A stretch of DNA of 64,000 nt from the NCBI RefSeq assembly GCF_000024025.1, contig NC_013131.1, forward strand, positions 5,270,001-5,334,000, written 5' to 3'. This document shows, one piece after another, positions 1-64,000 of this stretch (within the stretch, counting starts at the first letter, position 1; the number at the start of each line of letters is the position of its first letter). The position numbers were made by a program, and so were the translations under genes. The DNA is from Catenulispora acidiphila DSM 44928. GTDB taxonomy: Bacteria; Actinomycetota; Actinomycetes; Streptomycetales; Catenulisporaceae. The notes beneath the pieces are model-generated. The model was not told the origin of the DNA. It did no database searches and saw only the letters and a program-made list of their open reading frames with translations.

Positions 1-1
1 A

Positions 2-32
2 GCCGCCTCAAGCCCTCTTGGCTTCAGGCGGC
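2..32 (-). terminator. Intrinsic terminator overlapping the end of the GGDEF-EAL gene
   Basis: The arms GCCGCCT (2-8) and AGGCGGC (26-32) pair, followed inside by AAGCC/GGCTT with one mismatch, closing a 5-nt loop. The hairpin includes the stop codon of the leftward gene (24-26). No T tract follows, which is common in actinobacteria. Confidence 0.6.
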
Positions 33-1733
33 CAGCGGCGCCCCGCGCGCCAGCAGGTCCAGGATTCCGGCGGCCGGCAGCGCCCGGGAGAACAGCCAGC
101 CCTGCCCGGTGTCGACTCCGAGGCGGCGCACCGTCTCCAGCTGCCCGGCGGTCTCCACACCCTCGGCGGTCACTGTCAGGCCCAGGGCGTGTCCGAGCGC
201 GGTGACCGTGGCGATGATCTGCTCGTCGGCGCCGCACGGACCCGTCGTACCGGCTGCGCCCGCGGCCGCGCCGACCGCGCCTGCTGAGGCGAGTCCGGCG
301 ACGAACGTGCCGTCGATCTTCAGGATGTGCACCGGCAGCCGCCGCAGATGCGAGAGGTTCGAATAGCCGGTCCCGAAGTCGTCGACGGCGATCGCCACGC
401 CCTTGTCGGCCAGCGCCCGCAGCGTCGCCTGCGCCGCGTCGTCGCCGGGCAGCAGCGCCGACTCGGTGATCTCCAGCCGCAGCCGCTGCGGCGCCAGCCC
501 GGACTCGGCGAGCGCCGAGAGCACGTGCCCCATCAGCCGCGGGTCCCGGCACTGGCGCACCGCGACGTTCACCGACACCGGCGGCGCCGGCTGCCCCGGC
601 GCGTCCGGCCACGTCGCCGCCGCCTGGCACGCCTCGGACAGGATGCGCCGGCCCAGCTCCACGATCAGCCCGGAGTCCTCGGCCAGCGAGATGAACCGGT
701 CCGGCGGCACGATCCCGAACCGCGGATGCCGCCAGCGCACCAGCGCCTCCACGCCGGTCACGGCGCCGTCGGACAGCGACACGATCGGCTGGTACTCGCA
801 GTAGAACTGCCCGGACTCCACCGCCGCCGGCAGGTCCGCCGCCAGCCGGTACCGGGCCACGTCCGCCCCGGCGCGCTCGGCGTCGAACAGCGTCCACCGG
901 TCCCGGCCCTCGCCCTTGGCCCAGTACAGCGCCAGATCCGCCGCGCGCAGCAGGTCCTCCGGCGCCGAGGCCGCCGCCAGGGCCTCGACCGCGCCGATCG
1001 AGGCGGTGACCGTCAGGTCTCTGCCCTCCACGCGCAGCGGGTCCCGCAGCGCCGCCAGCACCCGCTCGGCGACCCGCTCCACGATGGGACGGCTTGAGGC
1101 CGAGCGGCGCGGCGCCTCAGCACCCTGCGGTGCCGCCGGGTCGCCGGACGTCCCGGAACCTGAGCTTGAGCCAGGGCCAGGGCCAGGGCCGGAGCTGGCA
1201 GCAGTGCCGTTGCTGCCGTTGCTCCCGTTGCCTGTGGCCGCCGCTGCGGCCGTGCCCGCGCCGTGGTCGCCGTAGTCGACCAGCACCGCGAACTCATCAC
1301 CCCCGGTGCGCGCCAGCAGATGCCCGCCGGGCTCCAGCACCGCCCGCAGCCGGGTCGCCACCGCCGCCAGGAACCGGTCCCCGGCGCCGAACCCCAGCAG
1401 GGCGTTGATCTGCCGGAACCCGTCCAGGTCCAGGCTGCACAAACCGATCCGCTGCCCCGGCCGGGCCCGCGGGCCGGTGCGCGCCTCCAGCCACCGGCCC
1501 AGCATCGCCCGGTTCGGCAGCCCCGTGAGCTCGTCCGACCACGGCGCGGAAGAGCGCGGCGCGGCCGCTTCGGCATGCGCCGTGGACGAATTCTGACCGG
1601 ACACCGCGACCACCTCCATCGCGGACCAGGACGTCTGTTTGGCCTGACCCGCATCGCCGCCTGCCTGCACGGCTTCCGAACGACTACCGAGCGCGATCAT
1701 AGGACCATCCGGGGGCGCTGTGACGGCGCACAC
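24..1733 (-). CDS. GGDEF-EAL cyclic-di-GMP turnover protein
   Basis: A 569-aa protein with a diguanylate cyclase domain followed by a c-di-GMP phosphodiesterase domain. The GGDEF signature is intact near residue 148 (TGGDEFAVL). The EAL domain begins near residue 329 (VEALVRW) and keeps its usual catalytic set: the Asn in SVNVAV, the Glu in LEITES, DDFGTGYS, LKID and TAEGVET. Both activities are therefore possible. A Gly/Ser/Ala/Pro-rich insert of about 60 residues interrupts the second half of the GGDEF domain. No membrane segment or other sensor domain is visible, so it is probably cytoplasmic with an N-terminal tail of about 70 residues. The start is uncertain: GTG at 1733, or ATG at 1700 or 1619, none with a convincing ribosome-binding site. 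Its terminator overlaps the stop. Confidence 0.88.
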   Translation of the reverse strand: MCAVTAPPDGPMIALGSRSEAVQAGGDAGQAKQTSWSAMEVVAVSGQNSSTAHAEAAAPRSSAPWSDELTGLPNRAMLGRWLEARTGPRARPGQRIGLCSLDLDGFRQINALLGFGAGDRFLAAVATRLRAVLEPGGHLLARTGGDEFAVLVDYGDHGAGTAAAAATGNGSNGSNGTAASSGPGPGPGSSSGSGTSGDPAAPQGAEAPRRSASSRPIVERVAERVLAALRDPLRVEGRDLTVTASIGAVEALAAASAPEDLLRAADLALYWAKGEGRDRWTLFDAERAGADVARYRLAADLPAAVESGQFYCEYQPIVSLSDGAVTGVEALVRWRHPRFGIVPPDRFISLAEDSGLIVELGRRILSEACQAAATWPDAPGQPAPPVSVNVAVRQCRDPRLMGHVLSALAESGLAPQRLRLEITESALLPGDDAAQATLRALADKGVAIAVDDFGTGYSNLSHLRRLPVHILKIDGTFVAGLASAGAVGAAAGAAGTTGPCGADEQIIATVTALGHALGLTVTAEGVETAGQLETVRRLGVDTGQGWLFSRALPAAGILDLLARGAPLAA

Positions 1734-1906
1734 ACTCCCGGATCACCTGATCGTGGCCGTACTGTCACACTCCCACCGCACACTTCACGCCCGCGCCGCA
1801 CCCTCGGCGCGCGCCGGTGGCGCCACAGGGCCACCGCGACGCCGGCGCGTCGGCACCGGACGGCCGCCGGGCCGCGCCCGGCGGCCCTCGGGCAGAATCA
1901 AACGCT

Positions 1907-2401
1907 GTGCAGATCATCATTCGCGAAGCCCTTCCGGCCGAGTTGGCCGCCGCCGGCGAGTTGACCGCCGCCGTGTACCGAGACGAGTCCCTGGCCGAGG
2001 CGGCCTATCTGCCGCGGCTGGCCGACGCCGCGGCCCGGCACGCCGCCGACGGCGCGTGGCAGCTGATCGCCGTGGACGAGGCCGGCCGGCTGCTGGGCGC
2101 CGCGGTGTACACCGTCGCCGGCAGCGAGTTCGCCGACATCGCCGCGGGCACCGAGGCCGAGCTGCGGATGCTGGCCACCGCCGGCTCCGCACGCGGCCTG
2201 GGCGTCGGCGCGGCGCTGGTGCAGGACTGCGTGCGCCGCTCCCGCCAGGAGAGGCGGCCGGCGCTGGTGTTGTCGACGAAGCCGGAGATGACCGCCGCGC
2301 AGCGCCTGTACGCGCGCCTGGGGTTCTCGCGGACCCCGGAGCGGGACTGGGAGTACGCGCCCGGCAAGGGTCTGCTGACCTTCCGCCTGGTCACCGATTG
2401 A
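1907..2401 (+). CDS. GNAT-family N-acetyltransferase
   Basis: A 164-aa single-domain acetyltransferase of the GNAT fold. It shows the acetyl-CoA binding stretch around LRMLATAGSARGLGVGAAL (motif A, with the RGLGVG loop) and the C-terminal LYARLGFSRTPERD motif typical of the family. The GTG at 1907 is preferred because the protein then begins directly with the first beta strand (VQIIIREALP); reading further upstream adds only Pro/Gly/Arg-rich sequence. It is transcribed away from the GGDEF-EAL gene and ends just before the trpS promoter. The substrate cannot be inferred. Confidence 0.85.
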   Translation: MQIIIREALPAELAAAGELTAAVYRDESLAEAAYLPRLADAAARHAADGAWQLIAVDEAGRLLGAAVYTVAGSEFADIAAGTEAELRMLATAGSARGLGVGAALVQDCVRRSRQERRPALVLSTKPEMTAAQRLYARLGFSRTPERDWEYAPGKGLLTFRLVTD

Positions 2402-2421
2402 GTCCGGCATGCCTGCCCTGA

Positions 2422-2433
2422 TATCCTGATCGC
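2422..2433 (+). promoter_or_regulatory. Probable trpS promoter -10 box (TATCCT)
   Basis: TATCCT at 2422-2427 lies 7 bp upstream of the GTG at 2434. A transcript starting about 7 bp after the box would begin on that GTG, making the leader peptide mRNA leaderless. No clear -35 box is seen. Confidence 0.5.
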
Positions 2434-2472
2434 GTGAAGAGCTTCATGTGTGCCAGCTGGCGGCCGTCCTAG
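2434..2472 (+). CDS. trpS leader peptide with Trp-Arg-Pro motif
   Basis: A 12-codon open reading frame, VKSFMCASWRPS followed by TAG, carries a single Trp codon (2458-2460) inside Trp-Arg-Pro. It is followed by an attenuator hairpin and then by a TrpRS gene. Ribosome-mediated attenuation through such a leader has been described for the auxiliary, indolmycin-resistant TrpRS of Streptomyces coelicolor (from memory); the arrangement here matches it. The ORF may start at the GTG 2434 (leaderless) or at the internal ATG 2446. The last codons (CGGCCGTCC TAG GACGG) can themselves fold and can pair with the terminator arm, so a ribosome stalled at the Trp codon would change folding. Confidence 0.75.
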   Translation: MKSFMCASWRPS

Positions 2473-2500
2473 GACGGTTGTTCAGCCACACGCTGCCGAC

Positions 2501-2535
2501 AGGCCGTCCGAGTTTCCGGACGGCCTTCGTTGTTC
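2501..2535 (+). terminator. Attenuator (intrinsic terminator) in the trpS leader
   Basis: A perfect 9-10 bp stem: AGGCCGTCCG (2501-2510) and CGGACGGCCT (2517-2526) with the loop AGTTTC, followed by a T-rich tract (TTCGTTGTTC). The left arm shares CCGTCC with the end of the leader peptide ORF, which also has the complementary GGACGG at 2472-2477, so mutually exclusive pairings are available. Confidence 0.8.
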
Positions 2536-2621
2536 CCGCCCCCGCGCGGGGATCGGGCGGTCCGGACGCCGACGGCGACCGAATCGCCCGACCCTGTGAG
2601 AATCCCGCGAGGAGAACAACG

Positions 2622-3785
2622 ATGAGCATCACTGTTGACGTACCCACCAATCCCGCCGACCAGCCGCGTGTTTTTCCCTCTGGTCCAGCGGACGACACGC
2701 ACTTCAGCGGTGCGGCCACCGTGCAGCAGAGCGCGCTGGAGGGCGCACTGGAGAGCGCGGCGTTCCTGACCGAAGCCGAGCTCACCGCGCAGCTGGTCGG
2801 CGACGCCCGCCAGATCCGGGTCCTCACCGGCGACCGCCCCACCGGCCCGCTGCACCTGGGCCACTACCTGGGCTCGCTGCGCAACCGGGTCCGGCTGCAG
2901 GACGCCGGCGCCGACATGTTCGTGCTGGTCGCCGACTACCAGGTCATCACCGACCGCGACGCCTCGTCCTCGATCGCCGACTTCGCCCTGGGCCTGGTCG
3001 CCGACTACCTGGCCGTCGGCCTGGACCCGGCCCGCAGCACCGTGTTCGCGCACTCGGCCGTCCCGGCCGTGAACCAGCTGCTGCTGCCGCTGATGTCCCT
3101 GATCTCCGTCCCGGAGCTGGAGCGCAACCCCACCACCAAGGCCGAAGCCGCCGCTTCCGGCCGTCCCGCGCTGTCGGCACTGATGCTCACCTACCCGGTG
3201 CACCAGGCCGCCGACATCCTGTTCTGCCGCTCCGATCTGGTCCCGGTCGGCAAGGACCAGCTGCCGCACCTGGAGGTGGCCCGCACCGTCGCGCGCCGGT
3301 TCAACACCCGCTACGCCCCGGTGTTCACCGAACCCAGGGCCCTGATCTCCGACGCCCCGTCGGTCCTGGGCAGCGACGGCCACAAGATGAGCAAAAGCCA
3401 CAGCAACACCATCCCTCTCCAGGCCACCGCCGACCAGACCGCGGCGCTCATCAAGGGCTTCAAAACCGACACCGACCGGCACATCGCCTTCGATCCCGAG
3501 CACCGCCCCGAGGTGTCGAACCTGCTGCTGATCACCGCCCTGTGCCGCGGCGAGGACCCGGTCCAGGTCGCCGAGCAGATCGGCGCCGGCGGCGCCTCGG
3601 CACTGAAACGCGCCGCCACCGAAGCCGTCAACGAGCACCTGGCACCGATCCGCGCGCGCCGCCTGGAGCTGGCGGCCGAGCGCGGATACCTCTCGGCGAT
3701 CCTGCGGCGCGGCGCCGAGCGGGCGACGGCGGAGGCCGAGGCGACGCTGACGCGGGTGCGGGAGGCGATGGGGATGGCGTATTGA
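2622..3785 (+). CDS. trpS: Tryptophanyl-tRNA synthetase, auxiliary type
   Basis: A 387-aa class I aminoacyl-tRNA synthetase that charges tRNA(Trp) in the cytoplasm. The HIGH-like motif is HLGH in GPLHLGHYLG and the KMSKS loop is intact in DGHKMSKSHSN. An N-terminal extension of about 60 residues precedes the catalytic core. The RPTGPLHLGHYLGSLRNRV style of the active site resembles the auxiliary, indolmycin-resistant TrpRS of Streptomyces more than the housekeeping actinobacterial enzyme; this is a family-level impression. The ATG at 2622 is chosen for the GGAG just upstream and because it lies after the attenuator. The gene sits alone behind a Trp leader, so it is probably induced by low charged tRNA(Trp). 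No tryptophan-pathway antibiotic genes are nearby. Confidence 0.92.
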   Translation: MSITVDVPTNPADQPRVFPSGPADDTHFSGAATVQQSALEGALESAAFLTEAELTAQLVGDARQIRVLTGDRPTGPLHLGHYLGSLRNRVRLQDAGADMFVLVADYQVITDRDASSSIADFALGLVADYLAVGLDPARSTVFAHSAVPAVNQLLLPLMSLISVPELERNPTTKAEAAASGRPALSALMLTYPVHQAADILFCRSDLVPVGKDQLPHLEVARTVARRFNTRYAPVFTEPRALISDAPSVLGSDGHKMSKSHSNTIPLQATADQTAALIKGFKTDTDRHIAFDPEHRPEVSNLLLITALCRGEDPVQVAEQIGAGGASALKRAATEAVNEHLAPIRARRLELAAERGYLSAILRRGAERATAEAEATLTRVREAMGMAY

Positions 3786-3965
3786 AGGGGACTGGCTGCT
3801 GACTGGGGGCAGCCGGGCCGGGTCTTCGGGCGGCGGGTCTTCGGGATCAGCTTCCTGCGAACCCGGTTTCCTTCAGCCAGCCGCGACCTGTCCCACCCGG
3901 CTTTCACTCGAACCCATGTTCCTTTCCCGGGTCCCCCGCACGCCCCGCCTGGCAGGCGACCCACC

Positions 3966-4589
3966 ATGCCCGGTGCCAGCATCGGAGCCATGAGATTTCG
4001 GCGCGCCGCCTCCTCCGGCACCGCACCCGCCGCCACCGCTGCTGCGCCTGTCGCGCCCGCGCCCGCGTCCGCTCCCGCACCGGCGCCTGCTGCCGCGCCC
4101 GCCGGTGACCGCCGGGACCTGAAGCGGCGCGTGATCTCGATCGTGCTGGTGCTGATCGCCCTGGTCCTGGTCTACCTCGCGGCCTCGGCGTACATCCCGC
4201 GGTGGTGGTCGCACCGCATGGGCGACGCCATCGACGGACAGTTGTCCACCGGCGCGCTGCTGGGCGTGTGCTTCGGCATCGTGTTCACGATCCTGCCGCT
4301 GGGCCTGCTGTGGCTCACCATGCGCCGCCCGATGCGCTGGAAGACCAGAGCCCTGTGGCTGGCGCTCGCGGTGATCCTGGCCGCCCCGAACCTGATGACC
4401 CTGGGCGTCGCGATCGGCGGCGGCGGAGGCGCGCACGCCGGCCAGCGCACCATGGACGTGCAGGCGCCGATGTTCCGCGGCGCCACCGCCATCGGGACGC
4501 TGATCGCGATCGTGGTGTTCATCGCACTGATCGTCGTCTACCGGCGGCGCGCGCCCAAGGCACCCAGGGCGCCTCAGGCGGCGACGTAA
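3966..4589 (+). CDS. Four-helix membrane protein, unknown function
   Basis: A 207-aa protein not recognised beyond its topology. An Ala/Pro-rich cytoplasmic-looking N-terminus (residues 1-50) precedes four hydrophobic segments: one starting at ISIVLVLIALVLVYLA, a second around ALLGVCFGIVFTILPLGLLW, a third around LWLALAVILAAPNLMTLGVA and a fourth around ATAIGTLIAIVVFIALIVV, ending in an Arg/Lys-rich tail. A Gly-rich loop separates helices 3 and 4. ATG 3990 is an alternative start. The 3' end overlaps the convergent VOC gene by 16 bp. Confidence 0.7.
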   Translation: MPGASIGAMRFRRAASSGTAPAATAAAPVAPAPASAPAPAPAAAPAGDRRDLKRRVISIVLVLIALVLVYLAASAYIPRWWSHRMGDAIDGQLSTGALLGVCFGIVFTILPLGLLWLTMRRPMRWKTRALWLALAVILAAPNLMTLGVAIGGGGGAHAGQRTMDVQAPMFRGATAIGTLIAIVVFIALIVVYRRRAPKAPRAPQAAT

Positions 4590-4975
4590 GGGCTGTAGAA
4601 CAGCTCCAGCTGGATCCCGTCGGGGTCCTCGAAGCTCACGAACTGCCCCATGTCGGTGTCCCGCACTGGCGAGTGCTTCACGCCGAGCTCTTCGAACTTC
4701 GCGATCCACGCGGTCAGATCCTCAGCCGTCCCGACCCCGAATCCGAAGTGGTCCAGCCCGGTGGTGGCGTAGTCGAACTCCTCGCCGGAGTTGCCGTCGT
4801 GCTGCTGGAACGACACGCACATCCCGTTCGGATGCAGCATGATCGTCTGCCGCCAGGCGTCCCGGTCGGTGACGGCCAGGGTCTTGAACCCCAGCACGTC
4901 GGTGTAGAAGGTGACGCTGGCGTCCCGGTCCCGCACCGAGAACGACACGTGCGACCAGCCGGACAGCTCGGGCAT
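4574..4975 (-). CDS. VOC-superfamily protein (glyoxalase/dioxygenase fold)
   Basis: A 133-aa protein with the paired beta-alpha-beta-beta-beta modules of the vicinal oxygen chelate fold: N-terminal WSHVSFSVRDRDASVTFYTDVLG and C-terminal GLDHFGFGV ... FEDPDGIQLELFY. His in SHVSF, His in LDHFG and Glu in LELFY are the usual metal-ligand positions. The substrate is not predictable; members include glyoxalases, resistance proteins and ring-cleavage enzymes. The ATG at 4975 places the fold start directly after the initiator. It lies downstream of, and in the same direction as, the AhpD-like gene. Confidence 0.85.
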   Translation of the reverse strand: MPELSGWSHVSFSVRDRDASVTFYTDVLGFKTLAVTDRDAWRQTIMLHPNGMCVSFQQHDGNSGEEFDYATTGLDHFGFGVGTAEDLTAWIAKFEELGVKHSPVRDTDMGQFVSFEDPDGIQLELFYSPYVAA

Positions 4976-5097
4976 ACGGCACTCCTGAAGGCTCAGCGGG
5001 TTCTCAGTACGGTGATCCACCGCCGCACGCTACCGCACGCCACCGCGCTGGGCACCCGGCCTGGCGCCCGCCCGACCTCCCCGACCTCTCAGCGCCC

Positions 5098-5127
5098 TTA
5101 CTAAGCCCTTACCAAGCTTTACCAAGC
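5098..5127. repeat. Three tandem copies of TTAC(T/C)AAGC over a stop codon
   Basis: TTACTAAGC (5098-5106), TTACCAAGC (5109-5117) and TTACCAAGC (5119-5127). Read on the minus strand each gives GCTT(A/G)GTAA, so the end of the AhpD-like gene has been copied with its stop codon. Confidence 0.7.
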
Positions 5128-5571
5128 CTGCCCGGCGACCTGCCGCGTGGTGTGGTTGAGCCGGTTGAACAGGTTCGTCAGCGCCACCATCATCACGATC
5201 GCCGCCAGCTGCTTCTCGTCGAAGAACTGCGCCGCCCCGTCCCACACCGCGTCGCTGACGCCCTCGGGGTTGTCCGCCAGCCGCGTCGCCGCCTCGGCGA
5301 GGGCCAGCGCCGCCTTCTCCTCCTCGGTGAAGAACGGCGCGTCGTGCCACACCGCCACCAGCCCGATGCGCTCCTCGGACTCCTTCATCCGCCGCATGTT
5401 CCCCATCCCGGAGAACACACACGGCGCACACCCGTTGATCTGGCTGGCCCGCAGATGCACCAGCTCCAGGACCGCCGGCTCAACACCCCCGCTGTTCACA
5501 GCCTTGTACAGCTGCTGAATCGCGCCACTCGCGTCGAGGATGACAGCCGGGTTCTGGATACGAGCTTCCAC
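5119..5571 (-). CDS. AhpD-like carboxymuconolactone decarboxylase family protein
   Basis: A 150-aa all-helical protein of the CMD/AhpD family. The redox CxxC is present in NGCAPCVFSGMGN, followed by the ERIGLVAVWHD helix and FFTEEEKAALALAEA, which are typical of small actinobacterial alkylhydroperoxidase-like proteins. It probably reduces peroxides or a related electrophile in the cytoplasm. The GTG at 5571 has GGGAG 7 nt upstream. A 7+7 bp dyad lies 22 bp upstream of the start. The stop region is tandemly repeated. The VOC gene follows in the same direction about 140 bp away and may be co-transcribed. Confidence 0.86.
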   Translation of the reverse strand: MEARIQNPAVILDASGAIQQLYKAVNSGGVEPAVLELVHLRASQINGCAPCVFSGMGNMRRMKESEERIGLVAVWHDAPFFTEEEKAALALAEAATRLADNPEGVSDAVWDGAAQFFDEKQLAAIVMMVALTNLFNRLNHTTRQVAGQAW

Positions 5572-5592
5572 TTCAGTACTCCCTGTATGAGT

Positions 5593-5609
5593 CGAAACAC
5601 ACTGTTTCG
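5593..5609. promoter_or_regulatory. Dyad CGAAACA-3-TGTTTCG, probable operator
   Basis: A perfect 7-bp inverted repeat with a 3-bp spacer, 22 bp upstream of the AhpD-like gene start. The size and position suit a TetR/MarR-type repressor. No regulator gene is adjacent, so the binding protein is unknown. Confidence 0.5.
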
Positions 5610-5722
5610 TAGAGGTTGGACCGCGTTGGTCCTTCGCCTCTCTGACTCCCGGGCACCAGGGAATGTGACAGTGCCGGATGTGACCTGAGTCACACCCGGC
5701 ACCGAGAACGCCAACACCGCTT

Positions 5723-7069
5723 CTAACTGCCCTGCCAGACCGTCACATCCACCACCGCATAGGGATTGGCATCAGTACTGGAGGGCATCCGCCGCACCGT
5801 CACCAGCACCAGATGCCCGGTATCGGTGGTGATACAGAAACTGCTGCCCACCGCTATCTGCGACAGCAGCACATCATGCTGATAGCGGGTGTCATTCAGA
5901 CACGACGTGAAGGACCCGGTATCGGTCGCAGCCAGGATCGCCACCCGGCTGGCATAGAAACGCCCGTCGACAAAACTCCCGGCGAAGAACCCCATCGTGT
6001 CCGTGCCATCAGCCGTCCCAGCAGCCGGATGATACGGATCGGTGAGGAAGTTGACGCTGTACCCCGACGCCAACTGTATGCCGACATACGCACCAAGCAC
6101 CGTGCCAGGCACAACAGTCGACGACGTCGACCCGGACGTGGCACCCCCACTCTCCGACCCCGACCCGGTCGGATCCGACCCGGCACCACTCGGCGTCCCC
6201 GTCGGACCCGAAGACACCCCACCAGACCCCGACGCCGACGGCGACAACGCCACCGTGTGCGACGACCGCGACGGAGAACCGGCGACCGGCGGAATCGACG
6301 CGGCACTGGTGGTGGACGACGGCTTGGAGTTCAGAGCATGATCGCCGAACGCACCCACACCCACGCCCACCGCGAACAGCAGCACCGGGATGCCGATGCG
6401 CGCCAGCATGCTCTTCTTCGGCGGCTGGCCAGTAGTGTCGGCGCGCGCCGGGGGGTGGTCTGACGCCGCCACGACCTGACTCAGGGCTGATGTCTCAGCG
6501 ATCGACTTCGCACTGCCCAACTCATCCGCATCGCCGGCGCGCGCCGCGACCTGCGCGGAGCCTGCACCGTCCTGAGCTTCTGCCGCTTCGCCGACTAACT
6601 CTGCTTCTGCTGCTGCCTCTGCACTCGCATCTTCGGCGCCCGCGACCTCGGCAGCCTCCGTCTCGGAATCCGCATCCCCATCCTCGAGGTCCTCGGTCTC
6701 GGGCTCGTCAGCTACTTCCGCCTCGCCCTCGCCGGCGTGCTCGGTGCTCTCCGTCACCATCGGTGTGATGATCGAAGGCTCCGGCGGCGCAGGCGTCTCC
6801 GTGTCCCCGTCCCCGCTCCCGTCCTCCTCAGCGAGGTCGGCAATCTGTCCCCAGTACTCCCGCCAGGCCTCGACGTCCCCTTCCCACGCTTCGACCAGCG
6901 CCAGCGTCACCTCGCGCGTCGGCAGGTGCTCACCCGCGAGCGCCGTGTCGATCTGCTGGGCCGTGAGCCCGGTGCGTTCCCCCAGTTCCTCACCGTCCGG
7001 TCCCTCTGCGAAGTCCCGGAGCTCTCGCAATCCCTGCGCCAGCACGGAAACCGCCGACGTCGACGACAC
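5723..7069 (-). CDS. Membrane-anchored protein with N-terminal HTH-like domain and extracytoplasmic C-terminal domain
   Basis: A 448-aa protein. Residues about 1-80 form a compact helical region (LAQGLRELRDFA, LGERTGLTAQQIDTAL) resembling the HTH domain of Streptomyces XRE-like proteins. An acidic Glu/Ala-rich stretch follows, then one transmembrane helix near 223-243 (starting at PVLLFAVGVGVGAFG), a Ser/Gly/Thr/Pro linker, and a C-terminal domain of about 120 residues with two Cys that could form a disulphide. The layout suggests a sensor linking outside and inside, as in anti-sigma-like or RodZ-like proteins, but no ligand is evident. The GTG at 7069 is preferred because GAGGGGAG precedes it. 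It is divergent from the GH27 gene. Confidence 0.75.
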   Translation of the reverse strand: MSSTSAVSVLAQGLRELRDFAEGPDGEELGERTGLTAQQIDTALAGEHLPTREVTLALVEAWEGDVEAWREYWGQIADLAEEDGSGDGDTETPAPPEPSIITPMVTESTEHAGEGEAEVADEPETEDLEDGDADSETEAAEVAGAEDASAEAAAEAELVGEAAEAQDGAGSAQVAARAGDADELGSAKSIAETSALSQVVAASDHPPARADTTGQPPKKSMLARIGIPVLLFAVGVGVGAFGDHALNSKPSSTTSAASIPPVAGSPSRSSHTVALSPSASGSGGVSSGPTGTPSGAGSDPTGSGSESGGATSGSTSSTVVPGTVLGAYVGIQLASGYSVNFLTDPYHPAAGTADGTDTMGFFAGSFVDGRFYASRVAILAATDTGSFTSCLNDTRYQHDVLLSQIAVGSSFCITTDTGHLVLVTVRRMPSSTDANPYAVVDVTVWQGS

Positions 7070-7193
7070 GCGCTCCCCTCCCCCTGCTCGTCCTATCCGT
7101 CGGTGCCCCACCCTAGTGCCGTGTGCCTCGGGCCACGACCCGGAATCAACGGCTGGACACCGGTGACCGGATCTGTGCGTATTCCCCGGAACC

Positions 7194-7222
7194 TTGACAC
7201 TTTCGAGCATCGGCAGTGTGCT
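7194..7222 (+). promoter_or_regulatory. Candidate promoter of the GH27 gene
   Basis: TTGACA at 7194-7199, a 17-bp spacer and TGTGCT at 7217-7222. The -35 is consensus and the -10 is weak. The GH27 ATG follows about 50 bp downstream with AAGGAGG at 7263-7269. Confidence 0.4.
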
Positions 7223-7273
7223 GATGCACGGCGTGCGCCCCGCAAATCTTTCAGGATCCAGCAAGGAGGCACC

Positions 7274-8998
7274 ATGTCAACGCCCCGCCCCACGCCCCGC
7301 CGGTTCGCTGTCGCCGCCCTGGCCTGCACTCTGGCAGCTCTACCCCTGACATCCAGCACCGCTCACGCGACGCCAACGCCACCGCCCTCAACAGCCCACA
7401 CGGCCACCGCTGCCAGTACTGCCGCCACCCTGGCCGCCACACCCCCGATGGGCTGGAACGACTGGGCCCACTACCAGTGCTCCGTCGACGAATCCACGGT
7501 CGTCGCGAACGCCAACGCGCTCGTCAGCAGCGGCCTGGCCGCCAAGGGCTACAAGACCGTCACGGTCGACGACTGCTGGATGGCCTCCTCCCGCGACTCC
7601 GGCGGCACCCTGGTCGCCAACTCCACGAAGTTCCCCCACGGCATGGCCTGGCTCGGCAGCTACCTGCACAGCAAAGGCCTGAACTTCGGCATCTACGAAG
7701 ACGCCGGCTCCTCCACCTGCGGCGGCTATCCCGGCAGCGGCCAACCCCAAGGCGGCGGCGCGGACCACTTCGCGCATGACGCCGCGACCTTCGCCTCCTG
7801 GGGTGTGGACTACCTGAAGCTCGACGGCTGCAACGTCTACATCCCGAGCGGGGAAAGCACCGAGCAGGCGTACCACAACGCCTACACCGCCGAGTCGACC
7901 GCGCTGGCGAACGCCGGCCGCCCGATCGTGTTCTCCGAGTCCGCGCCCGCGTACTTCCAGAGCGGCGAGTGGGGCAATCCCACCTGGTTCGACGTCCTGG
8001 GCTGGGTCGGCCAGCTCGGGCAGCTGTGGCGCGAAGGGTACGACATCGCCACGTACAACAGCGGCAACCCCACCGCCAGCCGCTGGTCCTCGGTGATGTC
8101 CAACTACGGCTACAACCGCTGGATCGCCCGCTACGCCCACCCCGGCAACTGGAACGACCCCGACTTCCTCATCGCCGGCGACCCTGGCCTGACCGCTGAG
8201 GAGTCCCGCAGCCAGGTCGCCTTGTGGGCGATGATGAACGCCCCGATGATCCTGTCCTCGGACGTCGCCAACCTCAGCGCCGACGGCCTGGCCGCCCTGG
8301 GCAACACCGACCTGATCGCCCTGGACCAGGACAGCGCGGGCCGCCAGGCAGGCGTGGTCTCCACCAACGGCACCACCGACGTCCTGGCCAAGCCGCTGGC
8401 CAACGGCGACCGCGCCGTAGCGGTCCTGAACCGCGGCAGCGCGTCGCAGAACGTGTCGACCACCCTGGCCTCGATCGGCCTGCCCAACTGCACGGCCAGC
8501 GCCAAGAACCTGTGGACCGGCACCACCACGACCAGCAGCACCCTGACCGCGACCATCCCCGCCCACGGCACCGCCATCTGGCGCCTGGCCCCCTCCGCCG
8601 GCTGCGCAGCCGCAGTGCCGACCGGCGAGATCGTCGGCAACGGCGCCAAGTGCGTGGACGTCACCGGCAGCGGCACCGCCAACGGCACGGCGGCGATCCT
8701 GTACACCTGCACCGGCAACGCGAACCAGTCCTGGACGCGCCCCGGCAACAGCAGCATCCAGACCCTCGGCAAGTGCCTCACTGCCAACGGCACCACGGCG
8801 GGCAGCACGGTCGTGATCTCCGCCTGCATCGGCGCCAGTGCACAGCAGTGGACGGCGCAGGCTGACGGGACGGTCGCGAACGGCGCGTCCGGCCTGTGCC
8901 TGGACGTCTACGGCGGCGGCAGCGCCGACGGCACGAAGCTGGACACCTGGACGTGCGGCAGCCACCAGGCGAACCAGACCTGGGCGATGCCGAGCTGA
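7274..8998 (+). CDS. Secreted GH27 alpha-galactosidase with ricin-B (CBM13) module
   Basis: A 574-aa secreted enzyme cleaving terminal alpha-galactose. Residues 1-32 form a signal peptide ending near AHA. The GH27 domain starts at TPPMGWNDW; the nucleophile is D184 in YLKLDGC and the acid/base is probably D257 in REGYDIA. Further family marks are VDDCWM and the GNWNDPDFL region. A small beta-sandwich follows, then from about residue 450 a ricin-type trefoil with QxW-like repeats (NQSW, QQW, NQTW) that probably binds galactosyl or xylosyl polysaccharide. The ATG at 7274 has a perfect AAGGAGG. A strong hairpin follows the stop. It complements the GH42/GH3 locus at 54-64 kb, but no shared operator is seen. 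Confidence 0.95.
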   Translation: MSTPRPTPRRFAVAALACTLAALPLTSSTAHATPTPPPSTAHTATAASTAATLAATPPMGWNDWAHYQCSVDESTVVANANALVSSGLAAKGYKTVTVDDCWMASSRDSGGTLVANSTKFPHGMAWLGSYLHSKGLNFGIYEDAGSSTCGGYPGSGQPQGGGADHFAHDAATFASWGVDYLKLDGCNVYIPSGESTEQAYHNAYTAESTALANAGRPIVFSESAPAYFQSGEWGNPTWFDVLGWVGQLGQLWREGYDIATYNSGNPTASRWSSVMSNYGYNRWIARYAHPGNWNDPDFLIAGDPGLTAEESRSQVALWAMMNAPMILSSDVANLSADGLAALGNTDLIALDQDSAGRQAGVVSTNGTTDVLAKPLANGDRAVAVLNRGSASQNVSTTLASIGLPNCTASAKNLWTGTTTTSSTLTATIPAHGTAIWRLAPSAGCAAAVPTGEIVGNGAKCVDVTGSGTANGTAAILYTCTGNANQSWTRPGNSSIQTLGKCLTANGTTAGSTVVISACIGASAQQWTAQADGTVANGASGLCLDVYGGGSADGTKLDTWTCGSHQANQTWAMPS

Positions 8999-9006
8999 GA
9001 CACCGC

Positions 9007-9040
9007 GGCGCGGCGGGGGATCTGCTGTCCCCGCCGCGCC
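9007..9040 (+). terminator. Terminator after GH27
   Basis: Arms GGCGCGGCGGGG (9007-9018) and CCCCGCCGCGCC (9029-9040) form a 12-bp stem with a 10-nt loop, just after the GH27 stop. No long T tract. Confidence 0.75.
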
Positions 9041-9128
9041 CTATGCCTCTGCGTCACCGCTGCCCGACTGTGCCCGCTGTGGTGTCCTTACTCTTCCTCT
9101 TGCCCTCTAACTCTTCTAACTCCTTCTC

Positions 9129-10526
9129 TTACCGCGTTCCCTGCTCCCGCTGTCCCGCATCCGGCACCCTCCCACCGGGCACGCGCGCCGCCGCCGCACC
9201 ATCACGTTCTCTCGCCGCCGCAGCGCTATCCCGTTCTCGGGCCGCCGCCGCCAACTCCCCCCGCAGCGAAGCCGCCATCAACTCAGCTTCCCGCCTTGCC
9301 TCACGCTCGGCCGCCAGCGCTGCCGCGTCCTGCTGCCACCTTGCCGACACCTGCTCCATCTGCGCGGCAGCACCCTCCGCCGCGGCTTCGGCGCGCGCCG
9401 CACGCTCAGCCTCAGCCTGCCGGGCCGTCGCCTCCCGATCGGCACGTTCGCTCTCCGTGACCCGGGCAGCGTGCGCGGACTCCGCATCAGCTCTCGCACT
9501 CTGGATCTGCGCGGTCAGCCCGGCACGCAGCGCCTCCAACTCCGCCGCCGCACGCTGCGCCACCGCCTGTGCCTCGGCAGCCGAGGCAGCAGCCTTGCCT
9601 TCCGCCGCGGCGATCTGCGCATCAGCGGCCTGACGCACCAGCTCGGCCTGCTCACGCGCCGCCTGCAACTGCAACGCCGCCTCGGCCCGCGTCCGATCCG
9701 CCAACTCCGCGGCCTCGGCAGCATCCCTGCGCGCCGCCTCAACCTCGCGCCGTGCCTGCTCCCGCATCCCCGCGATCGCAGCCTCGCCCTGCTCGCGCAC
9801 ACGCGCCAGCTCCTCGGCCGCGTCCTGCCTCAGCGTGTGCTCCTGCTCGGCGTGGGCGACAACCGCCGCGTCCAACGCCTCCCGCGCCACCTCGGCATCA
9901 GCCCCGGCCTGCTCAGCACGCGCATTCGCCGCCTGCCCGGCGACTTCGGCTTCGGCGCGCCGCGCAGCTTCGGCCGCAGCCACCTGCTCGGCAGCGGTCA
10001 CCCGCGCCGCAGCATCCAACTCGACCGAGCGCACCTGCCGCTCGACGTTCTCCGGGTCGGTGATGGCCTCAGCCCGCTCCAACCACAAATCGACCTGCGC
10101 CCCCAACTGCCGCAACGTCGCCGCCACCGACACCCCGGACGCCTCGAACCCGGCGCGCGCCGCCGTCACCGGCATCCCGCCACCGACCGAGCCCCCCACA
10201 CCACCGCCCGCGCCGATACCGAGCCCGCCGCTTCCGAACGCCCCGCCCCCGAACCCTCCGCCGGCGCCGCTTCCCATCCCGGCCCGGGCGCCACCCGCAA
10301 CCCCGCCGGCGTCTCCCGCCGCACCCCCGACAGCGGCGGCGGCCTCAGCTCGAGCAGCAGCCTTGCGCGCCCGATTGAACGTCACGGCATTGTGCCCGGG
10401 GTCGTCGCAGTATTCATGCCGCCGCCCCCGGCTTCCGGGCAGCGTCTCCTTCACCGGCCGCGAACACCGCCCCAGCCGCTCGAACTTGCACAACGGCCGC
10501 CCACCGCCACTCAACTCATCGCTCAC
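9129..10526 (-). CDS. Long coiled-coil protein with N-terminal Cys/His motif
   Basis: A 465-aa protein of unknown function. The N-terminus holds C13, C21, H37, C40 and H45 (PLCKF, GRCSRP, RRHEYCDDPGH), a spacing that could bind zinc. A basic NRARKAAARAEAAAA helix and a Gly-rich segment (about 70-125) follow, then a coiled coil of nearly 300 residues rich in Ala, Glu, Arg and Gln that runs almost to the C-terminus. Such proteins resemble KfrA-like or other DNA-associated rods, but I recognise no specific family. The GTG at 10526 is chosen for the GGAGG about 8 nt upstream and because the conserved-looking Cys motif begins there. It lies 88 bp downstream of the GT4 gene in the same direction. 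Confidence 0.75.
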   Translation of the reverse strand: MSDELSGGGRPLCKFERLGRCSRPVKETLPGSRGRRHEYCDDPGHNAVTFNRARKAAARAEAAAAVGGAAGDAGGVAGGARAGMGSGAGGGFGGGAFGSGGLGIGAGGGVGGSVGGGMPVTAARAGFEASGVSVAATLRQLGAQVDLWLERAEAITDPENVERQVRSVELDAAARVTAAEQVAAAEAARRAEAEVAGQAANARAEQAGADAEVAREALDAAVVAHAEQEHTLRQDAAEELARVREQGEAAIAGMREQARREVEAARRDAAEAAELADRTRAEAALQLQAAREQAELVRQAADAQIAAAEGKAAASAAEAQAVAQRAAAELEALRAGLTAQIQSARADAESAHAARVTESERADREATARQAEAERAARAEAAAEGAAAQMEQVSARWQQDAAALAAEREARREAELMAASLRGELAAAARERDSAAAARERDGAAAARVPGGRVPDAGQREQGTR

Positions 10527-10614
10527 GCCCCCATCCTCCCGGACCGCGCGCCCCACTCTCACCCGCCACACCGCGCATCCCGTCACACCGCGCATCGGTC
10601 TGGCTGCCCCAAGG

Positions 10615-12210
10615 TCAGGCGTGCATGACCGCCTGGTACAGAGCCAGCATTCTCTCGGCCTGTGGCTCCCAGGTGAATCGCGTCGCCTCGGGTCCGTCGG
10701 CTTCGTAGACGGCGGTGTACCGTTCCCGGTTCTCGAATACCTTCCGCAGCGCCGCCGCGGCGCTTTGAGCGTCACCTGCCACGAACACCTCGCCGTTTCC
10801 CATCTCGCCGACAAGGCCTGACATGGCTTTCACGTCGCTGACCACGATCGGCAGCCGCGCGTTCAGGTACGACCAGAACTTCGTTGTGACGGTCAATTCC
10901 TGGTGCGGAGTGTGCAGGAACGGCTCCACGCCCACTGTTGCAGTGGCCAGATACGCCGTCAGCTCCTGGACCGGCACGTAGTCGAGCAGGTGCAGGCGCT
11001 CCCCGCAGTCCAGCGATTCCGCCAGACCTACCAGGTCAGCCACATGCCCTTGGCGCGAGCCGACGAGCATGGCGAAGTGCGCGTGGCTCATTCCCGGCTC
11101 CGCCAGCGCCCGCACGATCGCATCCAGACCGCGGACCGGCGCGACCATGCCCGCGTGCACGATCAGGGGCACGTCGGCGTCCAGCTCCAAGTCACCGCGG
11201 ACACCCGGCACTTCCTCGCCCACGCCGACCAGCGTCGAGCGTTCGGGCATGTTGTTGACCACGGTCGGCACCGTCGAGAGCTGATAACACTCGGCCATCG
11301 CGGTGGCGATGTGCTCCGCCGCCGCACAGACACCGTCGACCAGCGGCAGATAGCGGCGTTCCTCGCCGGCCATGACGACATGCCAGCTGGCGTCGCCGTG
11401 CCGGATCTCGCCGGGGAAGAACTCGTGGGCGTCGTAGACCAGCTTGACGTCGCGGCCTCTGGAGCGGGCCCGCACCACCGCGCGGGCTGCGACACCCAGC
11501 ATGTCCGCGTCGTTGGCGTGGATGAGGTCCGGCTCCAGCTCGTCGATGACTGGACCGAAGGAATCCTCGAAGTCGACCAGCCGCGGCTGGGCATCCCACG
11601 CCGGAGAGTCGCCGCCGATCCGGGCCAACAACAGGCGCAGACCACTGTTCGGATCAGTTTTGCTGCGCGCGACGTTGCGATCAAACGCCTGCTTGCGAGC
11701 CGCCACCCAGTAGCCGAGACCGCGAGTCGCAGCAGCGCGGACGGCATAGTCCGACCGCAACCCAGCCGCAATGATCGGACTAACCGAACCAGACGCCAGC
11801 CGCTGCTCCAGCCGCTCCCGCTCCATCGCACTGTTCTCCTGCCGCATCCGCTGCCGCCGATGCTTCACCCTGCTGACCTCCCGCGACCGATAAGCAAAGA
11901 ACCCACCCACCCCCCGCCGCGGATGCGACGCCCGATACCGCGTCGCCGTCATCACCTCAGCCGCGCGAACAACAGTCGCCCCACCCAGCCCATACTCCTC
12001 ACGCCCCCCACCAGGCGACCGCCCAACCAAAAACGTCTCCCACCCCCCAGCCGCCGCCGACCGAGCCTCCTTCTGCACCCGCGAATCACCATCCACAAAA
12101 TTCCCCACAAGCATCACCACCCGCCCCAGCCCACCACCAAAGGACCCCTCACCCGCAAACTCCCGCAACACTCGATCTCCCGCCCCACTGCTCGCACGGA
12201 ACACATTCAT
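10615..12210 (-). CDS. GT4-type glycosyltransferase
   Basis: A 531-aa cytoplasmic glycosyltransferase of the GT-B fold. The N-terminal Rossmann half begins with VVMLVGNFVDGDSRVQKEA and includes LIHANDADMLG. The C-terminal half has LIVHAGMVAPVRGLDAIVRAL, the LLDYVPVQELTAYLATATVGVEPFLHTP region and a KFWSYLNARLPIVVSDV stretch typical of GT4 nucleotide-sugar binding. An Arg-rich insert (residues about 85-160) sits between the first strands. It probably transfers a sugar to a cell-surface glycan or glycolipid. ATG 12210 is taken as the start; GTG 12219 is possible. The gene heads leftward from a 290-bp promoter region with two strong dyads. Confidence 0.85.
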   Translation of the reverse strand: MNVFRASSGAGDRVLREFAGEGSFGGGLGRVVMLVGNFVDGDSRVQKEARSAAAGGWETFLVGRSPGGGREEYGLGGATVVRAAEVMTATRYRASHPRRGVGGFFAYRSREVSRVKHRRQRMRQENSAMERERLEQRLASGSVSPIIAAGLRSDYAVRAAATRGLGYWVAARKQAFDRNVARSKTDPNSGLRLLLARIGGDSPAWDAQPRLVDFEDSFGPVIDELEPDLIHANDADMLGVAARAVVRARSRGRDVKLVYDAHEFFPGEIRHGDASWHVVMAGEERRYLPLVDGVCAAAEHIATAMAECYQLSTVPTVVNNMPERSTLVGVGEEVPGVRGDLELDADVPLIVHAGMVAPVRGLDAIVRALAEPGMSHAHFAMLVGSRQGHVADLVGLAESLDCGERLHLLDYVPVQELTAYLATATVGVEPFLHTPHQELTVTTKFWSYLNARLPIVVSDVKAMSGLVGEMGNGEVFVAGDAQSAAAALRKVFENRERYTAVYEADGPEATRFTWEPQAERMLALYQAVMHA

Positions 12211-12502
12211 GCGTTGCACGCATTCGACGGCCCACCGGTTGCATCACTCACAGCGTTCGAATGCGCGCACACCCCGCGCGTCCGGCAGCGGACGGCAAGC
12301 TCGCCTCCCCAAGAGTTGCGCGTCGCGTCACCATTTCATTACCTTGCAAACCAGGTAATGCAACGCAACTCTGTAAACCTATGCAAGAAAACCGACTCCG
12401 CATAATGCTTCTTATGCGGAGTAGCAGGCTGGATTGAATGACCCGGCGCGAGGAGTACGGCGGCAGGCGCTGGCATGAGCGGAGTCTTGCGAGACTGGCC
12501 CC
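12211..12502. promoter_or_regulatory. Divergent promoter region with two perfect dyads
   Basis: There is no gene in these 290 bp. Dyad 1: CATTACCT (12337-12344) and AGGTAATG (12353-12360) around 8 bp. Dyad 2: ACTCCGCATAA (12395-12405) and TTATGCGGAGT (12412-12422) around TGCTTC. Both are more AT-rich than the surroundings. They lie between the leftward GT4 gene and the rightward lipoprotein gene. Dyad 1 looks like an operator; dyad 2 could be an operator or an RNA hairpin. Confidence 0.6.
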
Positions 12503-12937
12503 GTGACCCTTCCCGCCGGCAAGCTCACAGCGCTGTTACTGGCTGTCGGCTGCCTTGCCGCGTGCGGCGACTCAGGTAACTACCGCACCTATCACGGTGA
12601 TGTCGGGACGAACGACGTCCAGGGAACCTGGACCGCAGGCTGCGGCGGGACGATTGAGCTCAAGCCCGGTGGCGGCGCCTCGCTGACGAACGTTCCGTCC
12701 TACAACGAGCAGGAGAAGTTCACTGACGCGAATGTTCTCTACTCGGGTGACGCACGCTGGACCATCTCCGAAGGGTCTGGTTGGAAGTCCGACACGAATC
12801 CGCCGACTCTGGACCTCGTGATCCGGAACTTCAGCAGTCCCCTGCAGTTCGCAACGGTCAAGGGCAAGCTCAGCCTGGCCCTGGACATCGGTCCTCTGGA
12901 CAAGGACACCTACTGCAAATACTCGCGATCCGCCTGA
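12503..12937 (+). CDS. Small secreted lipoprotein, unknown function
   Basis: A 144-aa protein with a lipoprotein signal peptide: LTALLLAVGCLAAC ends in the lipobox LAAC at about residue 21. The mature part is probably a small beta-rich domain (DVQGTWTAGCGGTIELKPGGGASL) resembling actinobacterial lipocalin-like or heme-binding-like lipoproteins of unknown function. The other mature Cys residues (in AGCGG and DTYCKYS) could form a disulphide. The GTG at 12503 is used. It is convergent with the double GNAT gene, with a small terminator between them. Confidence 0.75.
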   Translation: MTLPAGKLTALLLAVGCLAACGDSGNYRTYHGDVGTNDVQGTWTAGCGGTIELKPGGGASLTNVPSYNEQEKFTDANVLYSGDARWTISEGSGWKSDTNPPTLDLVIRNFSSPLQFATVKGKLSLALDIGPLDKDTYCKYSRSA

Positions 12938-12954
12938 GCCAGCAGGTAGTTGGT

Positions 12955-12974
12955 CTTGGGACGAGGCTCCCAAG
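12955..12974. terminator. Bidirectional hairpin between convergent genes
   Basis: CTTGGGA (12955-12961) pairs with TCCCAAG (12968-12974) around a 6-nt loop, in the 41-bp gap between the lipoprotein and GNAT stop codons. Confidence 0.55.
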
Positions 12975-12978
12975 GGGG

Positions 12979-13995
12979 TCACGACGCCGGCGTCGTCGGT
13001 GCGCTCACCTGATCCGATGCCAGTTCCGCGAGCTCAGCCACGAGGTGAACGCTGCTTCCCAGATCCTGGAAGCCGAGCTCGCGGCTGATTGCGGCCATGC
13101 GCTCCAGGTCGCCGGTCTGGGTCGTCACCTCGAGGAGGCCGGGGCGCTCGGCGGCCAGTCGCCGCAGTTGTGCCGCCTTCATCGCCAGGCCCAGACCGTG
13201 GCCGCGATGGCCGCGTACTACGGCGGTGTAGTGCTGGATACCGAGCTCGGGTTGAGCCCGGAAAATGTAGAGATCTGTCATGCCCGCCACCTCGCCGCTT
13301 TCCTCGTGGACGGCGGCGACCGCCCAGATCTCAGTGCCGGATTCGGCAGCCTCGGCCTCCACGGCGCGGACGAGTTCGGGGGTCCAGTCCGGCTCACGGG
13401 TATCGAGCCCGCTCACCTGGTCGCTGATTGCGCGGCGGGCCATCGCGTATGACGCCAGGAGCTCCTCCGGTGCGGCTCCTGTCCACGCCGCCATGCGGTA
13501 GCCCAGGGGATCCGGCACGTCCCAGCGGCCGGGCTCGGTCTCGGCGAGCCGCAGCCGCTGGTTGACGAAACGCGAAGCGGGCCTCATTCCCATAGCGACG
13601 CACCAGGCCTCGAAGCCGCTGCCGGAGGGCACCGTCCCGAGCACCTGCGACCGGCCGATGGTCCGCAGCTCAGGTATCAGAGCATCGGCGAAGCGGCGGC
13701 CCCTCCCACGCCGACGCAGATCCGGCCGGATCCGCACCTGGACGACGATCAGTTGCTCCTTGTCCCGGGGCAGATGCAGCCAGGCGGCGGCGACCATCTC
13801 CCCGGCCTCCCGGGCCAGCCACAGCTGCCGCTCGACCTCCGGCTCCGCGACAGGATCGCGGAGTTGCGCCAAGAGCAGCCGGCTCACATGTGGCCCGTCG
13901 GGGCGGTCGAAGAGATCGATCGCTTCGAGCAGTTCGGCGACCTCCTCGATTTCGTGATCGGCAGCCGACCGTGCATCGAAGCGCTCGAAGTCCAT
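12979..13995 (-). CDS. Two-domain GNAT acetyltransferase
   Basis: A 338-aa protein with tandem GNAT domains. The N-terminal domain contains VVQVRIRPDLRRRGRGRRFAD, a good acetyl-CoA loop (RxxGxG type). The C-terminal domain has YTAVVRGHRGHGLGLAMKAA with the canonical RGHGLG loop. This double layout is shared by mycothiol acetyltransferases and several antibiotic-modifying enzymes; nothing specific to MshD was noted, so the substrate is open. The ATG at 13995 is preceded by GGAAGG. The gene is downstream of, and in the same direction as, the HxlR gene but separated from it by about 45 bp. Confidence 0.85.
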   Translation of the reverse strand: MDFERFDARSAADHEIEEVAELLEAIDLFDRPDGPHVSRLLLAQLRDPVAEPEVERQLWLAREAGEMVAAAWLHLPRDKEQLIVVQVRIRPDLRRRGRGRRFADALIPELRTIGRSQVLGTVPSGSGFEAWCVAMGMRPASRFVNQRLRLAETEPGRWDVPDPLGYRMAAWTGAAPEELLASYAMARRAISDQVSGLDTREPDWTPELVRAVEAEAAESGTEIWAVAAVHEESGEVAGMTDLYIFRAQPELGIQHYTAVVRGHRGHGLGLAMKAAQLRRLAAERPGLLEVTTQTGDLERMAAISRELGFQDLGSSVHLVAELAELASDQVSAPTTPAS

Positions 13996-14040
13996 ACCGC
14001 CTTCCTACCAAGGTCGGAGACTTCTTTGCTACCAGGTGTC

Positions 14041-14460
14041 TCAGGACCGGGATGAGGACGTGCCGGTGCTGGAGCGGTTCGCGCGGATCTCGTCGTGGTG
14101 GGTTGAGGCCCAGTGGATCAGTTGGGTGACGATCTCATGGAGGCCGTGGCTGAGGGGGGTTAAGGCGTACTCCACGCGTGGGGGGACTTCGGCGTGGGGG
14201 GTGCGGGTGAGGAGGCCGTCTTCGTGGAGGTGGCGGAGGGTGTGGGTGAGCATGCGTTGGGAGATGCCGGGGATTTGGCGGTGGAGGTCGGTGTAGCGCA
14301 GGGGACTGTCGGCGAGGACGGCGATGATCAGCATGCTCCATTTGTCGCCGACGCGGTCGAGTACCTGGCGGATGAAGGCCATCTGGTCCGCGGGGATGCT
14401 CGCGCACGGCCCGATCGCGGACGCCATCTCCATATCGGTGCTGTCCTGCATGGCGCCCAT
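14041..14460 (-). CDS. HxlR-family transcriptional regulator
   Basis: A 139-aa winged-helix protein. The HxlR pattern is clear: a Cys near the N-terminus (IGPCASIP), VLDRVGDKWSMLIIAVL, LRYTDLHRQIPGISQRMLTHTLRHLHEDGLLTR and YALTPLSHGL. The Cys suggests redox or electrophile sensing, as in YodB/HxlR proteins. The start at 14460 is preferred over the longer frame because a dyad (14493-14527) occupies the upstream sequence. It is divergent from an SDR gene that it probably represses. Confidence 0.88.
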   Translation of the reverse strand: MGAMQDSTDMEMASAIGPCASIPADQMAFIRQVLDRVGDKWSMLIIAVLADSPLRYTDLHRQIPGISQRMLTHTLRHLHEDGLLTRTPHAEVPPRVEYALTPLSHGLHEIVTQLIHWASTHHDEIRANRSSTGTSSSRS

Positions 14461-14490
14461 TCCTCTCCGTCGCGCACACCGCTGTGCCTT

Positions 14491-14527
14491 TTGTAACGCT
14501 TCCAATACTGGCGCATCATGGCGTTAC
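14491..14527. promoter_or_regulatory. Dyad and promoter between HxlR and SDR genes
   Basis: GTAACGC (14493-14499) and GCGTTAC (14521-14527) are inverted around 21 bp. For the rightward SDR gene, TTGTAA (14491-14496), a 17-bp spacer and CATCAT (14514-14519) make a plausible -35/-10 inside the dyad, the expected place for HxlR binding. Confidence 0.5.
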
Positions 14528-14671
14528 GAACAAATGAGAGGAATTGCAGGTCAGGACGTGGATCCGCCCGGCGCGCGCCGCTGGTGTGGAAGGTCAAGGC
14601 TGAGCCAGGGCCAGGTCTGCTCGTCGTCATCGTTCAACCGTCACTGCCGTAGTAGTTGAAGGAGTACACCC

Positions 14672-15382
14672 ATGTCCAAAGTGATCGCTGTCCTGGGCGC
14701 CGGCCAAGGTCTCGGCACCTCGATCGCCCGACGCTTCGCCGCCGAGGGCTTCCGCATCGCCCTGGTGGCGCGCCGCAAGGAACGCCTCGATGCCCTGGTC
14801 GACGAGCTCAGCGCCGGGGGCATCGAAGCGGTCGGCTTCACCGCCGACCTGTCCGCGCCGGAGGAGATCCCTACCCTGATGCAGGCGATCCGCGAGCGGT
14901 TCGGCCAGATCGACGTGATCGAATACGGCCCGATCCCCGGCAGCCACTTCACCCCGGCCGCCGAGCTGCGACCGGACGCCCTGGCCCAGGACATCCCGCT
15001 GCTCCTGCTCACACCCCTGGCAATCGTCCAAGCCGTACTCGCCGAATGGAAGCAGCGCGGCGACGGCGCCTTCCTGATGACCACCGGCGCCACCGCCGTC
15101 CACCCCATGCCCTACTGGAGCGGCGTCGGCCCGCTGATGGCCGCCGCCCGCAACTGGCTGTACTCCCTCAACGGCGAACTCGCCCCCGCGGGCATCTACG
15201 CCGGCACCCTGTCCATCGCCGCCTTCATCACCGGCAGCGAAGCAGCGCAGGCAGCCGCCACCGACCCCAAGGCGGCATCCTTCCCCGTCGTCGACCCAGC
15301 CGACCTCGCCGATCTCTACTGGGACATGTACGCCAAGCGCGACCGCGTCGAGGAGGTCCACCCCGACCTCAAGACCAGCTGA
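14672..15382 (+). CDS. Atypical short-chain dehydrogenase/reductase
   Basis: A 236-aa Rossmann-fold protein with a GAGQGLG nucleotide-binding loop and ARRKERLD suggesting NADP preference. The canonical NNAG is replaced by the sequence around EYGPIP, and the YxxxK pair is not kept: the expected site reads PYWSGVGP, with no Lys four positions after Tyr. It may therefore bind a cofactor without classic SDR catalysis, or use another residue. The ATG at 14672 has AAGGAG upstream. It is divergent from the HxlR gene, which is the likely regulator. Confidence 0.82.
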   Translation: MSKVIAVLGAGQGLGTSIARRFAAEGFRIALVARRKERLDALVDELSAGGIEAVGFTADLSAPEEIPTLMQAIRERFGQIDVIEYGPIPGSHFTPAAELRPDALAQDIPLLLLTPLAIVQAVLAEWKQRGDGAFLMTTGATAVHPMPYWSGVGPLMAAARNWLYSLNGELAPAGIYAGTLSIAAFITGSEAAQAAATDPKAASFPVVDPADLADLYWDMYAKRDRVEEVHPDLKTS

Positions 15383-15400
15383 CAGGCGGACTCGCCGAAA

Positions 15401-15445
15401 ATATGTAGACCGGTCCATTGACTAAAACTAGACCGGTCTACATAT
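15401..15445. promoter_or_regulatory. Twin TetR (LmrA/YxaF-type) operators upstream of the MBL gene
   Basis: ATATGTAGACCGGTC (15401-15415) is followed 15 bp later by its exact inverse, GACCGGTCTACATAT (15431-15445). The second contains the perfect palindrome TAGACCGGTCTA (15429-15440). The same motif recurs before the TetR gene and, weaker, before the epimerase-like gene. Confidence 0.85.
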
Positions 15446-15485
15446 TATGGAGGCGTCCGCGAAGCACGGCCGACGGAGGAGAGAC

Positions 15486-16328
15486 ATGAAGATCCATCAC
15501 TTGAACTGCGGGTCGGTCCGGGAGATCGAGCGCACCTATGAAGGGCCGGCGGCGGCGCATGCGGTGAACCACTGTCTGCTGCTGGAGACCGATGGCGATG
15601 GGTTGGTGCTGGTGGAGACGGGGTTGGGGCTCGTTGACATCGCTGATCCAGACGGGGTGCTCGGTGCTGGGTGGGTTAAGGCATCGCAGCCTGTGTTGGC
15701 GGAGCAGGAGACTGCGATTCGGCAGGTCGAAGGGCTTGGGTTCGGTGCCGGGGATGTGCGGCACATCTTCCTCAGCCACTTGGACGTCGACCACTGCGGT
15801 GGGCTGCCGGACTTCCCCGAGGCGCAGGTTCACCTGCTGCGTGCCGAGCTGGAGGCCGCGCTGGCGCAGGCGCCGAGTGCCCGCTACCGGCCTGCGCACT
15901 GGGAGCACGGGCCGAAGTGGGTTCAGTATGCGCCCGAGGCCAATGATCAGTGGTTCGGGTTCAGCGCGCAGCAGGCCGAGGGGTTGTCGGAGGAGATCCT
16001 GATGGTTCCGCTCGGCGGTCACACCGAGGGACACACCGGTATCGCCGTGCGCGACGGCGACGACTGGCTGCTGCACTGCGGCGATGCCTACTACTACCAC
16101 CGCGAACTCGACGACGAGCCGGAACCGCATCCGCTGCTCAACTGGGTGCAGACCACGTACGAGACCCACCACGACCTGCGGCTCGGCACCCAGGCCCGGC
16201 TACGCGAACTGGTCCGCGCCCACGGTGACCAGGTCACGCTCATCGCCGCGCACGACCCGTGGGAGTTCGCGCGCCTCCAGCAGCTCCAGCAGCCGCGGGG
16301 CAGCGAGCGCCGCGTTGCGAAAATATAG
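15486..16328 (+). CDS. Metallo-beta-lactamase-fold hydrolase
   Basis: A 280-aa MBL-fold protein, probably a cytoplasmic metal-dependent hydrolase. The fold is shown by HHLNCGSV, LVETGLGLVDI, the metal motif SHLDVDHCGGLPDFP, GGHTEGHTGIAV and a C-terminal AAHDPWEF. The metal motif is HxDxDH, with Asp in place of the second His, a variant seen in a group of lactonase-like proteins. The ATG at 15486 has GGAGGAG; the earlier ATG at 15447 would read through the operator region. Its stop (16326-16328) lies in the next operator. It is the first gene of a TetR-controlled cluster. Confidence 0.87.
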   Translation: MKIHHLNCGSVREIERTYEGPAAAHAVNHCLLLETDGDGLVLVETGLGLVDIADPDGVLGAGWVKASQPVLAEQETAIRQVEGLGFGAGDVRHIFLSHLDVDHCGGLPDFPEAQVHLLRAELEAALAQAPSARYRPAHWEHGPKWVQYAPEANDQWFGFSAQQAEGLSEEILMVPLGGHTEGHTGIAVRDGDDWLLHCGDAYYYHRELDDEPEPHPLLNWVQTTYETHHDLRLGTQARLRELVRAHGDQVTLIAAHDPWEFARLQQLQQPRGSERRVAKI

Positions 16329-16343
16329 AGACCGGTCTATTTT
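16324..16343. promoter_or_regulatory. TetR operator in front of the TetR gene
   Basis: A near-perfect dyad around AGACCGGTCT (16329-16338), overlapping the MBL stop codon and ending 7 bp before the TetR ATG. Its position implies autoregulation. Confidence 0.78.
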
Positions 16344-16349
16344 GACGTG

Positions 16350-16910
16350 ATGGGCGAGAAAGGCACGCAAACACGAGACTCCCTCCTGGACGCCACCCAG
16401 GACCTGATCGAGACCGCGGGCTACTTCGGCACCGGCCTCAACACCGTGATCGCAGCAGCCGGAGCACCCCGGGGCTCGCTCTACTTCCACTTCCCCGGCG
16501 GCAAGGACCAGCTGGTCACCGAAGCGCTGCGGCGCGGCGGGCAGGAAGTCAGCGCCCTCATGCGCGAGGTCGCCGAAGCCGCGCCGGACACCGCCGCCGC
16601 CGTCACCGGCCTGCTGGACGCACTGGCCGACCGGCTGGAAGCCTCCAGCTGGCGCAAAGGCTGCCCGGTGGCGACCGTGGCCCTGGACATCTCCGCATCC
16701 AGCGACACCCTGCGCGAGGTGTGCAGCGACATCTACCGCAGCTGGGAAAGCGCGCTCGCCGCACGCCTGAGCGCCGACGGCCACCCGACGCCGGACGACA
16801 CCGCCACCGCGATCCTCGCCCTCATCGAAGGCGCCTTGCTGCTCGCCCGCGTCCACCAGCAGCGCGAACCCTTGGAGCGCGTCAAGCGCGTCGTCGCCAC
16901 GCTGCTGTAG
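16350..16910 (+). CDS. TetR-family repressor, LmrA/YxaF type
   Basis: A 186-aa regulator. The N-terminal HTH reads TRDSLLDATQDLIETAGYF ... GLNTVIAAAGAPRGSLYFHFPGGKDQL, with GSLYFHFPGGK typical of the LmrA/YxaF branch. The C-terminal ligand domain includes WRKGCPVATVALDIS, also typical of that branch. LmrA/YxaF boxes contain AGACC..GGTCT, in agreement with the operators found here. ATG 16350 is used; no ribosome-binding site is visible and the operator is only a few bp away, so the mRNA may be leaderless. The likely targets are its own gene, the MBL gene and the epimerase-like gene. Confidence 0.9.
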   Translation: MGEKGTQTRDSLLDATQDLIETAGYFGTGLNTVIAAAGAPRGSLYFHFPGGKDQLVTEALRRGGQEVSALMREVAEAAPDTAAAVTGLLDALADRLEASSWRKGCPVATVALDISASSDTLREVCSDIYRSWESALAARLSADGHPTPDDTATAILALIEGALLLARVHQQREPLERVKRVVATLL

Positions 16911-16956
16911 CCGAGGGCTCAGCTCGCACGGCGCCACAGGGACGAGTCGCGCGGCA

Positions 16957-16978
16957 AAAATATGCAGACCGATCTACT
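16957..16978. promoter_or_regulatory. Weaker TetR operator before the epimerase-like gene
   Basis: ATATGCAGACCGATCTACT (16960-16978) matches ATATGTAGACCGGTCTACA with a few changes. It lies about 18 bp before the ATG at 16996. Confidence 0.65.
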
Positions 16979-16995
16979 GATTGAGAAGGAGGACC

Positions 16996-18057
16996 ATGCC
17001 CGACACGATCGTCTTCGGCGCCACCGGCTTCATCGGCCGCCCCCTCGTCCGCGAACTCCTGGCGCGCGGACACCACGTCGCCGCCGCGGTCCGCGACGCC
17101 CGCACATCCGGCGACCGCCTCACAGCCTGGCTCGCCGACCACCACACCGACACCACCCACCTGACCATCGTCGAAGCCGACATCACCACCGAGCACCTCG
17201 GCATACCCCCCGACACCCTCGCCGGCATCCGCGACGTCTACAACACCGCCGGCCGCTACGCCTTCGGCCTCACCGCCGCCGAAGCCAAAGCCGCCAACGT
17301 CACCGGCGCGCGCCACGTCGTGCAATGGGCCGCGGCACGCCCGAACCTGCGCCGCCTGGTCCACATCAGCGGCTACCGCGTCTCCGGCGCCGACAGCCCG
17401 CCGCCGGACTACCGCAAACTCGGCGCGTATGAGGCCTCGAAGATCGAAGGGGACGCGGTCGTGCGCACCCGCGCCCGCGAACTCGGCGTGCCGCTGACCA
17501 TCGCCAACCCCAGCACTGTCATCGGCGAAGGCCAGTACATCGGTCTGGCCACGATGGTCGCCGACCTGTGGCACGGCCGCCTGCCGGCGCTGCCGGGCGG
17601 CCGCGACGTGTTCGTGCCCGTCGTCACCCTCGACCACCTCGTCCAGGTCCTGGCGAACATCCCCGAGCACGAGGCCACCGCCGGGCAGGCGTACTGGATC
17701 CTGGACGACACCACCCCGAACCTGCCCGACCTCATAAGGCATATCGCAGATCACCTCGGCGTGAAGGCACCGAAACGCTCCATCCCGGTCGGGCTGCTCC
17801 GAAGGCTGCCGCGCGCGCTGACCGGAGCAGACCCCGAGACCTTGTCGTTCCTGTCGACCGACCGCTATCCGACCGCCGCGGCAAACGCGTTCGCCAAGGC
17901 CACCGGCGTGCGCATCCCGGCAGTGACCGACGCGCTCAACGACTGGGCCGACCACCTGGTCGCGACCCGATTCGGGACCGTGCCGGAGCCGCGAGAAGAA
18001 ACACGTCGGGTCCCGGTGCACGACCGCGCACCGGGACCCGACGAACCGCTGCGTTGA
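16996..18057 (+). CDS. NAD-dependent epimerase/dehydratase-like (extended SDR) protein
   Basis: A 353-aa Rossmann protein with the GATGFIG cofactor loop at the very N-terminus, then VEADIT, YNTAGRYAFG, VHISGYRVSG and YRKLGAYEASKIEGD, where Tyr and Lys are in YxxxK-like positions (YEASK). The family includes NAD(P)-dependent sugar epimerases and reductases of small carbonyls. The ATG at 16996 has GAAGGAGG directly upstream. The final part (after about 300) lacks a recognisable domain. The stop TGA abuts the stop of the convergent GH3 gene: both lie in one TGATCA hexamer at 18055-18060. Confidence 0.87.
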   Translation: MPDTIVFGATGFIGRPLVRELLARGHHVAAAVRDARTSGDRLTAWLADHHTDTTHLTIVEADITTEHLGIPPDTLAGIRDVYNTAGRYAFGLTAAEAKAANVTGARHVVQWAAARPNLRRLVHISGYRVSGADSPPPDYRKLGAYEASKIEGDAVVRTRARELGVPLTIANPSTVIGEGQYIGLATMVADLWHGRLPALPGGRDVFVPVVTLDHLVQVLANIPEHEATAGQAYWILDDTTPNLPDLIRHIADHLGVKAPKRSIPVGLLRRLPRALTGADPETLSFLSTDRYPTAAANAFAKATGVRIPAVTDALNDWADHLVATRFGTVPEPREETRRVPVHDRAPGPDEPLR

Positions 18058-21000
18058 TCAGCCGATCGCCGCCGCGAACACGTGCAGCGGCGAGGAGTTG
18101 CCGACCGGCAGCGTCACCGTCGCAACGGTCTTGCCAGCCTGCAGTGCCACGCTGTCGTAGAAGATCGAGGCCTTCCACGGCGACGTTCCGCTGGAGGTGT
18201 TGCCGTAAGCGGAGGTCACCGCGACCTGCGATCCGGGGAACGGCGACGTCGAGGCCCAGTCGCCGAACCCGAGGGTGAACTGCTGCGTGGTGCCGTCGGT
18301 GTAGGTGATGGTCGCGGTGCCGGAGGACTGGCCGTTGGCGGCGGCGCCGAGGAACCCGAGCTTGGCGTCGCCGCTGCCGCTGCCGGCAATGGCGAACGAG
18401 CGGCCGTCGGCTTCGACGTTGTCGCTGGTGCCCGCGGCGGCGGCCGGCCAGGTGAAGGCGAGCCCGTCGAAGGTGAACGCATCACCCGGGGTCAGCCCGG
18501 CGGCGGCGAGCGCCTGCGCGGAGAAGCTGTTGCCGCCGCCGTCGATGTTGCCGGGTCCGTGGTTCGCGTCATCGGTGATGGACACGTTGTTGAACCCTGC
18601 GGTCAGCGACGGGTACGCGACGGTGGTCTGCGTGCCGGAGATCCCGGCCTGCGCGCCGCCCACGCTCTCGGTCACGCCGATCACCTGCGACCCCGGCTGC
18701 TGAGTCGCCGGCACCGACACCGACCAGGTCGTCGACACCGTCTCACCGGCGCCCACTGTGGCGAACGTGTCCGGGGTGCTGTTGGTCGCCGTCCACCCGG
18801 CCGGCAGCGTCAACGCCAGTGCCACGGTGCTCAGCGCCGCCGGCGAGGAGTTCGTCAGCGTCGTGGTCACCGTGCCCGACGATCCCGCCGCCAGCGCCGT
18901 CGGCGCGGTGACGGACAGCTGGTCGGACTTGATCGACATGGCGAAGATGTGCATCGCCGGGGTGCCGCCGTGCGGCTGCGCGCTGCCGGGCGGCAACGTG
19001 ATCGACTGCACGGTCTTGGTCGCGTCCAGGGTGATGGGGAAGTAGTCGATGGTCGCCGCCCACCCGGTCTGGTTCCCCGGCTGGTTGCCGTAGGGCGCGC
19101 GGATCGCGACGTCGCCTCCGGTCGGGGGTGTGCCGTTGGCCCAGTCGCCGAACGCGATCGTGTACGGCTGGGTGCTGCCGTCGGTGTAGGCGATGGTGCC
19201 GCTGCCGCTGCTGGCTCCCCAGGTGCTGGTGCCCAGCAGACCCAGGGTGGAGCCCGAGCCGGAGATGTCGATGGTCTGTCCGGCGGCGACCACGTTGTCG
19301 GACTGCCCGACCTGCCGGTCCGGCCAGGTGAAGGTCAGACCGTCGTGGACCAGCGGCGCGCCGGGGGTGACCCCGACCGAGGCCAGCGCCTGCGCCGAGA
19401 AGCTCGCGCCGGCGCCGTCCAGGTCGGCGCCGCCGCGGTTGCTGTCGTTGGTGATCGCGTCGTTGTTGAACGCCGCCGGCAGCGAGGTGAACGGCACCGC
19501 CAGCTGGCTGAAGCCGGTGCTGTCGTGCTGCCCGCCGACGGTCGCGTCAGCGTTGATCGTGTACGTGCCGCCGGTGTTGGCCGGCACTGTCACCGACCAG
19601 GTGGTGCTGACCTTCGCCCCGGCTGCGACGTGCGCGAAGCTCGCCGGGCTGGTCGCGGTCGCCGTCCAGCCCGAGGGCAGGTCCAGGTTCATCGCGACGT
19701 TGCTCACCGCACCGGAGGAGGAGGCGGTGGCAGCGGCGGTGTTGGTGAACGTGGTGGTGACTGTCGAGGTCTGACCGGGCTGGGCGAGCGCCGGAGTGCT
19801 CACCGACACCGCGTGGCCGACGACGACCGGTGTGGACCCGGACACGCCGTTGACGGTGACCGTGATGTCCGCGGTTCCCGTTCCGACGGCGGTCAGGACG
19901 CCCTTGGCGTTGACGGTGGCGACGCGCGGGTCGCTGCTGCGGTAGCTGACGTGCGCCTTGGACAGGTCGGCGAAGCTGCCGTCGGTGTCGGCGGCCTCGA
20001 TGATGCCGTCGGCGGTGACGGCCATGTTCCGGTCCTGCGGGACCGAGCCGACGCCGGTGGTGTCATCGGCGATCCACGGGTTCTTGCCCGTCAGGTCAAG
20101 GCTCTGACCGACCTGGAAGTCGACCTGGTCCGGCTGCACCGTGACGGTGCTGACGCGCGAGCTCAGAGCGCCGGTCACGGCGACGTCGGCGCTGCCGCGG
20201 ATGTCGGAGGCGTCGGCGCCGACGCCGAAGGAGTAGGTGCCGTCATACACGACCGACTTCATGGTGGCCGGATCCCAGATGCCCAGGTCGGGGATGTGCG
20301 CGGTGATCGTCAGATGCTGGCTCTCGCCGGGCTTGAGCACCTTGCTCTTGGCGAACCCGACCAGCTGCTCGTTCGGGAACGTTTGCCCGGCGACCGTGAA
20401 CTTCGGCTGCGCGTACAGCTGCGCCACGGTGCTGCCCGCGGTCTTGCCGGTGTTCTTCACCGTCACCGACACGCTCTGGCTGCCGTTGGCGTCAACGCTG
20501 CGGCCCTCGGCGTGAACACCGGAGAAGGAGAACGTGGAGTAGCTCAGGCCGTAGCCGAACGGGTAGGTCGGAGTGCCGGTGAAGTACATGTACGTCCGGC
20601 CCAGACCGCCGGTCTGCGCCGGGGTCAGGCCGTAGTTCGACATCGCCGGAAGCTGCGAGTCGTCGGCGTACCAGGTGAAGTCCAGGTGCCCGTCGGGGTT
20701 CTGCGCGCCGAACAGCACATCGGCCAACGCGGTGCCCTGGCTCTCGCCGTTGAAGCCGCTGAACACGATCGAGGCGAAGTCCTTCTGGACGTCGTCGATC
20801 CGCACCGGGCCGCCGGACTGGACCGCCAGCACCATCCGCGGGTTGCCGACCGCCGCGACCTGCGAGATCAGCGAGTCGTAGTTGCCGGGCATCGCGATGG
20901 ACGTGCGGTCCTTGCCCTCGTCGGCGATCTGCTGGTTGGTGCCGACGAACACGATCACCGCATCGGCGCCGGCGACGTCGGCGAGAGTCTGCGCCGAGCA

Positions 21001-22704
21001 GGACGCGGCGGCGCTCGCCGTGGTGGAGGTGCCGCAGGCGTCGAAGGTCACGCTCGCCCCGGGGTTGGCCTTGCGCACCGCGGCGGTGATGCCCTGCACC
21101 GGGCTGACCTTCAGCGCCGGGTCGCTGGAGTAGTTGCCGAGGGTGACGGCGTTCGCCATGTCACCGACGATCACGATCTTGGCGGTGGCCGCTGCCGACA
21201 GCGGAAGCAGCGGCTTGGCCGCCGCTGCCGCGCTGGACGCCGCGCTGGACGCCGCGGGCGGGGTGGTCGACGTGCCGGACGCCGCCGGCGGCTGGTTCTT
21301 CAGCAGCACCAGCGAGTTGTCCGCGACCTTCGTCGCCAGCGCCTGGTGCGCCGGGCTCTGGATCTGCGCCTTGGTGATGCCGGTGTACGGGTTGGACCCG
21401 GCCGGGTCGAACTCGCCGGTCTCGACGCGCACCGTGAAGATCTTCACCAGCGCGTTGTCGATGACGCCTTCGCTCAGGACCCCGGCGCTGATCGCCGCGG
21501 TGATCTGCGCGTAGGTGTTCTCGCCTCCAGCACAGTTCAAGTCAGTGCCCGCGCGCAGCGCATAGGCCTGGCCGCCGGCCTGCGCCGGCACGGTGGCGCC
21601 GGTCGCGGTGTTCGTCCACGTCCCGGTGGAGCTCTTGCCGTCGGTGGTCCAGCCCGGCGGCGCCCAGTCATGGCCGCTGGGGAAGCTCTGATACGCGGTG
21701 CCGATGGCGCCGCAGTCGGAGGTCACGTAGCCGTTGAAGCCGAACTGGCGCTGCGCGAGCTGGTTGGCGGTATAGGTGTCCGCCACCGACGGGGTGCCGT
21801 TGATCGCGTTGTAGGAGGTCATCAGCCCTGAGACGTGCGCGTTCTCGATCAAGCTCGCGAACTGCTTGGTGTAGTAGTCGTGCAGATCGGTGTCGCTGAC
21901 ATTAGAGGAGATACCGGTGCGGTCCTGCTCGACGTCGTTGAGCGCATAGTGCTTCGCCGTCGCCGCGACCTTCAACGTCCCGGTCTTGGACTGCCCGGTC
22001 GGAGTGTTGCCCTCATAGCCGTTGACGAACGCCCCGGCCATCGTCGAGGTCAGATACGGGTCCTCGCCGAACGCCTCGTCGGTCCGACCCCAGCGGGGAT
22101 CGCGGTCCATGTTCACCGTCGGAGCCCAGAACGTCAGGCTGCCGTAGTCGGCGGCCGACGGGCCCAGGTTGTTCTGGTTCACCCCGAACAGCGACTTGTC
22201 CAAGAAGCCGCGAGCCTCATCGGATATCGCAGTCGTCTCCTGATAGATCAGGCTCGGATCCCAGGACATGGTGCTGGCGAAGTTCGTCGGGAAGCTCGTG
22301 GAGTGCACCGCCCCGCCGTTGCCGCCGTTGTCCTGATTGGCGCCGAGGGTGTTGACACCGTGCTGGCCCTCGCTCCAATACGTGTACTGCTGCACCCCCA
22401 GCCGCGGAATCGCCGGGCCGCTGTTGGTGCTCAGCTGCTCCACCTTCTCCGGCAGCGTCATCCGCGACACCAGATCGGCGGCGCGCGCCTGCGCGCTGTA
22501 GTGGGTGTCGAGGTAGATCGGCAGCGGCGTCTTCTTCTGCGCCGCCTGCGCCGCCTGCGCGCCGGCTGCTCCCGCTGCTCCGGCTGCTCCGGCTGACGAG
22601 GCTGGGGCGGCGGCCACCGCGATACCCAGCCCGAGCGCCACAGCGAGCGTGGCGTGGACGGCCCTTCGCCCTCTGGGCCGGGTGGTGCGTTCGTGCTGTT
22701 CCAT
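18058..22704 (-). CDS. Giant secreted GH3 glycosidase with Ig-like, NEW3 and duplicated C-terminal modules
   Basis: A 1548-aa exported enzyme. The signal peptide covers about 1-45 (AVALGLGIAVAAAPASSAGA). The GH3 N-terminal barrel starts at LVSRMTLPEKVEQLS; the nucleophile is D330 in TSDCGAIG. The GH3 C-terminal domain (VGDMANAVTLGNYSSDP, VFVGTNQQIADEGKDR) and the fibronectin-like domain (LVGFAKSKVLKPGESQHLTI) follow. A BIG2/Ig-like domain ends near residue 965. The last 580 residues are two tandem units, each a NEW3-type domain plus a beta-rich module of about 190 residues (NNDAITNDSN and NNVSITDDAN starts), probably carbohydrate binding. Substrate is beta-glucosidic, xylosidic or arabinosidic. 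GGAGG precedes the ATG. It is divergent from a ROK gene. Confidence 0.92.
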   Translation of the reverse strand: MEQHERTTRPRGRRAVHATLAVALGLGIAVAAAPASSAGAAGAAGAAGAQAAQAAQKKTPLPIYLDTHYSAQARAADLVSRMTLPEKVEQLSTNSGPAIPRLGVQQYTYWSEGQHGVNTLGANQDNGGNGGAVHSTSFPTNFASTMSWDPSLIYQETTAISDEARGFLDKSLFGVNQNNLGPSAADYGSLTFWAPTVNMDRDPRWGRTDEAFGEDPYLTSTMAGAFVNGYEGNTPTGQSKTGTLKVAATAKHYALNDVEQDRTGISSNVSDTDLHDYYTKQFASLIENAHVSGLMTSYNAINGTPSVADTYTANQLAQRQFGFNGYVTSDCGAIGTAYQSFPSGHDWAPPGWTTDGKSSTGTWTNTATGATVPAQAGGQAYALRAGTDLNCAGGENTYAQITAAISAGVLSEGVIDNALVKIFTVRVETGEFDPAGSNPYTGITKAQIQSPAHQALATKVADNSLVLLKNQPPAASGTSTTPPAASSAASSAAAAAKPLLPLSAAATAKIVIVGDMANAVTLGNYSSDPALKVSPVQGITAAVRKANPGASVTFDACGTSTTASAAASCSAQTLADVAGADAVIVFVGTNQQIADEGKDRTSIAMPGNYDSLISQVAAVGNPRMVLAVQSGGPVRIDDVQKDFASIVFSGFNGESQGTALADVLFGAQNPDGHLDFTWYADDSQLPAMSNYGLTPAQTGGLGRTYMYFTGTPTYPFGYGLSYSTFSFSGVHAEGRSVDANGSQSVSVTVKNTGKTAGSTVAQLYAQPKFTVAGQTFPNEQLVGFAKSKVLKPGESQHLTITAHIPDLGIWDPATMKSVVYDGTYSFGVGADASDIRGSADVAVTGALSSRVSTVTVQPDQVDFQVGQSLDLTGKNPWIADDTTGVGSVPQDRNMAVTADGIIEAADTDGSFADLSKAHVSYRSSDPRVATVNAKGVLTAVGTGTADITVTVNGVSGSTPVVVGHAVSVSTPALAQPGQTSTVTTTFTNTAAATASSSGAVSNVAMNLDLPSGWTATATSPASFAHVAAGAKVSTTWSVTVPANTGGTYTINADATVGGQHDSTGFSQLAVPFTSLPAAFNNDAITNDSNRGGADLDGAGASFSAQALASVGVTPGAPLVHDGLTFTWPDRQVGQSDNVVAAGQTIDISGSGSTLGLLGTSTWGASSGSGTIAYTDGSTQPYTIAFGDWANGTPPTGGDVAIRAPYGNQPGNQTGWAATIDYFPITLDATKTVQSITLPPGSAQPHGGTPAMHIFAMSIKSDQLSVTAPTALAAGSSGTVTTTLTNSSPAALSTVALALTLPAGWTATNSTPDTFATVGAGETVSTTWSVSVPATQQPGSQVIGVTESVGGAQAGISGTQTTVAYPSLTAGFNNVSITDDANHGPGNIDGGGNSFSAQALAAAGLTPGDAFTFDGLAFTWPAAAAGTSDNVEADGRSFAIAGSGSGDAKLGFLGAAANGQSSGTATITYTDGTTQQFTLGFGDWASTSPFPGSQVAVTSAYGNTSSGTSPWKASIFYDSVALQAGKTVATVTLPVGNSSPLHVFAAAIG

Positions 22705-22900
22705 TGCGCCTCCGAACTGGATGCCTGCTGGAGCACTCGCTGCGCGCCGGGGCGTCCCACCGGCACGGTGTCAGGACCCGGAGAAGCTACGGCGCCGCCC
22801 CTCACATTCAGCCGAGTATGCGCGAAAGTCAAGGTCTGCGAAACATCTCGCGGACTAGTTTTGACTAGGTCAGGATTTAGTACGTTGCTATGGTGCTGGC
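22705..22900. promoter_or_regulatory. GH3/ROK divergent promoter region
   Basis: For the leftward GH3 gene, TTGACT (complement of 22827-22832) lies 17 bp from a weak GAATGT. Near the ROK gene, GACTAG TTTT GACTAG (22852-22867) forms a direct repeat that also reads as CTAG-6-CTAG. TATGGT (22889-22894) ends 7 bp before the ROK GTG, so that mRNA may be leaderless. The GACTAG repeat is a candidate ROK operator. Confidence 0.45.
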
Positions 22901-24169
22901 GTGCACTCGACTGCCGGCGACACGCAGGCCGCGCCCCAAACCCCGATCAACCTGCACAACCTGGGGCGGGTCCGCATCCTGCAAGCCCTCACCAGCCACG
23001 CCCGGCTCTCCCGCGCCGACCTGGTGCGGCACACCGGACTGGCCCGCACCACCGTCAGCTCCGTCATCTTCGACCTGATCTCCGCGGGCCTGGTCCGCGA
23101 GAGTCCCGACGTCCGCGAGAATTCCGACACCGCCGCCGCCGCCGCCGCCGGCGCCGCGCCCGGCCAGCGCACCGGCCGCCCGCCGCTCCTGCTGCGCCTG
23201 GAACCGGAGGCCGCCTACGCCGTCGGCCTGGACGTCGGCCACGATCACGTCCGCGCCATTGTGACCGATGTCGTCGGAACGCCCCGCTGGGACCGCACCG
23301 AGGCCCTGGCCGTCGACGACGACCCGCGGCGCGCGCTGGACACCGCCGTGCGCCTCATCGCCGAAGCCGTCAAGGACACCGCGGTCCCGCCACACAAGAT
23401 CCTCGGGCTGGGGTTGGGCATCGCCTGCCCCGTGGACAAAACCACCGGCGGCTTGCACGCCGAGGGCATCATGCCCGGCTGGGTCGGCACCCGGCCCGCC
23501 GACGACCTGGCAGAGCGCACCGGACTGCCGACGCAGATCATCAACGACGCCAACGCCGGCGTCCTGGCAGAGCGCCGCTTCGGCGCCGCGCGGGAGGCCA
23601 CCAACGTCGTCTACGTCCGCCTCGCCGCCGGTATCGGCGCCGGCATGATGAGCGAAGGCCGCATGCTCCTGGGCCACCACGGCCTCGCCGGCGAGCTCGG
23701 GCATGTGATGGTCGAGCTGAACGGCGCGGTGTGCCGCTGCGGCAGCCGCGGCTGTTTGGAAACCGTCGCCAGCCCCGCGGCGATCGCCGGGTTGTTGGCG
23801 CGCAGCTGGGGACAGCCGGCCGACAGCATCGACCTGCCGGAGCTGCTGCGCCGAGGCGACCGCGGCGCGCTGCGCGTTGTCGAGGACGCCGGGGAAGCGG
23901 TCGGCCGCGCCCTGTCCGCGGCGGTACAGCTGCTCAACCCGCAGCTGGTCGTCATCGGCGGCGATCTGGCCGAGGCCGGTGAGGCGCTGCTGGAGCCGAT
24001 CCGCAGGACTCTGCGCCGCGGCACCATGGGATCGCTGAATCAGCGGCTGCGGATCGTGCCGAGCACCCTCGGCGACAGCGCGGGCGTACGCGGCGCGGCA
24101 GCGCTGGTGCTGGACAGCGTGCCGCAGCGCCTCGCGCTGGACCTCCCGGCTCGCGGGGATCTCAGGTAG
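22901..24169 (+). CDS. ROK-family transcriptional regulator
   Basis: A 422-aa regulator with an N-terminal winged helix (LGRVRILQALTSHARLSRADLVRHTGLARTTVSSVIFDLISAGLVRE) followed by a sugar-kinase-like ROK domain. The ROK signature is complete: the VGLDVGHDHVRAIVTD phosphate loop, the GELGHVMVE metal-adjacent His and the zinc motif CRCGSRGCLE. Whether kinase activity remains is unclear. An Ala-rich linker separates the domains. It is divergent from the giant GH3 gene, so sugar-responsive control of that gene is the simplest reading. The 3' end overlaps the convergent MFS gene by 8 bp. Confidence 0.92.
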   Translation: MHSTAGDTQAAPQTPINLHNLGRVRILQALTSHARLSRADLVRHTGLARTTVSSVIFDLISAGLVRESPDVRENSDTAAAAAAGAAPGQRTGRPPLLLRLEPEAAYAVGLDVGHDHVRAIVTDVVGTPRWDRTEALAVDDDPRRALDTAVRLIAEAVKDTAVPPHKILGLGLGIACPVDKTTGGLHAEGIMPGWVGTRPADDLAERTGLPTQIINDANAGVLAERRFGAAREATNVVYVRLAAGIGAGMMSEGRMLLGHHGLAGELGHVMVELNGAVCRCGSRGCLETVASPAAIAGLLARSWGQPADSIDLPELLRRGDRGALRVVEDAGEAVGRALSAAVQLLNPQLVVIGGDLAEAGEALLEPIRRTLRRGTMGSLNQRLRIVPSTLGDSAGVRGAAALVLDSVPQRLALDLPARGDLR

Positions 24170-25478
24170 CCGACGGGCTCGGCGAGGTCTCCAACCCTTG
24201 CGTGCGCGCCGCAGCTGCGGCGACGGCTTGGCGCGCGTCGTACCGCAGCAGCGAGGGCACCGCGGCGGCGAGCAGACCGATCCCGGCCAGGCACGCCAGG
24301 CCGCCGGAGACCACGGAGACACGCGGGGTGAACGCGGTCGCGGCCGCGCCGGATTCCAAGTCGCCCAGGCGCGGACCGCCGGCGACGACCACCATGTACA
24401 CGCCCTGCAGCCGCCCCTGCATGCCCGCCGGTGTGGCGACCTGCATCATCGTCGACCGGTACACGGCGCTGACCTGGTCTGCCGCGCCTGCCGACGCCAG
24501 CATGAGCAGCCCGACCCACAGCAGCGACACCGCGCCGAACGCGGCGATGGAGGCGCCCCACACCACGATCGCCAGCACCACGCCCAACCCTTGGCGGCTG
24601 ACCCGGGTCAGCAGACCGCCGAAGCCGGTCACCAGCAGCGCCCCGGCTGCCGGCGCGGCGTACATGAGGCTGGCTGTGGTGGCGCCGCCGTGGTACTGGC
24701 CGTACGCCAGCGCCGGATACAACGCCTTGGGCATGCCGAAGATCATGGCATTGATGTCGGCGAGGAACGAGGCGGTGATGATGCGCTCGCCGCGGATGAA
24801 CCGCAGACCCTCCAGCACCGAGGCCAGTCCGGCGCGCGGCGCGTCGGCGCCCGCGGGCAGCGCCGGGAGCCGCAGCACCGCGTACAGCGCGGCGAAGAAC
24901 GTCAGCACGTCGATGCCGTAGGCCCACTGGAAGCCGCCGACACCGACCGCGACACCGGCGGCCAGCGGACCGACGATGACCGAGAACGTCATGCTGCCGT
25001 AGGACAAGGTGTTGGCGGCGCCCAGTTTCTCGGCACGGACCAGCACCGGCGTCAGCGAGCGCCGCGCCGGGGCGTCGACGGCGGCGAACCCGGCCTGGGT
25101 AGCCACGCACACCAGCAGCAGCGGCACGTCGCGCATCCCGGCAGCGGCTTGGGCGAACAGCACGAGGCTGACGGCCATGGTCCCGACCGAGGTGACCAGC
25201 AGCAGCTTGCGCCGGTCGACAGCATCGGCGATCGCGCCGCCGTACAACCCGAAGAAGATCAGCGGAATCAGCGCGGTCAAGCTGGCCAGACCCACATCCA
25301 GCGAGGAGTGGGTGATCGCGTACACCTGCAACGGGACCGCGACCTGCGTCACCTGCGTGCCGATCGAGGACACCGCCTGCCCGGCGAACAGCCGCCGGTA
25401 GGCCGGCGACTCCCGCAGCGGGGAGATGTCGGAGACGGCAGAGCGGGCTATTCGACCCAGGCGCGCGGTAAGACTCAC
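24162..25478 (-). CDS. MFS transporter (MFS_3/EntS-like exporter)
   Basis: A 438-aa membrane protein with about 12 hydrophobic segments. The start, RRLFAGQAVSSIGTQVTQVAVPLQVYAIT, and LFFGLYGGAIADAVDRRKLLL (motif A-like, with DRR) mark the MFS_3 group that includes enterobactin exporter EntS and macrolide-efflux relatives. A drug or siderophore export role is possible, but no biosynthetic genes adjoin. The GTG at 25478 is used. The short C-terminal tail is Ala/Gln/Ser rich. It is convergent with the ROK gene. Confidence 0.88.
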   Translation of the reverse strand: MSLTARLGRIARSAVSDISPLRESPAYRRLFAGQAVSSIGTQVTQVAVPLQVYAITHSSLDVGLASLTALIPLIFFGLYGGAIADAVDRRKLLLVTSVGTMAVSLVLFAQAAAGMRDVPLLLVCVATQAGFAAVDAPARRSLTPVLVRAEKLGAANTLSYGSMTFSVIVGPLAAGVAVGVGGFQWAYGIDVLTFFAALYAVLRLPALPAGADAPRAGLASVLEGLRFIRGERIITASFLADINAMIFGMPKALYPALAYGQYHGGATTASLMYAAPAAGALLVTGFGGLLTRVSRQGLGVVLAIVVWGASIAAFGAVSLLWVGLLMLASAGAADQVSAVYRSTMMQVATPAGMQGRLQGVYMVVVAGGPRLGDLESGAAATAFTPRVSVVSGGLACLAGIGLLAAAVPSLLRYDARQAVAAAAARTQGLETSPSPSAT

Positions 25479-25484
25479 CGCCGC

Positions 25485-25703
25485 ATGCTATCTGTGACAC
25501 CTCAGCGGCTGATCACGCGCGGGGGGTCGGGGCGGGCCGCGGGCCCGGGCGCCGAGCCGCCGGCGACCGGCACGGTCACCATCGGCGCGTGTTCGGGCTG
25601 CAAGCTGTATGCCGGCGACAAGGACGGTCGGGCGAGCGCGTGTGGCAACAGCGGCATCGACTATCCGAAGGCTTCGTTCACGTTGCCGCCGGGTTTGAGA
25701 TGA
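25485..25703 (+). pseudogene. Possible C-terminal remnant of a lost gene
   Basis: A 72-codon open frame whose last 45 codons look genuinely coding (G/C third positions; ATGTVTIGACSGCKLYAG ... YPKASFTLPPGLR). The first part is Gly/Arg/Pro-rich and overlaps the MFS promoter region, so it is unlikely to be a natural N-terminus. I do not recognise the family; the paired Cys (ACSGC, ASACG) suggest an exported domain. It is followed by a strong terminator that it shares with the convergent chitinase gene. A short intact gene remains possible. Confidence 0.35.
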
Positions 25704-25739
25704 GCGGTTTCGGTCTGGGGTTGTAGGCGGGGGGCGGGG

Positions 25740-25784
25740 CCGCGTGCCCGGCCGGGGTCGTGAATCTGGCGGCCGGGCACGCGG
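25740..25784. terminator. Strong hairpin downstream of the chitinase gene
   Basis: CCGCGTGCCCGGCC (25740-25753) and GGCCGGGCACGCGG (25771-25784) make a perfect 14-bp stem with a 17-nt loop. It lies 35 bp beyond the chitinase stop and just after the convergent 25703 stop, so it can serve both directions. Confidence 0.8.
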
Positions 25785-25819
25785 GGGGATGCTGCGCTAG
25801 TGCTTGTGGGGTCGCAGCA

Positions 25820-26974
25820 TCAGCAGGTGAGGTTTCCGCCGGCGGTGACGCCCAGGATGGACGTGAAGGATTCGTAGTCGTTGACGCGGTCTTGCATTTC
25901 GCCGGTGTTGCCGCCGTTGCATTCGATGTCGTTGATGGCGCGGATGGTGGCGCCGAAGCCGGCTCCTGTTGTCATGGCCTGATGGGAGGTCAGGGAGCCG
26001 TTGCCGGTGCCGGTGAACCAGTACCAGATGGCGGTTTTCCAGGAGGTGGCGGAGTCTGTGGCGACGAGGTTGGGGTTGTGCAGGAGGTCGATGCCCAGGG
26101 CGTTGCCGGCGGCGTAGTAGTTGAAGTTCCAGGACAGTTGCAGCGGTCCGCGGCCGTAGTAGGCGTAGGTGCCTGCGGGGCAGCCGTAGGATTCGCTGGC
26201 GCAGTAGTTGCCGGATTGGTCGATTTCGTTGATGTAGACCAGTCCGCCGGTTTCGTGGTCCACATTGGCCAGGAAGGCTGCGGCTTCCTGCTTCTGCACG
26301 GTGGCGCTGCCGGTGGTGGCGAACGCGGGGTAGGCACTCAACGCCGCGACCAGACCGGAGTAGGTGTAGAAGGAATTCCGGTTCGGGAACATCTGGTTGA
26401 ACTGGGCCTGGCTGACGACGAAGCCGCCGGTCCCGCCGCCGCCTCCGCTGCCGTTGGGCAGGGTCCAGGACTGGTTGGCAGATCCCGCGCAGTCCCAGAT
26501 CTGGACCTGCGTGCCCGCGCCGCCCCAACCGGTGTCGTCCAGGCACTTGCCGGAGTTGGGGTTGAGCAGCGCGCCGTTGGACTGAGGCTGCCAGACCTGC
26601 GCGGCGGTGCCGTTGCAGGAGTACAGGTCGACTTTGGTGCCGTTGGCGGTGCCGGCGGCGTACACGTCCAGGCACATGCCCAGCACCTGAAGGCTGCCGT
26701 TGGAGGCGACGGTCCACTGTTGGGCGCCGCTTCCGTTGCACGTGTAGACCTGCACCGGGTTGTACTGCGCGGTACTGGCGCTGCGGTCGTCCAGGCACAG
26801 GCCCTGGTAGCCGGTGATCTGGCCGGTGCCGGCGGCTTGGGCGAGGCTGGCGGTGCCGATACCGATGCCGGTGAGCAGGACGACGGCGCCGAGCATCGCG
26901 GCGAGGCGGTGCAGGGTGGGCCGTATCCGGGTGCGTGGATGCGGTCGCCGTTGGGATTGTCGGGTCGGTTTCAT
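25820..26974 (-). CDS. Secreted GH19 chitinase with N-terminal ricin-B (CBM13) module
   Basis: A 384-aa exported enzyme hydrolysing chitin. The signal peptide runs to about residue 45 (LGAVVLLTGIGIGTASLAQA). A ricin-type trefoil follows (CLDDRSAS, QQWTV, CLDVYAAG, AQVWQP, CLDDTGW, NQSWTLP), then a Gly linker and the GH19 domain starting at VSQAQFNQMFPNRNSFYTYSG. The catalytic Glu is in NVDHETGG; YYGRGPLQLSWNFNY and SWKTAIWYWF are family marks. The C-terminus ends in Cys. The ATG at 26974 has AGGAAGG upstream. Two dre-like boxes overlap the promoter about 240 bp upstream, so DasR-type control by amino sugars is likely. Confidence 0.95.
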   Translation of the reverse strand: MKPTRQSQRRPHPRTRIRPTLHRLAAMLGAVVLLTGIGIGTASLAQAAGTGQITGYQGLCLDDRSASTAQYNPVQVYTCNGSGAQQWTVASNGSLQVLGMCLDVYAAGTANGTKVDLYSCNGTAAQVWQPQSNGALLNPNSGKCLDDTGWGGAGTQVQIWDCAGSANQSWTLPNGSGGGGGTGGFVVSQAQFNQMFPNRNSFYTYSGLVAALSAYPAFATTGSATVQKQEAAAFLANVDHETGGLVYINEIDQSGNYCASESYGCPAGTYAYYGRGPLQLSWNFNYYAAGNALGIDLLHNPNLVATDSATSWKTAIWYWFTGTGNGSLTSHQAMTTGAGFGATIRAINDIECNGGNTGEMQDRVNDYESFTSILGVTAGGNLTC

Positions 26975-27189
26975 CCGGTCGGTTCCTTCCTGGGGTGGCG
27001 GGTGCCTGAGCGTTGATGACGTTGATGGCTGGTGCTGAGCTCTGATGAACGGCGCGGCCAGCTGGCGCGGTGCGGCGATCGCCCACGGCGGAAAAAGGCA
27101 TGGGGGTAGCGCCAAGCGGCCCTGCATGGGGTGGTCAGTCGCGCAAAGGGTGTGGCAGAGCTTTAATTCACGACTTAGTTCACGTCAGG

Positions 27190-27218
27190 ATTGAACTCCC
27201 GGCGTCGGGGCGGGTCAA
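27190..27218 (-). promoter_or_regulatory. Chitinase gene promoter
   Basis: On the minus strand TTGACC (27213-27218) and TTCAAT (27190-27195) are separated by 17 bp. The first dre-like box overlaps the upstream edge of the -35. The leader before the ATG at 26974 is over 200 nt, and I see no riboswitch in it. Confidence 0.6.
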
Positions 27219-27250
27219 GGGTCTAGACCAAAGTTTTGGTCTGGACCACT
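27218..27250. promoter_or_regulatory. Two DasR-type dre boxes
   Basis: GGTCTAGACC (27220-27229) and GGTCTGGACC (27238-27247), centres 18 bp apart, match the known Streptomyces dre/chitinase repeat TGGTCTAGACCA; the second reads TTGGTCTGGACCACT in full. They sit upstream of the chitinase promoter and about 100 bp before the ABC gene on the other strand. Confidence 0.8.
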
Positions 27251-27345
27251 CGGGTGCCCGTGATACCGCCGTGTAGCCGTGGTGAAGCCGGCGGTGCGTA
27301 CGTTCCCCCTGTGAGTCCACGAGGGTGTGAAGGGGTGCGAGGCAG

Positions 27346-28695
27346 ATGACATCAGCGATCAACGCCGTGGAGGCGGTCGGGCTGCGTAAGGATTTCGGGA
27401 CGTTCCGGGCTGTCGACGGGATCGACTTGGAGATTCGGCAGGGGGAGATTTACGGGGTGCTCGGGCCGAATGGGGCGGGCAAGACCACGGCGTTGCGGAT
27501 GTTGGCGACGCTGTTGCCGATCGATGCCGGGCAGGCGCGGATCTTCGGAGTGGATGTGGCTGCCGAGCCGCATCGGATTCGGCAGCTGATCGGGATCACG
27601 GGGCAGTACGCGTCGGTCGATGAGGAATTGACGGCGGTGGAGAACCTGTGGATGTTCGGGCGGTTGCAGGGGTTGCGGTCCGCTGATGCCAAGGCCACTG
27701 CGCGGCGGCTGCTGGGGCAGTTCAGTTTGGAGGAGGCGGCGGAGCGGCCGATCGCGCAGTTCTCTGGGGGGATGCGGCGGCGGCTGGATTTGGCGGCGAG
27801 CCTGATCACGCGTCCGCCGCTGATCTTCCTGGATGAGCCGACGACCGGGCTGGATCCGCGGACCCGCGGGGAGATGTGGGACACGATCCGCGGGCTGGTC
27901 ACGGAGGGCTGCACGGTGCTGCTGACGACGCAGTATCTGGATGAGGCGGATCAGCTGGCGGGGCGGATCGCGGTGCTGGACCGGGGGCGCAAGGTCGCTG
28001 AGGGTACGCCGGAGCAGCTGAAGGCCTCCGTCGGCAACTCCACGTTGCAGTTGCAGCTGGCTGCGGGCGCCGATCAGGAGCAGGCACGGCAGGTGGTGCT
28101 GCGGGTCGCCGGTGTCGAGCCGGTGCTGAGTCCGGAGTCGGGGCGGATGAACGTGCCGTTGGACGACGCCGACCGTGCCGCGGACATCCTCATCGGACTG
28201 CGGCAGACCGGGGTGTCGATCGCGTCGGTGAGTGTGGCGCAGCCGACGCTGGACGAGGTGTTCCTCGCCCTCACCGGCCACGGCGCCGAATCCGGTGATG
28301 ACGACCCCGGCGATGACGACGGCCGCGGCGACGATCGTGGCGGGCCCGGCGACTCCGGCGCGCCCGGCAATAGCAAAAGCATCGGCATCGGCATCGGTAG
28401 CCAAGGCAAGCCCGGCACCGGGACCGCGACTCGCACTGGCACTGGCATCGGCACTGGCACCGGGACCAGGACCGCGACATCAACAACCGCATTCGCCGCC
28501 GCCGACTCCGCTTCGAGGCCAGCCGCCGCCGATGCCCCAGCCGCCTCCGCCGTCTCCAGGCCAGCCTCCGCCTCCGCCTCCGCCAACGCCCCAGCTGCCA
28601 TTGCTACTGCCGTCTCCAGGCCAGCCGCCACCGCCGCAGAAGCCACAGCCTCCGCCCCGAAGTCCGCCACCACCACCGCCCGGGAGTCCCAGTGA
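27346..28695 (+). CDS. DrrA-like ABC exporter ATPase with long low-complexity tail
   Basis: A 449-aa cytoplasmic ATPase of a two-gene exporter. Walker A is GPNGAGKTTA, the signature is FSGGMRRRLDLA, and Walker B is PPLIFLDEPTTGLD, followed by TTQYLDEADQLA, typical of daunorubicin-resistance (DrrA) proteins. The normal family C-terminus ends near residue 310 (TLDEVFLALTGHGAE). About 140 extra residues follow: first Gly/Asp, then Gly-Thr and Ala-Ser-Pro repeats, probably disordered. The ATG at 27346 has GAGG. Its stop overlaps the permease start (GTGA at 28692), so translation is coupled. The substrate is unknown. Confidence 0.9.
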   Translation: MTSAINAVEAVGLRKDFGTFRAVDGIDLEIRQGEIYGVLGPNGAGKTTALRMLATLLPIDAGQARIFGVDVAAEPHRIRQLIGITGQYASVDEELTAVENLWMFGRLQGLRSADAKATARRLLGQFSLEEAAERPIAQFSGGMRRRLDLAASLITRPPLIFLDEPTTGLDPRTRGEMWDTIRGLVTEGCTVLLTTQYLDEADQLAGRIAVLDRGRKVAEGTPEQLKASVGNSTLQLQLAAGADQEQARQVVLRVAGVEPVLSPESGRMNVPLDDADRAADILIGLRQTGVSIASVSVAQPTLDEVFLALTGHGAESGDDDPGDDDGRGDDRGGPGDSGAPGNSKSIGIGIGSQGKPGTGTATRTGTGIGTGTGTRTATSTTAFAAADSASRPAAADAPAASAVSRPASASASANAPAAIATAVSRPAATAAEATASAPKSATTTARESQ

Positions 28696-29549
28696 ACACC
28701 GCCACCGCGTCCCTGCCGGCGACCAAGCCCGCTGCGCCGCGCCTCGTCGATCCGGCGGCGGCTGTCGCTGCTGCTCGGGCGCATAGCACCGCCGGTGAGA
28801 TCGCCGGGCAGACGTTGGTGATGGCGTGGCGGGCGTTGAAGAAGATGCGGCGTAATCCGGAGCAGTTCTTTGATGTGACGATTCAGCCGCTGCTGTTCAC
28901 GGCGATGTTCGCCTACATCTTCGGCGGTGCGATTTCCGGCGGGGTCAGTGCGTATCTGCCGGTGCTCATTCCTGGGATCGTGGCGCAGACGGTGCTGACG
29001 ACGTGCATGTCGACGGGGGTGCAGTTGCGGGAGGACATGGAGAAGGGGGTGTTCGACCGGTTCAAGTCGCTGCCGATGGCGCGGATCGCGCCGCTGGCCG
29101 GGCCGATGATCGCCGATCTGGTGCGCTATCTGATCGCCGCCGGTTTGACGTTCGTGGCGGGTCTGATCATCGGCTACCGTCCCGGTGGCGGGGTGGTGGG
29201 GGTGGCCGGTGCGATGGTGCTGGCGATCGTCACCGGGTGGTCGCTGGCGTGGATCTTCACGTGGCTCGGCACCATTACCAAGAGTGCCAAGTCGGTGCAG
29301 GGCATCTCGATGCTGATCATGTTCCCGTTGACGTTCCTGTCGAACGCGTTCGTGCCGGTGCAGACGCTGCCTCGCTGGCTGGCCGACTTCGTGAAGGTCA
29401 ACCCGATCTCGCACCTGGTGTCCGGCACGCGCGCGCTGGCCAACCACGGCCAGCTGTCCGGCGAGGTCGGCTGGACGCTGCTGGCGTGCGCCGCGGTGAT
29501 CGCGGTGTTCGCGCCGCTGTCGACCCGCAGCTACCGCCGCCACTTGTAG
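28692..29549 (+). CDS. DrrB-like ABC-2 permease
   Basis: A 285-aa membrane partner of the preceding ATPase. It has about six hydrophobic segments and the ABC-2 pattern (RNPEQFFDVTIQPLLFTAMFAYIFGG, GIVAQTVLTTCMSTGVQL, EKGVFDRFKSLPMARIAPLAG, FPLTFLSNAFVPVQTLPRWL, VNPISHLV), as in DrrB. The N-terminal 40 residues are Ala-rich and cytoplasmic. The GTG start overlaps the ATPase stop codon. It is convergent, at 20 bp, with the AfsR-like gene. Confidence 0.92.
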   Translation: MNTATASLPATKPAAPRLVDPAAAVAAARAHSTAGEIAGQTLVMAWRALKKMRRNPEQFFDVTIQPLLFTAMFAYIFGGAISGGVSAYLPVLIPGIVAQTVLTTCMSTGVQLREDMEKGVFDRFKSLPMARIAPLAGPMIADLVRYLIAAGLTFVAGLIIGYRPGGGVVGVAGAMVLAIVTGWSLAWIFTWLGTITKSAKSVQGISMLIMFPLTFLSNAFVPVQTLPRWLADFVKVNPISHLVSGTRALANHGQLSGEVGWTLLACAAVIAVFAPLSTRSYRRHL

Positions 29550-29569
29550 AAACAGTCAGCGAGCCACTG

Positions 29570-32500
29570 TCAGCTGCCCTCTGATTCCTCAGGCAGCCGC
29601 CGCGCCGCCGCCCGGGCCTGCTCCAGCAGGTCCGGCGGGCGGCGATCGGCGTATTCGGCGCTCATCTGCTCCAGAGCGCCGGGCAGCGCCTCCTTCGCGG
29701 CGGCGAGGATCCGGTCCCAGGCCATCGTCGGCAGCATCCTGTTGTAGGCGAACCGCTGCGCCAGCGCCAGCAGCCGCACCGCGTCGGTGGCGGCGGCGGC
29801 TTTGCGCAGCAGCGCCCACGCGCCCAACGCGAACAGCAGCAGCCCGGCGGCGGGGTAGTCCAGGCGCTCGTTGTCGGCGGTCAGCACTTTCAGGGCACTG
29901 GCACGGCACGCCGTGAACTTCGCCTGTCCGCAGGCCAGCTCCTCGGCGTCGGCGGCGTACCAGGCGTGCGCGTTGAGTACCAGCGCGTCGCCGAAGTAGC
30001 TCCACAGCTCGGTGCCGGTGCGCATGGCCTCAGGAACCTGCCTCTGGCGCATCCGGGCTGAGCTTTCCCGATACAGCCGCAGCCCGTCGGCGATCTGCCC
30101 GGAGGCGAGCAGCAGCTCGGCGCGGCAGATGTGCCGGAAGACGTCGGTGCCGAAAGATGCGGCGCGCATCTCGATGCTGTCGATCCGGCCCAGCTGTTCG
30201 GCGGCGCGGGCCAGCCTTCCGGCACCGATGTCACACAGCACCAGCAGGGCCCGCAGCTGCGCTTCGTCGTCGTTGGCGCCGAGCCGCTCGACCACCGGCA
30301 GCGCCGCTTTCGCGTGCGTGATCGCAGCAGTGCTGTCGCCGAGCTGCATGGTCAGCTCGGCCAGCAGCGCGTGCGGCATCGCCGTCGTCCAGGGCCCGGC
30401 CTGCACGCCGTCGGCGGCGTCGGATTCGGCCAGCGCCAGCACCCGCTCGGCGGCGGCGAGCGCCGCCGGCAGGTCTCCTTCGTTCTCGAAATGGCGGCTC
30501 AGCCACAAGCTGGCCACGCCGGCGGTGTGCCGGTCGGCTCCGGCGGCGAGGGCGCAAAGCCGTGCCGGGAACGCCGCGTCGACCGCCGGTGCGCAGGTCA
30601 GCAGCACCTCAACCAGCGCCGCCAGGTAGATGTCCTCGCCGCTGGCCGGGCCCAGGCGGTGCAGCAGCGCGAACAGATCCGCGCCGTGATCCCCGGACAG
30701 TGCCAGGGCGTTGTTCAACGTGATCGCCACCGCGGCGCGGGTGGCGTCGGCCAGGTGCGGCGGCGGTGTCCAGTCGCTCAACGCGTCCCGGACCGCGCCG
30801 CCCAGGACCAGCAGCCGGAAATGCTCACCGCGCATCATCCACATCGTCCCGAGCCCGGCCAGCAGCGTCACCAGCGATTCCCGGTCCCCCTCGGCGATCG
30901 CGCCGCGCAGCTCGTCAGCGAGGTTCGTCTCCTCCACGCTGACCGCGTCGATGGCGGCGAACTGCCCGGGACCGGAGAAGGCGAGCCGCTGCGCCGAGAC
31001 ATACCGCACAGCCCACCGGCGCTGCGCGGCGCGCGCCTGGTCCTGCTCCCCGGCGGCGGCCAGCTGCATCCGGCCGAACTCGCGCACCGTCTCCAGCATC
31101 CGGTACCTGATACCGGCCGCGCTTTCCCGCACCGTGACCAGCGACTGGTCGACCAAGCCGGGGACGGCGTCGAAGACGGCCGGCGGCAGGACTGCTTCGG
31201 CGGCTTGCGGGGTGAATCCGTCGTGGAACAGCGCCAGACGCCGCAGGGCTTGTTTTTCAGCCTCGCCCAGCAGGTTCCAGGACCATTCGATGACGGTCAG
31301 CAACCCCTGGTGCCGGTCCGGGGCGCTGCGGTCGCCGCCGCGCAGCAGCGCGAACCGGTCGGCCAGCCGCCGGTCGATGTCCTCCACGGCCATGACCCGG
31401 ACTTTCGCGGCGGCCAGTTCGATGGCCAGCGGCAGCCCGTCGAGCCGGCGGACGATCCCGGCGACGACGTCGGCATCCAGGCGCGCGTCGGGCCGGGCGG
31501 CCAGAGCCCGTTCGGCGAACAGCTGAACCCCGTCGGCCGTGCCGAGCTCGCCCAGGGGGTAGAGGCGTTCGGCGGCGATAGCCAGCGGCGCGCGGCTGGT
31601 GGTGAGCACCCGCAGGTCCGGGGTGGCGGCGATGAGGAACGCCACCAGGTCCGCGACCGCGCCGATGAGATGCTCGCAGTTGTCCAGCACCAGCAAGCCC
31701 GGCACTTGCGCGAGCTGTTGGGCGATCCGTGCTGTGAAGTCAGCGCGCTGCCTCGGTGTCAGGGCTGCGCGGCCGCTGACCGAGTCCCGCACCCCCAACA
31801 CCGATCCGACCTCCACGGCCAGGTCCTCATCGGGCAGGACACCGGCGAGTTCGACGAAATACACCGCCGGCTGCTCAGCTTGGCGCGCCATGACCTGCGC
31901 CAGCCGGGTCTTGCCGAGCCCTCCGGGCCCGACGATGGACACCACGCGCGAGGCGGCCAGCGCCGTGCGCAGCCGCGCCACGTCGGCGTCACGGCCGATC
32001 AGCTCGGTCGCGTCATACCGCAGACCGTGCCGTACCGGCCGGTCCAGCGCCAACAGAGCGCGCTGCACCCGCTGCAGCACCTCGCCAGGGTCGGAACCGA
32101 ACCGCTCCCGCAGGTCGCGGCGGTGCCGTTCGAACCGCTCCAGCGCCGCCGCCGGACCCCGCACCGCGGCTTCGCTGCGCAGCAGATCAGCGAGCAGCGA
32201 CTCGTCGTGCGCGGCGTCGGCGTGTGCTGATTCCAGCTGCGGCAGCGCCTGGGCGTGGGCGCCGGTGCGGCTGGCGGCGCGCGCCGCGACGGTGCGGGCG
32301 GCGGCGAGCTGTGCGGCCGCGGTGTGACGGATCTCGGCGAGCGGCCCGTCGTCCTCACTGGCGCTAGTGAGGATGACGGCGCCGGTGGCTGCCGCCGCGC
32401 TGTCGGCCGCATCCTGCCCTCCGACGACGGTGAGTGCCTGTTGTGCCAGCTCCGCCGCGCGTGCGGCGTCGGTGTCCAGTGCGGCGGTGGCCTCACGCAC

Positions 32501-32800
32501 CAGCCGGCTGAGTTCGGTGCTGTCGACCTCGCCGGGCCCGACGCCGAGCCGGTATCCGGTGCCGTCGCGGACGATCACCTCCGGACCGCAGGCGCTGCGG
32601 GTCCGGGACACCAGCACTTGCAGGCTTTTCACACCGTTGCTCGGCGCGGCATCGCCCCAGACGGCTTCGATGAGCTCCGCCGCCCCGACGGCTCGGCCCT
32701 GACGTGCGGCCAGGGCCGCGAGCAGCGCTTGCGGGCGCTCGCCCACGACGGCGACGCCGTGCCAGCGCACATCGTCCAGGAGCCTTAGCGCGATACTCAC
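29570..32800 (-). CDS. AfsR/SARP-like regulator: BTAD, NB-ARC-type ATPase and TPR-like C-terminus
   Basis: A 1076-aa regulator. The N-terminal OmpR-like winged helix (LLAALAARQGRAVGAAELIEAVWG, LQVLVSRTRSACG) and BTAD domain reach about residue 260. A STAND/NB-ARC ATPase follows (P-loop VGPGGLGKTRL, ITTSR-like LTTSRAPL, GLPLAIELAAAKVR), then about 450 residues of helical TPR-like repeats. Such proteins activate secondary-metabolite or other pathway genes after ligand or ATP binding; no biosynthetic cluster is adjacent. The GTG at 32800 is the start and no Shine-Dalgarno is seen. A 69-bp stretch of this gene (32169-32237) is duplicated at 45882-45950, after the second AfsR-like gene. Confidence 0.9.
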   Translation of the reverse strand: MSIALRLLDDVRWHGVAVVGERPQALLAALAARQGRAVGAAELIEAVWGDAAPSNGVKSLQVLVSRTRSACGPEVIVRDGTGYRLGVGPGEVDSTELSRLVREATAALDTDAARAAELAQQALTVVGGQDAADSAAAATGAVILTSASEDDGPLAEIRHTAAAQLAAARTVAARAASRTGAHAQALPQLESAHADAAHDESLLADLLRSEAAVRGPAAALERFERHRRDLRERFGSDPGEVLQRVQRALLALDRPVRHGLRYDATELIGRDADVARLRTALAASRVVSIVGPGGLGKTRLAQVMARQAEQPAVYFVELAGVLPDEDLAVEVGSVLGVRDSVSGRAALTPRQRADFTARIAQQLAQVPGLLVLDNCEHLIGAVADLVAFLIAATPDLRVLTTSRAPLAIAAERLYPLGELGTADGVQLFAERALAARPDARLDADVVAGIVRRLDGLPLAIELAAAKVRVMAVEDIDRRLADRFALLRGGDRSAPDRHQGLLTVIEWSWNLLGEAEKQALRRLALFHDGFTPQAAEAVLPPAVFDAVPGLVDQSLVTVRESAAGIRYRMLETVREFGRMQLAAAGEQDQARAAQRRWAVRYVSAQRLAFSGPGQFAAIDAVSVEETNLADELRGAIAEGDRESLVTLLAGLGTMWMMRGEHFRLLVLGGAVRDALSDWTPPPHLADATRAAVAITLNNALALSGDHGADLFALLHRLGPASGEDIYLAALVEVLLTCAPAVDAAFPARLCALAAGADRHTAGVASLWLSRHFENEGDLPAALAAAERVLALAESDAADGVQAGPWTTAMPHALLAELTMQLGDSTAAITHAKAALPVVERLGANDDEAQLRALLVLCDIGAGRLARAAEQLGRIDSIEMRAASFGTDVFRHICRAELLLASGQIADGLRLYRESSARMRQRQVPEAMRTGTELWSYFGDALVLNAHAWYAADAEELACGQAKFTACRASALKVLTADNERLDYPAAGLLLFALGAWALLRKAAAATDAVRLLALAQRFAYNRMLPTMAWDRILAAAKEALPGALEQMSAEYADRRPPDLLEQARAAARRLPEESEGS

Positions 32801-33027
32801 CGCCCAAGTCTAGAAGCGTGCCGCCACCGTGGGTCTGCTCGAGAGAACACGAAGGAGTCGACGAGTGCTGCGTCTGCGTGTCCTGAGTGTGACGCGTGCC
32901 CAAGCGCGCAAAATTCAACGGAACTCGCGCAAGAAATCTTGCCGGAGAGAGAAGATCTTCGATGATCTCCTGAAATCGATGCACAGACCTCTTGCTTCGC
33001 AGCCCGCCGCGCCCTACGGTCGGCGTC
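32801..33027. promoter_or_regulatory. Divergent promoter region with two short palindromes
   Basis: The gap is about 230 bp and AT-richer than its surroundings. CAAGA-AA-TCTTG (32930-32941) and GAAGATCTTC (32951-32960) are perfect palindromes, 67-98 bp upstream of the GH87-like gene. They are candidate operators; no consensus promoter is assigned. Confidence 0.4.
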
Positions 33028-35043
33028 ATGTCCACACCCACCCAACCCTTGGCCGCGGCGTTCGCCGTGGTCCTGGGCCTCAGCACGCTCCTCGCCGCCG
33101 GGCCGGCCGGGGCGGCTCCGGCGTCCCCGACCAAGGTCACCCGGGCCGCGCTGGACCCGGCTCTGGTCGCCGGACGAGGCGCCGACCTCGGGTTCACCGA
33201 GCAGGAAGCGGAGAACGCCGTCACCGACGGCACAGTCGTCGGTCCGGGCACCGACGCCTACACACTGCCCGCCGAGGCGTCCGGCCGGTCGGCCGTGACG
33301 CTCAAGCCCGGGCAGTACGTCCAGTTCACCCTGCCTGCGGCGACGAACGCCATCACGGTGCGGTACAGCATCCCGGACGCGCCGAACGGCGGCGGCATCA
33401 CCGCGCCGCTGGACGTCGCGGTCAACGGGCACGACCACCACACGATGACGCTGACGTCGCAGTACGCGTGGCTGTACAACGAGTACCCGTTCAGCAACGA
33501 CCCGAACGCCGGGCCGCTGAACCCGGACTGGTGGACCACGGAATGCAGCTGCGTTCCGGACCAGACCACGCCGGAGCCGGTGTTCCCGACACCGTTCCGG
33601 GCCAACCACTTCTACGACGAGGAGCGGCTCGCACTCGGGCGCACCTACCGCGCCGGCGACGTCATCCGGCTCACCGCCCCGCTCGGGACGACGGCGGCGG
33701 CCACCACGATCGACCTGATGGACTCCCAGCTGGTCGCGGCACCGAAGGTCGACCTGAAGGCGGTGAACGTGCTGCTGTTCGGCGCGGACCCCACCGGACG
33801 GCGCGACTCGGCCGACGCGATCGACCGGGCCATCGCCTTCGCGCACCTGGTGCACCTGCCGGTGTACATCCCGCCGGGGACGTTCCAGGTGAGCCGGCAC
33901 ATCATCGTGGACGACGTCACCATCGAAGGCGCCGGCAACTGGTACACGATCATCAAGGGCCACCAGGTGACGCTGAGCGCGCCGGCTCCGGACGGATCGG
34001 TGCACACCGGCGTCGGCTTCTACGGCAAGGACGCCTCAGCCGGCGGGTCGCACAACGTGCACCTGTCGGGCTTCGCCATCGAAGGCGATGTGCGTGAGCG
34101 CATCGACACCGACCAGGTCAACGGTATCGGCGGCGCGCTGAGCGACTCCAGCATCGAGGGCCTGTACATCCAGCACACCAAGGTCGGCATCTGGCTCGAC
34201 GGCCCGATGAGCCACCTGACCATCGCCGACAACCAGATCGCCGATCAGATCGCCGACGGAATCAACTTCCACACCGGCGTGACGAACTCGGCGGTGCGGA
34301 ACAACTTCGTCCGCAACACCGGCGACGACGGCCTGGCGATGTGGTCGGACAAGACCGCCGACAGCAACGACGTCTTCGACCACAACACGGTGCAGACCCC
34401 GGTACTGGCCAACGGCATCGCGCTGTACGGCGGCACCGACCTGACCGTGTCGGACAACCTGGTCGCCGACCCGATCCGCGAGGGGTCGGCGCTGCAGATC
34501 GGTTCGCGCTTCGGCGCGGTGCCGTTCGGCGGCACGATCACCGTGGCGGACAACACCACGGTGCGGGCCGGCACGTTCGAGCTGAACTGGAAGATCGGCC
34601 TCGGCGCGATCTGGATCTACGCCCTCGAGCACAGCATCGATGCGAACATCCAGGTCACCGGCGATGACTTCCTGGACAACACCTACAACGCGATCATGAT
34701 GGTGTCGGACTTCCCCGTGAAGGACCTGTACTCCATCACGAACGTGCACTTCTCCAACATCAAGGTCGACGGCACCGGAACCTCGGTGGTCTCGGCCCGC
34801 GCCGCCGGCGGCGCCACGTTCCAGAACGTGGTGGCGCGCAACGTCGGCGCGGTCGGCGTGAACAACTGCGGATCGTTCCACTTCACGCCGGCCGGCTCGG
34901 AGTTCGCGCTGACCGACCTGGGCGGCAACACCGGCGGCGGCACCACCGGTCCGTGGCTGGCCTCCTGGGAACTGCCGAACACCATCACCTGCGACGACCG
35001 TCCGGCAGTGGTTCCGCCGCCGGCGCCGTCGGTGTGGCCGTGA
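33028..35043 (+). CDS. Secreted GH87-like right-handed beta-helix glucanase (mycodextranase/alpha-1,3-glucanase type)
   Basis: A 671-aa exported protein. The signal peptide ends near AGA (residues about 1-29). Residues about 45-240 form a beta-sandwich resembling a CBM35/discoidin-type module (VTLKPGQYVQFTLP, ITVRYSIPDAPNGGG). From NVLLFGADPTGRRDSADAIDRA a beta-helix begins, with YIPPGTFQVSRHIIV, VTIEGAGNWYTII and NNFVRNTGDDGLAMWSD; the adjacent Asp pair in GDDG is a likely catalytic site, as in GH87. The enzyme probably attacks fungal or bacterial alpha-glucan. Assignment to GH87 rather than another beta-helix family rests on sequence feel. It ends 3 bp before the convergent XRE gene. Confidence 0.75.
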   Translation: MSTPTQPLAAAFAVVLGLSTLLAAGPAGAAPASPTKVTRAALDPALVAGRGADLGFTEQEAENAVTDGTVVGPGTDAYTLPAEASGRSAVTLKPGQYVQFTLPAATNAITVRYSIPDAPNGGGITAPLDVAVNGHDHHTMTLTSQYAWLYNEYPFSNDPNAGPLNPDWWTTECSCVPDQTTPEPVFPTPFRANHFYDEERLALGRTYRAGDVIRLTAPLGTTAAATTIDLMDSQLVAAPKVDLKAVNVLLFGADPTGRRDSADAIDRAIAFAHLVHLPVYIPPGTFQVSRHIIVDDVTIEGAGNWYTIIKGHQVTLSAPAPDGSVHTGVGFYGKDASAGGSHNVHLSGFAIEGDVRERIDTDQVNGIGGALSDSSIEGLYIQHTKVGIWLDGPMSHLTIADNQIADQIADGINFHTGVTNSAVRNNFVRNTGDDGLAMWSDKTADSNDVFDHNTVQTPVLANGIALYGGTDLTVSDNLVADPIREGSALQIGSRFGAVPFGGTITVADNTTVRAGTFELNWKIGLGAIWIYALEHSIDANIQVTGDDFLDNTYNAIMMVSDFPVKDLYSITNVHFSNIKVDGTGTSVVSARAAGGATFQNVVARNVGAVGVNNCGSFHFTPAGSEFALTDLGGNTGGGTTGPWLASWELPNTITCDDRPAVVPPPAPSVWP

Positions 35044-35046
35044 GGC

Positions 35047-35976
35047 TCAGTGCGGCTCGTGTGATGTGAAGTAGGACCCTGCGTCGGCGTGTCCATCCCC
35101 TTGCGGGCTGGGCACGCCGACTTCCGGCGCGGTCGCGGTCCAGCTCTCCAGCAACCGCAACCCCTGCGCGCTGACCGAACCCGGCTGAACCGTATACACG
35201 CACAACGTCTGCTCGGCATCGCCCGGAGTTTGGAACGACTCGTAGGAGAAGTGCAGCTCCCCGACGACCGGATGCCGGTAGTGCTTCTCCCCGTGGGTGC
35301 GCCGCAGCACCCGATGATCATTCCACCAGCCCGGGAACTCCGGGCAGGTGAGCATCAGCTCCCCGACCAGGTCCGCCAGAGCCCGGTCGTGCGGGTAGCG
35401 TCCGGCTTCGAAACGCAGCATCGCGACCGTCTCGGCGGCGATCTGCTCCCAGTCCCCGACCCGCTGCCGCGCCTGCGGATCCAGCAGGTAGTACCGGGCC
35501 ATGTTGCGCTGCGTCGCCGGCATCACTTCGAAATCGGTGATGACCGCCCGGGCCAGCCGGTTCGCGGCCAGCACATCGGTGCGGCGGCCCAAAATGAACG
35601 CCGGAACATGATCGAGGGTCTCCAGCATCAGATACAGCCCCGGACGGACCCGCTGAACCCGCGTCGGCGCGCGCCGAGTGGCCGCACCCGAACCAGGAGC
35701 CGATGCCAGCAGGTCGGTCAGGTGCTCGCGTTCGGTGTCGTCGAGCCGCAGCGCCCGGGCGATCGCCGCGACCACCTCGGCCGAGGGGTTGCCGGCACGT
35801 CCCTGTTCCAGCCGCGTGTAGTACTCGCTGCTGACGCCGGCCAGCCGCGCCACCTCGTCGCGCCGCAGCCCCGGGACGCGGCGGACCCGGCCGTCGAAAG
35901 GCAGCCCGGCCTGCTCGGGGGTGATTCCGGCGCGCCGTGAGCGCAGGAACCCGGCGATTTCCTTGACGCGGTCCAT
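35047..35976 (-). CDS. XRE regulator with MmyB-type ligand-binding domain
   Basis: A 309-aa protein. The N-terminal HTH is FLRSRRAGITPEQAGLP ... RRVPGLRRDEVARLAGVSSEYYTRLEQG, the standard start of MmyB-like actinobacterial regulators. The C-terminal PAS-like MmyB domain (YLMLETLDHVPAFILGRRTDVLAANRLARAV, FSYESFQTPGDAEQTLCVYT) binds fatty-acid-like ligands in characterised relatives. It is divergent from an SDR gene, the likely target. The ATG at 35976 lacks an obvious Shine-Dalgarno. A second regulator of the same type at 39445 is also divergent from SDR genes. Confidence 0.92.
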   Translation of the reverse strand: MDRVKEIAGFLRSRRAGITPEQAGLPFDGRVRRVPGLRRDEVARLAGVSSEYYTRLEQGRAGNPSAEVVAAIARALRLDDTEREHLTDLLASAPGSGAATRRAPTRVQRVRPGLYLMLETLDHVPAFILGRRTDVLAANRLARAVITDFEVMPATQRNMARYYLLDPQARQRVGDWEQIAAETVAMLRFEAGRYPHDRALADLVGELMLTCPEFPGWWNDHRVLRRTHGEKHYRHPVVGELHFSYESFQTPGDAEQTLCVYTVQPGSVSAQGLRLLESWTATAPEVGVPSPQGDGHADAGSYFTSHEPH

Positions 35977-36154
35977 GTCTTAAGTGTGGTCCACGCCCGC
36001 GCCGCCGCGCCGCCGCAAAGTAGCCCTGCCAGTACCTGCCTGAGCAGGGACAGTTATCGCGCCCCCGACGCCTTCGGCCTCTGGTGTGCTGGATGTGAGC
36101 CGAGAAAGCTCGGCCGCTACACCCCTCACCTGCCCCTTAAGAAGGTTCGCACCC
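35977..36154. promoter_or_regulatory. XRE/SDR divergent promoter region
   Basis: It contains GCCGAG-4-CTCGGC (36099-36114) and a looser CCCTGC/GCAGGG inverted repeat (about 36023-36048). Either could be the XRE site. No consensus -35/-10 is clear. Confidence 0.35.
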
Positions 36155-36940
36155 ATGTCCACGAACACCGTGAACACCATTTCAGGCCCGCTGACCGGTC
36201 GCGTCGCCGTCATCACCGGAGCCTCCAGCGGCATCGGCGAGGCCACCGCGCTGGAGCTGGCCGCACTCGGGGCGCGCGTGGTCGTACTGGCCCGCCGTGC
36301 CGAACGGCTCGCAGACCTGGTCGCCCGCATCGAAAAAGATGGCGGCACGGCGCTGGCCATCGCCGCCGACGTCACCGACCCGGCCGGGCTGCAGGCCGCC
36401 GCGGCGCGGGTTCAGCGCGAGTTCGGCGGCGCGGACCTGGTGATGAACAACGCCGGGGTGATGCTGCCGGCGCCGGTCGAGGAGCTGGCCACCGACCAGT
36501 GGCAGCACCAGATCGACCTGAACATCAGCGGTGTGATGAACGTGATCGCCGCGTTCACCCCGCAGCTGGTGGCCTCCGCCGCCCAGCGGGGCGTGGCGGA
36601 CCTGATCAACACCTCCTCGATCGCGGCACAGAACATCTTCCCCGGCTTCGCCGTCTACTGCGGCACCAAGGCCTACGTCACGCACCTGTCGCGGCAGCTG
36701 CGCGCGGAGTTGGGCGCCAAGAAGGTGCGGGTCGCGGCGATCGAGCCGGGCATCGTCGGCACGGAGCTCCAGTCCCACGTCACCGACGCCGGCGCCCTGC
36801 AGTGGCTGGCCGGGGCGAAGGAGGCGATGGAATTCCTGACACCGGCCGACGTCGCCCAGACCGTCGGCTTCCTGGCCGCTCTGCCGCCGCGGGTCAACCT
36901 GCAGCAGGTCACGATCATGCCGACAGGCCAGCCGAGCTGA
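36155..36940 (+). CDS. Short-chain dehydrogenase/reductase (classical)
   Basis: A 261-aa NAD(P)-dependent oxidoreductase with all classical marks: TGASSGIG cofactor loop, LARRAERL (NADP preference likely), NNAG in LVMNNAGVM, Ser in NTSSIA and the catalytic YCGTK. The substrate is unknown. The ATG at 36155 is preceded by AAGAAGG. It is divergent from the XRE-MmyB gene and followed by a very strong hairpin. Confidence 0.93.
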   Translation: MSTNTVNTISGPLTGRVAVITGASSGIGEATALELAALGARVVVLARRAERLADLVARIEKDGGTALAIAADVTDPAGLQAAAARVQREFGGADLVMNNAGVMLPAPVEELATDQWQHQIDLNISGVMNVIAAFTPQLVASAAQRGVADLINTSSIAAQNIFPGFAVYCGTKAYVTHLSRQLRAELGAKKVRVAAIEPGIVGTELQSHVTDAGALQWLAGAKEAMEFLTPADVAQTVGFLAALPPRVNLQQVTIMPTGQPS

Positions 36941-36951
36941 AATCCTCCGCC

Positions 36952-36996
36952 GGAGGTTCGGCCCGCACTCTGAAGCAGAGCGCGGGCCGAACCTCC
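36952..36996. terminator. Strong bidirectional terminator
   Basis: GGAGGTTCGGCCCGC (36952-36966) and GCGGGCCGAACCTCC (36982-36996) form a perfect 15-bp stem, with an inner CTCT/AGAG extension. It separates the SDR gene from the convergent FUSC gene. Confidence 0.85.
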
Positions 36997-37055
36997 AATG
37001 GGTGAGGCCGGCCGAAACCAGCAGCCGCGCCATCCTGCGCTGCCGCCGGTAGCGC

Positions 37056-39386
37056 TCAGTGCAGCACTGCCACCTTGGCGGCCGCGGCCAACCCCGGCTG
37101 CAGCCGCCGCGCCACATCCACATGGTCACCGGTCCAGATCACCCGCACCGCCGTGGCAGTGGCCTGACCGTCCTGATCGACCAGATCGGTCCGCACCGAA
37201 TCCACCAGCCGCGCCGCCGAATCCGGCAGCAGCGGCACCGGCGCCGGAATCGGACTGCGCCCGCCAAGGCTGTCCGCCAAACCGCGATACCAGCCGGTGA
37301 CGCTGTCCGCCGCCTCCAAGATCGCATTGTGCGCGGCGATCTGATCAGAGCTCATCCGGCTGCGCCCGACGTTCCGCCACAACGCCACCACCGAATCCGC
37401 AGCCAACCGCAACCCGACCACACCAGTCACCAGCGTCGTCGTGTCAGCCAACGACAACGGCTTCGCACCGCGCTCAGCCAGATAAGTGCGATAAGCATCA
37501 TCCAGCCGCCGCGCCGAAGCAGCAGCTTCACGGTTCTGCGCCGCAACCGGCTCAGCAGCCGGCGGCGCCGAAGAGCTCGCCGCGTCACAATGCCCCAGCG
37601 CGTAGGCGACAGCACCGGACAGATACCGCGCCGCATCGGTGTAAGCCTTCGCCAAAGCCTTGTCCACCGCGGCGGCAGCACCACGCGGCCAGAAGAACAA
37701 CGCCACCACGATGCTCACACCGCAGCCCAACGCGATGTCCTGAATCCGCAGCAGCACAATGTGCCAGTCCGGGTTCTGCCCGATGTTGAACAAAATCACC
37801 AGCGTCACCGTGAACGCCGCCTGCCCCGCCGTGAACGAGATCGCCGCCGGCGCGATCCCCGCGATCAGAATCGCCACCGGCAGCAGCACCCACAAAACAG
37901 TGCCGTGATGCCCGATCAGCTGCAGCAACCCGGCACCGATGATCGACCCCAAGACCGTGCCCAGCACGGCGCGCGCCGCGTTCTGCCCGGTGTTCAGCGC
38001 GTTGGACCGCAGCACCGACAACGTGCCGAGCAGCACCCAGAAGGAGTGCTGCACGCTGGTCACATCCGCCAGCAGCACCGCGATACCCAACCCGACCGCG
38101 CCGCGCAGGCTGTTGTGCAGCCACACCGAGTTCCAGCCCAGATGCGCCGAAGCACGCTCCCGCGCCGAAGCCAACGGCTTGGTCAGCGCGCCGGGCTCGC
38201 GGCCCAGAAGCCGGTCAGGCCAGCTGCGCTGGTAGGCCTGCGCGGCCAACTCCACGTTCCCGGCGATCTGCGCGACCGCGAAACCCAGCTCCAGTGCGCG
38301 GAAGGAGAAGTCGAGCGTGGAGATGAACGTGTATATCTCCGCGGGGCTGTCACCGACCGGCTGATCCACCGGCAGCCGCGCGGTGGAACTGGCCTCCATC
38401 GCCGACAGCGCACTCTGCAACTCGGTCACAGACTTCTGCAGCGGCGCCACATCACCGCCCATGCCGGTGAGCAGCTCCGCGGCACGTTCCAGAACATCAG
38501 CGGCAGCCAGGCGCGCGGTACGGGCCGCCGGGTCACACGCCGGCGGCTGCTCGTCGTAGTCGGGCCGGTCGGTCAGGATCGTCACCAGCCACGTCAACTC
38601 ATCCACCAGCCGCACCAGCGTCCGCGACGACGTCGACAACCCCGTCGGCCGGTACGGCGTCGCATCGAACATCCGGCGCAGGTCGGCGTTGGCGGCAGTG
38701 GTCTCATCAGCGGCGATCTGACACGCGCCGAGATTGAACGCCCGCCGGCTGCCAGTGGCGACAGCATCGGCACGAAGCAGCGCCGCGGCAGCACGACACA
38801 CCCGGGCAGCCGGTCCGCTCAACGGATCCGCCGCAGGACGCGGCCACAACAGAACCACCGCGGGCAACGCCGCGGCAGCGGCGAGACCGGCACCGGCCAA
38901 CCGGTCCGGCAGCTGCGACAACGGCGCCGGAGTAGCCACCGGCAACACGAACGCCAACAACAGCGCCGTCGCGCTGCCGGCCAGCACCGAGCTGACCACC
39001 CCGGAGAACAACACCAGGAACGCCACCGCCACCGTCGCGGCCACCGAAAGCCAGGTGACGCGCGCGACCACCGTCCCGACGCAGATCAACACCGCCCAGG
39101 ACACAGCCAGCGCGAACTGCGCACGCAACCGCTGGATCAACGTGCCGCTGTAGTCCACCAGCAGCAGCATCGAGAACGACCCGAACGCCGCGAAACTGGC
39201 CATCGTCGGCGAATGCAGCAGCTGCGTGCACACCGCGAACAACAGCGGCATCACCACCGCCGTCCGCGCCGCACGACGCGTCGCAGCCAGCGCCGGATCA
39301 TGCGAACGCAACCATCCGACCAGCGCCGACCTGCGCCGTTCCACCAGGCCCGACCTGCGCTGTTCCACTAAGCCCGCTGACGACAT
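37056..39386 (-). CDS. FUSC-family aromatic-acid exporter-like membrane protein
   Basis: A 776-aa inner-membrane protein with two hydrophobic bundles. The first (ARTAVVMPLLFAVCTQLL, FGSFSMLLLVDYSG, LAVSWAVLICVGTVVARV) and second (LRGAVGLGIAVLLADVTSV, FWVLLGTLSVLRSN, ARAVLGTVLGSIIGAGLLQLIG, FTAGQAAFTVTLVILFNIGQ) are separated by a large cytoplasmic region with helices. This is the layout of FUSC/YccS/AaeB-like efflux proteins. The N-terminus carries a short internal repeat (LVEQRRSGLVERRRSALV). GGAGG precedes the ATG. The substrate is unknown. Confidence 0.85.
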   Translation of the reverse strand: MSSAGLVEQRRSGLVERRRSALVGWLRSHDPALAATRRAARTAVVMPLLFAVCTQLLHSPTMASFAAFGSFSMLLLVDYSGTLIQRLRAQFALAVSWAVLICVGTVVARVTWLSVAATVAVAFLVLFSGVVSSVLAGSATALLLAFVLPVATPAPLSQLPDRLAGAGLAAAAALPAVVLLWPRPAADPLSGPAARVCRAAAALLRADAVATGSRRAFNLGACQIAADETTAANADLRRMFDATPYRPTGLSTSSRTLVRLVDELTWLVTILTDRPDYDEQPPACDPAARTARLAAADVLERAAELLTGMGGDVAPLQKSVTELQSALSAMEASSTARLPVDQPVGDSPAEIYTFISTLDFSFRALELGFAVAQIAGNVELAAQAYQRSWPDRLLGREPGALTKPLASARERASAHLGWNSVWLHNSLRGAVGLGIAVLLADVTSVQHSFWVLLGTLSVLRSNALNTGQNAARAVLGTVLGSIIGAGLLQLIGHHGTVLWVLLPVAILIAGIAPAAISFTAGQAAFTVTLVILFNIGQNPDWHIVLLRIQDIALGCGVSIVVALFFWPRGAAAAVDKALAKAYTDAARYLSGAVAYALGHCDAASSSAPPAAEPVAAQNREAAASARRLDDAYRTYLAERGAKPLSLADTTTLVTGVVGLRLAADSVVALWRNVGRSRMSSDQIAAHNAILEAADSVTGWYRGLADSLGGRSPIPAPVPLLPDSAARLVDSVRTDLVDQDGQATATAVRVIWTGDHVDVARRLQPGLAAAAKVAVLH

Positions 39387-39444
39387 TCACACCTCCGGTG
39401 AGCACGTCGGCGGGGCCCCGCGCCACACCGCGCTCAATTGTGTA

Positions 39445-40308
39445 TCACCGCGGCGCCCTTTGGCCCGGCTCGGCGGCGAGATCTTGCGTACCGAGAACCG
39501 ACAACAACTCCAGCTTCTCCATCGCGTCGGTACCAGGCACCGGACTGAACCACAACAGCCGCTGACTGCCGTCCTCAGTGAGCAGATTCAGACAGTTGAC
39601 GTCGATGACCCCCAGCGCCGGATGCACGATGCGCTTGGTGTCCATCCGGCGCACCGCCACATCGTGCCGACTCCACAACGCCGCGAACTCCGGACTGTCC
39701 CGCAGCAGCTCGGCGACCATGCCGTTGGCGTCCTCATCACCCTTGCCGCGCCGCGCCACCGCCGCCCGCAGATCCGCCACGAACGTCTCAGCGTGCCGCG
39801 CGTGATCCTCCGGCGGATACAGCGCACGAGCAGACGGATCGGTGAACCACCGGTACACGAACCCGGCACGCACCCCCACCCCCGACGGCGCCGGACCCAA
39901 CAACGCCTCAGCCAGCCGGTTCTGCACCAACACCACATGCATGTCGGTGATCACCCGCGCCGGCGTGCCGACCAAACGGTCCAGCAGATCCAACATCCCC
40001 GGACTCACATGCGCCGCACCCCCGCCGGCCGGCGGAACCGGACGCCCCGCCAGCTGATACAGGTGATCCCGCTCATCCCGGGACAACCGCAACGCCCGCG
40101 CGATCGCCGCCAACATCTGCTCCGAAGGCTGCGCACCCCCGCGCTCCAACTCGATGTAGTAGTCGACCGACGCCCCCGCCAGCTGCGCCACCTCATCGCG
40201 CCGCAGCCCAGGGACCCGCCGCCGCGGCCCGGTCGGCAACCCGACATCACGCGGACGGATCCGGTCGCGCCGGGATTTCAGAAAGCCACCGAGTTCAGAC
40301 AGATCCAC
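39445..40308 (-). CDS. XRE regulator with MmyB-type ligand-binding domain (second copy)
   Basis: A protein of about 287 aa with the same plan as the gene at 35047: FLKSRRDRIRPRDVGLP ... RRVPGLRRDEVAQLAGASVDYYIELERG, then the MmyB domain (LLDRLVGTPARVITDMHVVLVQNRLAEALLG, FADL-like arrangement, LNLLTEDGSQRLLWF). The start is uncertain: GTG 40308 places the HTH at the N-terminus, with GTG 40326 slightly longer. It is divergent from the SDR-SDR-tautomerase operon and probably regulates it. Confidence 0.9.
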   Translation of the reverse strand: MDLSELGGFLKSRRDRIRPRDVGLPTGPRRRVPGLRRDEVAQLAGASVDYYIELERGGAQPSEQMLAAIARALRLSRDERDHLYQLAGRPVPPAGGGAAHVSPGMLDLLDRLVGTPARVITDMHVVLVQNRLAEALLGPAPSGVGVRAGFVYRWFTDPSARALYPPEDHARHAETFVADLRAAVARRGKGDEDANGMVAELLRDSPEFAALWSRHDVAVRRMDTKRIVHPALGVIDVNCLNLLTEDGSQRLLWFSPVPGTDAMEKLELLSVLGTQDLAAEPGQRAPR

Positions 40309-40447
40309 CCTCCCAGTCTGGATCACCACCCCGCCGCGAGCCAGGGGGTGCCGACCCCTGGGTAAACGGCATCTGGCTAGCCGAGCCGCAAGGGCGCACC
40401 GTTGATGACGGCACCAAGAAGTGAGCAACAGAGCAACGGAGCACACC
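40309..40447. promoter_or_regulatory. XRE/SDR-operon divergent promoter region
   Basis: CCAGGGG (40341-40347) and CCCCTGG (40355-40361) form a 7-bp dyad with a 7-bp spacer, and GGCTAGCC (40375-40382) is a palindrome. The first is the better operator candidate. Confidence 0.4.
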
Positions 40448-41194
40448 ATGACCACGACCACACCAAACCCTCGCGTCGCCATCGTCACCGGCGCCTCACG
40501 CGGCATCGGCCGCGCCGTCGCCGGACAGCTCGCCGCCGACGGATACAGCGTCGTCCTGGGCTACGCCGGCCGCGCCGACCTCGCCGAACAAGCCGTCGCC
40601 GAGATCCAAGCCGCCGGCGGACACGCCAGCGCCATCCAGGCCGACGTCGCCGACGAAACCGCCGTCGCCGCCATGTTCGACCACGCCGAGCAGCAGTACG
40701 GCGGCATCGACGCCGTCGTCAACGCCGCCGGACAGATGAAACTGTCCACCGTCGCCGACCTCGACCTGAACGACCTCGACGCCATGCACCGCACCAACAT
40801 CCGCGGCGCCTTCGTCGTCGCCCAGCAAGCCGCACGCCGCCTGCGCCCCGGCGGCGCCCTGGTCATGTTCTCCACCTCGGTGATGGGCACCAAATTCCCC
40901 ACCTACGCCGGATACACCGCCAGCAAAGGCGCCGTGGAGGCCATGACCCTCATCCTGGCCCGCGAACTGCGCGGACGAGACGTCACCGTCAACGCCGTCG
41001 CCCCCGGACCCACCGCCACCGACATGTTCCTCGACGGCAAGGACGAGCAGCTCATCGCCAACCTCGCCGCCCAGAACCCGCTCGAGCGGCTCGGCAAGCC
41101 CGAAGACATCGCCCACGTCGTGGCGTTCCTGACCAGCGCGGAAGGCCACTGGGTCAACGGACAGGTGCTGCGCGCCAACGGCGGAATGGTCTGA
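40448..41194 (+). CDS. Short-chain dehydrogenase/reductase (classical)
   Basis: A 248-aa oxidoreductase of the FabG-like type: TGASRGIG loop, NAAG in VVNAAGQM, Ser in FSTSV, catalytic YTASK and the typical end (APGPTATDMF, NPLERLGKPEDIAHVVAFLTS, GHWVNGQVLRANGG). It probably acts as a 3-oxoacyl or related carbonyl reductase. The ATG at 40448 has GGAG. First gene of a run with the next SDR and the tautomerase. Confidence 0.93.
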   Translation: MTTTTPNPRVAIVTGASRGIGRAVAGQLAADGYSVVLGYAGRADLAEQAVAEIQAAGGHASAIQADVADETAVAAMFDHAEQQYGGIDAVVNAAGQMKLSTVADLDLNDLDAMHRTNIRGAFVVAQQAARRLRPGGALVMFSTSVMGTKFPTYAGYTASKGAVEAMTLILARELRGRDVTVNAVAPGPTATDMFLDGKDEQLIANLAAQNPLERLGKPEDIAHVVAFLTSAEGHWVNGQVLRANGGMV

Positions 41195-41244
41195 GCCGAA
41201 CGCTGAGCCGAACGCAGCGAATTAAAAGAGACAAAGAGACAATC

Positions 41245-42171
41245 ATGAGCCAGCCCACTCACCACACAGCTCCGACCGCCGACGTCATCGTCGTCACCGG
41301 CGCCTCCTCCGGCTTCGGAAACCTCGCAGCACGCGCCCTGGCCCGCGCCGGACACACCGTCTACGCCGGAATGCGCGCCACCGACGGACGCAACGCGGCG
41401 CGCGTCGCCGAACTGGCACAGCTGTCCGCCGACGAAGGCCTCGACGTACGCGGCATCGAGATGGACGTCCAAGACCAGGCATCCGTCGACGCCGCCATCG
41501 CCCGCATCGCCGAGGAACAAGGCCGACTGGACGTCGTCGTGCACAACGCCGGACACATGGTGCTCGGACCCGCCGAAGCGTTCACCCCCGAACAACTCGC
41601 CGAGCTGTACGACATCAACGTGCTCAGCACCCAGCGCGTCAACCGCGCCGCACTGCCGCTGATGCGCCGCGCCGGCTCCGGACTGCTGGTATGGGTCGCC
41701 AGCTCCAGCACCCGCGGCGGACACCCGCCGTTCCTGGCACCGTACTTCGCCGCCAAAGCCGGCATGGACGCACTCGCCGAAAGCTACGCCGCCGAAGTCA
41801 TCCGCTACGGCATCGACACCGTCATCATCGTCCCCGGCGCCTACCCCAGCGGCACCAACCACTTCGCCCACGCCGGCCAGCCCGCCGACCCCGACCGCGC
41901 CGCCGAATACGACGCCGCCTACGGCGAACTGCGCGACCAGATGGCCGACCGCCTCACCGCCCTTTTCCCCGCCGGCCGCACCGTCGACGAAGTCGCCGAC
42001 GCCATCGTCGAGGCCGTAGCCCTCCCCGCCGGACAACGGCCCTTCCGCATCCACATCGACCCCAGCCGCGACGGCAGCGACGTGGTGTCCACCGTCAGCG
42101 ACCGCATCCGCGCCGAGTTCTACCACCGCATCGGCATCGCCGACCTGCTCACCGACCACGCCAGCCGCTGA
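41245..42171 (+). CDS. Short-chain dehydrogenase/reductase, larger type
   Basis: A 308-aa oxidoreductase with TGASSGFG, HNAG in VVVHNAGHM, Ser in VASSSTRGG and catalytic YFAAK. The longer C-terminal part (VPGAYPSGTNHFAHAG ... RPFRIHIDPSRDG) resembles SDRs of the retinol/steroid dehydrogenase-like group. The 50-bp gap to the previous gene holds an A-rich ribosome-binding region (AAAAGAGACAAAGAGA). The tautomerase follows 23 bp later. A small-molecule pathway with reduction and tautomerisation steps is implied, but the substrate is unknown. Confidence 0.9.
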   Translation: MSQPTHHTAPTADVIVVTGASSGFGNLAARALARAGHTVYAGMRATDGRNAARVAELAQLSADEGLDVRGIEMDVQDQASVDAAIARIAEEQGRLDVVVHNAGHMVLGPAEAFTPEQLAELYDINVLSTQRVNRAALPLMRRAGSGLLVWVASSSTRGGHPPFLAPYFAAKAGMDALAESYAAEVIRYGIDTVIIVPGAYPSGTNHFAHAGQPADPDRAAEYDAAYGELRDQMADRLTALFPAGRTVDEVADAIVEAVALPAGQRPFRIHIDPSRDGSDVVSTVSDRIRAEFYHRIGIADLLTDHASR

Positions 42172-42194
42172 CACACAAAGAAAGAAACCCGACC

Positions 42195-42425
42195 ATGCCC
42201 TTCGCGAACTTCAAAGTCCCCGCCGGCACCCTGAACCAGACCCAGAAAGCCACCATCGTCCACCGCACCACCGAGCTGTACGTCGAGATCTACGGCGAAC
42301 GCGCCCGCGGCGGCACGATGGTCCTCGTCGAAGAAGTCGCCGACGGCGGCTGGGGCATCGGCGACCACGTCCTGACACTCGCACAGCTGACGGAGCCGTC
42401 GGAGCCGTCGGAGCCGGCAAGCTAG
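42195..42425 (+). CDS. 4-oxalocrotonate tautomerase-like protein
   Basis: A 76-aa protein that begins Met-Pro-Phe-Ala; after Met removal Pro1 would be the catalytic base of the tautomerase superfamily. The family pattern continues with LNQTQKATIVHRTTELYVEIYGERARGGTMVLVEEVADGGWGIG. The C-terminal PSEPSEPAS comes from a short GAGCCGTCG-type repeat and is probably not structural. It is the third gene of the SDR operon and is followed 41 bp later by an AfsR-like gene in the same direction. Confidence 0.88.
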   Translation: MPFANFKVPAGTLNQTQKATIVHRTTELYVEIYGERARGGTMVLVEEVADGGWGIGDHVLTLAQLTEPSEPSEPAS

Positions 42426-42466
42426 TGCTCGTCCGCGGCTGATCCGCATACGCCACACTGGACCCC

Positions 42467-45400
42467 GTGCAGCTCGACGTCCTGATCCTCGGTCCGCTCC
42501 AGGCACGCGCCGACGGCGCACCGATCCCGATCGGCGGCGCCCGGCTGCGCACCCTGCTGACCAGACTCGCCCTCGACGCCGACCGCACCGTCCCGGCAGC
42601 CGCACTCATCGACGCCCTCTGGAACCACCAACCACCCGACGGCGCCGCCAACGCCCTGCAATCGCTCATCTCCCGGCTCCGCCGCGCCCTCGGCGACCCC
42701 GACCTCGTCCAAGGCACCCCCGGCGGCTACCGACTCGCCATCGACCCCCAAGCCGTCGACGCCCACCGCTTCGAAACCCTCGCCCGCCAAGGCAGACTCG
42801 CCGGCGACCCCACCACCGCCCGCCACCTCCTGCGCCAAGCCCTCGCCCTCTGGCGCGGACCCGCCCTCGCCGACACCGCCGACGCCGGCTTCGCCACCGC
42901 ACCCGCCGCACGCCTCGACGAACTACGCCTCACCGCCCAATGCGACCGCCTCACCGCCGAACTCCACCTCGGCATGCACACCGACGCAATCCCCGAACTC
43001 GAAGCCCTCACCACCGAACACCCACTGCGCGAAAACATCACCGCCCTACTCGTCAAAGCCCTCTACGCAGCAGGCAGACAAGCCGAAGCACTCGCCGCCT
43101 ACGAACACACCCGCACGGCGCTCGCCGACCAACTCGGCATCGACCCCTCCGAACAGCTGGCCACCGTACACCTCGCAGTACTGCGCAACGACCCGCTGCT
43201 GACTCCGGCGAACACCGCAGTGCCAACGCCCAGCTCTGCCGAACAGCGACGCACCAACCTGCGGGCCCGCCTGAACAGCTTCGTCGGCCGCGAAGAAGAA
43301 GTCGCCCGCATCGGCACGATGCTCGCCACCTCCCGACTGGTCACCCTCGTCGGACCCGGCGGCGCCGGCAAAACGCGCCTCGCCGGCGAAGCCGCGACAC
43401 GGCTGCCCGAAGACATCGACGTGGCCGACGGCGTCTGGCTCGTCGAACTCGCCCCGGTCACCGACCCCGCCGAACTGCCGCAAGCGATCCTCACCGCACT
43501 CGGACACCGCGAAATGCGCGTCCTGCGCAACGAAGCACAAGCCGGGCCGGCGCGCGACGCCCTGACCCGCGTCGCCGAAGGACTCGCCGGACAGCACCTG
43601 GTCATCGTGCTCGACAACTGCGAACACCTCGTCGACGCCGCCGCGCACGCCGCCGAACACCTGCTGCAGCACGTGCCCGGCCTGCGGATCGTCGCCACCA
43701 GCCGCGAACCGCTGGGCATCGGCGGGGAGAACCTGTTCCCCGTGCTGTCGCTGGCACAACCCGCCGACCCGGACCAACTCGCCGCCGCCGAGCAGGCGCT
43801 GGCGTTCCCGGCGGTGCGGCTGTTCGCCGACCGCGCCGGCGCCGTGCGCCCCGGCTTCAGCGTCGAGGACGAGAACGTCGCGGACGTCGTGAAGATCTGC
43901 CGCCGCCTGGACGGGCTGCCGCTGGCGATCGAGCTGGCCGCCGCGCGTCTTCGCACCCTGCCGCTGCACGCTGTCGCCTCGCGTCTCGACGACCGGTTCC
44001 GGCTGCTCACCGGCGGCAGCCGCACCGCCATGCCGCGGCACCAGACGCTGCGCGCGGTCGTCGCCTGGAGCTGGGAGCTGCTGTCGGAGCAGGAGCGGGA
44101 CCTGGCCGAGCGGCTGTCGGTGTTCCCCGGCGGCATCACCGCCGAATCAGCCGCCGCGGTGCATCCCGCCACCGCCGCCGACATCGACGACCTGTTGTTC
44201 GCGCTTGTCGACAAGTCGCTTCTGCAACCGGTCGAGCCGGACGTCGCGCGCCCCGGCCACACAGACGATGTCGGCCACACAGACGAAGCCCTCGACACCC
44301 CGCCGCGCTGGCGCATGCTGGAGACCCTGCGCGAATACGGCATCGAACGACTCGCCGAGGCCGGCACCGTCACCGACGTCCGCCGCGCCCACGCCCGCTA
44401 CTTCCTCGACCTCGCCGAAGAAGCCGAGCCCCACCTGCGCCGCCGCGAACAACTGCGCTGGCTGGCGCGCCTGGACGCCGACAGCGACAACATCCTCGCC
44501 GCCCTCCGCTTCGCCGCCGACATCGGCGACGCCGACACCGCGATCCGGCTCGCCGCGTCCCTGGCCTGGTACTGGTCCATCGTCGGCCAGACCATCGAGG
44601 GCCGAGCCTGGCTGGACCTGGCCCTGGCGGTCCCGGGCGAATCCCCGCCCGAAGCCCACGCGGTCGTCAAGATCCTGCACGCGCTCGGCGGACTGTTCAG
44701 CGCGCAGGACTGGACCAACCTCTCGGACATCACCAACGCCCTGGCCTCCGTCATCGACGACGCCAACGCCGCCCACGACAACCCGCTGCTGGCCATCGCC
44801 GCCTGCACCATCCCGATCATCACCGACGACCTCGAAGGCGTCTACGCCGCCGTCGCGGTCCACGAGTACCACCCCGACCCCTGGGTCGGCGGAATGCTCC
44901 ACCTCATGCGCGGCATGGCCGCCGAGAACGGCGGCGACCTCATCACCCAGCGCCACGACCTGGAACTGGCCCGCGACCGCTTCGCGCAGATCGGCGAACG
45001 CTGGGGTCTGTCGGCGACCCTGGCAGCCCTCGCCACCATGGCCATGGCCGACGGCGACCTGCCAACAGCCATGCGCATGCAGGACGAAGCCCTGGGCCTG
45101 CTCCGAGAAATCAACGCAGCCGACGACGCCGCACAGGTACAGATGATGCGCGCCTTCGCCCTCGCCCGCACCGGCGCACTGGACGAAGCCCAAACACTGA
45201 TGACGTCGATCCTGGACTCAGGCCGGCGCACCCGCTCGCACCCCTCGATCCTGATGGCGTACGTAGGACTAGCCGACATCGCCCGCCAAAAAGGCGAACC
45301 CGAAGCCGCATGGGGCTACCTCCAAGCCTCCGACGACATCATCCGCAACCACTGGCACGGACCACCCCAGCTCCTAGCGATGCGCGAAGTCGCCGCGGCC

Positions 45401-45769
45401 CTCCTCCACCTCCTCGCCACCGACCCCGACGCCACCAAGAAGGCACACGCCAGACTCCAAGAGGCATACCGCCTCGGCTCCGCCGCCCACGACATGCCAG
45501 TCCTCAGCCGCATCGCCATAGTCGTCGCCTGCTACACCAACGCCACCGGCGACCCGGCATCCGCCGCACGAGCCCTGGGCACCGCAGTATCCCTCCGCGG
45601 CGGCATCGACCGAGGCGACCCAGACCGCGCCGCCGTCACCGACAGCGTCCGAGAGCAACTCGGCGAGGCGAAGTACGAGGCCGAATTCGCCGTGGGGCAC
45701 GCTTTTACGCGGCTGGAGGGGTTGGCGTTCCTCGGGGAATGCTTGGGGATTGAGGCTGCGGGAGCGTGA
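42467..45769 (+). CDS. AfsR/SARP-like regulator: BTAD, NB-ARC-type ATPase and TPR-like C-terminus (second copy)
   Basis: An 1100-aa regulator of the same architecture as the one at 29570. The N-terminal winged helix (LLTRLALDADRTVPAAALIDALWNHQPP, LQSLISRLRRALGD, GGYRLAIDP) is followed by a BTAD domain (LALWRGPALAD, AYEHTRTALADQLGIDPSEQL). The ATPase has a P-loop at VGPGGAGKTRLAGEAA, VIVLDNCEHLVDAA and ATSREPLGIGGE. The C-terminal half is helical, TPR-like. The GTG at 42467 is the start. It may be read through from the SDR/tautomerase operon. Third codon positions shift towards A in parts of the last 400 codons. Confidence 0.92.
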   Translation: MQLDVLILGPLQARADGAPIPIGGARLRTLLTRLALDADRTVPAAALIDALWNHQPPDGAANALQSLISRLRRALGDPDLVQGTPGGYRLAIDPQAVDAHRFETLARQGRLAGDPTTARHLLRQALALWRGPALADTADAGFATAPAARLDELRLTAQCDRLTAELHLGMHTDAIPELEALTTEHPLRENITALLVKALYAAGRQAEALAAYEHTRTALADQLGIDPSEQLATVHLAVLRNDPLLTPANTAVPTPSSAEQRRTNLRARLNSFVGREEEVARIGTMLATSRLVTLVGPGGAGKTRLAGEAATRLPEDIDVADGVWLVELAPVTDPAELPQAILTALGHREMRVLRNEAQAGPARDALTRVAEGLAGQHLVIVLDNCEHLVDAAAHAAEHLLQHVPGLRIVATSREPLGIGGENLFPVLSLAQPADPDQLAAAEQALAFPAVRLFADRAGAVRPGFSVEDENVADVVKICRRLDGLPLAIELAAARLRTLPLHAVASRLDDRFRLLTGGSRTAMPRHQTLRAVVAWSWELLSEQERDLAERLSVFPGGITAESAAAVHPATAADIDDLLFALVDKSLLQPVEPDVARPGHTDDVGHTDEALDTPPRWRMLETLREYGIERLAEAGTVTDVRRAHARYFLDLAEEAEPHLRRREQLRWLARLDADSDNILAALRFAADIGDADTAIRLAASLAWYWSIVGQTIEGRAWLDLALAVPGESPPEAHAVVKILHALGGLFSAQDWTNLSDITNALASVIDDANAAHDNPLLAIAACTIPIITDDLEGVYAAVAVHEYHPDPWVGGMLHLMRGMAAENGGDLITQRHDLELARDRFAQIGERWGLSATLAALATMAMADGDLPTAMRMQDEALGLLREINAADDAAQVQMMRAFALARTGALDEAQTLMTSILDSGRRTRSHPSILMAYVGLADIARQKGEPEAAWGYLQASDDIIRNHWHGPPQLLAMREVAAALLHLLATDPDATKKAHARLQEAYRLGSAAHDMPVLSRIAIVVACYTNATGDPASAARALGTAVSLRGGIDRGDPDRAAVTDSVREQLGEAKYEAEFAVGHAFTRLEGLAFLGECLGIEAAGA

Positions 45770-46034
45770 CCATGTGGGTGGACCGGCAGCACCCTGCGGA
45801 TCGGCCCCAGTAGCGCCTCGCGGATGTTGCCGTGCGGGGTCCGGCGGCGGCCGGCGCTGAAGCGGGGCAGCCGTAGGATTCGCTGGAATCAGCACACGCC
45901 GACGCCGCGCACGACGAGTCGCTGCTCGCTGATCTGCTGCGCAGCGAAGCGCCAGCGCGGCCTCAAGCTCGGCGCGCCGGCCGCAGCCAACGCTGCGCCG
46001 ACTTTTGTCTCGCTCGATCCCGGCGGACTGCGGC

Positions 46035-46184
46035 GGCTACGTGGCACCTGCGGCCGCGTCCAGCCTGCCGACGAGGGACTTCTCGCTCGATCCCGGCGGA
46101 CTGCGGCAACCGCCGATCCACACCCAGGCGGTGTTCAAGAGCGCCACTCCCCCGCTCATCCTGAATCGACCGCTGTTCTTTTAG
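46035..46184 (+). pseudogene. Coding-like C-terminal relic
   Basis: A frame ending at TAG 46182-46184 reads plausibly as a protein end (SLDPGGLRQPPIHTQAVFK ... NRPLFF). Upstream the frame is broken: the other copy of the SLDPGGL repeat lies in a different frame 73 bp earlier. The closing PPLILNRPLFF weakly recalls the end of serpin-like proteins, but the spacing is wrong and I do not assign it. Confidence 0.3.
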
Positions 46185-46185
46185 G

Positions 46186-46207
46186 AGAGTGCCGCCGGAG
46201 GCGGCTC
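46186..46207. terminator. Hairpin after the relic
   Basis: GCCGCC (46191-46196) and GGCGGC (46200-46205) with a 3-nt loop and flanking GAG/CTC pairs, just after the TAG at 46184 and 66 bp beyond the deoC stop. It may end transcription from both sides. Confidence 0.5.
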
Positions 46208-46272
46208 GTTATTGGTTGTGTGAAGTGAGTCGTGAGCTGAGATATGGAAAGAAGTTTGGGGCCTGTTATCTG

Positions 46273-47004
46273 TTAGATAGTCGAGGTGCGCCGACGCTCT
46301 TCCAGGTCGTCGAGGATTGTCGCGGTGGCTGTCGCGCCGAAGCGGGTGGCTCCCAGACGGTTCAGTTCCAGCAGGGCGTCCAGTGTGCGCACGCCGCCTG
46401 CGGCCTTGACCTGTACCGCGGCCGAGACGGTCTGGCGCATCAGGGCGATATCGGCGGCTGTCGCTCCCCCAGCGGCGAAGCCTGTGCTGGTTTTGACGAA
46501 CGCCGCGCCGGCCGCCTCAGCCGCCTGATAGCCCGCGACCTTCTCCTGCTGGGTCAGGTATGTGTTCTCGAAGATGACCTTCACCGGGCGACCTGCCGCC
46601 GCCTGCACTACTGCAGCGATCTCGTCCCGCGTGAAGGCGGTGTCGCCAGCGCGCAGGCGACCGATGTCGATGACCATGTCGATCTCCTCGGCGCCCTGGG
46701 CGACGAGCTCGGCGGTCTCGAAGACCTTCGTCGCCGTGGTGCTGCTGCCGTGGGGGAAGGCGACGACCGTGCCGATGGCGACCGTCGTGCCGTGCAGTAC
46801 GCCGCCAGACACCACCGCGGCGACGTCGGCGGGGCGTACGCACACGGAGGCCACGTTGTGCTCGCGCGCTATGAGCAGGCCTGCCTGGATGTCGGCGGGG
46901 GTGAGTTCGGGGCGCAGGAGGGAGTGGTCGATCATCTTCGCCACCTCGTCGCGGGTGGGGAGCGGGCCGGTCCAGCGTGGGACGTCTATCGAGGCCACGG
47001 ACAT
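46273..47004 (-). CDS. deoC: Deoxyribose-phosphate aldolase
   Basis: A 243-aa class I aldolase that splits 2-deoxyribose-5-phosphate into glyceraldehyde-3-phosphate and acetaldehyde in deoxynucleoside catabolism. The Schiff-base Lys is in FVKTSTGF; the second active-site Lys is in VKAAGGVR and the Asp pair region is EEIDMVIDIG. Length and motif order match DeoC. The ATG at 47004 has AGGAGG. It is divergent from a GntR/HutC regulator with two palindromes between them. No other deo gene is present. Confidence 0.97.
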   Translation of the reverse strand: MSVASIDVPRWTGPLPTRDEVAKMIDHSLLRPELTPADIQAGLLIAREHNVASVCVRPADVAAVVSGGVLHGTTVAIGTVVAFPHGSSTTATKVFETAELVAQGAEEIDMVIDIGRLRAGDTAFTRDEIAAVVQAAAGRPVKVIFENTYLTQQEKVAGYQAAEAAGAAFVKTSTGFAAGGATAADIALMRQTVSAAVQVKAAGGVRTLDALLELNRLGATRFGATATATILDDLEERRRTSTI

Positions 47005-47036
47005 GTCGTCCTCCTAAAGGCGGTGTGGCGTTGTGA

Positions 47037-47050
47037 GCTGTCTAGACAGC
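47037..47050. promoter_or_regulatory. Palindrome GCTGTCTAGACAGC, probable GntR/HutC operator
   Basis: A perfect 14-bp palindrome with GTCTAGAC at its core, a form recognised by HutC-type GntR regulators. It lies in the deoC leader/promoter region, 33 bp before the deoC start. Confidence 0.7.
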
Positions 47051-47052
47051 AT

Positions 47053-47067
47053 ATACAATTCTTGTAT
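47053..47067. promoter_or_regulatory. Dyad ATACAA-TTC-TTGTAT over the GntR start codon
   Basis: A perfect 6-bp inverted repeat with a 3-bp spacer. It overlaps the GntR ATG at 47066, so a bound repressor would block its own initiation region. Together with the neighbouring GTCTAGAC palindrome it makes a double site. Confidence 0.6.
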
Positions 47068-47785
47068 GGCCGCATCCCAACCGTTGTACGAGCGCATCGA
47101 GAAGCAGCTGCGCCGCCGTCTGGCCACCGCCGCCGACGGCGATCCGTTCCCCTCCGAGCCGCGGCTGGCGGAGGAGTTCGGCGTTTCGCGGATGACGGTG
47201 CGCGCCGCCCTGGCCGGGCTGGAGCGCGACGGCTTGGTCGAGCGCGTGCCCGGCCGGGGCAGCTTCGTGCGCAAGGGCGCGGCGCATCGCCCCGTCGGCA
47301 TCCTGCTGAGCTTCCACGACCAAGCGCTGGCCGAGGGCAAGACCCCGCGCTCGCGCGTGCTTCACGCCGAGCTGCGTGAAGCCTCCTCGCAGGAGACCGC
47401 CGCTTTGTACGGCTTCGAGAGCGAGCACGCCGCATCAGTGGTCGCCATCAGCCGCGTCCGCCTCTTCGACGACCTCCCGATCGCCGTCGAGCACGCCGTC
47501 TTCCCCGCCGCCCTCAGCGCCCTGCTGGCCACCGACCTGGAAACCGGCTCGCTCCACAACGCCCTGCGCCGCCTCGGACGCACTCCGACCCTCGGCTCCT
47601 CGGTCCTCACCGCCCGCACCGCCGGCGACGATGCCCAGGAACTCGGCGTCACCCCGACCACCCCGATGCTCGTCGAGACCCGCTCCATCGTCGACCAGGA
47701 CGGGAGCCCGCTGGAATACACCGTCAGCTCCTACGTCGCTGACCGCTACGCGCTCAAGGTCGACTTCGACGTGTCGCAGTCCTGA
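47066..47785 (+). CDS. GntR/HutC-family transcriptional regulator (UTRA domain)
   Basis: A 239-aa regulator. The winged helix (LYERIEKQLRRRLA, FPSEPRLAEEFGVSRMTVRAALAGLERDGLVERVPGRGSFV) is classic GntR; the UTRA effector domain occupies about residues 90-239 (ISRVRLFDDLPIAVEHAVFPA, TTPMLVETRSIVDQDGSPLEYTVSSYVADRY). It is divergent from deoC and probably responds to a phosphorylated deoxyribose or another sugar phosphate. The ATG at 47066 lies inside an operator-like dyad with no leader room for a ribosome-binding site. Confidence 0.93.
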   Translation: MAASQPLYERIEKQLRRRLATAADGDPFPSEPRLAEEFGVSRMTVRAALAGLERDGLVERVPGRGSFVRKGAAHRPVGILLSFHDQALAEGKTPRSRVLHAELREASSQETAALYGFESEHAASVVAISRVRLFDDLPIAVEHAVFPAALSALLATDLETGSLHNALRRLGRTPTLGSSVLTARTAGDDAQELGVTPTTPMLVETRSIVDQDGSPLEYTVSSYVADRYALKVDFDVSQS

Positions 47786-47824
47786 GCGACCCGCGAGGCG
47801 AATCAGAGCCAGGGCCCATCGAAA

Positions 47825-49024
47825 CTAGAGCCCCGGCGCCTCGCCGAAGTCCGGAATCGCCAGCCGCGCTCCGCCTTGCAACGCCGACTCGTGCGCGACG
47901 ATCCCCGGCAGCGTGTACCGCGCCGCGACCCACGCGTTCACCGGCGGCGGCGCTCCGGTCGTCACCGCCGTCACGAAGTCGTCGGCCAGGAAGTGGTGGC
48001 TGCCCTCGTGGCCGTTGGCGGCGTGCGCGAACTCCTCCGGCAGCCGGCTGCGGTCGTGCACCGGCGCCGAGCCGGAGGTGAACGCGTCGCGCAGGGCCGG
48101 CGCGATGTGCTGGAGCGAGGGGTCGTCCGGCGGCAGGGTGGGCTTGGGCTGCAGGTGCTCGCTGATGTCGGTGACGCCGTCGCGGTCCTGCCACAGACTC
48201 ACCGTGGCGAGCTGCTCCAGGCTCCCCTGCGTGCCGAAGAACCGGAAGCGCGACTCGCGCAGGCGCGAGGGGTAGCCGACGCGGCGGAACTCGTTGGTGC
48301 GGAAGCTGCCGCCGCCGGCTGCCTCGAACAGGGCGGTGGCGTTCGAGAAGTCGTTGGCGAACATGCTCACCTCCTTGTCGAAGACTCCGTCGCCGCGGTC
48401 GTCGACGACGCCGATCGCCGACACGCTCACCGCGTGCGTCTGCCACGCGCCGAGGATGCCGCCGAGGGCGTGGGTCGGGTACAGCAGCGGCGGGTAGCTC
48501 GCGGTCGCCTTCCAGTTCTCGCCGCCGCTGTACTTGTAGGCGTCGTAGAACCCGAGGTCCATGTCGTGCACGTAGTCGCCCTCGGCGTAGAAGAGCCTGC
48601 CGAAGGCGTCCTTGGCGACCAGGTCGCGGGCATGGACGGTCGCCGGGTTGTAGTGGCTGGTCTCGCCCATCATGTAGGTCAGGCCGGTGCGGCGGACCTC
48701 GTCGATGATGTCGGAGATCTCCTCGCGCGTCACCGCCATCGGCACCGCTGAGTAGACGTGCTTGCCCGCGCGCAGCGCCTGGAGCACCAGCGGACCGTGC
48801 GTCCAGCGCTGCGTGAAGATGCCGACCGCGTCGACATCGGAGTCGAGCATCGCCTCGAAGGACGGATACGTCCCTGCCAGCCCGTGTTCGCTCGCGACGC
48901 GCTCAGCGCGCTCAGCCAGCAGATCGGTGACGAAGATGTCGCCGACGCCCGGATGGAGCTGCCACAGCTTGGCGAAATGGCCGGAGAACTGTCCGGCGCC
49001 GACGATGCCGAGGGAAAACGTCAC
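47825..49024 (-). CDS. Gfo/Idh/MocA-family oxidoreductase
   Basis: A 399-aa NAD(P)-dependent sugar or inositol dehydrogenase-type protein. The Rossmann start is VTFSLGIVGAGQFSGHFAKLW (GxGxxG), with DVDAVGIFTQRWTHGPLVLQALRAGKHVYSAVPMAVT, where the usual EKP motif is replaced by SAVPMA, so the catalytic Lys position is altered. The C-terminal alpha/beta domain includes HDMDLGFYDAYKYSGGENWKA. The GTG at 49024 is preferred (GGAG upstream, Rossmann strand first). It is divergent from a LacI gene and has that regulator's probable operators upstream. Confidence 0.88.
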   Translation of the reverse strand: MTFSLGIVGAGQFSGHFAKLWQLHPGVGDIFVTDLLAERAERVASEHGLAGTYPSFEAMLDSDVDAVGIFTQRWTHGPLVLQALRAGKHVYSAVPMAVTREEISDIIDEVRRTGLTYMMGETSHYNPATVHARDLVAKDAFGRLFYAEGDYVHDMDLGFYDAYKYSGGENWKATASYPPLLYPTHALGGILGAWQTHAVSVSAIGVVDDRGDGVFDKEVSMFANDFSNATALFEAAGGGSFRTNEFRRVGYPSRLRESRFRFFGTQGSLEQLATVSLWQDRDGVTDISEHLQPKPTLPPDDPSLQHIAPALRDAFTSGSAPVHDRSRLPEEFAHAANGHEGSHHFLADDFVTAVTTGAPPPVNAWVAARYTLPGIVAHESALQGGARLAIPDFGEAPGL

Positions 49025-49056
49025 GGGGGTCTCCTCGATGAGGTTCTGCAAGCGAC

Positions 49057-49070
49057 TGCAATCGTTCCCG
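49057..49070. promoter_or_regulatory. LacI-type operator A (TGCAATCGTTCCCG)
   Basis: It shares the 9-bp core CAATCGTTC with an inverted copy at 49124-49137. It lies 33 bp upstream of the dehydrogenase start and fits the TGCAANCGNT form of LacI-family sites. Confidence 0.6.
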
Positions 49071-49123
49071 CAAATGTAGCGAGCGATATGAAGATCCGCC
49101 AGAGCCTTCCTGCTTGCCGGTTC

Positions 49124-49137
49124 TGAGAACGATTGGT
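49124..49137. promoter_or_regulatory. LacI-type operator B (TGAGAACGATTGGT)
   Basis: Reverse complement ACCAATCGTTCTCA, the second copy of the CAATCGTTC core, 12 bp before the LacI ATG. The pair brackets the divergent promoters. Confidence 0.6.
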
Positions 49138-49149
49138 TAGGCTCGGCGC

Positions 49150-50136
49150 ATGGCGGTGACGATCAACGAGGTGGCCAAGGCGGTCGGCGTCTCGACGTCC
49201 ACCGTCTCGCGGGCGTTCACCGCTCCGGACCAGGTACGTCCCGAAACGCGCGAGCGGGTCCTGGAGGTCTCCGCCGAGCTCGGCTACGTCCCCAACCCCT
49301 CAGCGCGCTCGCTGCGCGCCGGCGCCACGGCGACGCTCGGCATGATCATCCCGGACCTCGCCAACCCCTTCTATCCGCCGATCTTCAAAGCCCTGCAACA
49401 GCGGGCCCGCCATCTCGGCTACACCACGCTGGTCGCAGACTGCGACGACCGGGAGAGCGCGGAGTTGGACGCCATCGCGGCGATCGCCAACCGCGTGGAC
49501 GGGCTGCTGCTGTTCGCCTCGGCGCTGCCGGAGGAGCGGTTGCGCGCCATCGCCGCTCAGACGCCGCTGGTCCTGGTCAACCGCGACGTGCCGGGGATCA
49601 GCAGCCTGCGTATCGACCTCACCGCCGGCGTCCGGCAGGCCGGCGAACTGCTCTACGCTCTCGGGCACCGCCGCTGCGCGCTGATCGACGCCAGCCGTCC
49701 TGGATACGAGCGCGACAAGCTGTTCGCGGAGATCTTCCGCGGTCTGGGGCTCACGGTCGTCGAGCTGGGACCGTACGAGCCGCGGTTCGAGTCCGGCGTG
49801 CATGCCGCGACGCTCGTGGCCACCGGCGGCGCGACCGCCGTGCTGGCGCACAACGACCTGGTGGCGCTCGGCGCGTTGCAGCAGTTCACCGCGCTGGGGG
49901 TGCGAGTGCCGGCGGACGTGAGCCTGGTAGGCATCGACGACACGCTGCTCGCCTCGGTGTGCACGCCGGCGCTGACCAGCGTGCGCATCGATCCCGAGGA
50001 GCTGGCCGCGGCCGCCGCGGAGCTGCTGCTCGAGGCGGTCACCGGGCGCGGCGACTCCCCCAGGCAGGTCGTGATCGGGACACGCCTGGTCTCGCGCGCG
50101 TCCACCGGACCCGCGCCGGCGCCTACGAACCGGTAG
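49150..50136 (+). CDS. LacI-family transcriptional regulator
   Basis: A 328-aa regulator. HTH and hinge: VTINEVAKAVGVSTSTVSRAF ... RVLEVSAELGYVPNPSARSLR. The periplasmic-binding-like core follows (LGMIIPDLANPFYPPIFKALQQRA, VLVNRDV, ALIDASRPGYERDKLF, DVSLVGIDDTLLA). It probably controls its own gene and the divergent Gfo/Idh/MocA gene through the twin CAATCGTTC sites. The last 14 bp overlap the convergent condensation-protein gene. Confidence 0.94.
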   Translation: MAVTINEVAKAVGVSTSTVSRAFTAPDQVRPETRERVLEVSAELGYVPNPSARSLRAGATATLGMIIPDLANPFYPPIFKALQQRARHLGYTTLVADCDDRESAELDAIAAIANRVDGLLLFASALPEERLRAIAAQTPLVLVNRDVPGISSLRIDLTAGVRQAGELLYALGHRRCALIDASRPGYERDKLFAEIFRGLGLTVVELGPYEPRFESGVHAATLVATGGATAVLAHNDLVALGALQQFTALGVRVPADVSLVGIDDTLLASVCTPALTSVRIDPEELAAAAAELLLEAVTGRGDSPRQVVIGTRLVSRASTGPAPAPTNR

Positions 50137-51589
50137 TGGAAAGCGTCGCGTTCGCGGCGATCCCGGACGGACAGGCGGGGTCGAACGCCGCGGCGACGAG
50201 GATCCGCTCCATCTCCCGGACGATCACCTCCTGCTCCTCCGGCGTCACCTTCTCGGTGTCCACGCGCAGCATCAGGTTGAGGGTGTCCGGGACGGGGTTG
50301 AGCTCCATGAACGTCTGCGCGTCCGGGACGTCGGTGTGCGGTCCCCAGGTCAGCGTCGTCAGCGGCAGCGCGGCCTCGATCTCCTCCGGCGTCGGGAGCG
50401 GTCCGGGGCGCGGCGCGCCGAATTCGCGGCGCAGGTCGTTGAAGTAGCACAGGAGGTCCACCTCCTCGCCCCGCTCGGCGGCCACGCGCGCGAACATCGC
50501 CAGCAGGTCGCGCGGATCGAAGTAGGCGTACTTGCCGGCCTTCAGCTGGCTGCGCCAGGCTCGCTGGGCGACGGTGTCGAAGTCCGTGTCGGCGACGTCG
50601 ACCACGCACAGACACGACGCGAGCAGCGGGGTGACCGACTCCCGCAGACCGGGGCGGAAGCGGTTGCTGATGAACGTCCGGATGGCGCTGGTGCTCTTGC
50701 CGGAGACCTTCGCCAGCCCCACCGCGTAGGCGCCGAGCACGATGGACCCGGTGTTCGCGCCGGTGCGCGCGGCGATCGAAGTCGCGGCAAGGTGGCAGGC
50801 CTTGGAGTCCAGGGTGACGTCCGACCACTGCGGGTCGCGGGGCTCGTATTCGCTGTCGAAGCGGCGCCCCGGCACCAGCCGCACCATCTTCTCCCAGTAG
50901 TCGACCGAGGCCGCGCTCTGCCGCAGCGCGGTGGCGCCCTGCTGCTGCCGCGCCAGCTCGAAGGGCTGCATGCCCTCGCGCGGCGCCAGGTGCGCACCGG
51001 TGTCCCGATCCAGGTTCCGCAGGTCGCCCACCAGCGCCTCGAACCCAAGCCCGTCGATCGCGATGTGCGGATACATCGCGGCGAAGTACACCGGGACACC
51101 GGCTCGCCGCAGCACGGCCATCTTGACCGGCCAGTCGGCGGTGACGTCGAAGGGCCCATGCTCGTACCCGGACCGCACCGCCTCCGCCGCCTCAGCGGGA
51201 TCCTCGTCCAGGCCGATGTCGACGATGTCCAGGGCGACCTCGCCGGAGGAGTAGAGCACCTGGACCGGCTCGCCGTCCTCCCGGAACCGGTAGCGCGTCC
51301 GCAACGACTGGTTCCGCTCCACGATGAAAGCCAACAGGTTGACGATGTGCTCGACGGTCGTGCCCTCCTCCAGGGGCACAGTCCCGCCGATCATCACCGC
51401 CTCCCCCGCGAGCTGCATCATGCGCATGATGTTGCGCTGGCCCCACGTCAGTTCGGACTCGCCCGACCCGTCCCCCGAGAACGGCACCAGAATCCGGTCT
51501 CCCACCAGCTCACCATCGATTCTCTGAGATTCCCGCCAGCCCCATCGCGGACGGTTTTCATCGTCCGACAGAGCGGGTTGGGACGTCAA
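50123..51589 (-). CDS. Stand-alone condensation-domain (NRPS-type) protein
   Basis: A protein of about 488 aa with the chloramphenicol-acetyltransferase-like fold of NRPS condensation domains. Core motif C1 is seen in LTWGQRNIMRMMQLAG, and the active site as PHIAIDG: the first His of HHxxxDG is Pro, but the catalytic second His (H165) and Asp (D169) remain. Later parts (YWEKMVRLVPGRRF, FISNRFRPGLRESVTPLLASCLCVVD) match the second half of the fold. No adenylation or carrier domain, and no biosynthetic gene, lies nearby. It may form an amide or ester between free or carrier-bound substrates. The start is uncertain (TTG 51589, or downstream GTG 51505). Confidence 0.82.
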   Translation of the reverse strand: MTSQPALSDDENRPRWGWRESQRIDGELVGDRILVPFSGDGSGESELTWGQRNIMRMMQLAGEAVMIGGTVPLEEGTTVEHIVNLLAFIVERNQSLRTRYRFREDGEPVQVLYSSGEVALDIVDIGLDEDPAEAAEAVRSGYEHGPFDVTADWPVKMAVLRRAGVPVYFAAMYPHIAIDGLGFEALVGDLRNLDRDTGAHLAPREGMQPFELARQQQGATALRQSAASVDYWEKMVRLVPGRRFDSEYEPRDPQWSDVTLDSKACHLAATSIAARTGANTGSIVLGAYAVGLAKVSGKSTSAIRTFISNRFRPGLRESVTPLLASCLCVVDVADTDFDTVAQRAWRSQLKAGKYAYFDPRDLLAMFARVAAERGEEVDLLCYFNDLRREFGAPRPGPLPTPEEIEAALPLTTLTWGPHTDVPDAQTFMELNPVPDTLNLMLRVDTEKVTPEEQEVIVREMERILVAAAFDPACPSGIAANATLSTTGS

Positions 51590-51905
51590 TACCCGCTGAT
51601 GTCAGGGGTCTGGTGATTCATCTCAGCTGAGACGGCTCTCGCGACACGACCCCTTCCACGCAGCCCGTAAACCGCTTGAACACGCTGCGGCACCGCCGTT
51701 ACGGTCAGCCGTATGTTCTAAAGGCGGCCCAGGTCGAGACACTTCATCAGGCAGGCGACAGCAGTCGATCCCCGACGCTGCGCACTGAGGCCTGCCCGTC
51801 TCCCATGCCGCCGACCACCGCTTCCGCAGCGGCGCTTCCCCCTTCCCCATCGACGTCGCGATGGGCGGTCGGCATGCCATCGCGAACTTTTCGAGGAGAA
51901 TCCCG
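51590..51905. other. Spacer between condensation gene and rpmB
   Basis: About 316 bp with no gene. The right end contains GAGGAGAA, the rpmB ribosome-binding site. I searched by eye for a zinc-repressor (Zur) palindrome in front of rpmB and saw none; no clear promoter is assigned. Confidence 0.4.
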
Positions 51906-52127
51906 ATGTCACAACGCTGCGATGTCTGCGGCAAGGAGCCCAGCTTCGGCAACCAGGTCGCCCGACTGGGGCACAACGCCCAGCGGCGCCGGGTGCTCGG
52001 GCGCTCGGCACGGATGTTCCGTCCGAACATCCAGCCCGTGCGGGCAACCGTCGACGGCCGGCCCGTCAAGCTCAAGGTCTGCACAGCGTGTCTGAAAGCC
52101 GGAAAGGTCCAACGCCGCACTTCCTAG
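51906..52127 (+). CDS. rpmB: 50S ribosomal protein L28, cysteine-containing form
   Basis: A 73-aa basic ribosomal protein: SQRCDVCGKEPSFGNQVAR, RRRVLGRSARMFRPNIQPVR and KLKVCTACLKAGKV. The two CxxC pairs would bind zinc, the C+ form of L28. It lies alone, outside any ribosomal-protein operon, which suggests a paralogue; whether another copy exists cannot be seen here. GAGGAGAA precedes the ATG, and a long hairpin follows the stop. Confidence 0.95.
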   Translation: MSQRCDVCGKEPSFGNQVARLGHNAQRRRVLGRSARMFRPNIQPVRATVDGRPVKLKVCTACLKAGKVQRRTS

Positions 52128-52136
52128 CACTCCGCC

Positions 52137-52178
52137 GGCACGCAACAGTGGCCGCAGGCGCGGGTCCTGTTGCGTGCC
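52137..52178 (+). terminator. Terminator after rpmB
   Basis: GGCACGCAACAG (52137-52148) and CTGTTGCGTGCC (52167-52178) form a perfect 12-bp stem with an 18-nt loop, 9 bp after the rpmB stop. It may also act on the convergent NmrA-like gene. Confidence 0.8.
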
Positions 52179-52219
52179 TACATGCTCGCGGCATGAAGGT
52201 CATGAGGCCTGTTATCTGC

Positions 52220-53059
52220 CTACCGGAAAGCCTCGACGTTGCGCGCAGCCCAGTCGGCGAAGGAGCGCGGCGCGCGTCCCAGCACTCGCTCGACGTCCGG
52301 GCTGATCCGTACCTCGCCGACGTTCGGGGAGCCGATGATGTCGAGGGTGTCGTCGGCCAGCTCGGGTGGCATCACCTGGCTCATGCCCGCCTTGGCCTCC
52401 TCGCGGGTCAGCTCGTGGAAGCGGACCGGCGTGCCGAGCGCTGCCGCGATTGCCTCGGTCTGCTGGCGCGGCGTGATGACCTCCGGTCCGGTGAGCTCGT
52501 ATATGCCGCCGGCGTGCCGGTCGTCGACCAGGCATGCCGCCGCGACGTCGGCGATGTCCGTCGGGTCGAGGATCGGTAGGCCGATGTCGCCGAAGGGGGC
52601 AGCGACAAGCTGTTGCGTACGGACTGATTCGGCCCACCACAAGGCATTGGAGGCGAAGCCGCCGGGTCGCAGGATCGCCCAGTCCAGGCCCGACTCGCGC
52701 AGTCCGTCCTCCAAGCCGCGCATCGCGATGCGCGTCTCGTCGAAGGGCCGGGTCACCACGCCTTGCGTCGAGAGCAGAACGACACGCCGGACTCCGGCGC
52801 GCGCCGCCGTGTCGATGACGGCGGCAGGGTTCGCCCCGGCGGCCTGCAGATCGCCGGAGAGCAGCACGAACATCGCCTTCGCTCCGCTCAGTGCGGGCTC
52901 GAGACTGGCGGGTTCTGACAAATCGGCGATTACGTGCCGCACGCCGTCCGGTACCGCTGCGGTGTGCCGCGACACCGCCGTCACCTTCTCCCCCGCCGCT
53001 GCGAGTGCCTGCGTCAGCGGTCGGCCCACGTTTCCGGTCGCTCCGGTCACCACGATCAT
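52220..53059 (-). CDS. NmrA-like NAD(P)-binding protein
   Basis: A 279-aa atypical SDR: MIVVTGATGNVGRPLTQALAAAG gives the Rossmann loop, followed by VIADLSEPASLEPAL, VVLLSTQGV, WAILRPGGFASNALWW and the C-terminal ELTREEAKAGMSQVMPP. This matches NmrA/QOR2-like NAD(P)H-binding proteins, which may be reductases or redox sensors. The ATG at 53059 has AAAGGAG. It is divergent from an HxlR gene with a dyad between them. Confidence 0.9.
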   Translation of the reverse strand: MIVVTGATGNVGRPLTQALAAAGEKVTAVSRHTAAVPDGVRHVIADLSEPASLEPALSGAKAMFVLLSGDLQAAGANPAAVIDTAARAGVRRVVLLSTQGVVTRPFDETRIAMRGLEDGLRESGLDWAILRPGGFASNALWWAESVRTQQLVAAPFGDIGLPILDPTDIADVAAACLVDDRHAGGIYELTGPEVITPRQQTEAIAAALGTPVRFHELTREEAKAGMSQVMPPELADDTLDIIGSPNVGEVRISPDVERVLGRAPRSFADWAARNVEAFR

Positions 53060-53149
53060 GGAAAGCTCCTTTGTGCGATTCACTGCTCCGCACTGCCGTT
53101 GAGTGCGTGATCGCAACGGTAGGAGACTGGCTAACTTTTGATAAGGACG

Positions 53150-53161
53150 TACCTGAAGGTA
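53150..53161. promoter_or_regulatory. Dyad TACCT-GA-AGGTA, probable HxlR operator
   Basis: A perfect 5-bp inverted repeat with a 2-bp spacer, 11 bp upstream of the HxlR GTG and about 90 bp from the NmrA-like start. The position suits autoregulation. Confidence 0.55.
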
Positions 53162-53171
53162 AGCTCATGAC

Positions 53172-53573
53172 GTGATCGAAGGCGAGCAGCTCACCCAGAC
53201 CGATGCCGGGGCACGCTATGACGTGTTTCACACCGACTGCGCCGCGCGCGCCGTGGTCGACCACGTCACCAGCAGGTGGGGTGTCTGGGTGCTGATCGCC
53301 CTGCAGAAACACGACCTGCGCTTCTTCGAGCTGCGCGAAAGCATCGAGGGCATCAGCGAGAAGATGCTGGCGCAGTCCCTGCGCGCCCTGGTCCAGGACG
53401 GCCTGGTCTGGCGGCACGTCGAACCGGCGACGCCGCCCCAGGTCACCTACGGGCTCACCGACTTCGGCCGGGACGTCGGCGAGCCTTTGGCCGAACTGTT
53501 CTGCCGGATCACCCGGCGGTCGCCGGCGGACAGCCCCGCCGAGCGCCGGCTGGCCCTGACGAGCACCGACTAA
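53172..53573 (+). CDS. HxlR-family transcriptional regulator (second copy)
   Basis: A 133-aa winged-helix regulator: FHTDCAARAVVDHVTSRWGVWVLIAL, LRFFELRESIEGISEKMLAQSLRALVQDGLVWR and YGLTDFGRDVGEPL. The N-terminal Cys (TDCAAR) is where YodB-like members sense electrophiles. It is divergent from the NmrA-like gene, matching the regulator/oxidoreductase pairing seen at 14 kb. The GTG at 53172 is the start; the ATG at 53167 is out of frame. Confidence 0.92.
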   Translation: MIEGEQLTQTDAGARYDVFHTDCAARAVVDHVTSRWGVWVLIALQKHDLRFFELRESIEGISEKMLAQSLRALVQDGLVWRHVEPATPPQVTYGLTDFGRDVGEPLAELFCRITRRSPADSPAERRLALTSTD

Positions 53574-53668
53574 CTGCGACGAGCGCCGACCAGCCGTGAT
53601 GAGCTCCGACTAGCGCCGACTAGCTCCACCAACGAGTCCCAACGAGCCCCGCCGAGCACCGACTAACG
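53557..53668. repeat. Degenerate tandem repeat of GAGC.CCGACTA units between convergent genes
   Basis: Several units close to GAGC(A/G/T)CCGACTAG/A run from the end of the HxlR gene to the end of the LacI gene. The two outermost copies, GAGCACCGACTAAC, are identical and hold the two genes' stop codons. It looks like stepwise duplication of a stop-codon segment. Confidence 0.6.
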
Positions 53669-54709
53669 CCCCGGCGCCGGCGCCGTGCTCTCCCGCACCG
53701 ACAGCGTCGGCGGCAGCAGCGTCACGCCCGAGTTCCCGGCGTCCGGTCCCAGCAGCATCTCCACCGCCTGCCGCCCGAGTTCCTGGGCGGGTACCGGAAT
53801 CGTCGTCAGGCGCGGCGAGGTCTGCACCGCCACCGGCTCGTCCGGGCCGATCGCCACGATCGACACCTCCTCCGGGACCGTGCGTCCCGACGAGCGCAGC
53901 AGTCCCAGCAGCGGCGCGATCATCGCCTCGTTCTGCACGACCAGCCCGGTGGTGTCCGGCCGGTCCTCGAAGATGCGCGCCAGCACGCCGGCCGCGCCCT
54001 CGAACGAGGCGTCGCAGGGCCGGTGGACGGCCCGCAGCCCGCGCGTCTGGCACCGCTCCTGGAACCCGGCGAGGGTGCGCTCGGCGAAGCCGGTGTGGCG
54101 GCGGTAGACGCCCTCGCTCTGGCCGATGAACGCGATCTCGTGGTGGCCGAGGTCCGCCAGGTGGTCGGCGGCGGTCGCGCCGGCGGCGGCGAAGTCCAGG
54201 TCCACGCAGGACAGCCCGGCCGGGTCGGCGGGCAGGCCGATCAGCGAGGCGCGGGTGCCGTGGCGGCGCAGGACCTCCACCCGCTCGTCCTCCAGCTCCA
54301 CGTCCATCAGGATCACGCCGTCGGCCAGGCCGCTGCCGGCCACCCGGCGCACGCCCTCGGGTCCCTCGTCGTTGGTGATCAGCAGCACGTCGTGCCCGTA
54401 CTGCCGGGCGGTGGTGGTGACCGCGATCGCGATCTGCATCATCACCGGCACGTACAGGTCGGTGCGCAGCGGCACGACCAGCGCCACGATGTGCGACTTG
54501 CTGCTGGCCAGCGCCCGCGCGCCGGCGTTGGGGTGGTAGCCCAGCGCGTCGATCGCCGCCTGCACGCGCACGCGCGTGGAGTCCGAGATGGAGCGCTTGC
54601 CGCTGAGAACATAGGAGACCGTGCTCGGCGAGACTCCCGCGTGCTTCGCCACTTCGGCGAGTGTCGCCATCCTGGTCACCTGGTCCTTCGGATCGGTCAT
54701 GCCTGTCAT
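53663..54709 (-). CDS. LacI-family regulator of the GH42/GH3/ABC locus
   Basis: A 348-aa regulator: MATLAEVAKHAGVSPSTVSYVLSGKRSISDSTRVRVQAAIDALGYHPN is the HTH and hinge, then the sugar-binding core (HIVALVVPLRTDLYVPVMMQIAIAVTTTARQYG, IAFIGQSEGVYRRHTGFAERTLAGF, SIVAIGPDEPVAVQ). Its start overlaps the stop of the GH42 gene by ATGA, so it is translated with it. Hinge and HTH type fit a CG-centred palindrome such as ATCGAAGCGCTTCGAT, found four times around this locus. It is the probable repressor of GH42 (and itself), GH3 and the importer. A shorter start at the inner ATG 54670 is possible. Confidence 0.93.
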   Translation of the reverse strand: MTGMTDPKDQVTRMATLAEVAKHAGVSPSTVSYVLSGKRSISDSTRVRVQAAIDALGYHPNAGARALASSKSHIVALVVPLRTDLYVPVMMQIAIAVTTTARQYGHDVLLITNDEGPEGVRRVAGSGLADGVILMDVELEDERVEVLRRHGTRASLIGLPADPAGLSCVDLDFAAAGATAADHLADLGHHEIAFIGQSEGVYRRHTGFAERTLAGFQERCQTRGLRAVHRPCDASFEGAAGVLARIFEDRPDTTGLVVQNEAMIAPLLGLLRSSGRTVPEEVSIVAIGPDEPVAVQTSPRLTTIPVPAQELGRQAVEMLLGPDAGNSGVTLLPPTLSVRESTAPAPGR

Positions 54710-56718
54710 TGTGGACTGTCTTGCCGGTGCTCCGGGGCACTGGCGCGGAGGAGAACAAGAAGGACACCGTAGCCGGGCAGTTCGGTGTCGGAGACCTCCG
54801 CGCTGCCGCGGATCACCACCGCTTCGGCGTTGTGGTTGAGCAGCACGAGCGTGTCGCCGCGTCGGACCGCCTCGACGCCGCGCGGCAGTCCGGCGACCAC
54901 CGGTTCGACGCCGGATTGGCGTGCCGCCTCAGCGAGGATCCGGTCCAGTCCGTCGGCGCAGGGCTGGACGGCGACGTACCAAGCTGTGCCGGAACCGTGC
55001 GCGTTGCGCGTCACCGCGGCTCGGCCGTCCTTCAGAGCGGCGATGACCTGCGCGCCGCGCGGATGCGCCAGCTCGGTCCAGTCCAGGGCGTCGAAGTCGC
55101 CGAGGTCGGCGGACTGGCAGAGCTCTGTCTCGCCCTCGTCCAGCGGATGGAACTCCTCGACGAACACTCCCAGCGCCTCGCGCAGCGCAGCGGCCTGATA
55201 CCCGCCGGGGTGCAGGCGCGTGGTCTGGTCGACGGTTCCGGTCAGGTAGCCGGCGACCAGGCATCCGCCGTCGGCGGCGTAGCGCGCGAGGTGTTCGGCG
55301 TCGGCCGTGGACAGGACGTGCAGCGCCGGCGCCAGCACGAGGGGGTAGCCGCTCAGGTCGTCGCTGACCCGCACGAAGTCGACGGCGATGTTCTGCCGCC
55401 ACAGCGAGGCGTGCCACTGCTTCACTATCCGCTGGTAGTCCACGCGTTCTGAGGGCTTGCCGCGCCAGCTCAGCGCCCACCGGCTCGGCCAGTCCAGGAT
55501 GATCGCGGCGCGCGCCGTCACGGTCGTGCCGATCAGGGCCTTGAGTCCGTCGTCCTCGGCGAGTTCGCGGCCGTGGTCGGTGACTTCGCGGAAGGTGCGG
55601 GTGTCGGGACCGGCGTTCGGCAGCATTCCGGCGTGGAAGCGTTCGGCGCCGGAGGCGGCTTGGCGCCATTGGAAGAACAGGGAGGCGTCGGCGCCGCGCG
55701 CGATGGCCTGCAAGGAGTACAGGCGCATCTGACCGGGGCGCTTGTGCTTGTTGACCTGCCGCCAGTTCACCTCGGACGGCGACTGCTCCATGAGGACCCA
55801 CGGCTGGCCGCCGGACAGGGAGCGCGCGAGGTCGGCGGCGTAGGCGTGATCGGCGCCGGCCTCTGCGCCGAGCGCGGGGTCGGGGTAGGAGTCGACGGAG
55901 GCGAAGTCGAAGCGTCCGCGCAGGTCCCACTGGTCGATGGCGGCGTAATCGGGGATCAGGTTGGTGGTGATCGGCAGCGCTGGGTTGTGGCGGCGCAGGA
56001 TCGCCGCTTCGGCGTCGAAGCAGGCGAGGAGGGCGTCGGACAGGTAGCGGCTGTAGTCCAGGACCTGCGCGGGGTTGAGCATGTAGGGGGCGGCGCGCGG
56101 CGGCTTGATCTCGGCCCAGCCGCCGTAGTGCTGGCTCCAGAAGGCGGTGCCCCAGGCCTGGTTCAGCGCTTCGAGCCCCGCGTCGCCGTCGCCGTAGCGC
56201 TCGCGGAGCCAGCTGCGGAAGCCGAATTCGCAGTTGCGGCACCAGCACCACGGGCCCGGCTCGTTGCCGACGTGCCACATCGTCACGGCGGGGTGGTGCG
56301 CGTAGCGGGCTGCCAGGTCCTCGACGATGGCGTCGGCGCGCTCGCGGTAGACCGGCGAGGAGGGGCAGTACTGGTTGCGGGAACCGTAGCCGTGGACGAC
56401 GCCGTCGGCCATCACCGGCAGGGTGTCGCGGTACAGGTGGCCGAGCCAGGGCGGCGGGGAGGCGGTCGGGGTCGCGAGGATCGCGCCGAGGCCGTTGGCG
56501 TGCACCAGGTCCAGGACGCGGTCCAGCCAGGCGAAGTCGCGCTCGCCGGGGCGCGGTTCGTAGCGGGCCCAGGAGAAGACGCCGACGGTCACGGTGTTCA
56601 CCCCGGCCTGGCGCATCAAGGCCATGTCCTCGGCCCACACGTCCTCGGGCCATTGCTCGGGGTTGTAGTCGCCGCCGTACAGGAGCCGGCCGCGCGTAGC
56701 GTCGTTCAGGTGTGGCAC
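54706..56718 (-). CDS. GH42 beta-galactosidase
   Basis: A 670-aa cytoplasmic enzyme (no signal peptide) cleaving beta-galactosides. The barrel begins RLLYGGDYNPEQWPEDVW; the acid/base is Glu153 in HVGNEPGPWC and the nucleophile Glu311 in VLMEQSPSEVNWR. The Cys cluster near PWCWCRNC is a zinc-site feature of many GH42 enzymes. The trimerisation domain (DLSGYPLVLAPALHVLS) and C-terminal beta domain follow. GTG 56718 is preferred over ATG 56748: it has GGAAGG upstream, whereas the ATG lies inside the LacI operator with no ribosome-binding site. The LacI gene overlaps its stop. It is divergent from GH3. Confidence 0.94.
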   Translation of the reverse strand: MPHLNDATRGRLLYGGDYNPEQWPEDVWAEDMALMRQAGVNTVTVGVFSWARYEPRPGERDFAWLDRVLDLVHANGLGAILATPTASPPPWLGHLYRDTLPVMADGVVHGYGSRNQYCPSSPVYRERADAIVEDLAARYAHHPAVTMWHVGNEPGPWCWCRNCEFGFRSWLRERYGDGDAGLEALNQAWGTAFWSQHYGGWAEIKPPRAAPYMLNPAQVLDYSRYLSDALLACFDAEAAILRRHNPALPITTNLIPDYAAIDQWDLRGRFDFASVDSYPDPALGAEAGADHAYAADLARSLSGGQPWVLMEQSPSEVNWRQVNKHKRPGQMRLYSLQAIARGADASLFFQWRQAASGAERFHAGMLPNAGPDTRTFREVTDHGRELAEDDGLKALIGTTVTARAAIILDWPSRWALSWRGKPSERVDYQRIVKQWHASLWRQNIAVDFVRVSDDLSGYPLVLAPALHVLSTADAEHLARYAADGGCLVAGYLTGTVDQTTRLHPGGYQAAALREALGVFVEEFHPLDEGETELCQSADLGDFDALDWTELAHPRGAQVIAALKDGRAAVTRNAHGSGTAWYVAVQPCADGLDRILAEAARQSGVEPVVAGLPRGVEAVRRGDTLVLLNHNAEAVVIRGSAEVSDTELPGYGVLLVLLRASAPEHRQDSPQ

Positions 56719-56746
56719 CGAGAGGGCCTTCCGGGTCCGGGACGTC

Positions 56747-56773
56747 ATCGAAGCGCTTCGATGTCCGAAGGTA
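56747..56773 (-). promoter_or_regulatory. LacI operator 1 and GH42 promoter -10
   Basis: ATCGAAGCGCTTCGAT (56747-56762) is a perfect palindrome, 18 bp including its flanks. On the minus strand TTGTGC (56792-56797), an 18-bp spacer and TACCTT (56768-56773) place the transcription start inside the operator. Confidence 0.85.
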
Positions 56774-56822
56774 CGGCAGGGGCAGACGACGGCACAAGGC
56801 CGGGTCGGAGATCGCTTTCCCC

Positions 56823-56865
56823 TTGACACCGGCGACTCGGATGGAAACCATCGAAGCGCTTCGAT
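56823..56865 (+). promoter_or_regulatory. GH3 promoter with LacI operator 2
   Basis: TTGACA (56823-56828) and a weak AACCAT (56846-56851) are 17 bp apart. The identical operator ATCGAAGCGCTTCGAT lies at 56850-56865, over the -10 and start point. Its centre is 103 bp (about ten helical turns) from operator 1. Confidence 0.85.
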
Positions 56866-56894
56866 TCCGCTCCGCCCCGCTGAAGGACGATCCC

Positions 56895-59315
56895 GTGACC
56901 CAGGCCTCCTCCGATCCCGGCTCCCGCCCTCTCCCCGGTCCCCTCCCCCGCCCCGGCCACCGTGATGCCGCCGACATCCTGGCCCGGCTGACCCTGGCGG
57001 AGAAGATCGCGATGCTGCACCAGCACCAGCCGGCCGTCCCCCGGCTCGGGCTCGCGGCGTTCACCACCGGCTGCGAGGCGCTGCACGGCGTGGGCTGGAT
57101 CGGGCGCGCGACGGTGTTCCCGCAGGCCGTCGGGCTCGGGGCGACGTGGGATCGGGAGCTGCTGCGGCGGGTCGGGCAGGCGGTGTCGAGCGAGGTGCGC
57201 GCGTTCCGTCAGGACACTGCGAAGGCGATGGCGAAGAACGAGGTCGCCGAGAAGTTCCCGATGGTGTCGCTGAACGTCTGGGCGCCGGTGGTGAACCTGC
57301 TGCGCGATCCGCGCTGGGGACGCAACGAGGAGGGGTACAGCGAGGACCCGTACGCCACCGGCGAGATGGCGATCGCCTACTGCCGCGGACTGCGCGGCGA
57401 CGACCCGCGCGTGTGGCGCACCGCTCCCCTGCTGAAGCACTTCCTCGCCTACAACGCCGAGACCGACCGCGACATCGCCAGCGCCACGGTGCCCGAGCGG
57501 GTGCTGCACGAGTACGAGCTGCCGGCGTTCCGGCGGCCGATCGAGGACGGCGCGGTCGCGGGCGTGATGCCCGGATACAACCTGGTCAACGGGATCCCGA
57601 ACCATGTCCACCCGCTGATCGGCTCCGCGTTGCGCGCGTGGGACGCGGAGCTGGCGGTGTGCTCGGACGCGCAGGCGCCGTCGAACCTGGTTGAGCGGGA
57701 GAAGTACTTCGATACGCACGTCGAGTCGCACGCCGCCGCGCTGCTGGCGGGGATCGACAGCTTCACGGACAACTCGCAGGACAGCGCGCCGACGATCGAG
57801 CGGTTCACTGAAGCTTTCACGCGCGGGTTGGTGTCCGAGGCGGATATCGACGCGGCGGTGGGGCGGGTGCTGCTGATGCGGCAGCGGACCGGGGAGTTCG
57901 ATCCGGAGGGTGATCCGTACGCGGGGATCCGGGCGGAGGTGATCGCCTCCGCTGAGCACGCGGCGCTGGCTTTGGAGGCGGCGCGGGCGGGGGTGGTGCT
58001 GCTGCGGAACGAGGGGGGTGCGCCGCCGCTGGCTGAGTTCTCGGGGGCGATCGCGGTCGTCGGGCATCTCGGGTCGCGGGTGCTGACCGACTGGTATAGC
58101 GGGACGCTGCCTTACGCGGTCTCCATTGCCGAAGGGCTGGGGGCGGCTGCCGCGGTTGACGGGTCGGACACGGTGCTGCTGCGGTCGGCGGGTGGGGAGG
58201 GCGGCGAGTTCGGGCCGTTCAAGCACGTCGACTGGGGTACGAGCGTGCAGTGCCCGCAGGCTGTCCACACTTTCCAGTCTGTTGATTCAGGCCTGTACCT
58301 GACTGTCGGCGACGACTCGGTGGTGGACGCGGCTGCGGCTACGCCGGACGGCTGGGTCGTGCGGGAGCTGTTCGAGCTCGAGCATGTCGCGGGCGGTGTC
58401 GCGGTGCGGTCCAACGCGACCGGTCGGTACGTGCGCGTCGGCGCCGACGGCGTGTTGATCGCCGACTCGGACACACCCGAGGAGATCTTCACGCTCCAGG
58501 TACTCACCTCAGGCCTCGACGAAGCCGCCCGCGCGGCGGCGAGCGCCGAGCGAGTGGTCCTGGTCGTCGGCAACGACCCGCACATCAACGGCCGCGAGAC
58601 CATCGACCGCGACAGCCTCGCGCTGCCGCCGCACCAGGAGGCCCTACTGGCCGCGGTCCACGCGGCGAACCCGGCCACGACACTGGTGATCGTCTCCAGC
58701 TACCCCTACGCGATCGACACACAGATCCCCACGATCCTGTGGACCTCCCACGCCGGCCAGGAACTCGGCACCGCCATCGCCGACATCCTCACCGGCGCCC
58801 ACAACCCCTCCGCCCGCCTCCCCCAGACCTGGTACGCGAGCGCCGACGGCCTGCCCGACCCGTACGACTACGACATCATCGGCTCGGAGTGGACATACCA
58901 GTACTCCCGCCGCGACCACCTGTGGGCATTCGGCCACGGCCTCTCCTACACGGACTTCGAGTACTCAGACCTGACGCTCACGCGCTCCGACTCGGACTCG
59001 GACTCGGACTCGGACTCGACGCTCACGGCAACGCTGGAGGTCACCAACACCGGCACACGCGACGGAGCCGAAATCGTCCAGCTCTACACCCGCTCCCTCG
59101 ACGGCGACCGCCGCCCCCTCCGCAAGCTCGCAGCCTTCACCAAGCTGCACCTACCAGCAGGCGAAAGCCAGACGGTCACCTTCGACGTGCCACTGACCGA
59201 GCTGGCCTTCTGGGACGAGGCAGCGCAGCACTTCGCCATCGACAAGGGCCGCTACGAGGTCCTCGTCGGCGCCTCGTCACAGGACATTCGGACGCGACAG
59301 GAGTTCTCGGCGTAA
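56895..59315 (+). CDS. GH3 beta-glycosidase with inserted beta-trefoil-like domain
   Basis: An 806-aa enzyme without a signal peptide, so intracellular. GH3 N-terminal barrel: LTLAEKIAMLHQHQ, the ALHGVGWIG region and LLKHFLAYNAE; the nucleophile is D258 in VCSDAQAPSN. In the C-terminal GH3 domain a stretch near residues 440-530 (FQSVDSGLYLTVGDDSVV, RSNATGRYVRVGADGVL) resembles a fascin-like trefoil. It is followed by the catalytic-loop region (VGNDPHINGRETIDRD), HAGQELGTAIADILTGAHNPSARLPQTW and a fibronectin-like domain (VTNTGTRDGAEIVQLY). A GACTCG repeat encodes (Asp-Ser)5 in a loop. GTG 56895 follows the operator and has GAAGG. Probably beta-glucosidase or beta-xylosidase. Confidence 0.92.
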   Translation: MTQASSDPGSRPLPGPLPRPGHRDAADILARLTLAEKIAMLHQHQPAVPRLGLAAFTTGCEALHGVGWIGRATVFPQAVGLGATWDRELLRRVGQAVSSEVRAFRQDTAKAMAKNEVAEKFPMVSLNVWAPVVNLLRDPRWGRNEEGYSEDPYATGEMAIAYCRGLRGDDPRVWRTAPLLKHFLAYNAETDRDIASATVPERVLHEYELPAFRRPIEDGAVAGVMPGYNLVNGIPNHVHPLIGSALRAWDAELAVCSDAQAPSNLVEREKYFDTHVESHAAALLAGIDSFTDNSQDSAPTIERFTEAFTRGLVSEADIDAAVGRVLLMRQRTGEFDPEGDPYAGIRAEVIASAEHAALALEAARAGVVLLRNEGGAPPLAEFSGAIAVVGHLGSRVLTDWYSGTLPYAVSIAEGLGAAAAVDGSDTVLLRSAGGEGGEFGPFKHVDWGTSVQCPQAVHTFQSVDSGLYLTVGDDSVVDAAAATPDGWVVRELFELEHVAGGVAVRSNATGRYVRVGADGVLIADSDTPEEIFTLQVLTSGLDEAARAAASAERVVLVVGNDPHINGRETIDRDSLALPPHQEALLAAVHAANPATTLVIVSSYPYAIDTQIPTILWTSHAGQELGTAIADILTGAHNPSARLPQTWYASADGLPDPYDYDIIGSEWTYQYSRRDHLWAFGHGLSYTDFEYSDLTLTRSDSDSDSDSDSTLTATLEVTNTGTRDGAEIVQLYTRSLDGDRRPLRKLAAFTKLHLPAGESQTVTFDVPLTELAFWDEAAQHFAIDKGRYEVLVGASSQDIRTRQEFSA
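58987..59016 (+). repeat. Five GACTCG units inside GH3
   Basis: Five perfect tandem hexamers encode alternating Asp-Ser. The number may vary between strains without shifting the frame. Confidence 0.85.
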
Positions 59316-59320
59316 GAGCC

Positions 59321-59509
59321 CTACCCTGCGTCTATCCCCCGATCAACCTCCAGCGCCGGCCAGGTGACGATCAAAAACGTCGCCAGCGGCCCGAGGAACA
59401 CCGAGGCCACGAACCAGTTCCAGCCGCTGCGGCCCTTTCCTTGCGCCAGGCCGGCGTTCACCAAGCTCAGCGTGAACCAGCCTGCGCCGGTGCTGACATA
59501 GCCGTCCAT
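59321..59509 (-). CDS. Small membrane protein, unknown function
   Basis: A 62-aa protein with WFTLSLVNAGLAQGKGRSGWNWF followed by a hydrophobic helix (VASVFLGPLATFLIVTW). Similar short proteins with NAGLAQGKxRSGxNWF and a GPxATF helix are common in actinobacteria, from memory, which supports a real gene. It ends 5 bp from the convergent GH3 stop. Function unknown. Confidence 0.65.
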   Translation of the reverse strand: MDGYVSTGAGWFTLSLVNAGLAQGKGRSGWNWFVASVFLGPLATFLIVTWPALEVDRGIDAG

Positions 59510-59607
59510 CCCCGCCCCCGTTTCACCATGGCCGAAGTGCCGGGCGTGCTGCCCGGCACTTGAGCGCCATGTCCTGCTTCCTGTTGTACTCGCTACCTGT
59601 TCTCGCT

Positions 59608-59654
59608 ACCCCTTGATAGCCCCCGTCAACATTCCCTTCGAGAAGTGCTTCTGC
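59608..59654. repeat. Direct repeat copy 1 (relic of permease 3' end)
   Basis: 47 bp identical, but for one base, to 60143-60189. On the minus strand it encodes the permease C-terminus (KHFSKGMLTGAIKG) followed by TAG. Confidence 0.9.
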
Positions 59655-59689
59655 GGGAACCGGCGTCGCGTCCCCGCCGTCGAACCGGG

Positions 59690-60151
59690 GTGACGAAACG
59701 ACTCTGCGGCAGCGTGGCGAGATCACTCCTCCTCAGCCTCGGTGGCCTCGCCGCTCTGGCAGCCTGTGCTTCGTGTAGCTCTGTCCCGCGTGTTACCAAT
59801 GCCGCCCCGCCTTTGGTGATCTGCGGAAAGACGCTGAGCAACTCGGCTGCGGGAGCAACCATCGAAAACGCGACCGCGCAGGATGTGACTGTCACCTCGG
59901 TCACCGTGGGGAATCTGATCTTCCTGCACGTCGCGTCCGGCTGCCGCACCGGCGCCGATGTCGCCGTTCAGCCGAGCGGCGCCGCGACCGTCGTCGACGA
60001 CGCCCGCGCCTCGGACGGCCGGGACGTCGCGGTGGTGCTGCAGCCCCACCGCGACGCCTTCACCGTGCGTGCCACTCGCTCGCCGACCTCGACATCCCTC
60101 ATCACCGTGCAGGGTCTCGGGCTGGCGGAGCAGGCCACCGTCACCCCTTGA
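59690..60151 (+). CDS. Small exported lipoprotein-like protein between direct repeats
   Basis: A 153-aa protein. GTG 59690 gives VTKRLCGSVARSLLLSLGGLAALAAC, a lipoprotein-type signal with lipobox LAAC. The mature part (VTNAAPPLVICGKTLSNSAAG, VTVGNLIFLHVASGCRTGADVAV) looks like a small beta-sandwich with two further Cys. It is not recognised. It is transcribed against the ABC operon and ends 11 bp inside the permease gene. It lies between two 47-bp copies of the permease 3' end, so it appears to have been inserted into the operon's downstream flank. Confidence 0.7.
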   Translation: MTKRLCGSVARSLLLSLGGLAALAACASCSSVPRVTNAAPPLVICGKTLSNSAAGATIENATAQDVTVTSVTVGNLIFLHVASGCRTGADVAVQPSGAATVVDDARASDGRDVAVVLQPHRDAFTVRATRSPTSTSLITVQGLGLAEQATVTP

Positions 60152-61094
60152 TAGCCCCCGTCAACATCCCCTTCGAGAAGTGCTTCTGCACGAAGGGCGT
60201 CAGCACGATGATCGGCACCAGCGACAGCGACACCACGCACATCTGCAAGCCGAGCTGCGAGGCGTTCTGCAGTCCGCCGATGCCTGTGGTGCCCATGCCG
60301 GGCATCTGGTTGCCTGAGTACGTGTACTCGTAGATCACCATCGCCAGCGGCCATTTGCGGCTGTCGGGTTCGTACAGCAGGGCGTTGAAGAAGGTGCCCC
60401 AGTAGGTCACGGCGTAGAACATCGTCATCACGGCGAGGACGGGGCGCGAGGTCGGGATGACTACTGACCAGAGGAGGCGCCATTCGTTGGCGCCGTCGAG
60501 GCGGGCGGCTTCGATCATCTCCGCGGCGGTGTTTTGGAAGAAGGAGCGGATGATGAGGATGTTGAAGACGTTCACCATGGAGGGGAGGATCATCGCCCAC
60601 ATGCTGCCGTAGAGCTTCAGGTCGCTGACCACCAGGAACGTCGGGATCAGGCCGCCGTTGAAGAACATGGTGACGATCAGCATCATCAGGAGTGGGCGCT
60701 GGCCGAAGGAGCGGGGGCGGGACAGGCCGTAGGCGGCCAGGACGCTGACCAGCATTGACAGGGCGGTGCCGATCAGGGTCACGAAGAGGCTGACGTAGAG
60801 GGCCTGGGAGACGGTGCCGCCGCTGAAGATGAGCTGGTAGTTCTGCAGGCTCAGGCCGTGGGGGACCAGGACCAGGCCGCCGGCGGCGTTGATGGAGCTC
60901 TTGGTGGAGAAGCTGGTGATCACCACGGCCCAGACCGGGACGATGACCAGGGCGCAGACGACGGTCAGGACCGTGCCCTTGCCGAACTGGCCGAACCAGG
61001 TCGGGCTCTCCTCCCAGACCTCGCGGCCCTTGGCTCGCTTGCGCGGGGCGGTGGTGACGGCGCGCGAGGGGGGCGACTGCGTTAATGAGCTCAT
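60141..61094 (-). CDS. Sugar ABC transporter permease (LplC/YtcP type)
   Basis: A 317-aa inner-membrane permease of a carbohydrate importer (CUT1-like). Six hydrophobic segments are visible. The cytoplasmic EAA loop is EAARLDGANEWRLLWSVVIP. The C-terminus FVQKHFSKGMLTGAIKG is typical of the YtcP/LplC group. Its start overlaps the previous permease stop (ATGA). The N-terminal 35 residues are basic and cytoplasmic. No ATPase gene is present in the operon, so a shared MsiK-type ATPase elsewhere is probably used. Confidence 0.94.
   Translation of the reverse strand: MSSLTQSPPSRAVTTAPRKRAKGREVWEESPTWFGQFGKGTVLTVVCALVIVPVWAVVITSFSTKSSINAAGGLVLVPHGLSLQNYQLIFSGGTVSQALYVSLFVTLIGTALSMLVSVLAAYGLSRPRSFGQRPLLMMLIVTMFFNGGLIPTFLVVSDLKLYGSMWAMILPSMVNVFNILIIRSFFQNTAAEMIEAARLDGANEWRLLWSVVIPTSRPVLAVMTMFYAVTYWGTFFNALLYEPDSRKWPLAMVIYEYTYSGNQMPGMGTTGIGGLQNASQLGLQMCVVSLSLVPIIVLTPFVQKHFSKGMLTGAIKG
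60143..60189. repeat. Direct repeat copy 2 (permease 3' end)
   Basis: The functional copy at the permease end, 535 bp from copy 1. One mismatch (T/C) and then divergence beyond TGCTTCTGC. Confidence 0.9.
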
Positions 61095-62080
61095 TTTCTG
61101 TACAACCCGTCCTCACCGAATGCGTGCGCGAGTCTGTTGGCGCCCAGGATCAGGATCAGCGACAGGACTGCTTTGAACAGTCCCGCCGCGGCGCCGTAGC
61201 TGTAGTCGGCGCCCATGGTGGTCGCCGAGCCGAAGCCGCCGCCGATGCCGTAGATGTAGGAGTACGTGTCCAGGACGTCCGCGGCGCCCGCGCCGACCGC
61301 CTGGCGCTGGATCAGCATCTGCTCGAAGCCGACGCTCAGGGCGTTGCCCAGGCGCAGTACGAGCATCAGCACCACGATGCCGCGCAGGCCCGGCATCGTG
61401 ATGTGCCGCATCCGCCGCCAGCGGCCGGCGCCGTCCACGGCCGCCGCCTCGTACAGCGACTGGTCGATGGCGGCCAGCGCGGCCAGGAAGACGATCAGTC
61501 CCCAGCCCGCTTCCTTCCACACCGCCTGCGCGGTGACCAGGTACTTGAAGGTGTGCGGGTCGGTCATGACGTTCCAGGAGGAGATCCCGTGCTTGTTCAG
61601 GAACACGTTCAGCACGCCCGCGCCGCCGAGGAACTCCTGGAAGATCGTGATGACCAGCACGTAGGAGAAGAAGTGCGGCAGGTACACCACGGCCTGGATG
61701 AAGCCGCGGACCTTCGAACTGAGCACCGTGTTGACCATCAGGGCCAGCGCGATCGGGAGCGGGAAGTACAGGACCAGCTGGACGAAGCTGATCACCAGCG
61801 TGTTCTCGAACGCGTGCCAGAAGTCGGGGTTGGCGACCAGCTGGCGGAACTCGTCCAGCCCGACGAAGTCGCTGTGGACCAGGCCCTGGTAGATGTCGTA
61901 GTGCTCGAAGGCCACGATGATGCCGGCCATCGGCAGGTAGTTGAACACCAGCAGCAGCGCCAGGGCCGGGATCGTCATCAGCAGCAGGGACTTGTCCCTG
62001 CGCAGCCGGATCCGCCAGGACATCCGCGGGCGCGGGCGGGCGCCGCGGCGGGTACGGGGCGGCGCCGTCGACACGCTCAC
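61091..62080 (-). CDS. Sugar ABC transporter permease (LplB type)
   Basis: A 329-aa inner-membrane permease, partner of the next. Six segments: LLLMTIPALALLLVFNYLPMAGIIVAF, then the NTLVISFVQLVLYFPLPIALALM region. EAA loop: EAAAVDGAGRWRRMRHITMPG. DTYSYIYGIGGG and the MGADYSYGAAAGLFKAVLSLILIL end are typical of LplB permeases. GTG 62080 follows the binding-protein stop by 2 bp, which argues for coupled translation. The pair handles long oligosaccharides in related systems. Confidence 0.94.
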   Translation of the reverse strand: MSVSTAPPRTRRGARPRPRMSWRIRLRRDKSLLLMTIPALALLLVFNYLPMAGIIVAFEHYDIYQGLVHSDFVGLDEFRQLVANPDFWHAFENTLVISFVQLVLYFPLPIALALMVNTVLSSKVRGFIQAVVYLPHFFSYVLVITIFQEFLGGAGVLNVFLNKHGISSWNVMTDPHTFKYLVTAQAVWKEAGWGLIVFLAALAAIDQSLYEAAAVDGAGRWRRMRHITMPGLRGIVVLMLVLRLGNALSVGFEQMLIQRQAVGAGAADVLDTYSYIYGIGGGFGSATTMGADYSYGAAAGLFKAVLSLILILGANRLAHAFGEDGLYRK

Positions 62081-62082
62081 TC

Positions 62083-63780
62083 TCAGTTCCCCGTGCCGTA
62101 CTGCTTGGCGATGCCGTCGTAGAAGTCCCGCAGCTGGTTGCCGCCGGCGTTCTGCCAAGTGCTCAGCGCCGACTGGAAGTCCGCCACGCTCTTGCGGCCC
62201 ATGCGCACGTCGGTGATGACCGCCTCCAGCGCCGTGCTCGCCTTCGCGGTCTGCGCCGGCTCGCTGATGTTCATCGCGTAGAACAGCGGCTTGTACGCGT
62301 GCTGCACCATGTCGCCCTGCCAGGCGGCGTAGTCCTTGGTGATCTGGTTGTAGCCGGCGTTGAACGTCACCGACTGGCAGTTGGCCAGCTGGTCCAGGGT
62401 GTCGGTGACGTCCTTGTTGCCCTGGTCGGTGAGGATCGGCGCGCCGCTGGTCATCGTGTAGTCCACGCCTTCCTTGCCGTACCGCGACACCAGGTACTCG
62501 GCGCTGCCGAACGGCGCGGCGAGGTAGTTGGCGATCCGCAGCAGCTCCTTGACCTGCGCGTCGGAGAGCTTCTTGTTCAGGTAGGAGAACATCCCGGCGC
62601 CCGGATACAGGGGCATCGTCGCCTTGCCGCCGTCGTAGGCGAAGATCTTGAAGGCCTGGCGCTCATAGGAGGGGTTGGCCGCGACGCCGCTTTGCGCGTC
62701 GCCCTTGTTCCACGCCCCGGTGCCGTCGGCGGTGATCACGGTCTTGCCGGCCCAGAAGCGGTTCTTGGCCTTCGAGGAGTCGCCGGCCAGCGCGTCGGGG
62801 TGGATCAGGCCGCCCTTGGCCAGGCCGTTGGCGAAGTTCAGCATCTCCAGGAACTCCGGCACCTCGTAGCCGTTGACCAGCTTGCCGGTGCTGTCGCGCT
62901 TCCAGCCGGTCCGCCCGTTGTTCGCCGGGACGTTGAACAGCTGGTAGAGGAAGGAGCTGAGGTCCTCGAAGGCGTACTGGCCCTTCGCCGGGACGGTGAC
63001 CTGCTTGCCGACCGCCTTGAGGGTGTCGGCGGTGGTGACCGAGGCGGCGTCGATGCCGGCGGCCTTGAAGATGTCCGCGCGGTAGAACATCGCGCCGGGG
63101 ATGCTGGCCGCCGAGGTCCACAGCGGGATGCCGTACAGCTTGCCGTTCCACACCGCGGCCTGCCAGCCGCCGGTCGGGATCGCGGCGAGGTTCGGGTAGT
63201 CCAGCACCTTGTCGCCGCCGAGGTAGGGCGTCAGGTCCTTGAAGAACTTGTCGACGCCCTCGGCGAAGTTCTGAATCGAGGAGACGTTCCAGCCGGGCAC
63301 GTCCAGCCAGTCCGGGATGTTGCCGGAGGCGAAGCGGGTCGCCAGCATCGTGGCGAAGGTGGTGCCGTCGGACGGGCTGTCGGTGAGCGTCGCGCCCAGA
63401 GCCTGGTTCACCGCCGTGTAGTAGCTGTTCCCCGGCGCCGGGACCGAGCCCCAGATCGGCGAGACCGCCGAGTACGAGCCGCCGTTGCCGACCGCGCCGG
63501 TCACCGACTTCGGCGGGCTGGCCGGGTAGGACAGGAACGCCGGGTCGCTGGCCGCGCCGTTCGCGCCGGTGACCGAGGGGATGTCGGCGGTGACCGCGCT
63601 GCTCGGCTTGTACGTCGGCAGCACCGCCTGCACCGCGGACTTGGGCGCGACCCCGCTGGCCTTGGTCGCCGCCTTGCCGGAACCGCAGGCGGACAGCAGC
63701 GGAGCGGCGGCTATCGCTCCGCCGATCGCCGCGGAGGTCTTGAACACCTGGCGGCGGGAGAAGCCGTTCGAACTCGTCAT
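62083..63780 (-). CDS. Extracellular solute-binding lipoprotein (LplA type)
   Basis: A 565-aa sugar-binding lipoprotein of the importer. The N-terminus has a twin-arginine motif (SRRQVFK) followed by a hydrophobic stretch and the lipobox LLSAC, so Tat export and lipidation at Cys are likely. The length (over 500 residues) and features such as DWLDVPGW, GKLYGIPLW and the C-terminal LRDFYDGIAKQYG match the LplA family for large oligosaccharides. The ATG at 63780 has GGAGGG. Two LacI-type operators lie upstream. First gene of the import operon. Confidence 0.93.
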   Translation of the reverse strand: MTSSNGFSRRQVFKTSAAIGGAIAAAPLLSACGSGKAATKASGVAPKSAVQAVLPTYKPSSAVTADIPSVTGANGAASDPAFLSYPASPPKSVTGAVGNGGSYSAVSPIWGSVPAPGNSYYTAVNQALGATLTDSPSDGTTFATMLATRFASGNIPDWLDVPGWNVSSIQNFAEGVDKFFKDLTPYLGGDKVLDYPNLAAIPTGGWQAAVWNGKLYGIPLWTSAASIPGAMFYRADIFKAAGIDAASVTTADTLKAVGKQVTVPAKGQYAFEDLSSFLYQLFNVPANNGRTGWKRDSTGKLVNGYEVPEFLEMLNFANGLAKGGLIHPDALAGDSSKAKNRFWAGKTVITADGTGAWNKGDAQSGVAANPSYERQAFKIFAYDGGKATMPLYPGAGMFSYLNKKLSDAQVKELLRIANYLAAPFGSAEYLVSRYGKEGVDYTMTSGAPILTDQGNKDVTDTLDQLANCQSVTFNAGYNQITKDYAAWQGDMVQHAYKPLFYAMNISEPAQTAKASTALEAVITDVRMGRKSVADFQSALSTWQNAGGNQLRDFYDGIAKQYGTGN

Positions 63781-63846
63781 GGGACCCTCCATCGAAACGG
63801 ATGTGCGTGAAGTAGTACGGGAGTCGTACGTGAACCAGTACCGATC

Positions 63847-63862
63847 GTCGAAGCGCTTCAAT
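63847..63862. promoter_or_regulatory. LacI operator 3 (GTCGAAGCGCTTCAAT)
   Basis: 14 of 16 bases equal the GH42/GH3 operators. It lies 67 bp upstream of the binding-protein ATG. Confidence 0.82.
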
Positions 63863-63915
63863 GTTGCGTTGAGGTTAGGTCAGCCGCCCATTCGAGACAA
63901 GGGTGAGCGGTAACA

Positions 63916-63931
63916 TGCGAAGCGCTTCGAC
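63916..63931. promoter_or_regulatory. LacI operator 4 (TGCGAAGCGCTTCGAC)
   Basis: 13 of 16 bases equal the other operators, with the core CGAAGCGCTTCG intact, 69 bp from operator 3. The two could bind one tetramer by looping. Confidence 0.78.
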
Positions 63932-63974
63932 AGGGCTCTGATGTCTGTCGCTGATGTCTGTTTCCGTGTCTGTC

Positions 63975-64000
63975 TCAGTCTTCAAGCGTCAGCACCACGG
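63975..64000 (-). CDS. Possible C-terminal end of the next gene (partial)
   Basis: On the minus strand the last 26 bases read VVLTLED followed by TGA (63975-63977). The codons have G/C third positions. Too little remains to identify it; it would lie upstream of, and in the same direction as, the importer. Confidence 0.35.

Follow-up and report, generated by a model that had tools for sequence, protein, structure and literature searches.

The locus examined here raises the question of which sugar its LacI-family regulator responds to, and how many genes it serves. The window, that is, the whole stretch of 64,000 nucleotides of the soil bacterium Catenulispora acidiphila DSM 44928 that was analysed (NC_013131.1, positions 5,270,001 to 5,334,000), carries a LacI-family gene, a GH42 gene, a GH3 gene and an Lpl-type importer, which an earlier note had read as a self-contained regulon with four operators. 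Our analysis instead makes it very probable that the window holds four of the sixteen operators of a dispersed, LacI-controlled regulon for xyloglucan, a sugar polymer of plant cell walls.

The gene for the proposed repressor, lacI_A (53663..54709, minus strand), was assigned using Pfam profiles, a comparison of recognition helices and a tree. Its product combines the helix-turn-helix domain (PF00356, LacI, E = 8.9e-18) with the periplasmic-binding-like sensor domain (PF13377, Peripla_BP_3, E = 4.4e-28) that together place it in the LacI family, and it is among the 54 LacI domains of the whole genome. Its recognition helix reads SPSTVSYVLS and its hinge GYHPNAG. The neighbouring gene (54706..56718, minus strand) encodes a predicted intracellular GH42 beta-galactosidase, identified by Pfam and by matches to GH42 beta-galactosidases in the PDB (best E = 4.6e-153). 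Since its TGA stop (54706-54708) overlaps the lacI ATG (54709-54707), giving a 4-base overlap that recurs in the relative's locus L141, the proposed translational coupling of the two genes is plausible. On the plus strand, a GH3 gene (56895..59315) codes for a predicted intracellular enzyme of the beta-glucosidase/beta-xylosidase type; besides its Pfam match, it resembles both beta-xylosidases and beta-glucosidases in NCBIfam (below cut-offs) and in the PDB. The GH42 and GH3 products have no hydrophobic N-terminus, in support of the intracellular location suggested for both; the same is true of the GH31 and CE7 proteins discussed below, whereas GH74, GH12 and the binding proteins do have one.

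The importer consists of a binding protein and two permeases, of LplC type (60141..61094, minus strand) and LplB type (61091..62068, minus strand, start codon uncertain), both recognised by Pfam BPD_transp_1. Its ATPase would be encoded elsewhere in the genome, where two UgpC-family ATPases score above cut-off. The binding protein, SBP_A (62083..63780, minus strand), is a putative oligosaccharide-binding lipoprotein of 565 amino acids, with a twin-arginine motif and an LLSAC lipobox found by eye. SBP_A has no Pfam match, and because its matches to PDB sequences were all weak (best E = 1e-7) a fold search was made, in which a model with a pLDDT of 82 was closest to AlgQ2, a binder of alginate oligosaccharides, with a query-length TM-score of 0.53-0.57. 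The window then ends within the 3' end of a YicI-like GH31 gene (63975..64000, minus strand; L022 976-3291), the remainder of which lies past the edge together with its own operators.

All four palindromes that the earlier note had described were recovered, none of them assigned to a strand. O1, on the GH42 side (56747..56762), and O2, on the GH3 side (56850..56865), are exact copies of ATCGAAGCGCTTCGAT; O3, before the importer (63847..63862), reads GTCGAAGCGCTTCAAT, with two mismatches to it, and O4, a weaker copy upstream of O3 (63916..63931), reads TGCGAAGCGCTTCGAC, with three. With up to three mismatches allowed, ATCGAAGCGCTTCGAT matches these four places and no others in the window, against 0.22 expected, and at least four matches occurred in none of 100 shuffles. 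The CGAAGCGCTTC core alone proved a poor marker, with 63 window matches at up to two mismatches against 35.5 expected. As palindromes with a central CG close to the candidate promoters of their targets, the sites fit the operator type of the LacI family. Together with the Pfam families, the shared operators support placing GH42, GH3 and the importer in one predicted LacI regulon.

Between GH42 and GH3, the operators stand about 29-30 bp upstream of the likely start codons of their respective genes (GTG 56718 for GH42, GTG 56895 for GH3), and each start is preceded by a purine-rich stretch. The longest possible reading frames of the two genes, which would place the operators within coding sequence, are probably over-extended. 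Across four aligned Catenulispora genomes, all 32 columns of O1 and O2 are invariant, compared with 43 of 87 between the operators (P = 1.6e-8). A candidate GH3 promoter, TTGACA-17-AACCAT (56823..56851, plus strand; a consensus match without shuffle control), has a -10 word that overlaps O2 by two bases, and its TTGACA is retained in two of the four aligned genomes. In the wider set, too, several operators overlap a -10-like word or come just after one, by consensus match; in the same scan, also without shuffle control, GH74, GH43 and GH12-CBM2 yielded no convincing promoter. Read in the direction of transcription, O3 is ATTGAAGCGCTTCGAC, a word found also in the SBP_B, GH31 and SBP_C promoters and before the importer of L136. 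O3 and O4 are missing from the gap between GH31 and importer in four Catenulispora relatives (L078, L079, L140 and L141), in which GH31 runs into the importer.

The genome-wide search that the earlier note had proposed found sites far above background, and they were not confined to the window: with up to two mismatches there were 17 sites and none in the reversed control. We also examined 50 GAAGCGCTTC cores (51 counted), 16 of which have at least three of the four TC..GA flank bases. These 16 TCGAAGCGCTTCGA-type sites all lie upstream of likely start codons, at genes for CAZymes, importers or LacI proteins, and are spread over ten intergenic regions and about 4.5 Mb; beyond the window they continue at genome positions 5336323 and 5336388, 2.3-2.4 kb past its edge. 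They precede genes for a secreted GH74 and two GH12 enzymes, a GH43, the YicI-like GH31 and, likewise at the window edge, a CE7 esterase, as well as a further importer and a second set made up of lacI, GH42, GH3 and importer. No CAZyme was seen near two of the 17 sites (5411003 and 8751053), whose neighbouring genes lie outside the family scan. Genes in the fetched loci were called with a simple purpose-made caller. With sites in ten regions, a regulon that stands alone in the window was rejected, and the four operators there belong to a set of sixteen.

These data also bear on a local regulon for galacto-oligosaccharides or arabinogalactan, in which the window genes alone would matter and the remote sites would be due to chance or to other regulators. 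GH42 enzymes commonly act on galacto-oligosaccharides, and the lacI/GH42 overlap is itself local; the remote sites, however, are absent from the reversed control and lie before GH74, GH12 and GH31 genes, and relatives join subsets of GH74, GH12, GH31, GH42 and GH3 to the site and the LacI. Moreover, in the portion available of PMC4780118, the experimentally tested xyloglucan cluster of Ruminiclostridium cellulolyticum relies on a GH42 enzyme as its beta-galactosidase. We therefore regard the local reading as highly improbable.

Three substrates had been offered for the importer, namely fragments of xyloglucan, of arabinogalactan or of galacto-oligosaccharides; only the first is favoured, because the remaining regulon genes point there. 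GH31, GH3 and GH42, assigned by profile or sequence match, are all under the same operator type; the GH31 protein matches YicI (E = 2.7e-298), and GH74 matches bacterial xyloglucanases (E = 0). In the xyloglucan regulon, the secreted GH74 and GH12 enzymes would cut the polymer into oligosaccharides, which the Lpl-type importers, whose gene sets include no ATPase, would take up intact, as the earlier note had supposed. Inside the cell, GH42 would remove galactose, the YicI-like GH31 would remove xylose and GH3 would cleave the glucan backbone; acetyl and other side groups would fall to CE7 and GH43. LacI_A and a second regulator, LacI_B, would occupy the TCGAAGCGCTTCGA operators until the entry of a xyloglucan-derived oligosaccharide released them.

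LacI_B, encoded at 5.63 Mb, has the same SPSTVSYVLS helix as LacI_A, with 67% identity overall. Other candidate members were set aside: a LacI at 2995717 was first considered because two GAAGCGCTTC cores lie nearby, but these have no TC..GA flanks, one is intragenic, and the protein shares 39-40% identity with LacI_A/B; those at 4011911, 4020801 and 5616609 have TVSY in common with them, but the remainder of the helix is different and the tree places them in a distant clade. Across 148 genomes of the class, a perfect site is present in 16 of 16 genomes with the LacI and in 6 of 132 without it (P = 7e-17, a value that ignores shared ancestry; the best 14 candidates per genome were scored). Among 41 relatives, with the best 51 candidates per genome scored, 25 have both, two the site only, two the LacI only and 12 neither; the two with the LacI only do carry sites beside lacI, which the 16-mer search missed. 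At these 51 candidates, G006 and G009 have sites and no LacI_A/B match. LacI_B-type loci have a site pair beside lacI in 23 of 24 cases, the contig of the 24th being cut.

In distant genomes, subsets of the same regulon genes surround the sites, where gene labels are tblastn/blastp matches to a reference set, with most, though not all, members checked by Pfam. From sequence, an operator-controlled xyloglucan gene set appears to be shared with other actinomycetes. Two of the six named loci, both from Kribbella, have no site, and their binding proteins are 30-31% identical; three loci (L217, L225 and L227) have no match to the reference set. Some perfect sites in relatives adjoin other genes, for AMP-binding/condensation proteins (L134), ABC exporters (L137, L144) and an MFS protein (L146).

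The proposal that the operator pairs, spaced by 103 and 69 bp, act by looping was not borne out. E. coli LacI uses a C-terminal tetramerisation tail, for which LacI_A has no room, since its alignment with a LacI-family chain reaches residue 345 of 348. Nor was helical phasing seen in the spacings of operator pairs (39 rows, at least four of them pairs seen twice; R = 0.27).

Could a cellobiose-type regulator, CebR or CelR, read these sites as part of a cellulase regulon? The CelR/CebR operator TGGGAGCGCTCCCA shares its AGCGCT centre with the TCGAAGCGCTTCGA sites and, in the parts available of two studies on Streptomyces and Thermobifida (PMC4898821, PMC3377646), serves LacI-family regulators with CAZyme targets that are dispersed, cellulases for the most part, together with a cellobiose importer, and with one GH74-type xyloglucanase among such targets in another species (PMC3377646). 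Some TCGAAGCGCTTCGA sites are close to GH48 and GH6 genes, the 'GH6' at L021 10850-12253 being named by eye. The flanks differ, however (TCGA.. here, TGGG.. there), and presence of the site follows that of one particular LacI subfamily; furthermore, the motifs reported for the cellulase and cellobiose-importer genes of C. acidiphila, in the accessible portion of PMC3377646, are GAAA(G/C)TTTC and TGAGAGCGCTCTCA. TG(A/G)GAGCGCTC(C/T)CA has one match in seven scanned pieces of G000 (L026 11001). The operator being TCGAAGCGCTTCGA and not TGGGAGCGCTCCCA, we rejected CebR/CelR control as very unlikely.

The xyloglucan regulon narrows several candidate beta-galactosides to one named substrate and a testable set of genes. 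The 14-base word TCGAAGCGCTTCGA could tag xyloglucan genes genome-wide in Catenulispora, in a large genus from its order (probably Streptomyces) and further off, unannotated genes such as that of the 565-residue binding protein among them. More tentatively, and with the balance against it, LacI_A and LacI_B may be long-parted paralogues that share one operator set and answer different xyloglucan fragments, in which case only a combined signal would open the regulon, and the operator may mark, across actinomycetes, an undescribed LacI-run xyloglucan regulon that would yield new enzymes and importers. We provisionally regard the regulon as undescribed so far, no LacI-run TCGAAGCGCTTCGA xyloglucan regulon being described in the titles and abstract openings of the open-access matches listed.

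Among known systems, the XyGUL of Bacteroides ovatus is said to join GH31, GH3 and GH43 enzymes for xyloglucan in one locus, reportedly with outer-membrane import of the SusC/D type, unlike the ABC importer and scattered genes of C. acidiphila. The closer likeness is to the experimentally tested R. cellulolyticum cluster (Xyl31A, Glu3A, Gal42A and SBP2458/TMD2456/TMD2457), which, in the sections of PMC4780118 available, also has GH31, GH3 and GH42 enzymes without signal peptides, an importer of one binding protein and two permeases that lacks an ATPase gene, and an extracellular GH74. There, the XygS/XygR two-component system, with an AraC-like regulator, acts as an activator (PMC4780118 and PMC8576529, as far as their available text goes). 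No regulator of this type was found in the C. acidiphila clusters, which have lacI genes instead, together with dispersed palindromic operators, duplicated sets and additional CE7 and GH43 genes. In actinomycetes, which are major decomposers of plant litter, the proposed LacI repressors would be the repressor-based equivalent of the two-component switch that governs xyloglucan use in clostridia.

All four palindromes reported in the earlier note were recovered in their places: exact copies of ATCGAAGCGCTTCGAT at 56747 (O1) and 56850 (O2) in the GH42/GH3 gap, and copies with two and three mismatches at 63847 and 63916 (O3 and O4) ahead of the importer, against 0.22 copies of this type expected in the window from shuffles. 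Pfam matches to LacI, GH42, GH3 and two ABC permeases uphold the gene calls, and the 565-aa lipoprotein SBP_A, the importer's binding protein, had no Pfam match. The lacI gene, which encodes the proposed repressor LacI_A, is plausibly coupled to GH42, whose stop codon overlaps its start. Given the likely start codons of GH42 (GTG 56718) and GH3 (GTG 56895), O1 and O2 are both non-coding and lie about 29-30 bp ahead of their own genes. In the GH3 proteins of the window (56895-59315) and of locus L025 (14350-17025), the C-terminal domain match contains a weak fascin-like stretch (21.3 and 23.8 bits; cut-off 23.1). The window also holds a second lacI gene (49150-50136), with no TCGAAGCGCTTCGA-type site found nearby, and a gene for a condensation-domain protein (50123-51589; PF00668), in the frame of which there are no other nonribosomal-synthetase domains.

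The genome-wide search proposed in the earlier note identified 17 sites within two mismatches of the 16-mer, compared with none for a reversed control, and its description of the regulon as self-contained is contradicted by sites in ten regions belonging to six neighbourhoods of the genome. Across the genome, the core GAAGCGCTTC by itself occurs 51 times and its reversed control 39 times. Of the 50 cores examined, 16 keep three or more of the TC..GA flank bases (four in all), and these are the ones in the ten regions in six neighbourhoods. We term these regions intergenic although 3195374, 5326853 and 5638478 sit inside the longest possible ORF, ahead of the likely start. Among the remaining 34 cores, 19 are deep inside called ORFs and one, at 5631186, forms the second lacI_B site; the flank-poor cores beyond these 20 are taken as background. 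The sites at 5411003 and 8751053, both among the 17, fall outside the ten regions, and no CAZyme was recognised when the called genes there were inspected by eye.

Two of the ten regions lie before the GH42/GH3 genes and the importer of the window. A third (5336323 and 5336388) lies between a GH31 gene and a divergent CE7 acetyl esterase gene; the GH31 gene has its 3' end within the last bases of the window, and its top PDB match is YicI (E 2.7e-298), an alpha-xylosidase titled putative glucosidase in the PDB. Further regions precede a secreted GH12 (5603964 and 5604076) and lacI_B (5631084 and the poorer 5631183), or lie between a second GH3 and a second importer, whose cluster includes a second GH42 (5638239 and 5638475). 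The others lie before the gene of a CBM2-bearing secreted enzyme whose matches are GH74 xyloglucanases of bacteria (7699813; E 0), in the gap between a GH6-like gene, named by eye, and a secreted GH12-CBM2, GH48 being farther on (4023351), before GH43 (4018089), and before a separate importer whose binding protein is SBP_C (3195179 and 3195371). Together these families fit a probable role of the regulon in xyloglucan use.

Candidate promoters of the two GH3 genes (GH3_A and GH3_B) and of GH12 consist of TTGAC(A/G), 17 bases and a -10-like word within which the operator begins, and those of SBP_A, SBP_B (the second importer), SBP_C and GH31 have -35- and -10-like words, the operator beginning 8-9 bases past the latter; all are consensus matches made with no shuffle control. 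In these last four promoters the proximal operator is one asymmetric word, ATTGAAGCGCTTCGAC, along transcription. The consensus scan gave no convincing promoter for GH74, GH43 or GH12-CBM2. The evidence for the regulon is sequence-based throughout. A LacI dimer bound at the operator would probably block polymerase directly; this mechanism would work without the operator looping suggested previously, which is not supported. The natural candidate inducer would be an imported xyloglucan oligosaccharide or isoprimeverose, and the importers could be powered by two UgpC-family ATPases encoded elsewhere in the genome, both over the cut-off. The closest fold matches of the SBP_A model (pLDDT 82) are binders of alginate oligosaccharides, with a TM-score (normalised by query length) of 0.53-0.57, and an N-glycan binder (0.58), a modelled likeness that fits a large ligand without naming which.

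Across four Catenulispora genomes, operators in the GH42/GH3 gap are invariant in 32/32 columns versus 43/87 between them (P 1.6e-8), and the GH31/CE7 pair keeps its 65 bp spacing in five Catenulispora loci. O3 and O4 have no counterparts in L078, L079, L140 and L141, where GH31 leads into the importer across a site-free gap of about 50-150 bases and the importer would hang on the GH31 operators. The O3 word and its surroundings recur in the SBP_B promoter of C. acidiphila and the importer promoter of L136. Of six named loci found with SBP_A, the two from Catenulispora and the two from Paractinoplanes carry sites, and the two from Kribbella (30-31% identical) lack them. Beyond these loci, in the same order (genus g4, probably Streptomyces) as well as in other families, the site is surrounded by varying subsets of GH3, SBP-LplB-LplC, GH74, GH42, GH12 and LacI genes. 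An SBP_C-type importer accompanies a YicI-like GH31 (57-68% identical) in six loci, with the site immediately upstream of SBP_C (L212, L220, L221 and L224) or of lacI genes preceding it (L219 and L222); SBP_C and GH31 are apart in C. acidiphila, yet their promoters resemble each other. Surroundings of perfect sites in L217, L225 and L227 gave no match to the reference set.

Near CE7, three loci of other Catenulispora genomes carry an extra binding-protein gene (L079 2121-3830, L140 1817-3562 and L141 432-2129; 73-75% identical to SBP_A) with its own operator pair; an alpha-amylase gene takes its place after CE7 in C. acidiphila. Perfect operator words also occur in L134 (1918, 7336 and 13505), L137 (7938 and 8026), L144 (7330) and L146 (7109), where they adjoin genes for AMP-binding/condensation proteins, for ABC exporters and for one MFS protein, none with an obvious sugar role.

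Among 41 relatives, 27 have the site (at most one mismatch) and 27 a LacI_A/B orthologue (best hit at least 60% identical), with both in 25 and neither in 12. G025 and G030, counted as 'LacI only', do carry sites beside lacI that escaped the 16-mer search; G006 (77% complete) and G009 have sites without an orthologue. Among 148 genomes of the class, the perfect 14-mer is found in 16/16 with the LacI (E 1e-85 or better) versus 6/132 without. In five of these six the site has a different LacI gene next to it (36-40% identity to the references), together with a GH3 or an SBP_C-GH31 operon, and in the sixth, G114, nothing around it matches the reference set. Co-occurrence was scored on the best 14 or best 51 candidates per genome, and its P values ignore shared ancestry.

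LacI_A and its paralogue LacI_B (67% identity) share an identical recognition helix, SPSTVSYVLS, followed by a differing residue (G or R); the LacI_B helix is SSSTVSYVLS in G001, G005 and G008. These three genomes and C. acidiphila retain both proteins. A tree lacking the 73% copy of G004, missed by the motif cut, places LacI_A outside a clade of LacI_B and its g4 orthologues with moderate support (86/74). A site pair 80-102 bp apart lies beside lacI in 23/24 LacI_B-type loci, the 24th ending at a contig end, and LacI_B therefore probably regulates itself. Only one of six LacI_A-type loci (L155) has a site within the fetched stretch, the operators of this type lying before GH42, 2 kb upstream. 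The two repressors may sense different xyloglucan fragments.

The excerpted text of a 2012 motif study including C. acidiphila reports TGAGAGCGCTCTCA and GAAA(G/C)TTTC, the regulon site not being among the motifs it gives (PMC3377646). GAAAGTTTC, of the cellulase-gene motif type of C. acidiphila, occurs at L020 8125, L021 12280 and L025 6998, and lies 55-87 bp from operators of SBP_C, GH12-CBM2 and lacI_B. The sequence suggests dual control in these three of the ten regions. In Ruminiclostridium cellulolyticum, according to the excerpted account, such a xyloglucan set has been shown experimentally, in which GH42 is the beta-galactosidase and the importer, without an ATPase gene of its own, takes XXXG-type oligosaccharides (PMC4780118).
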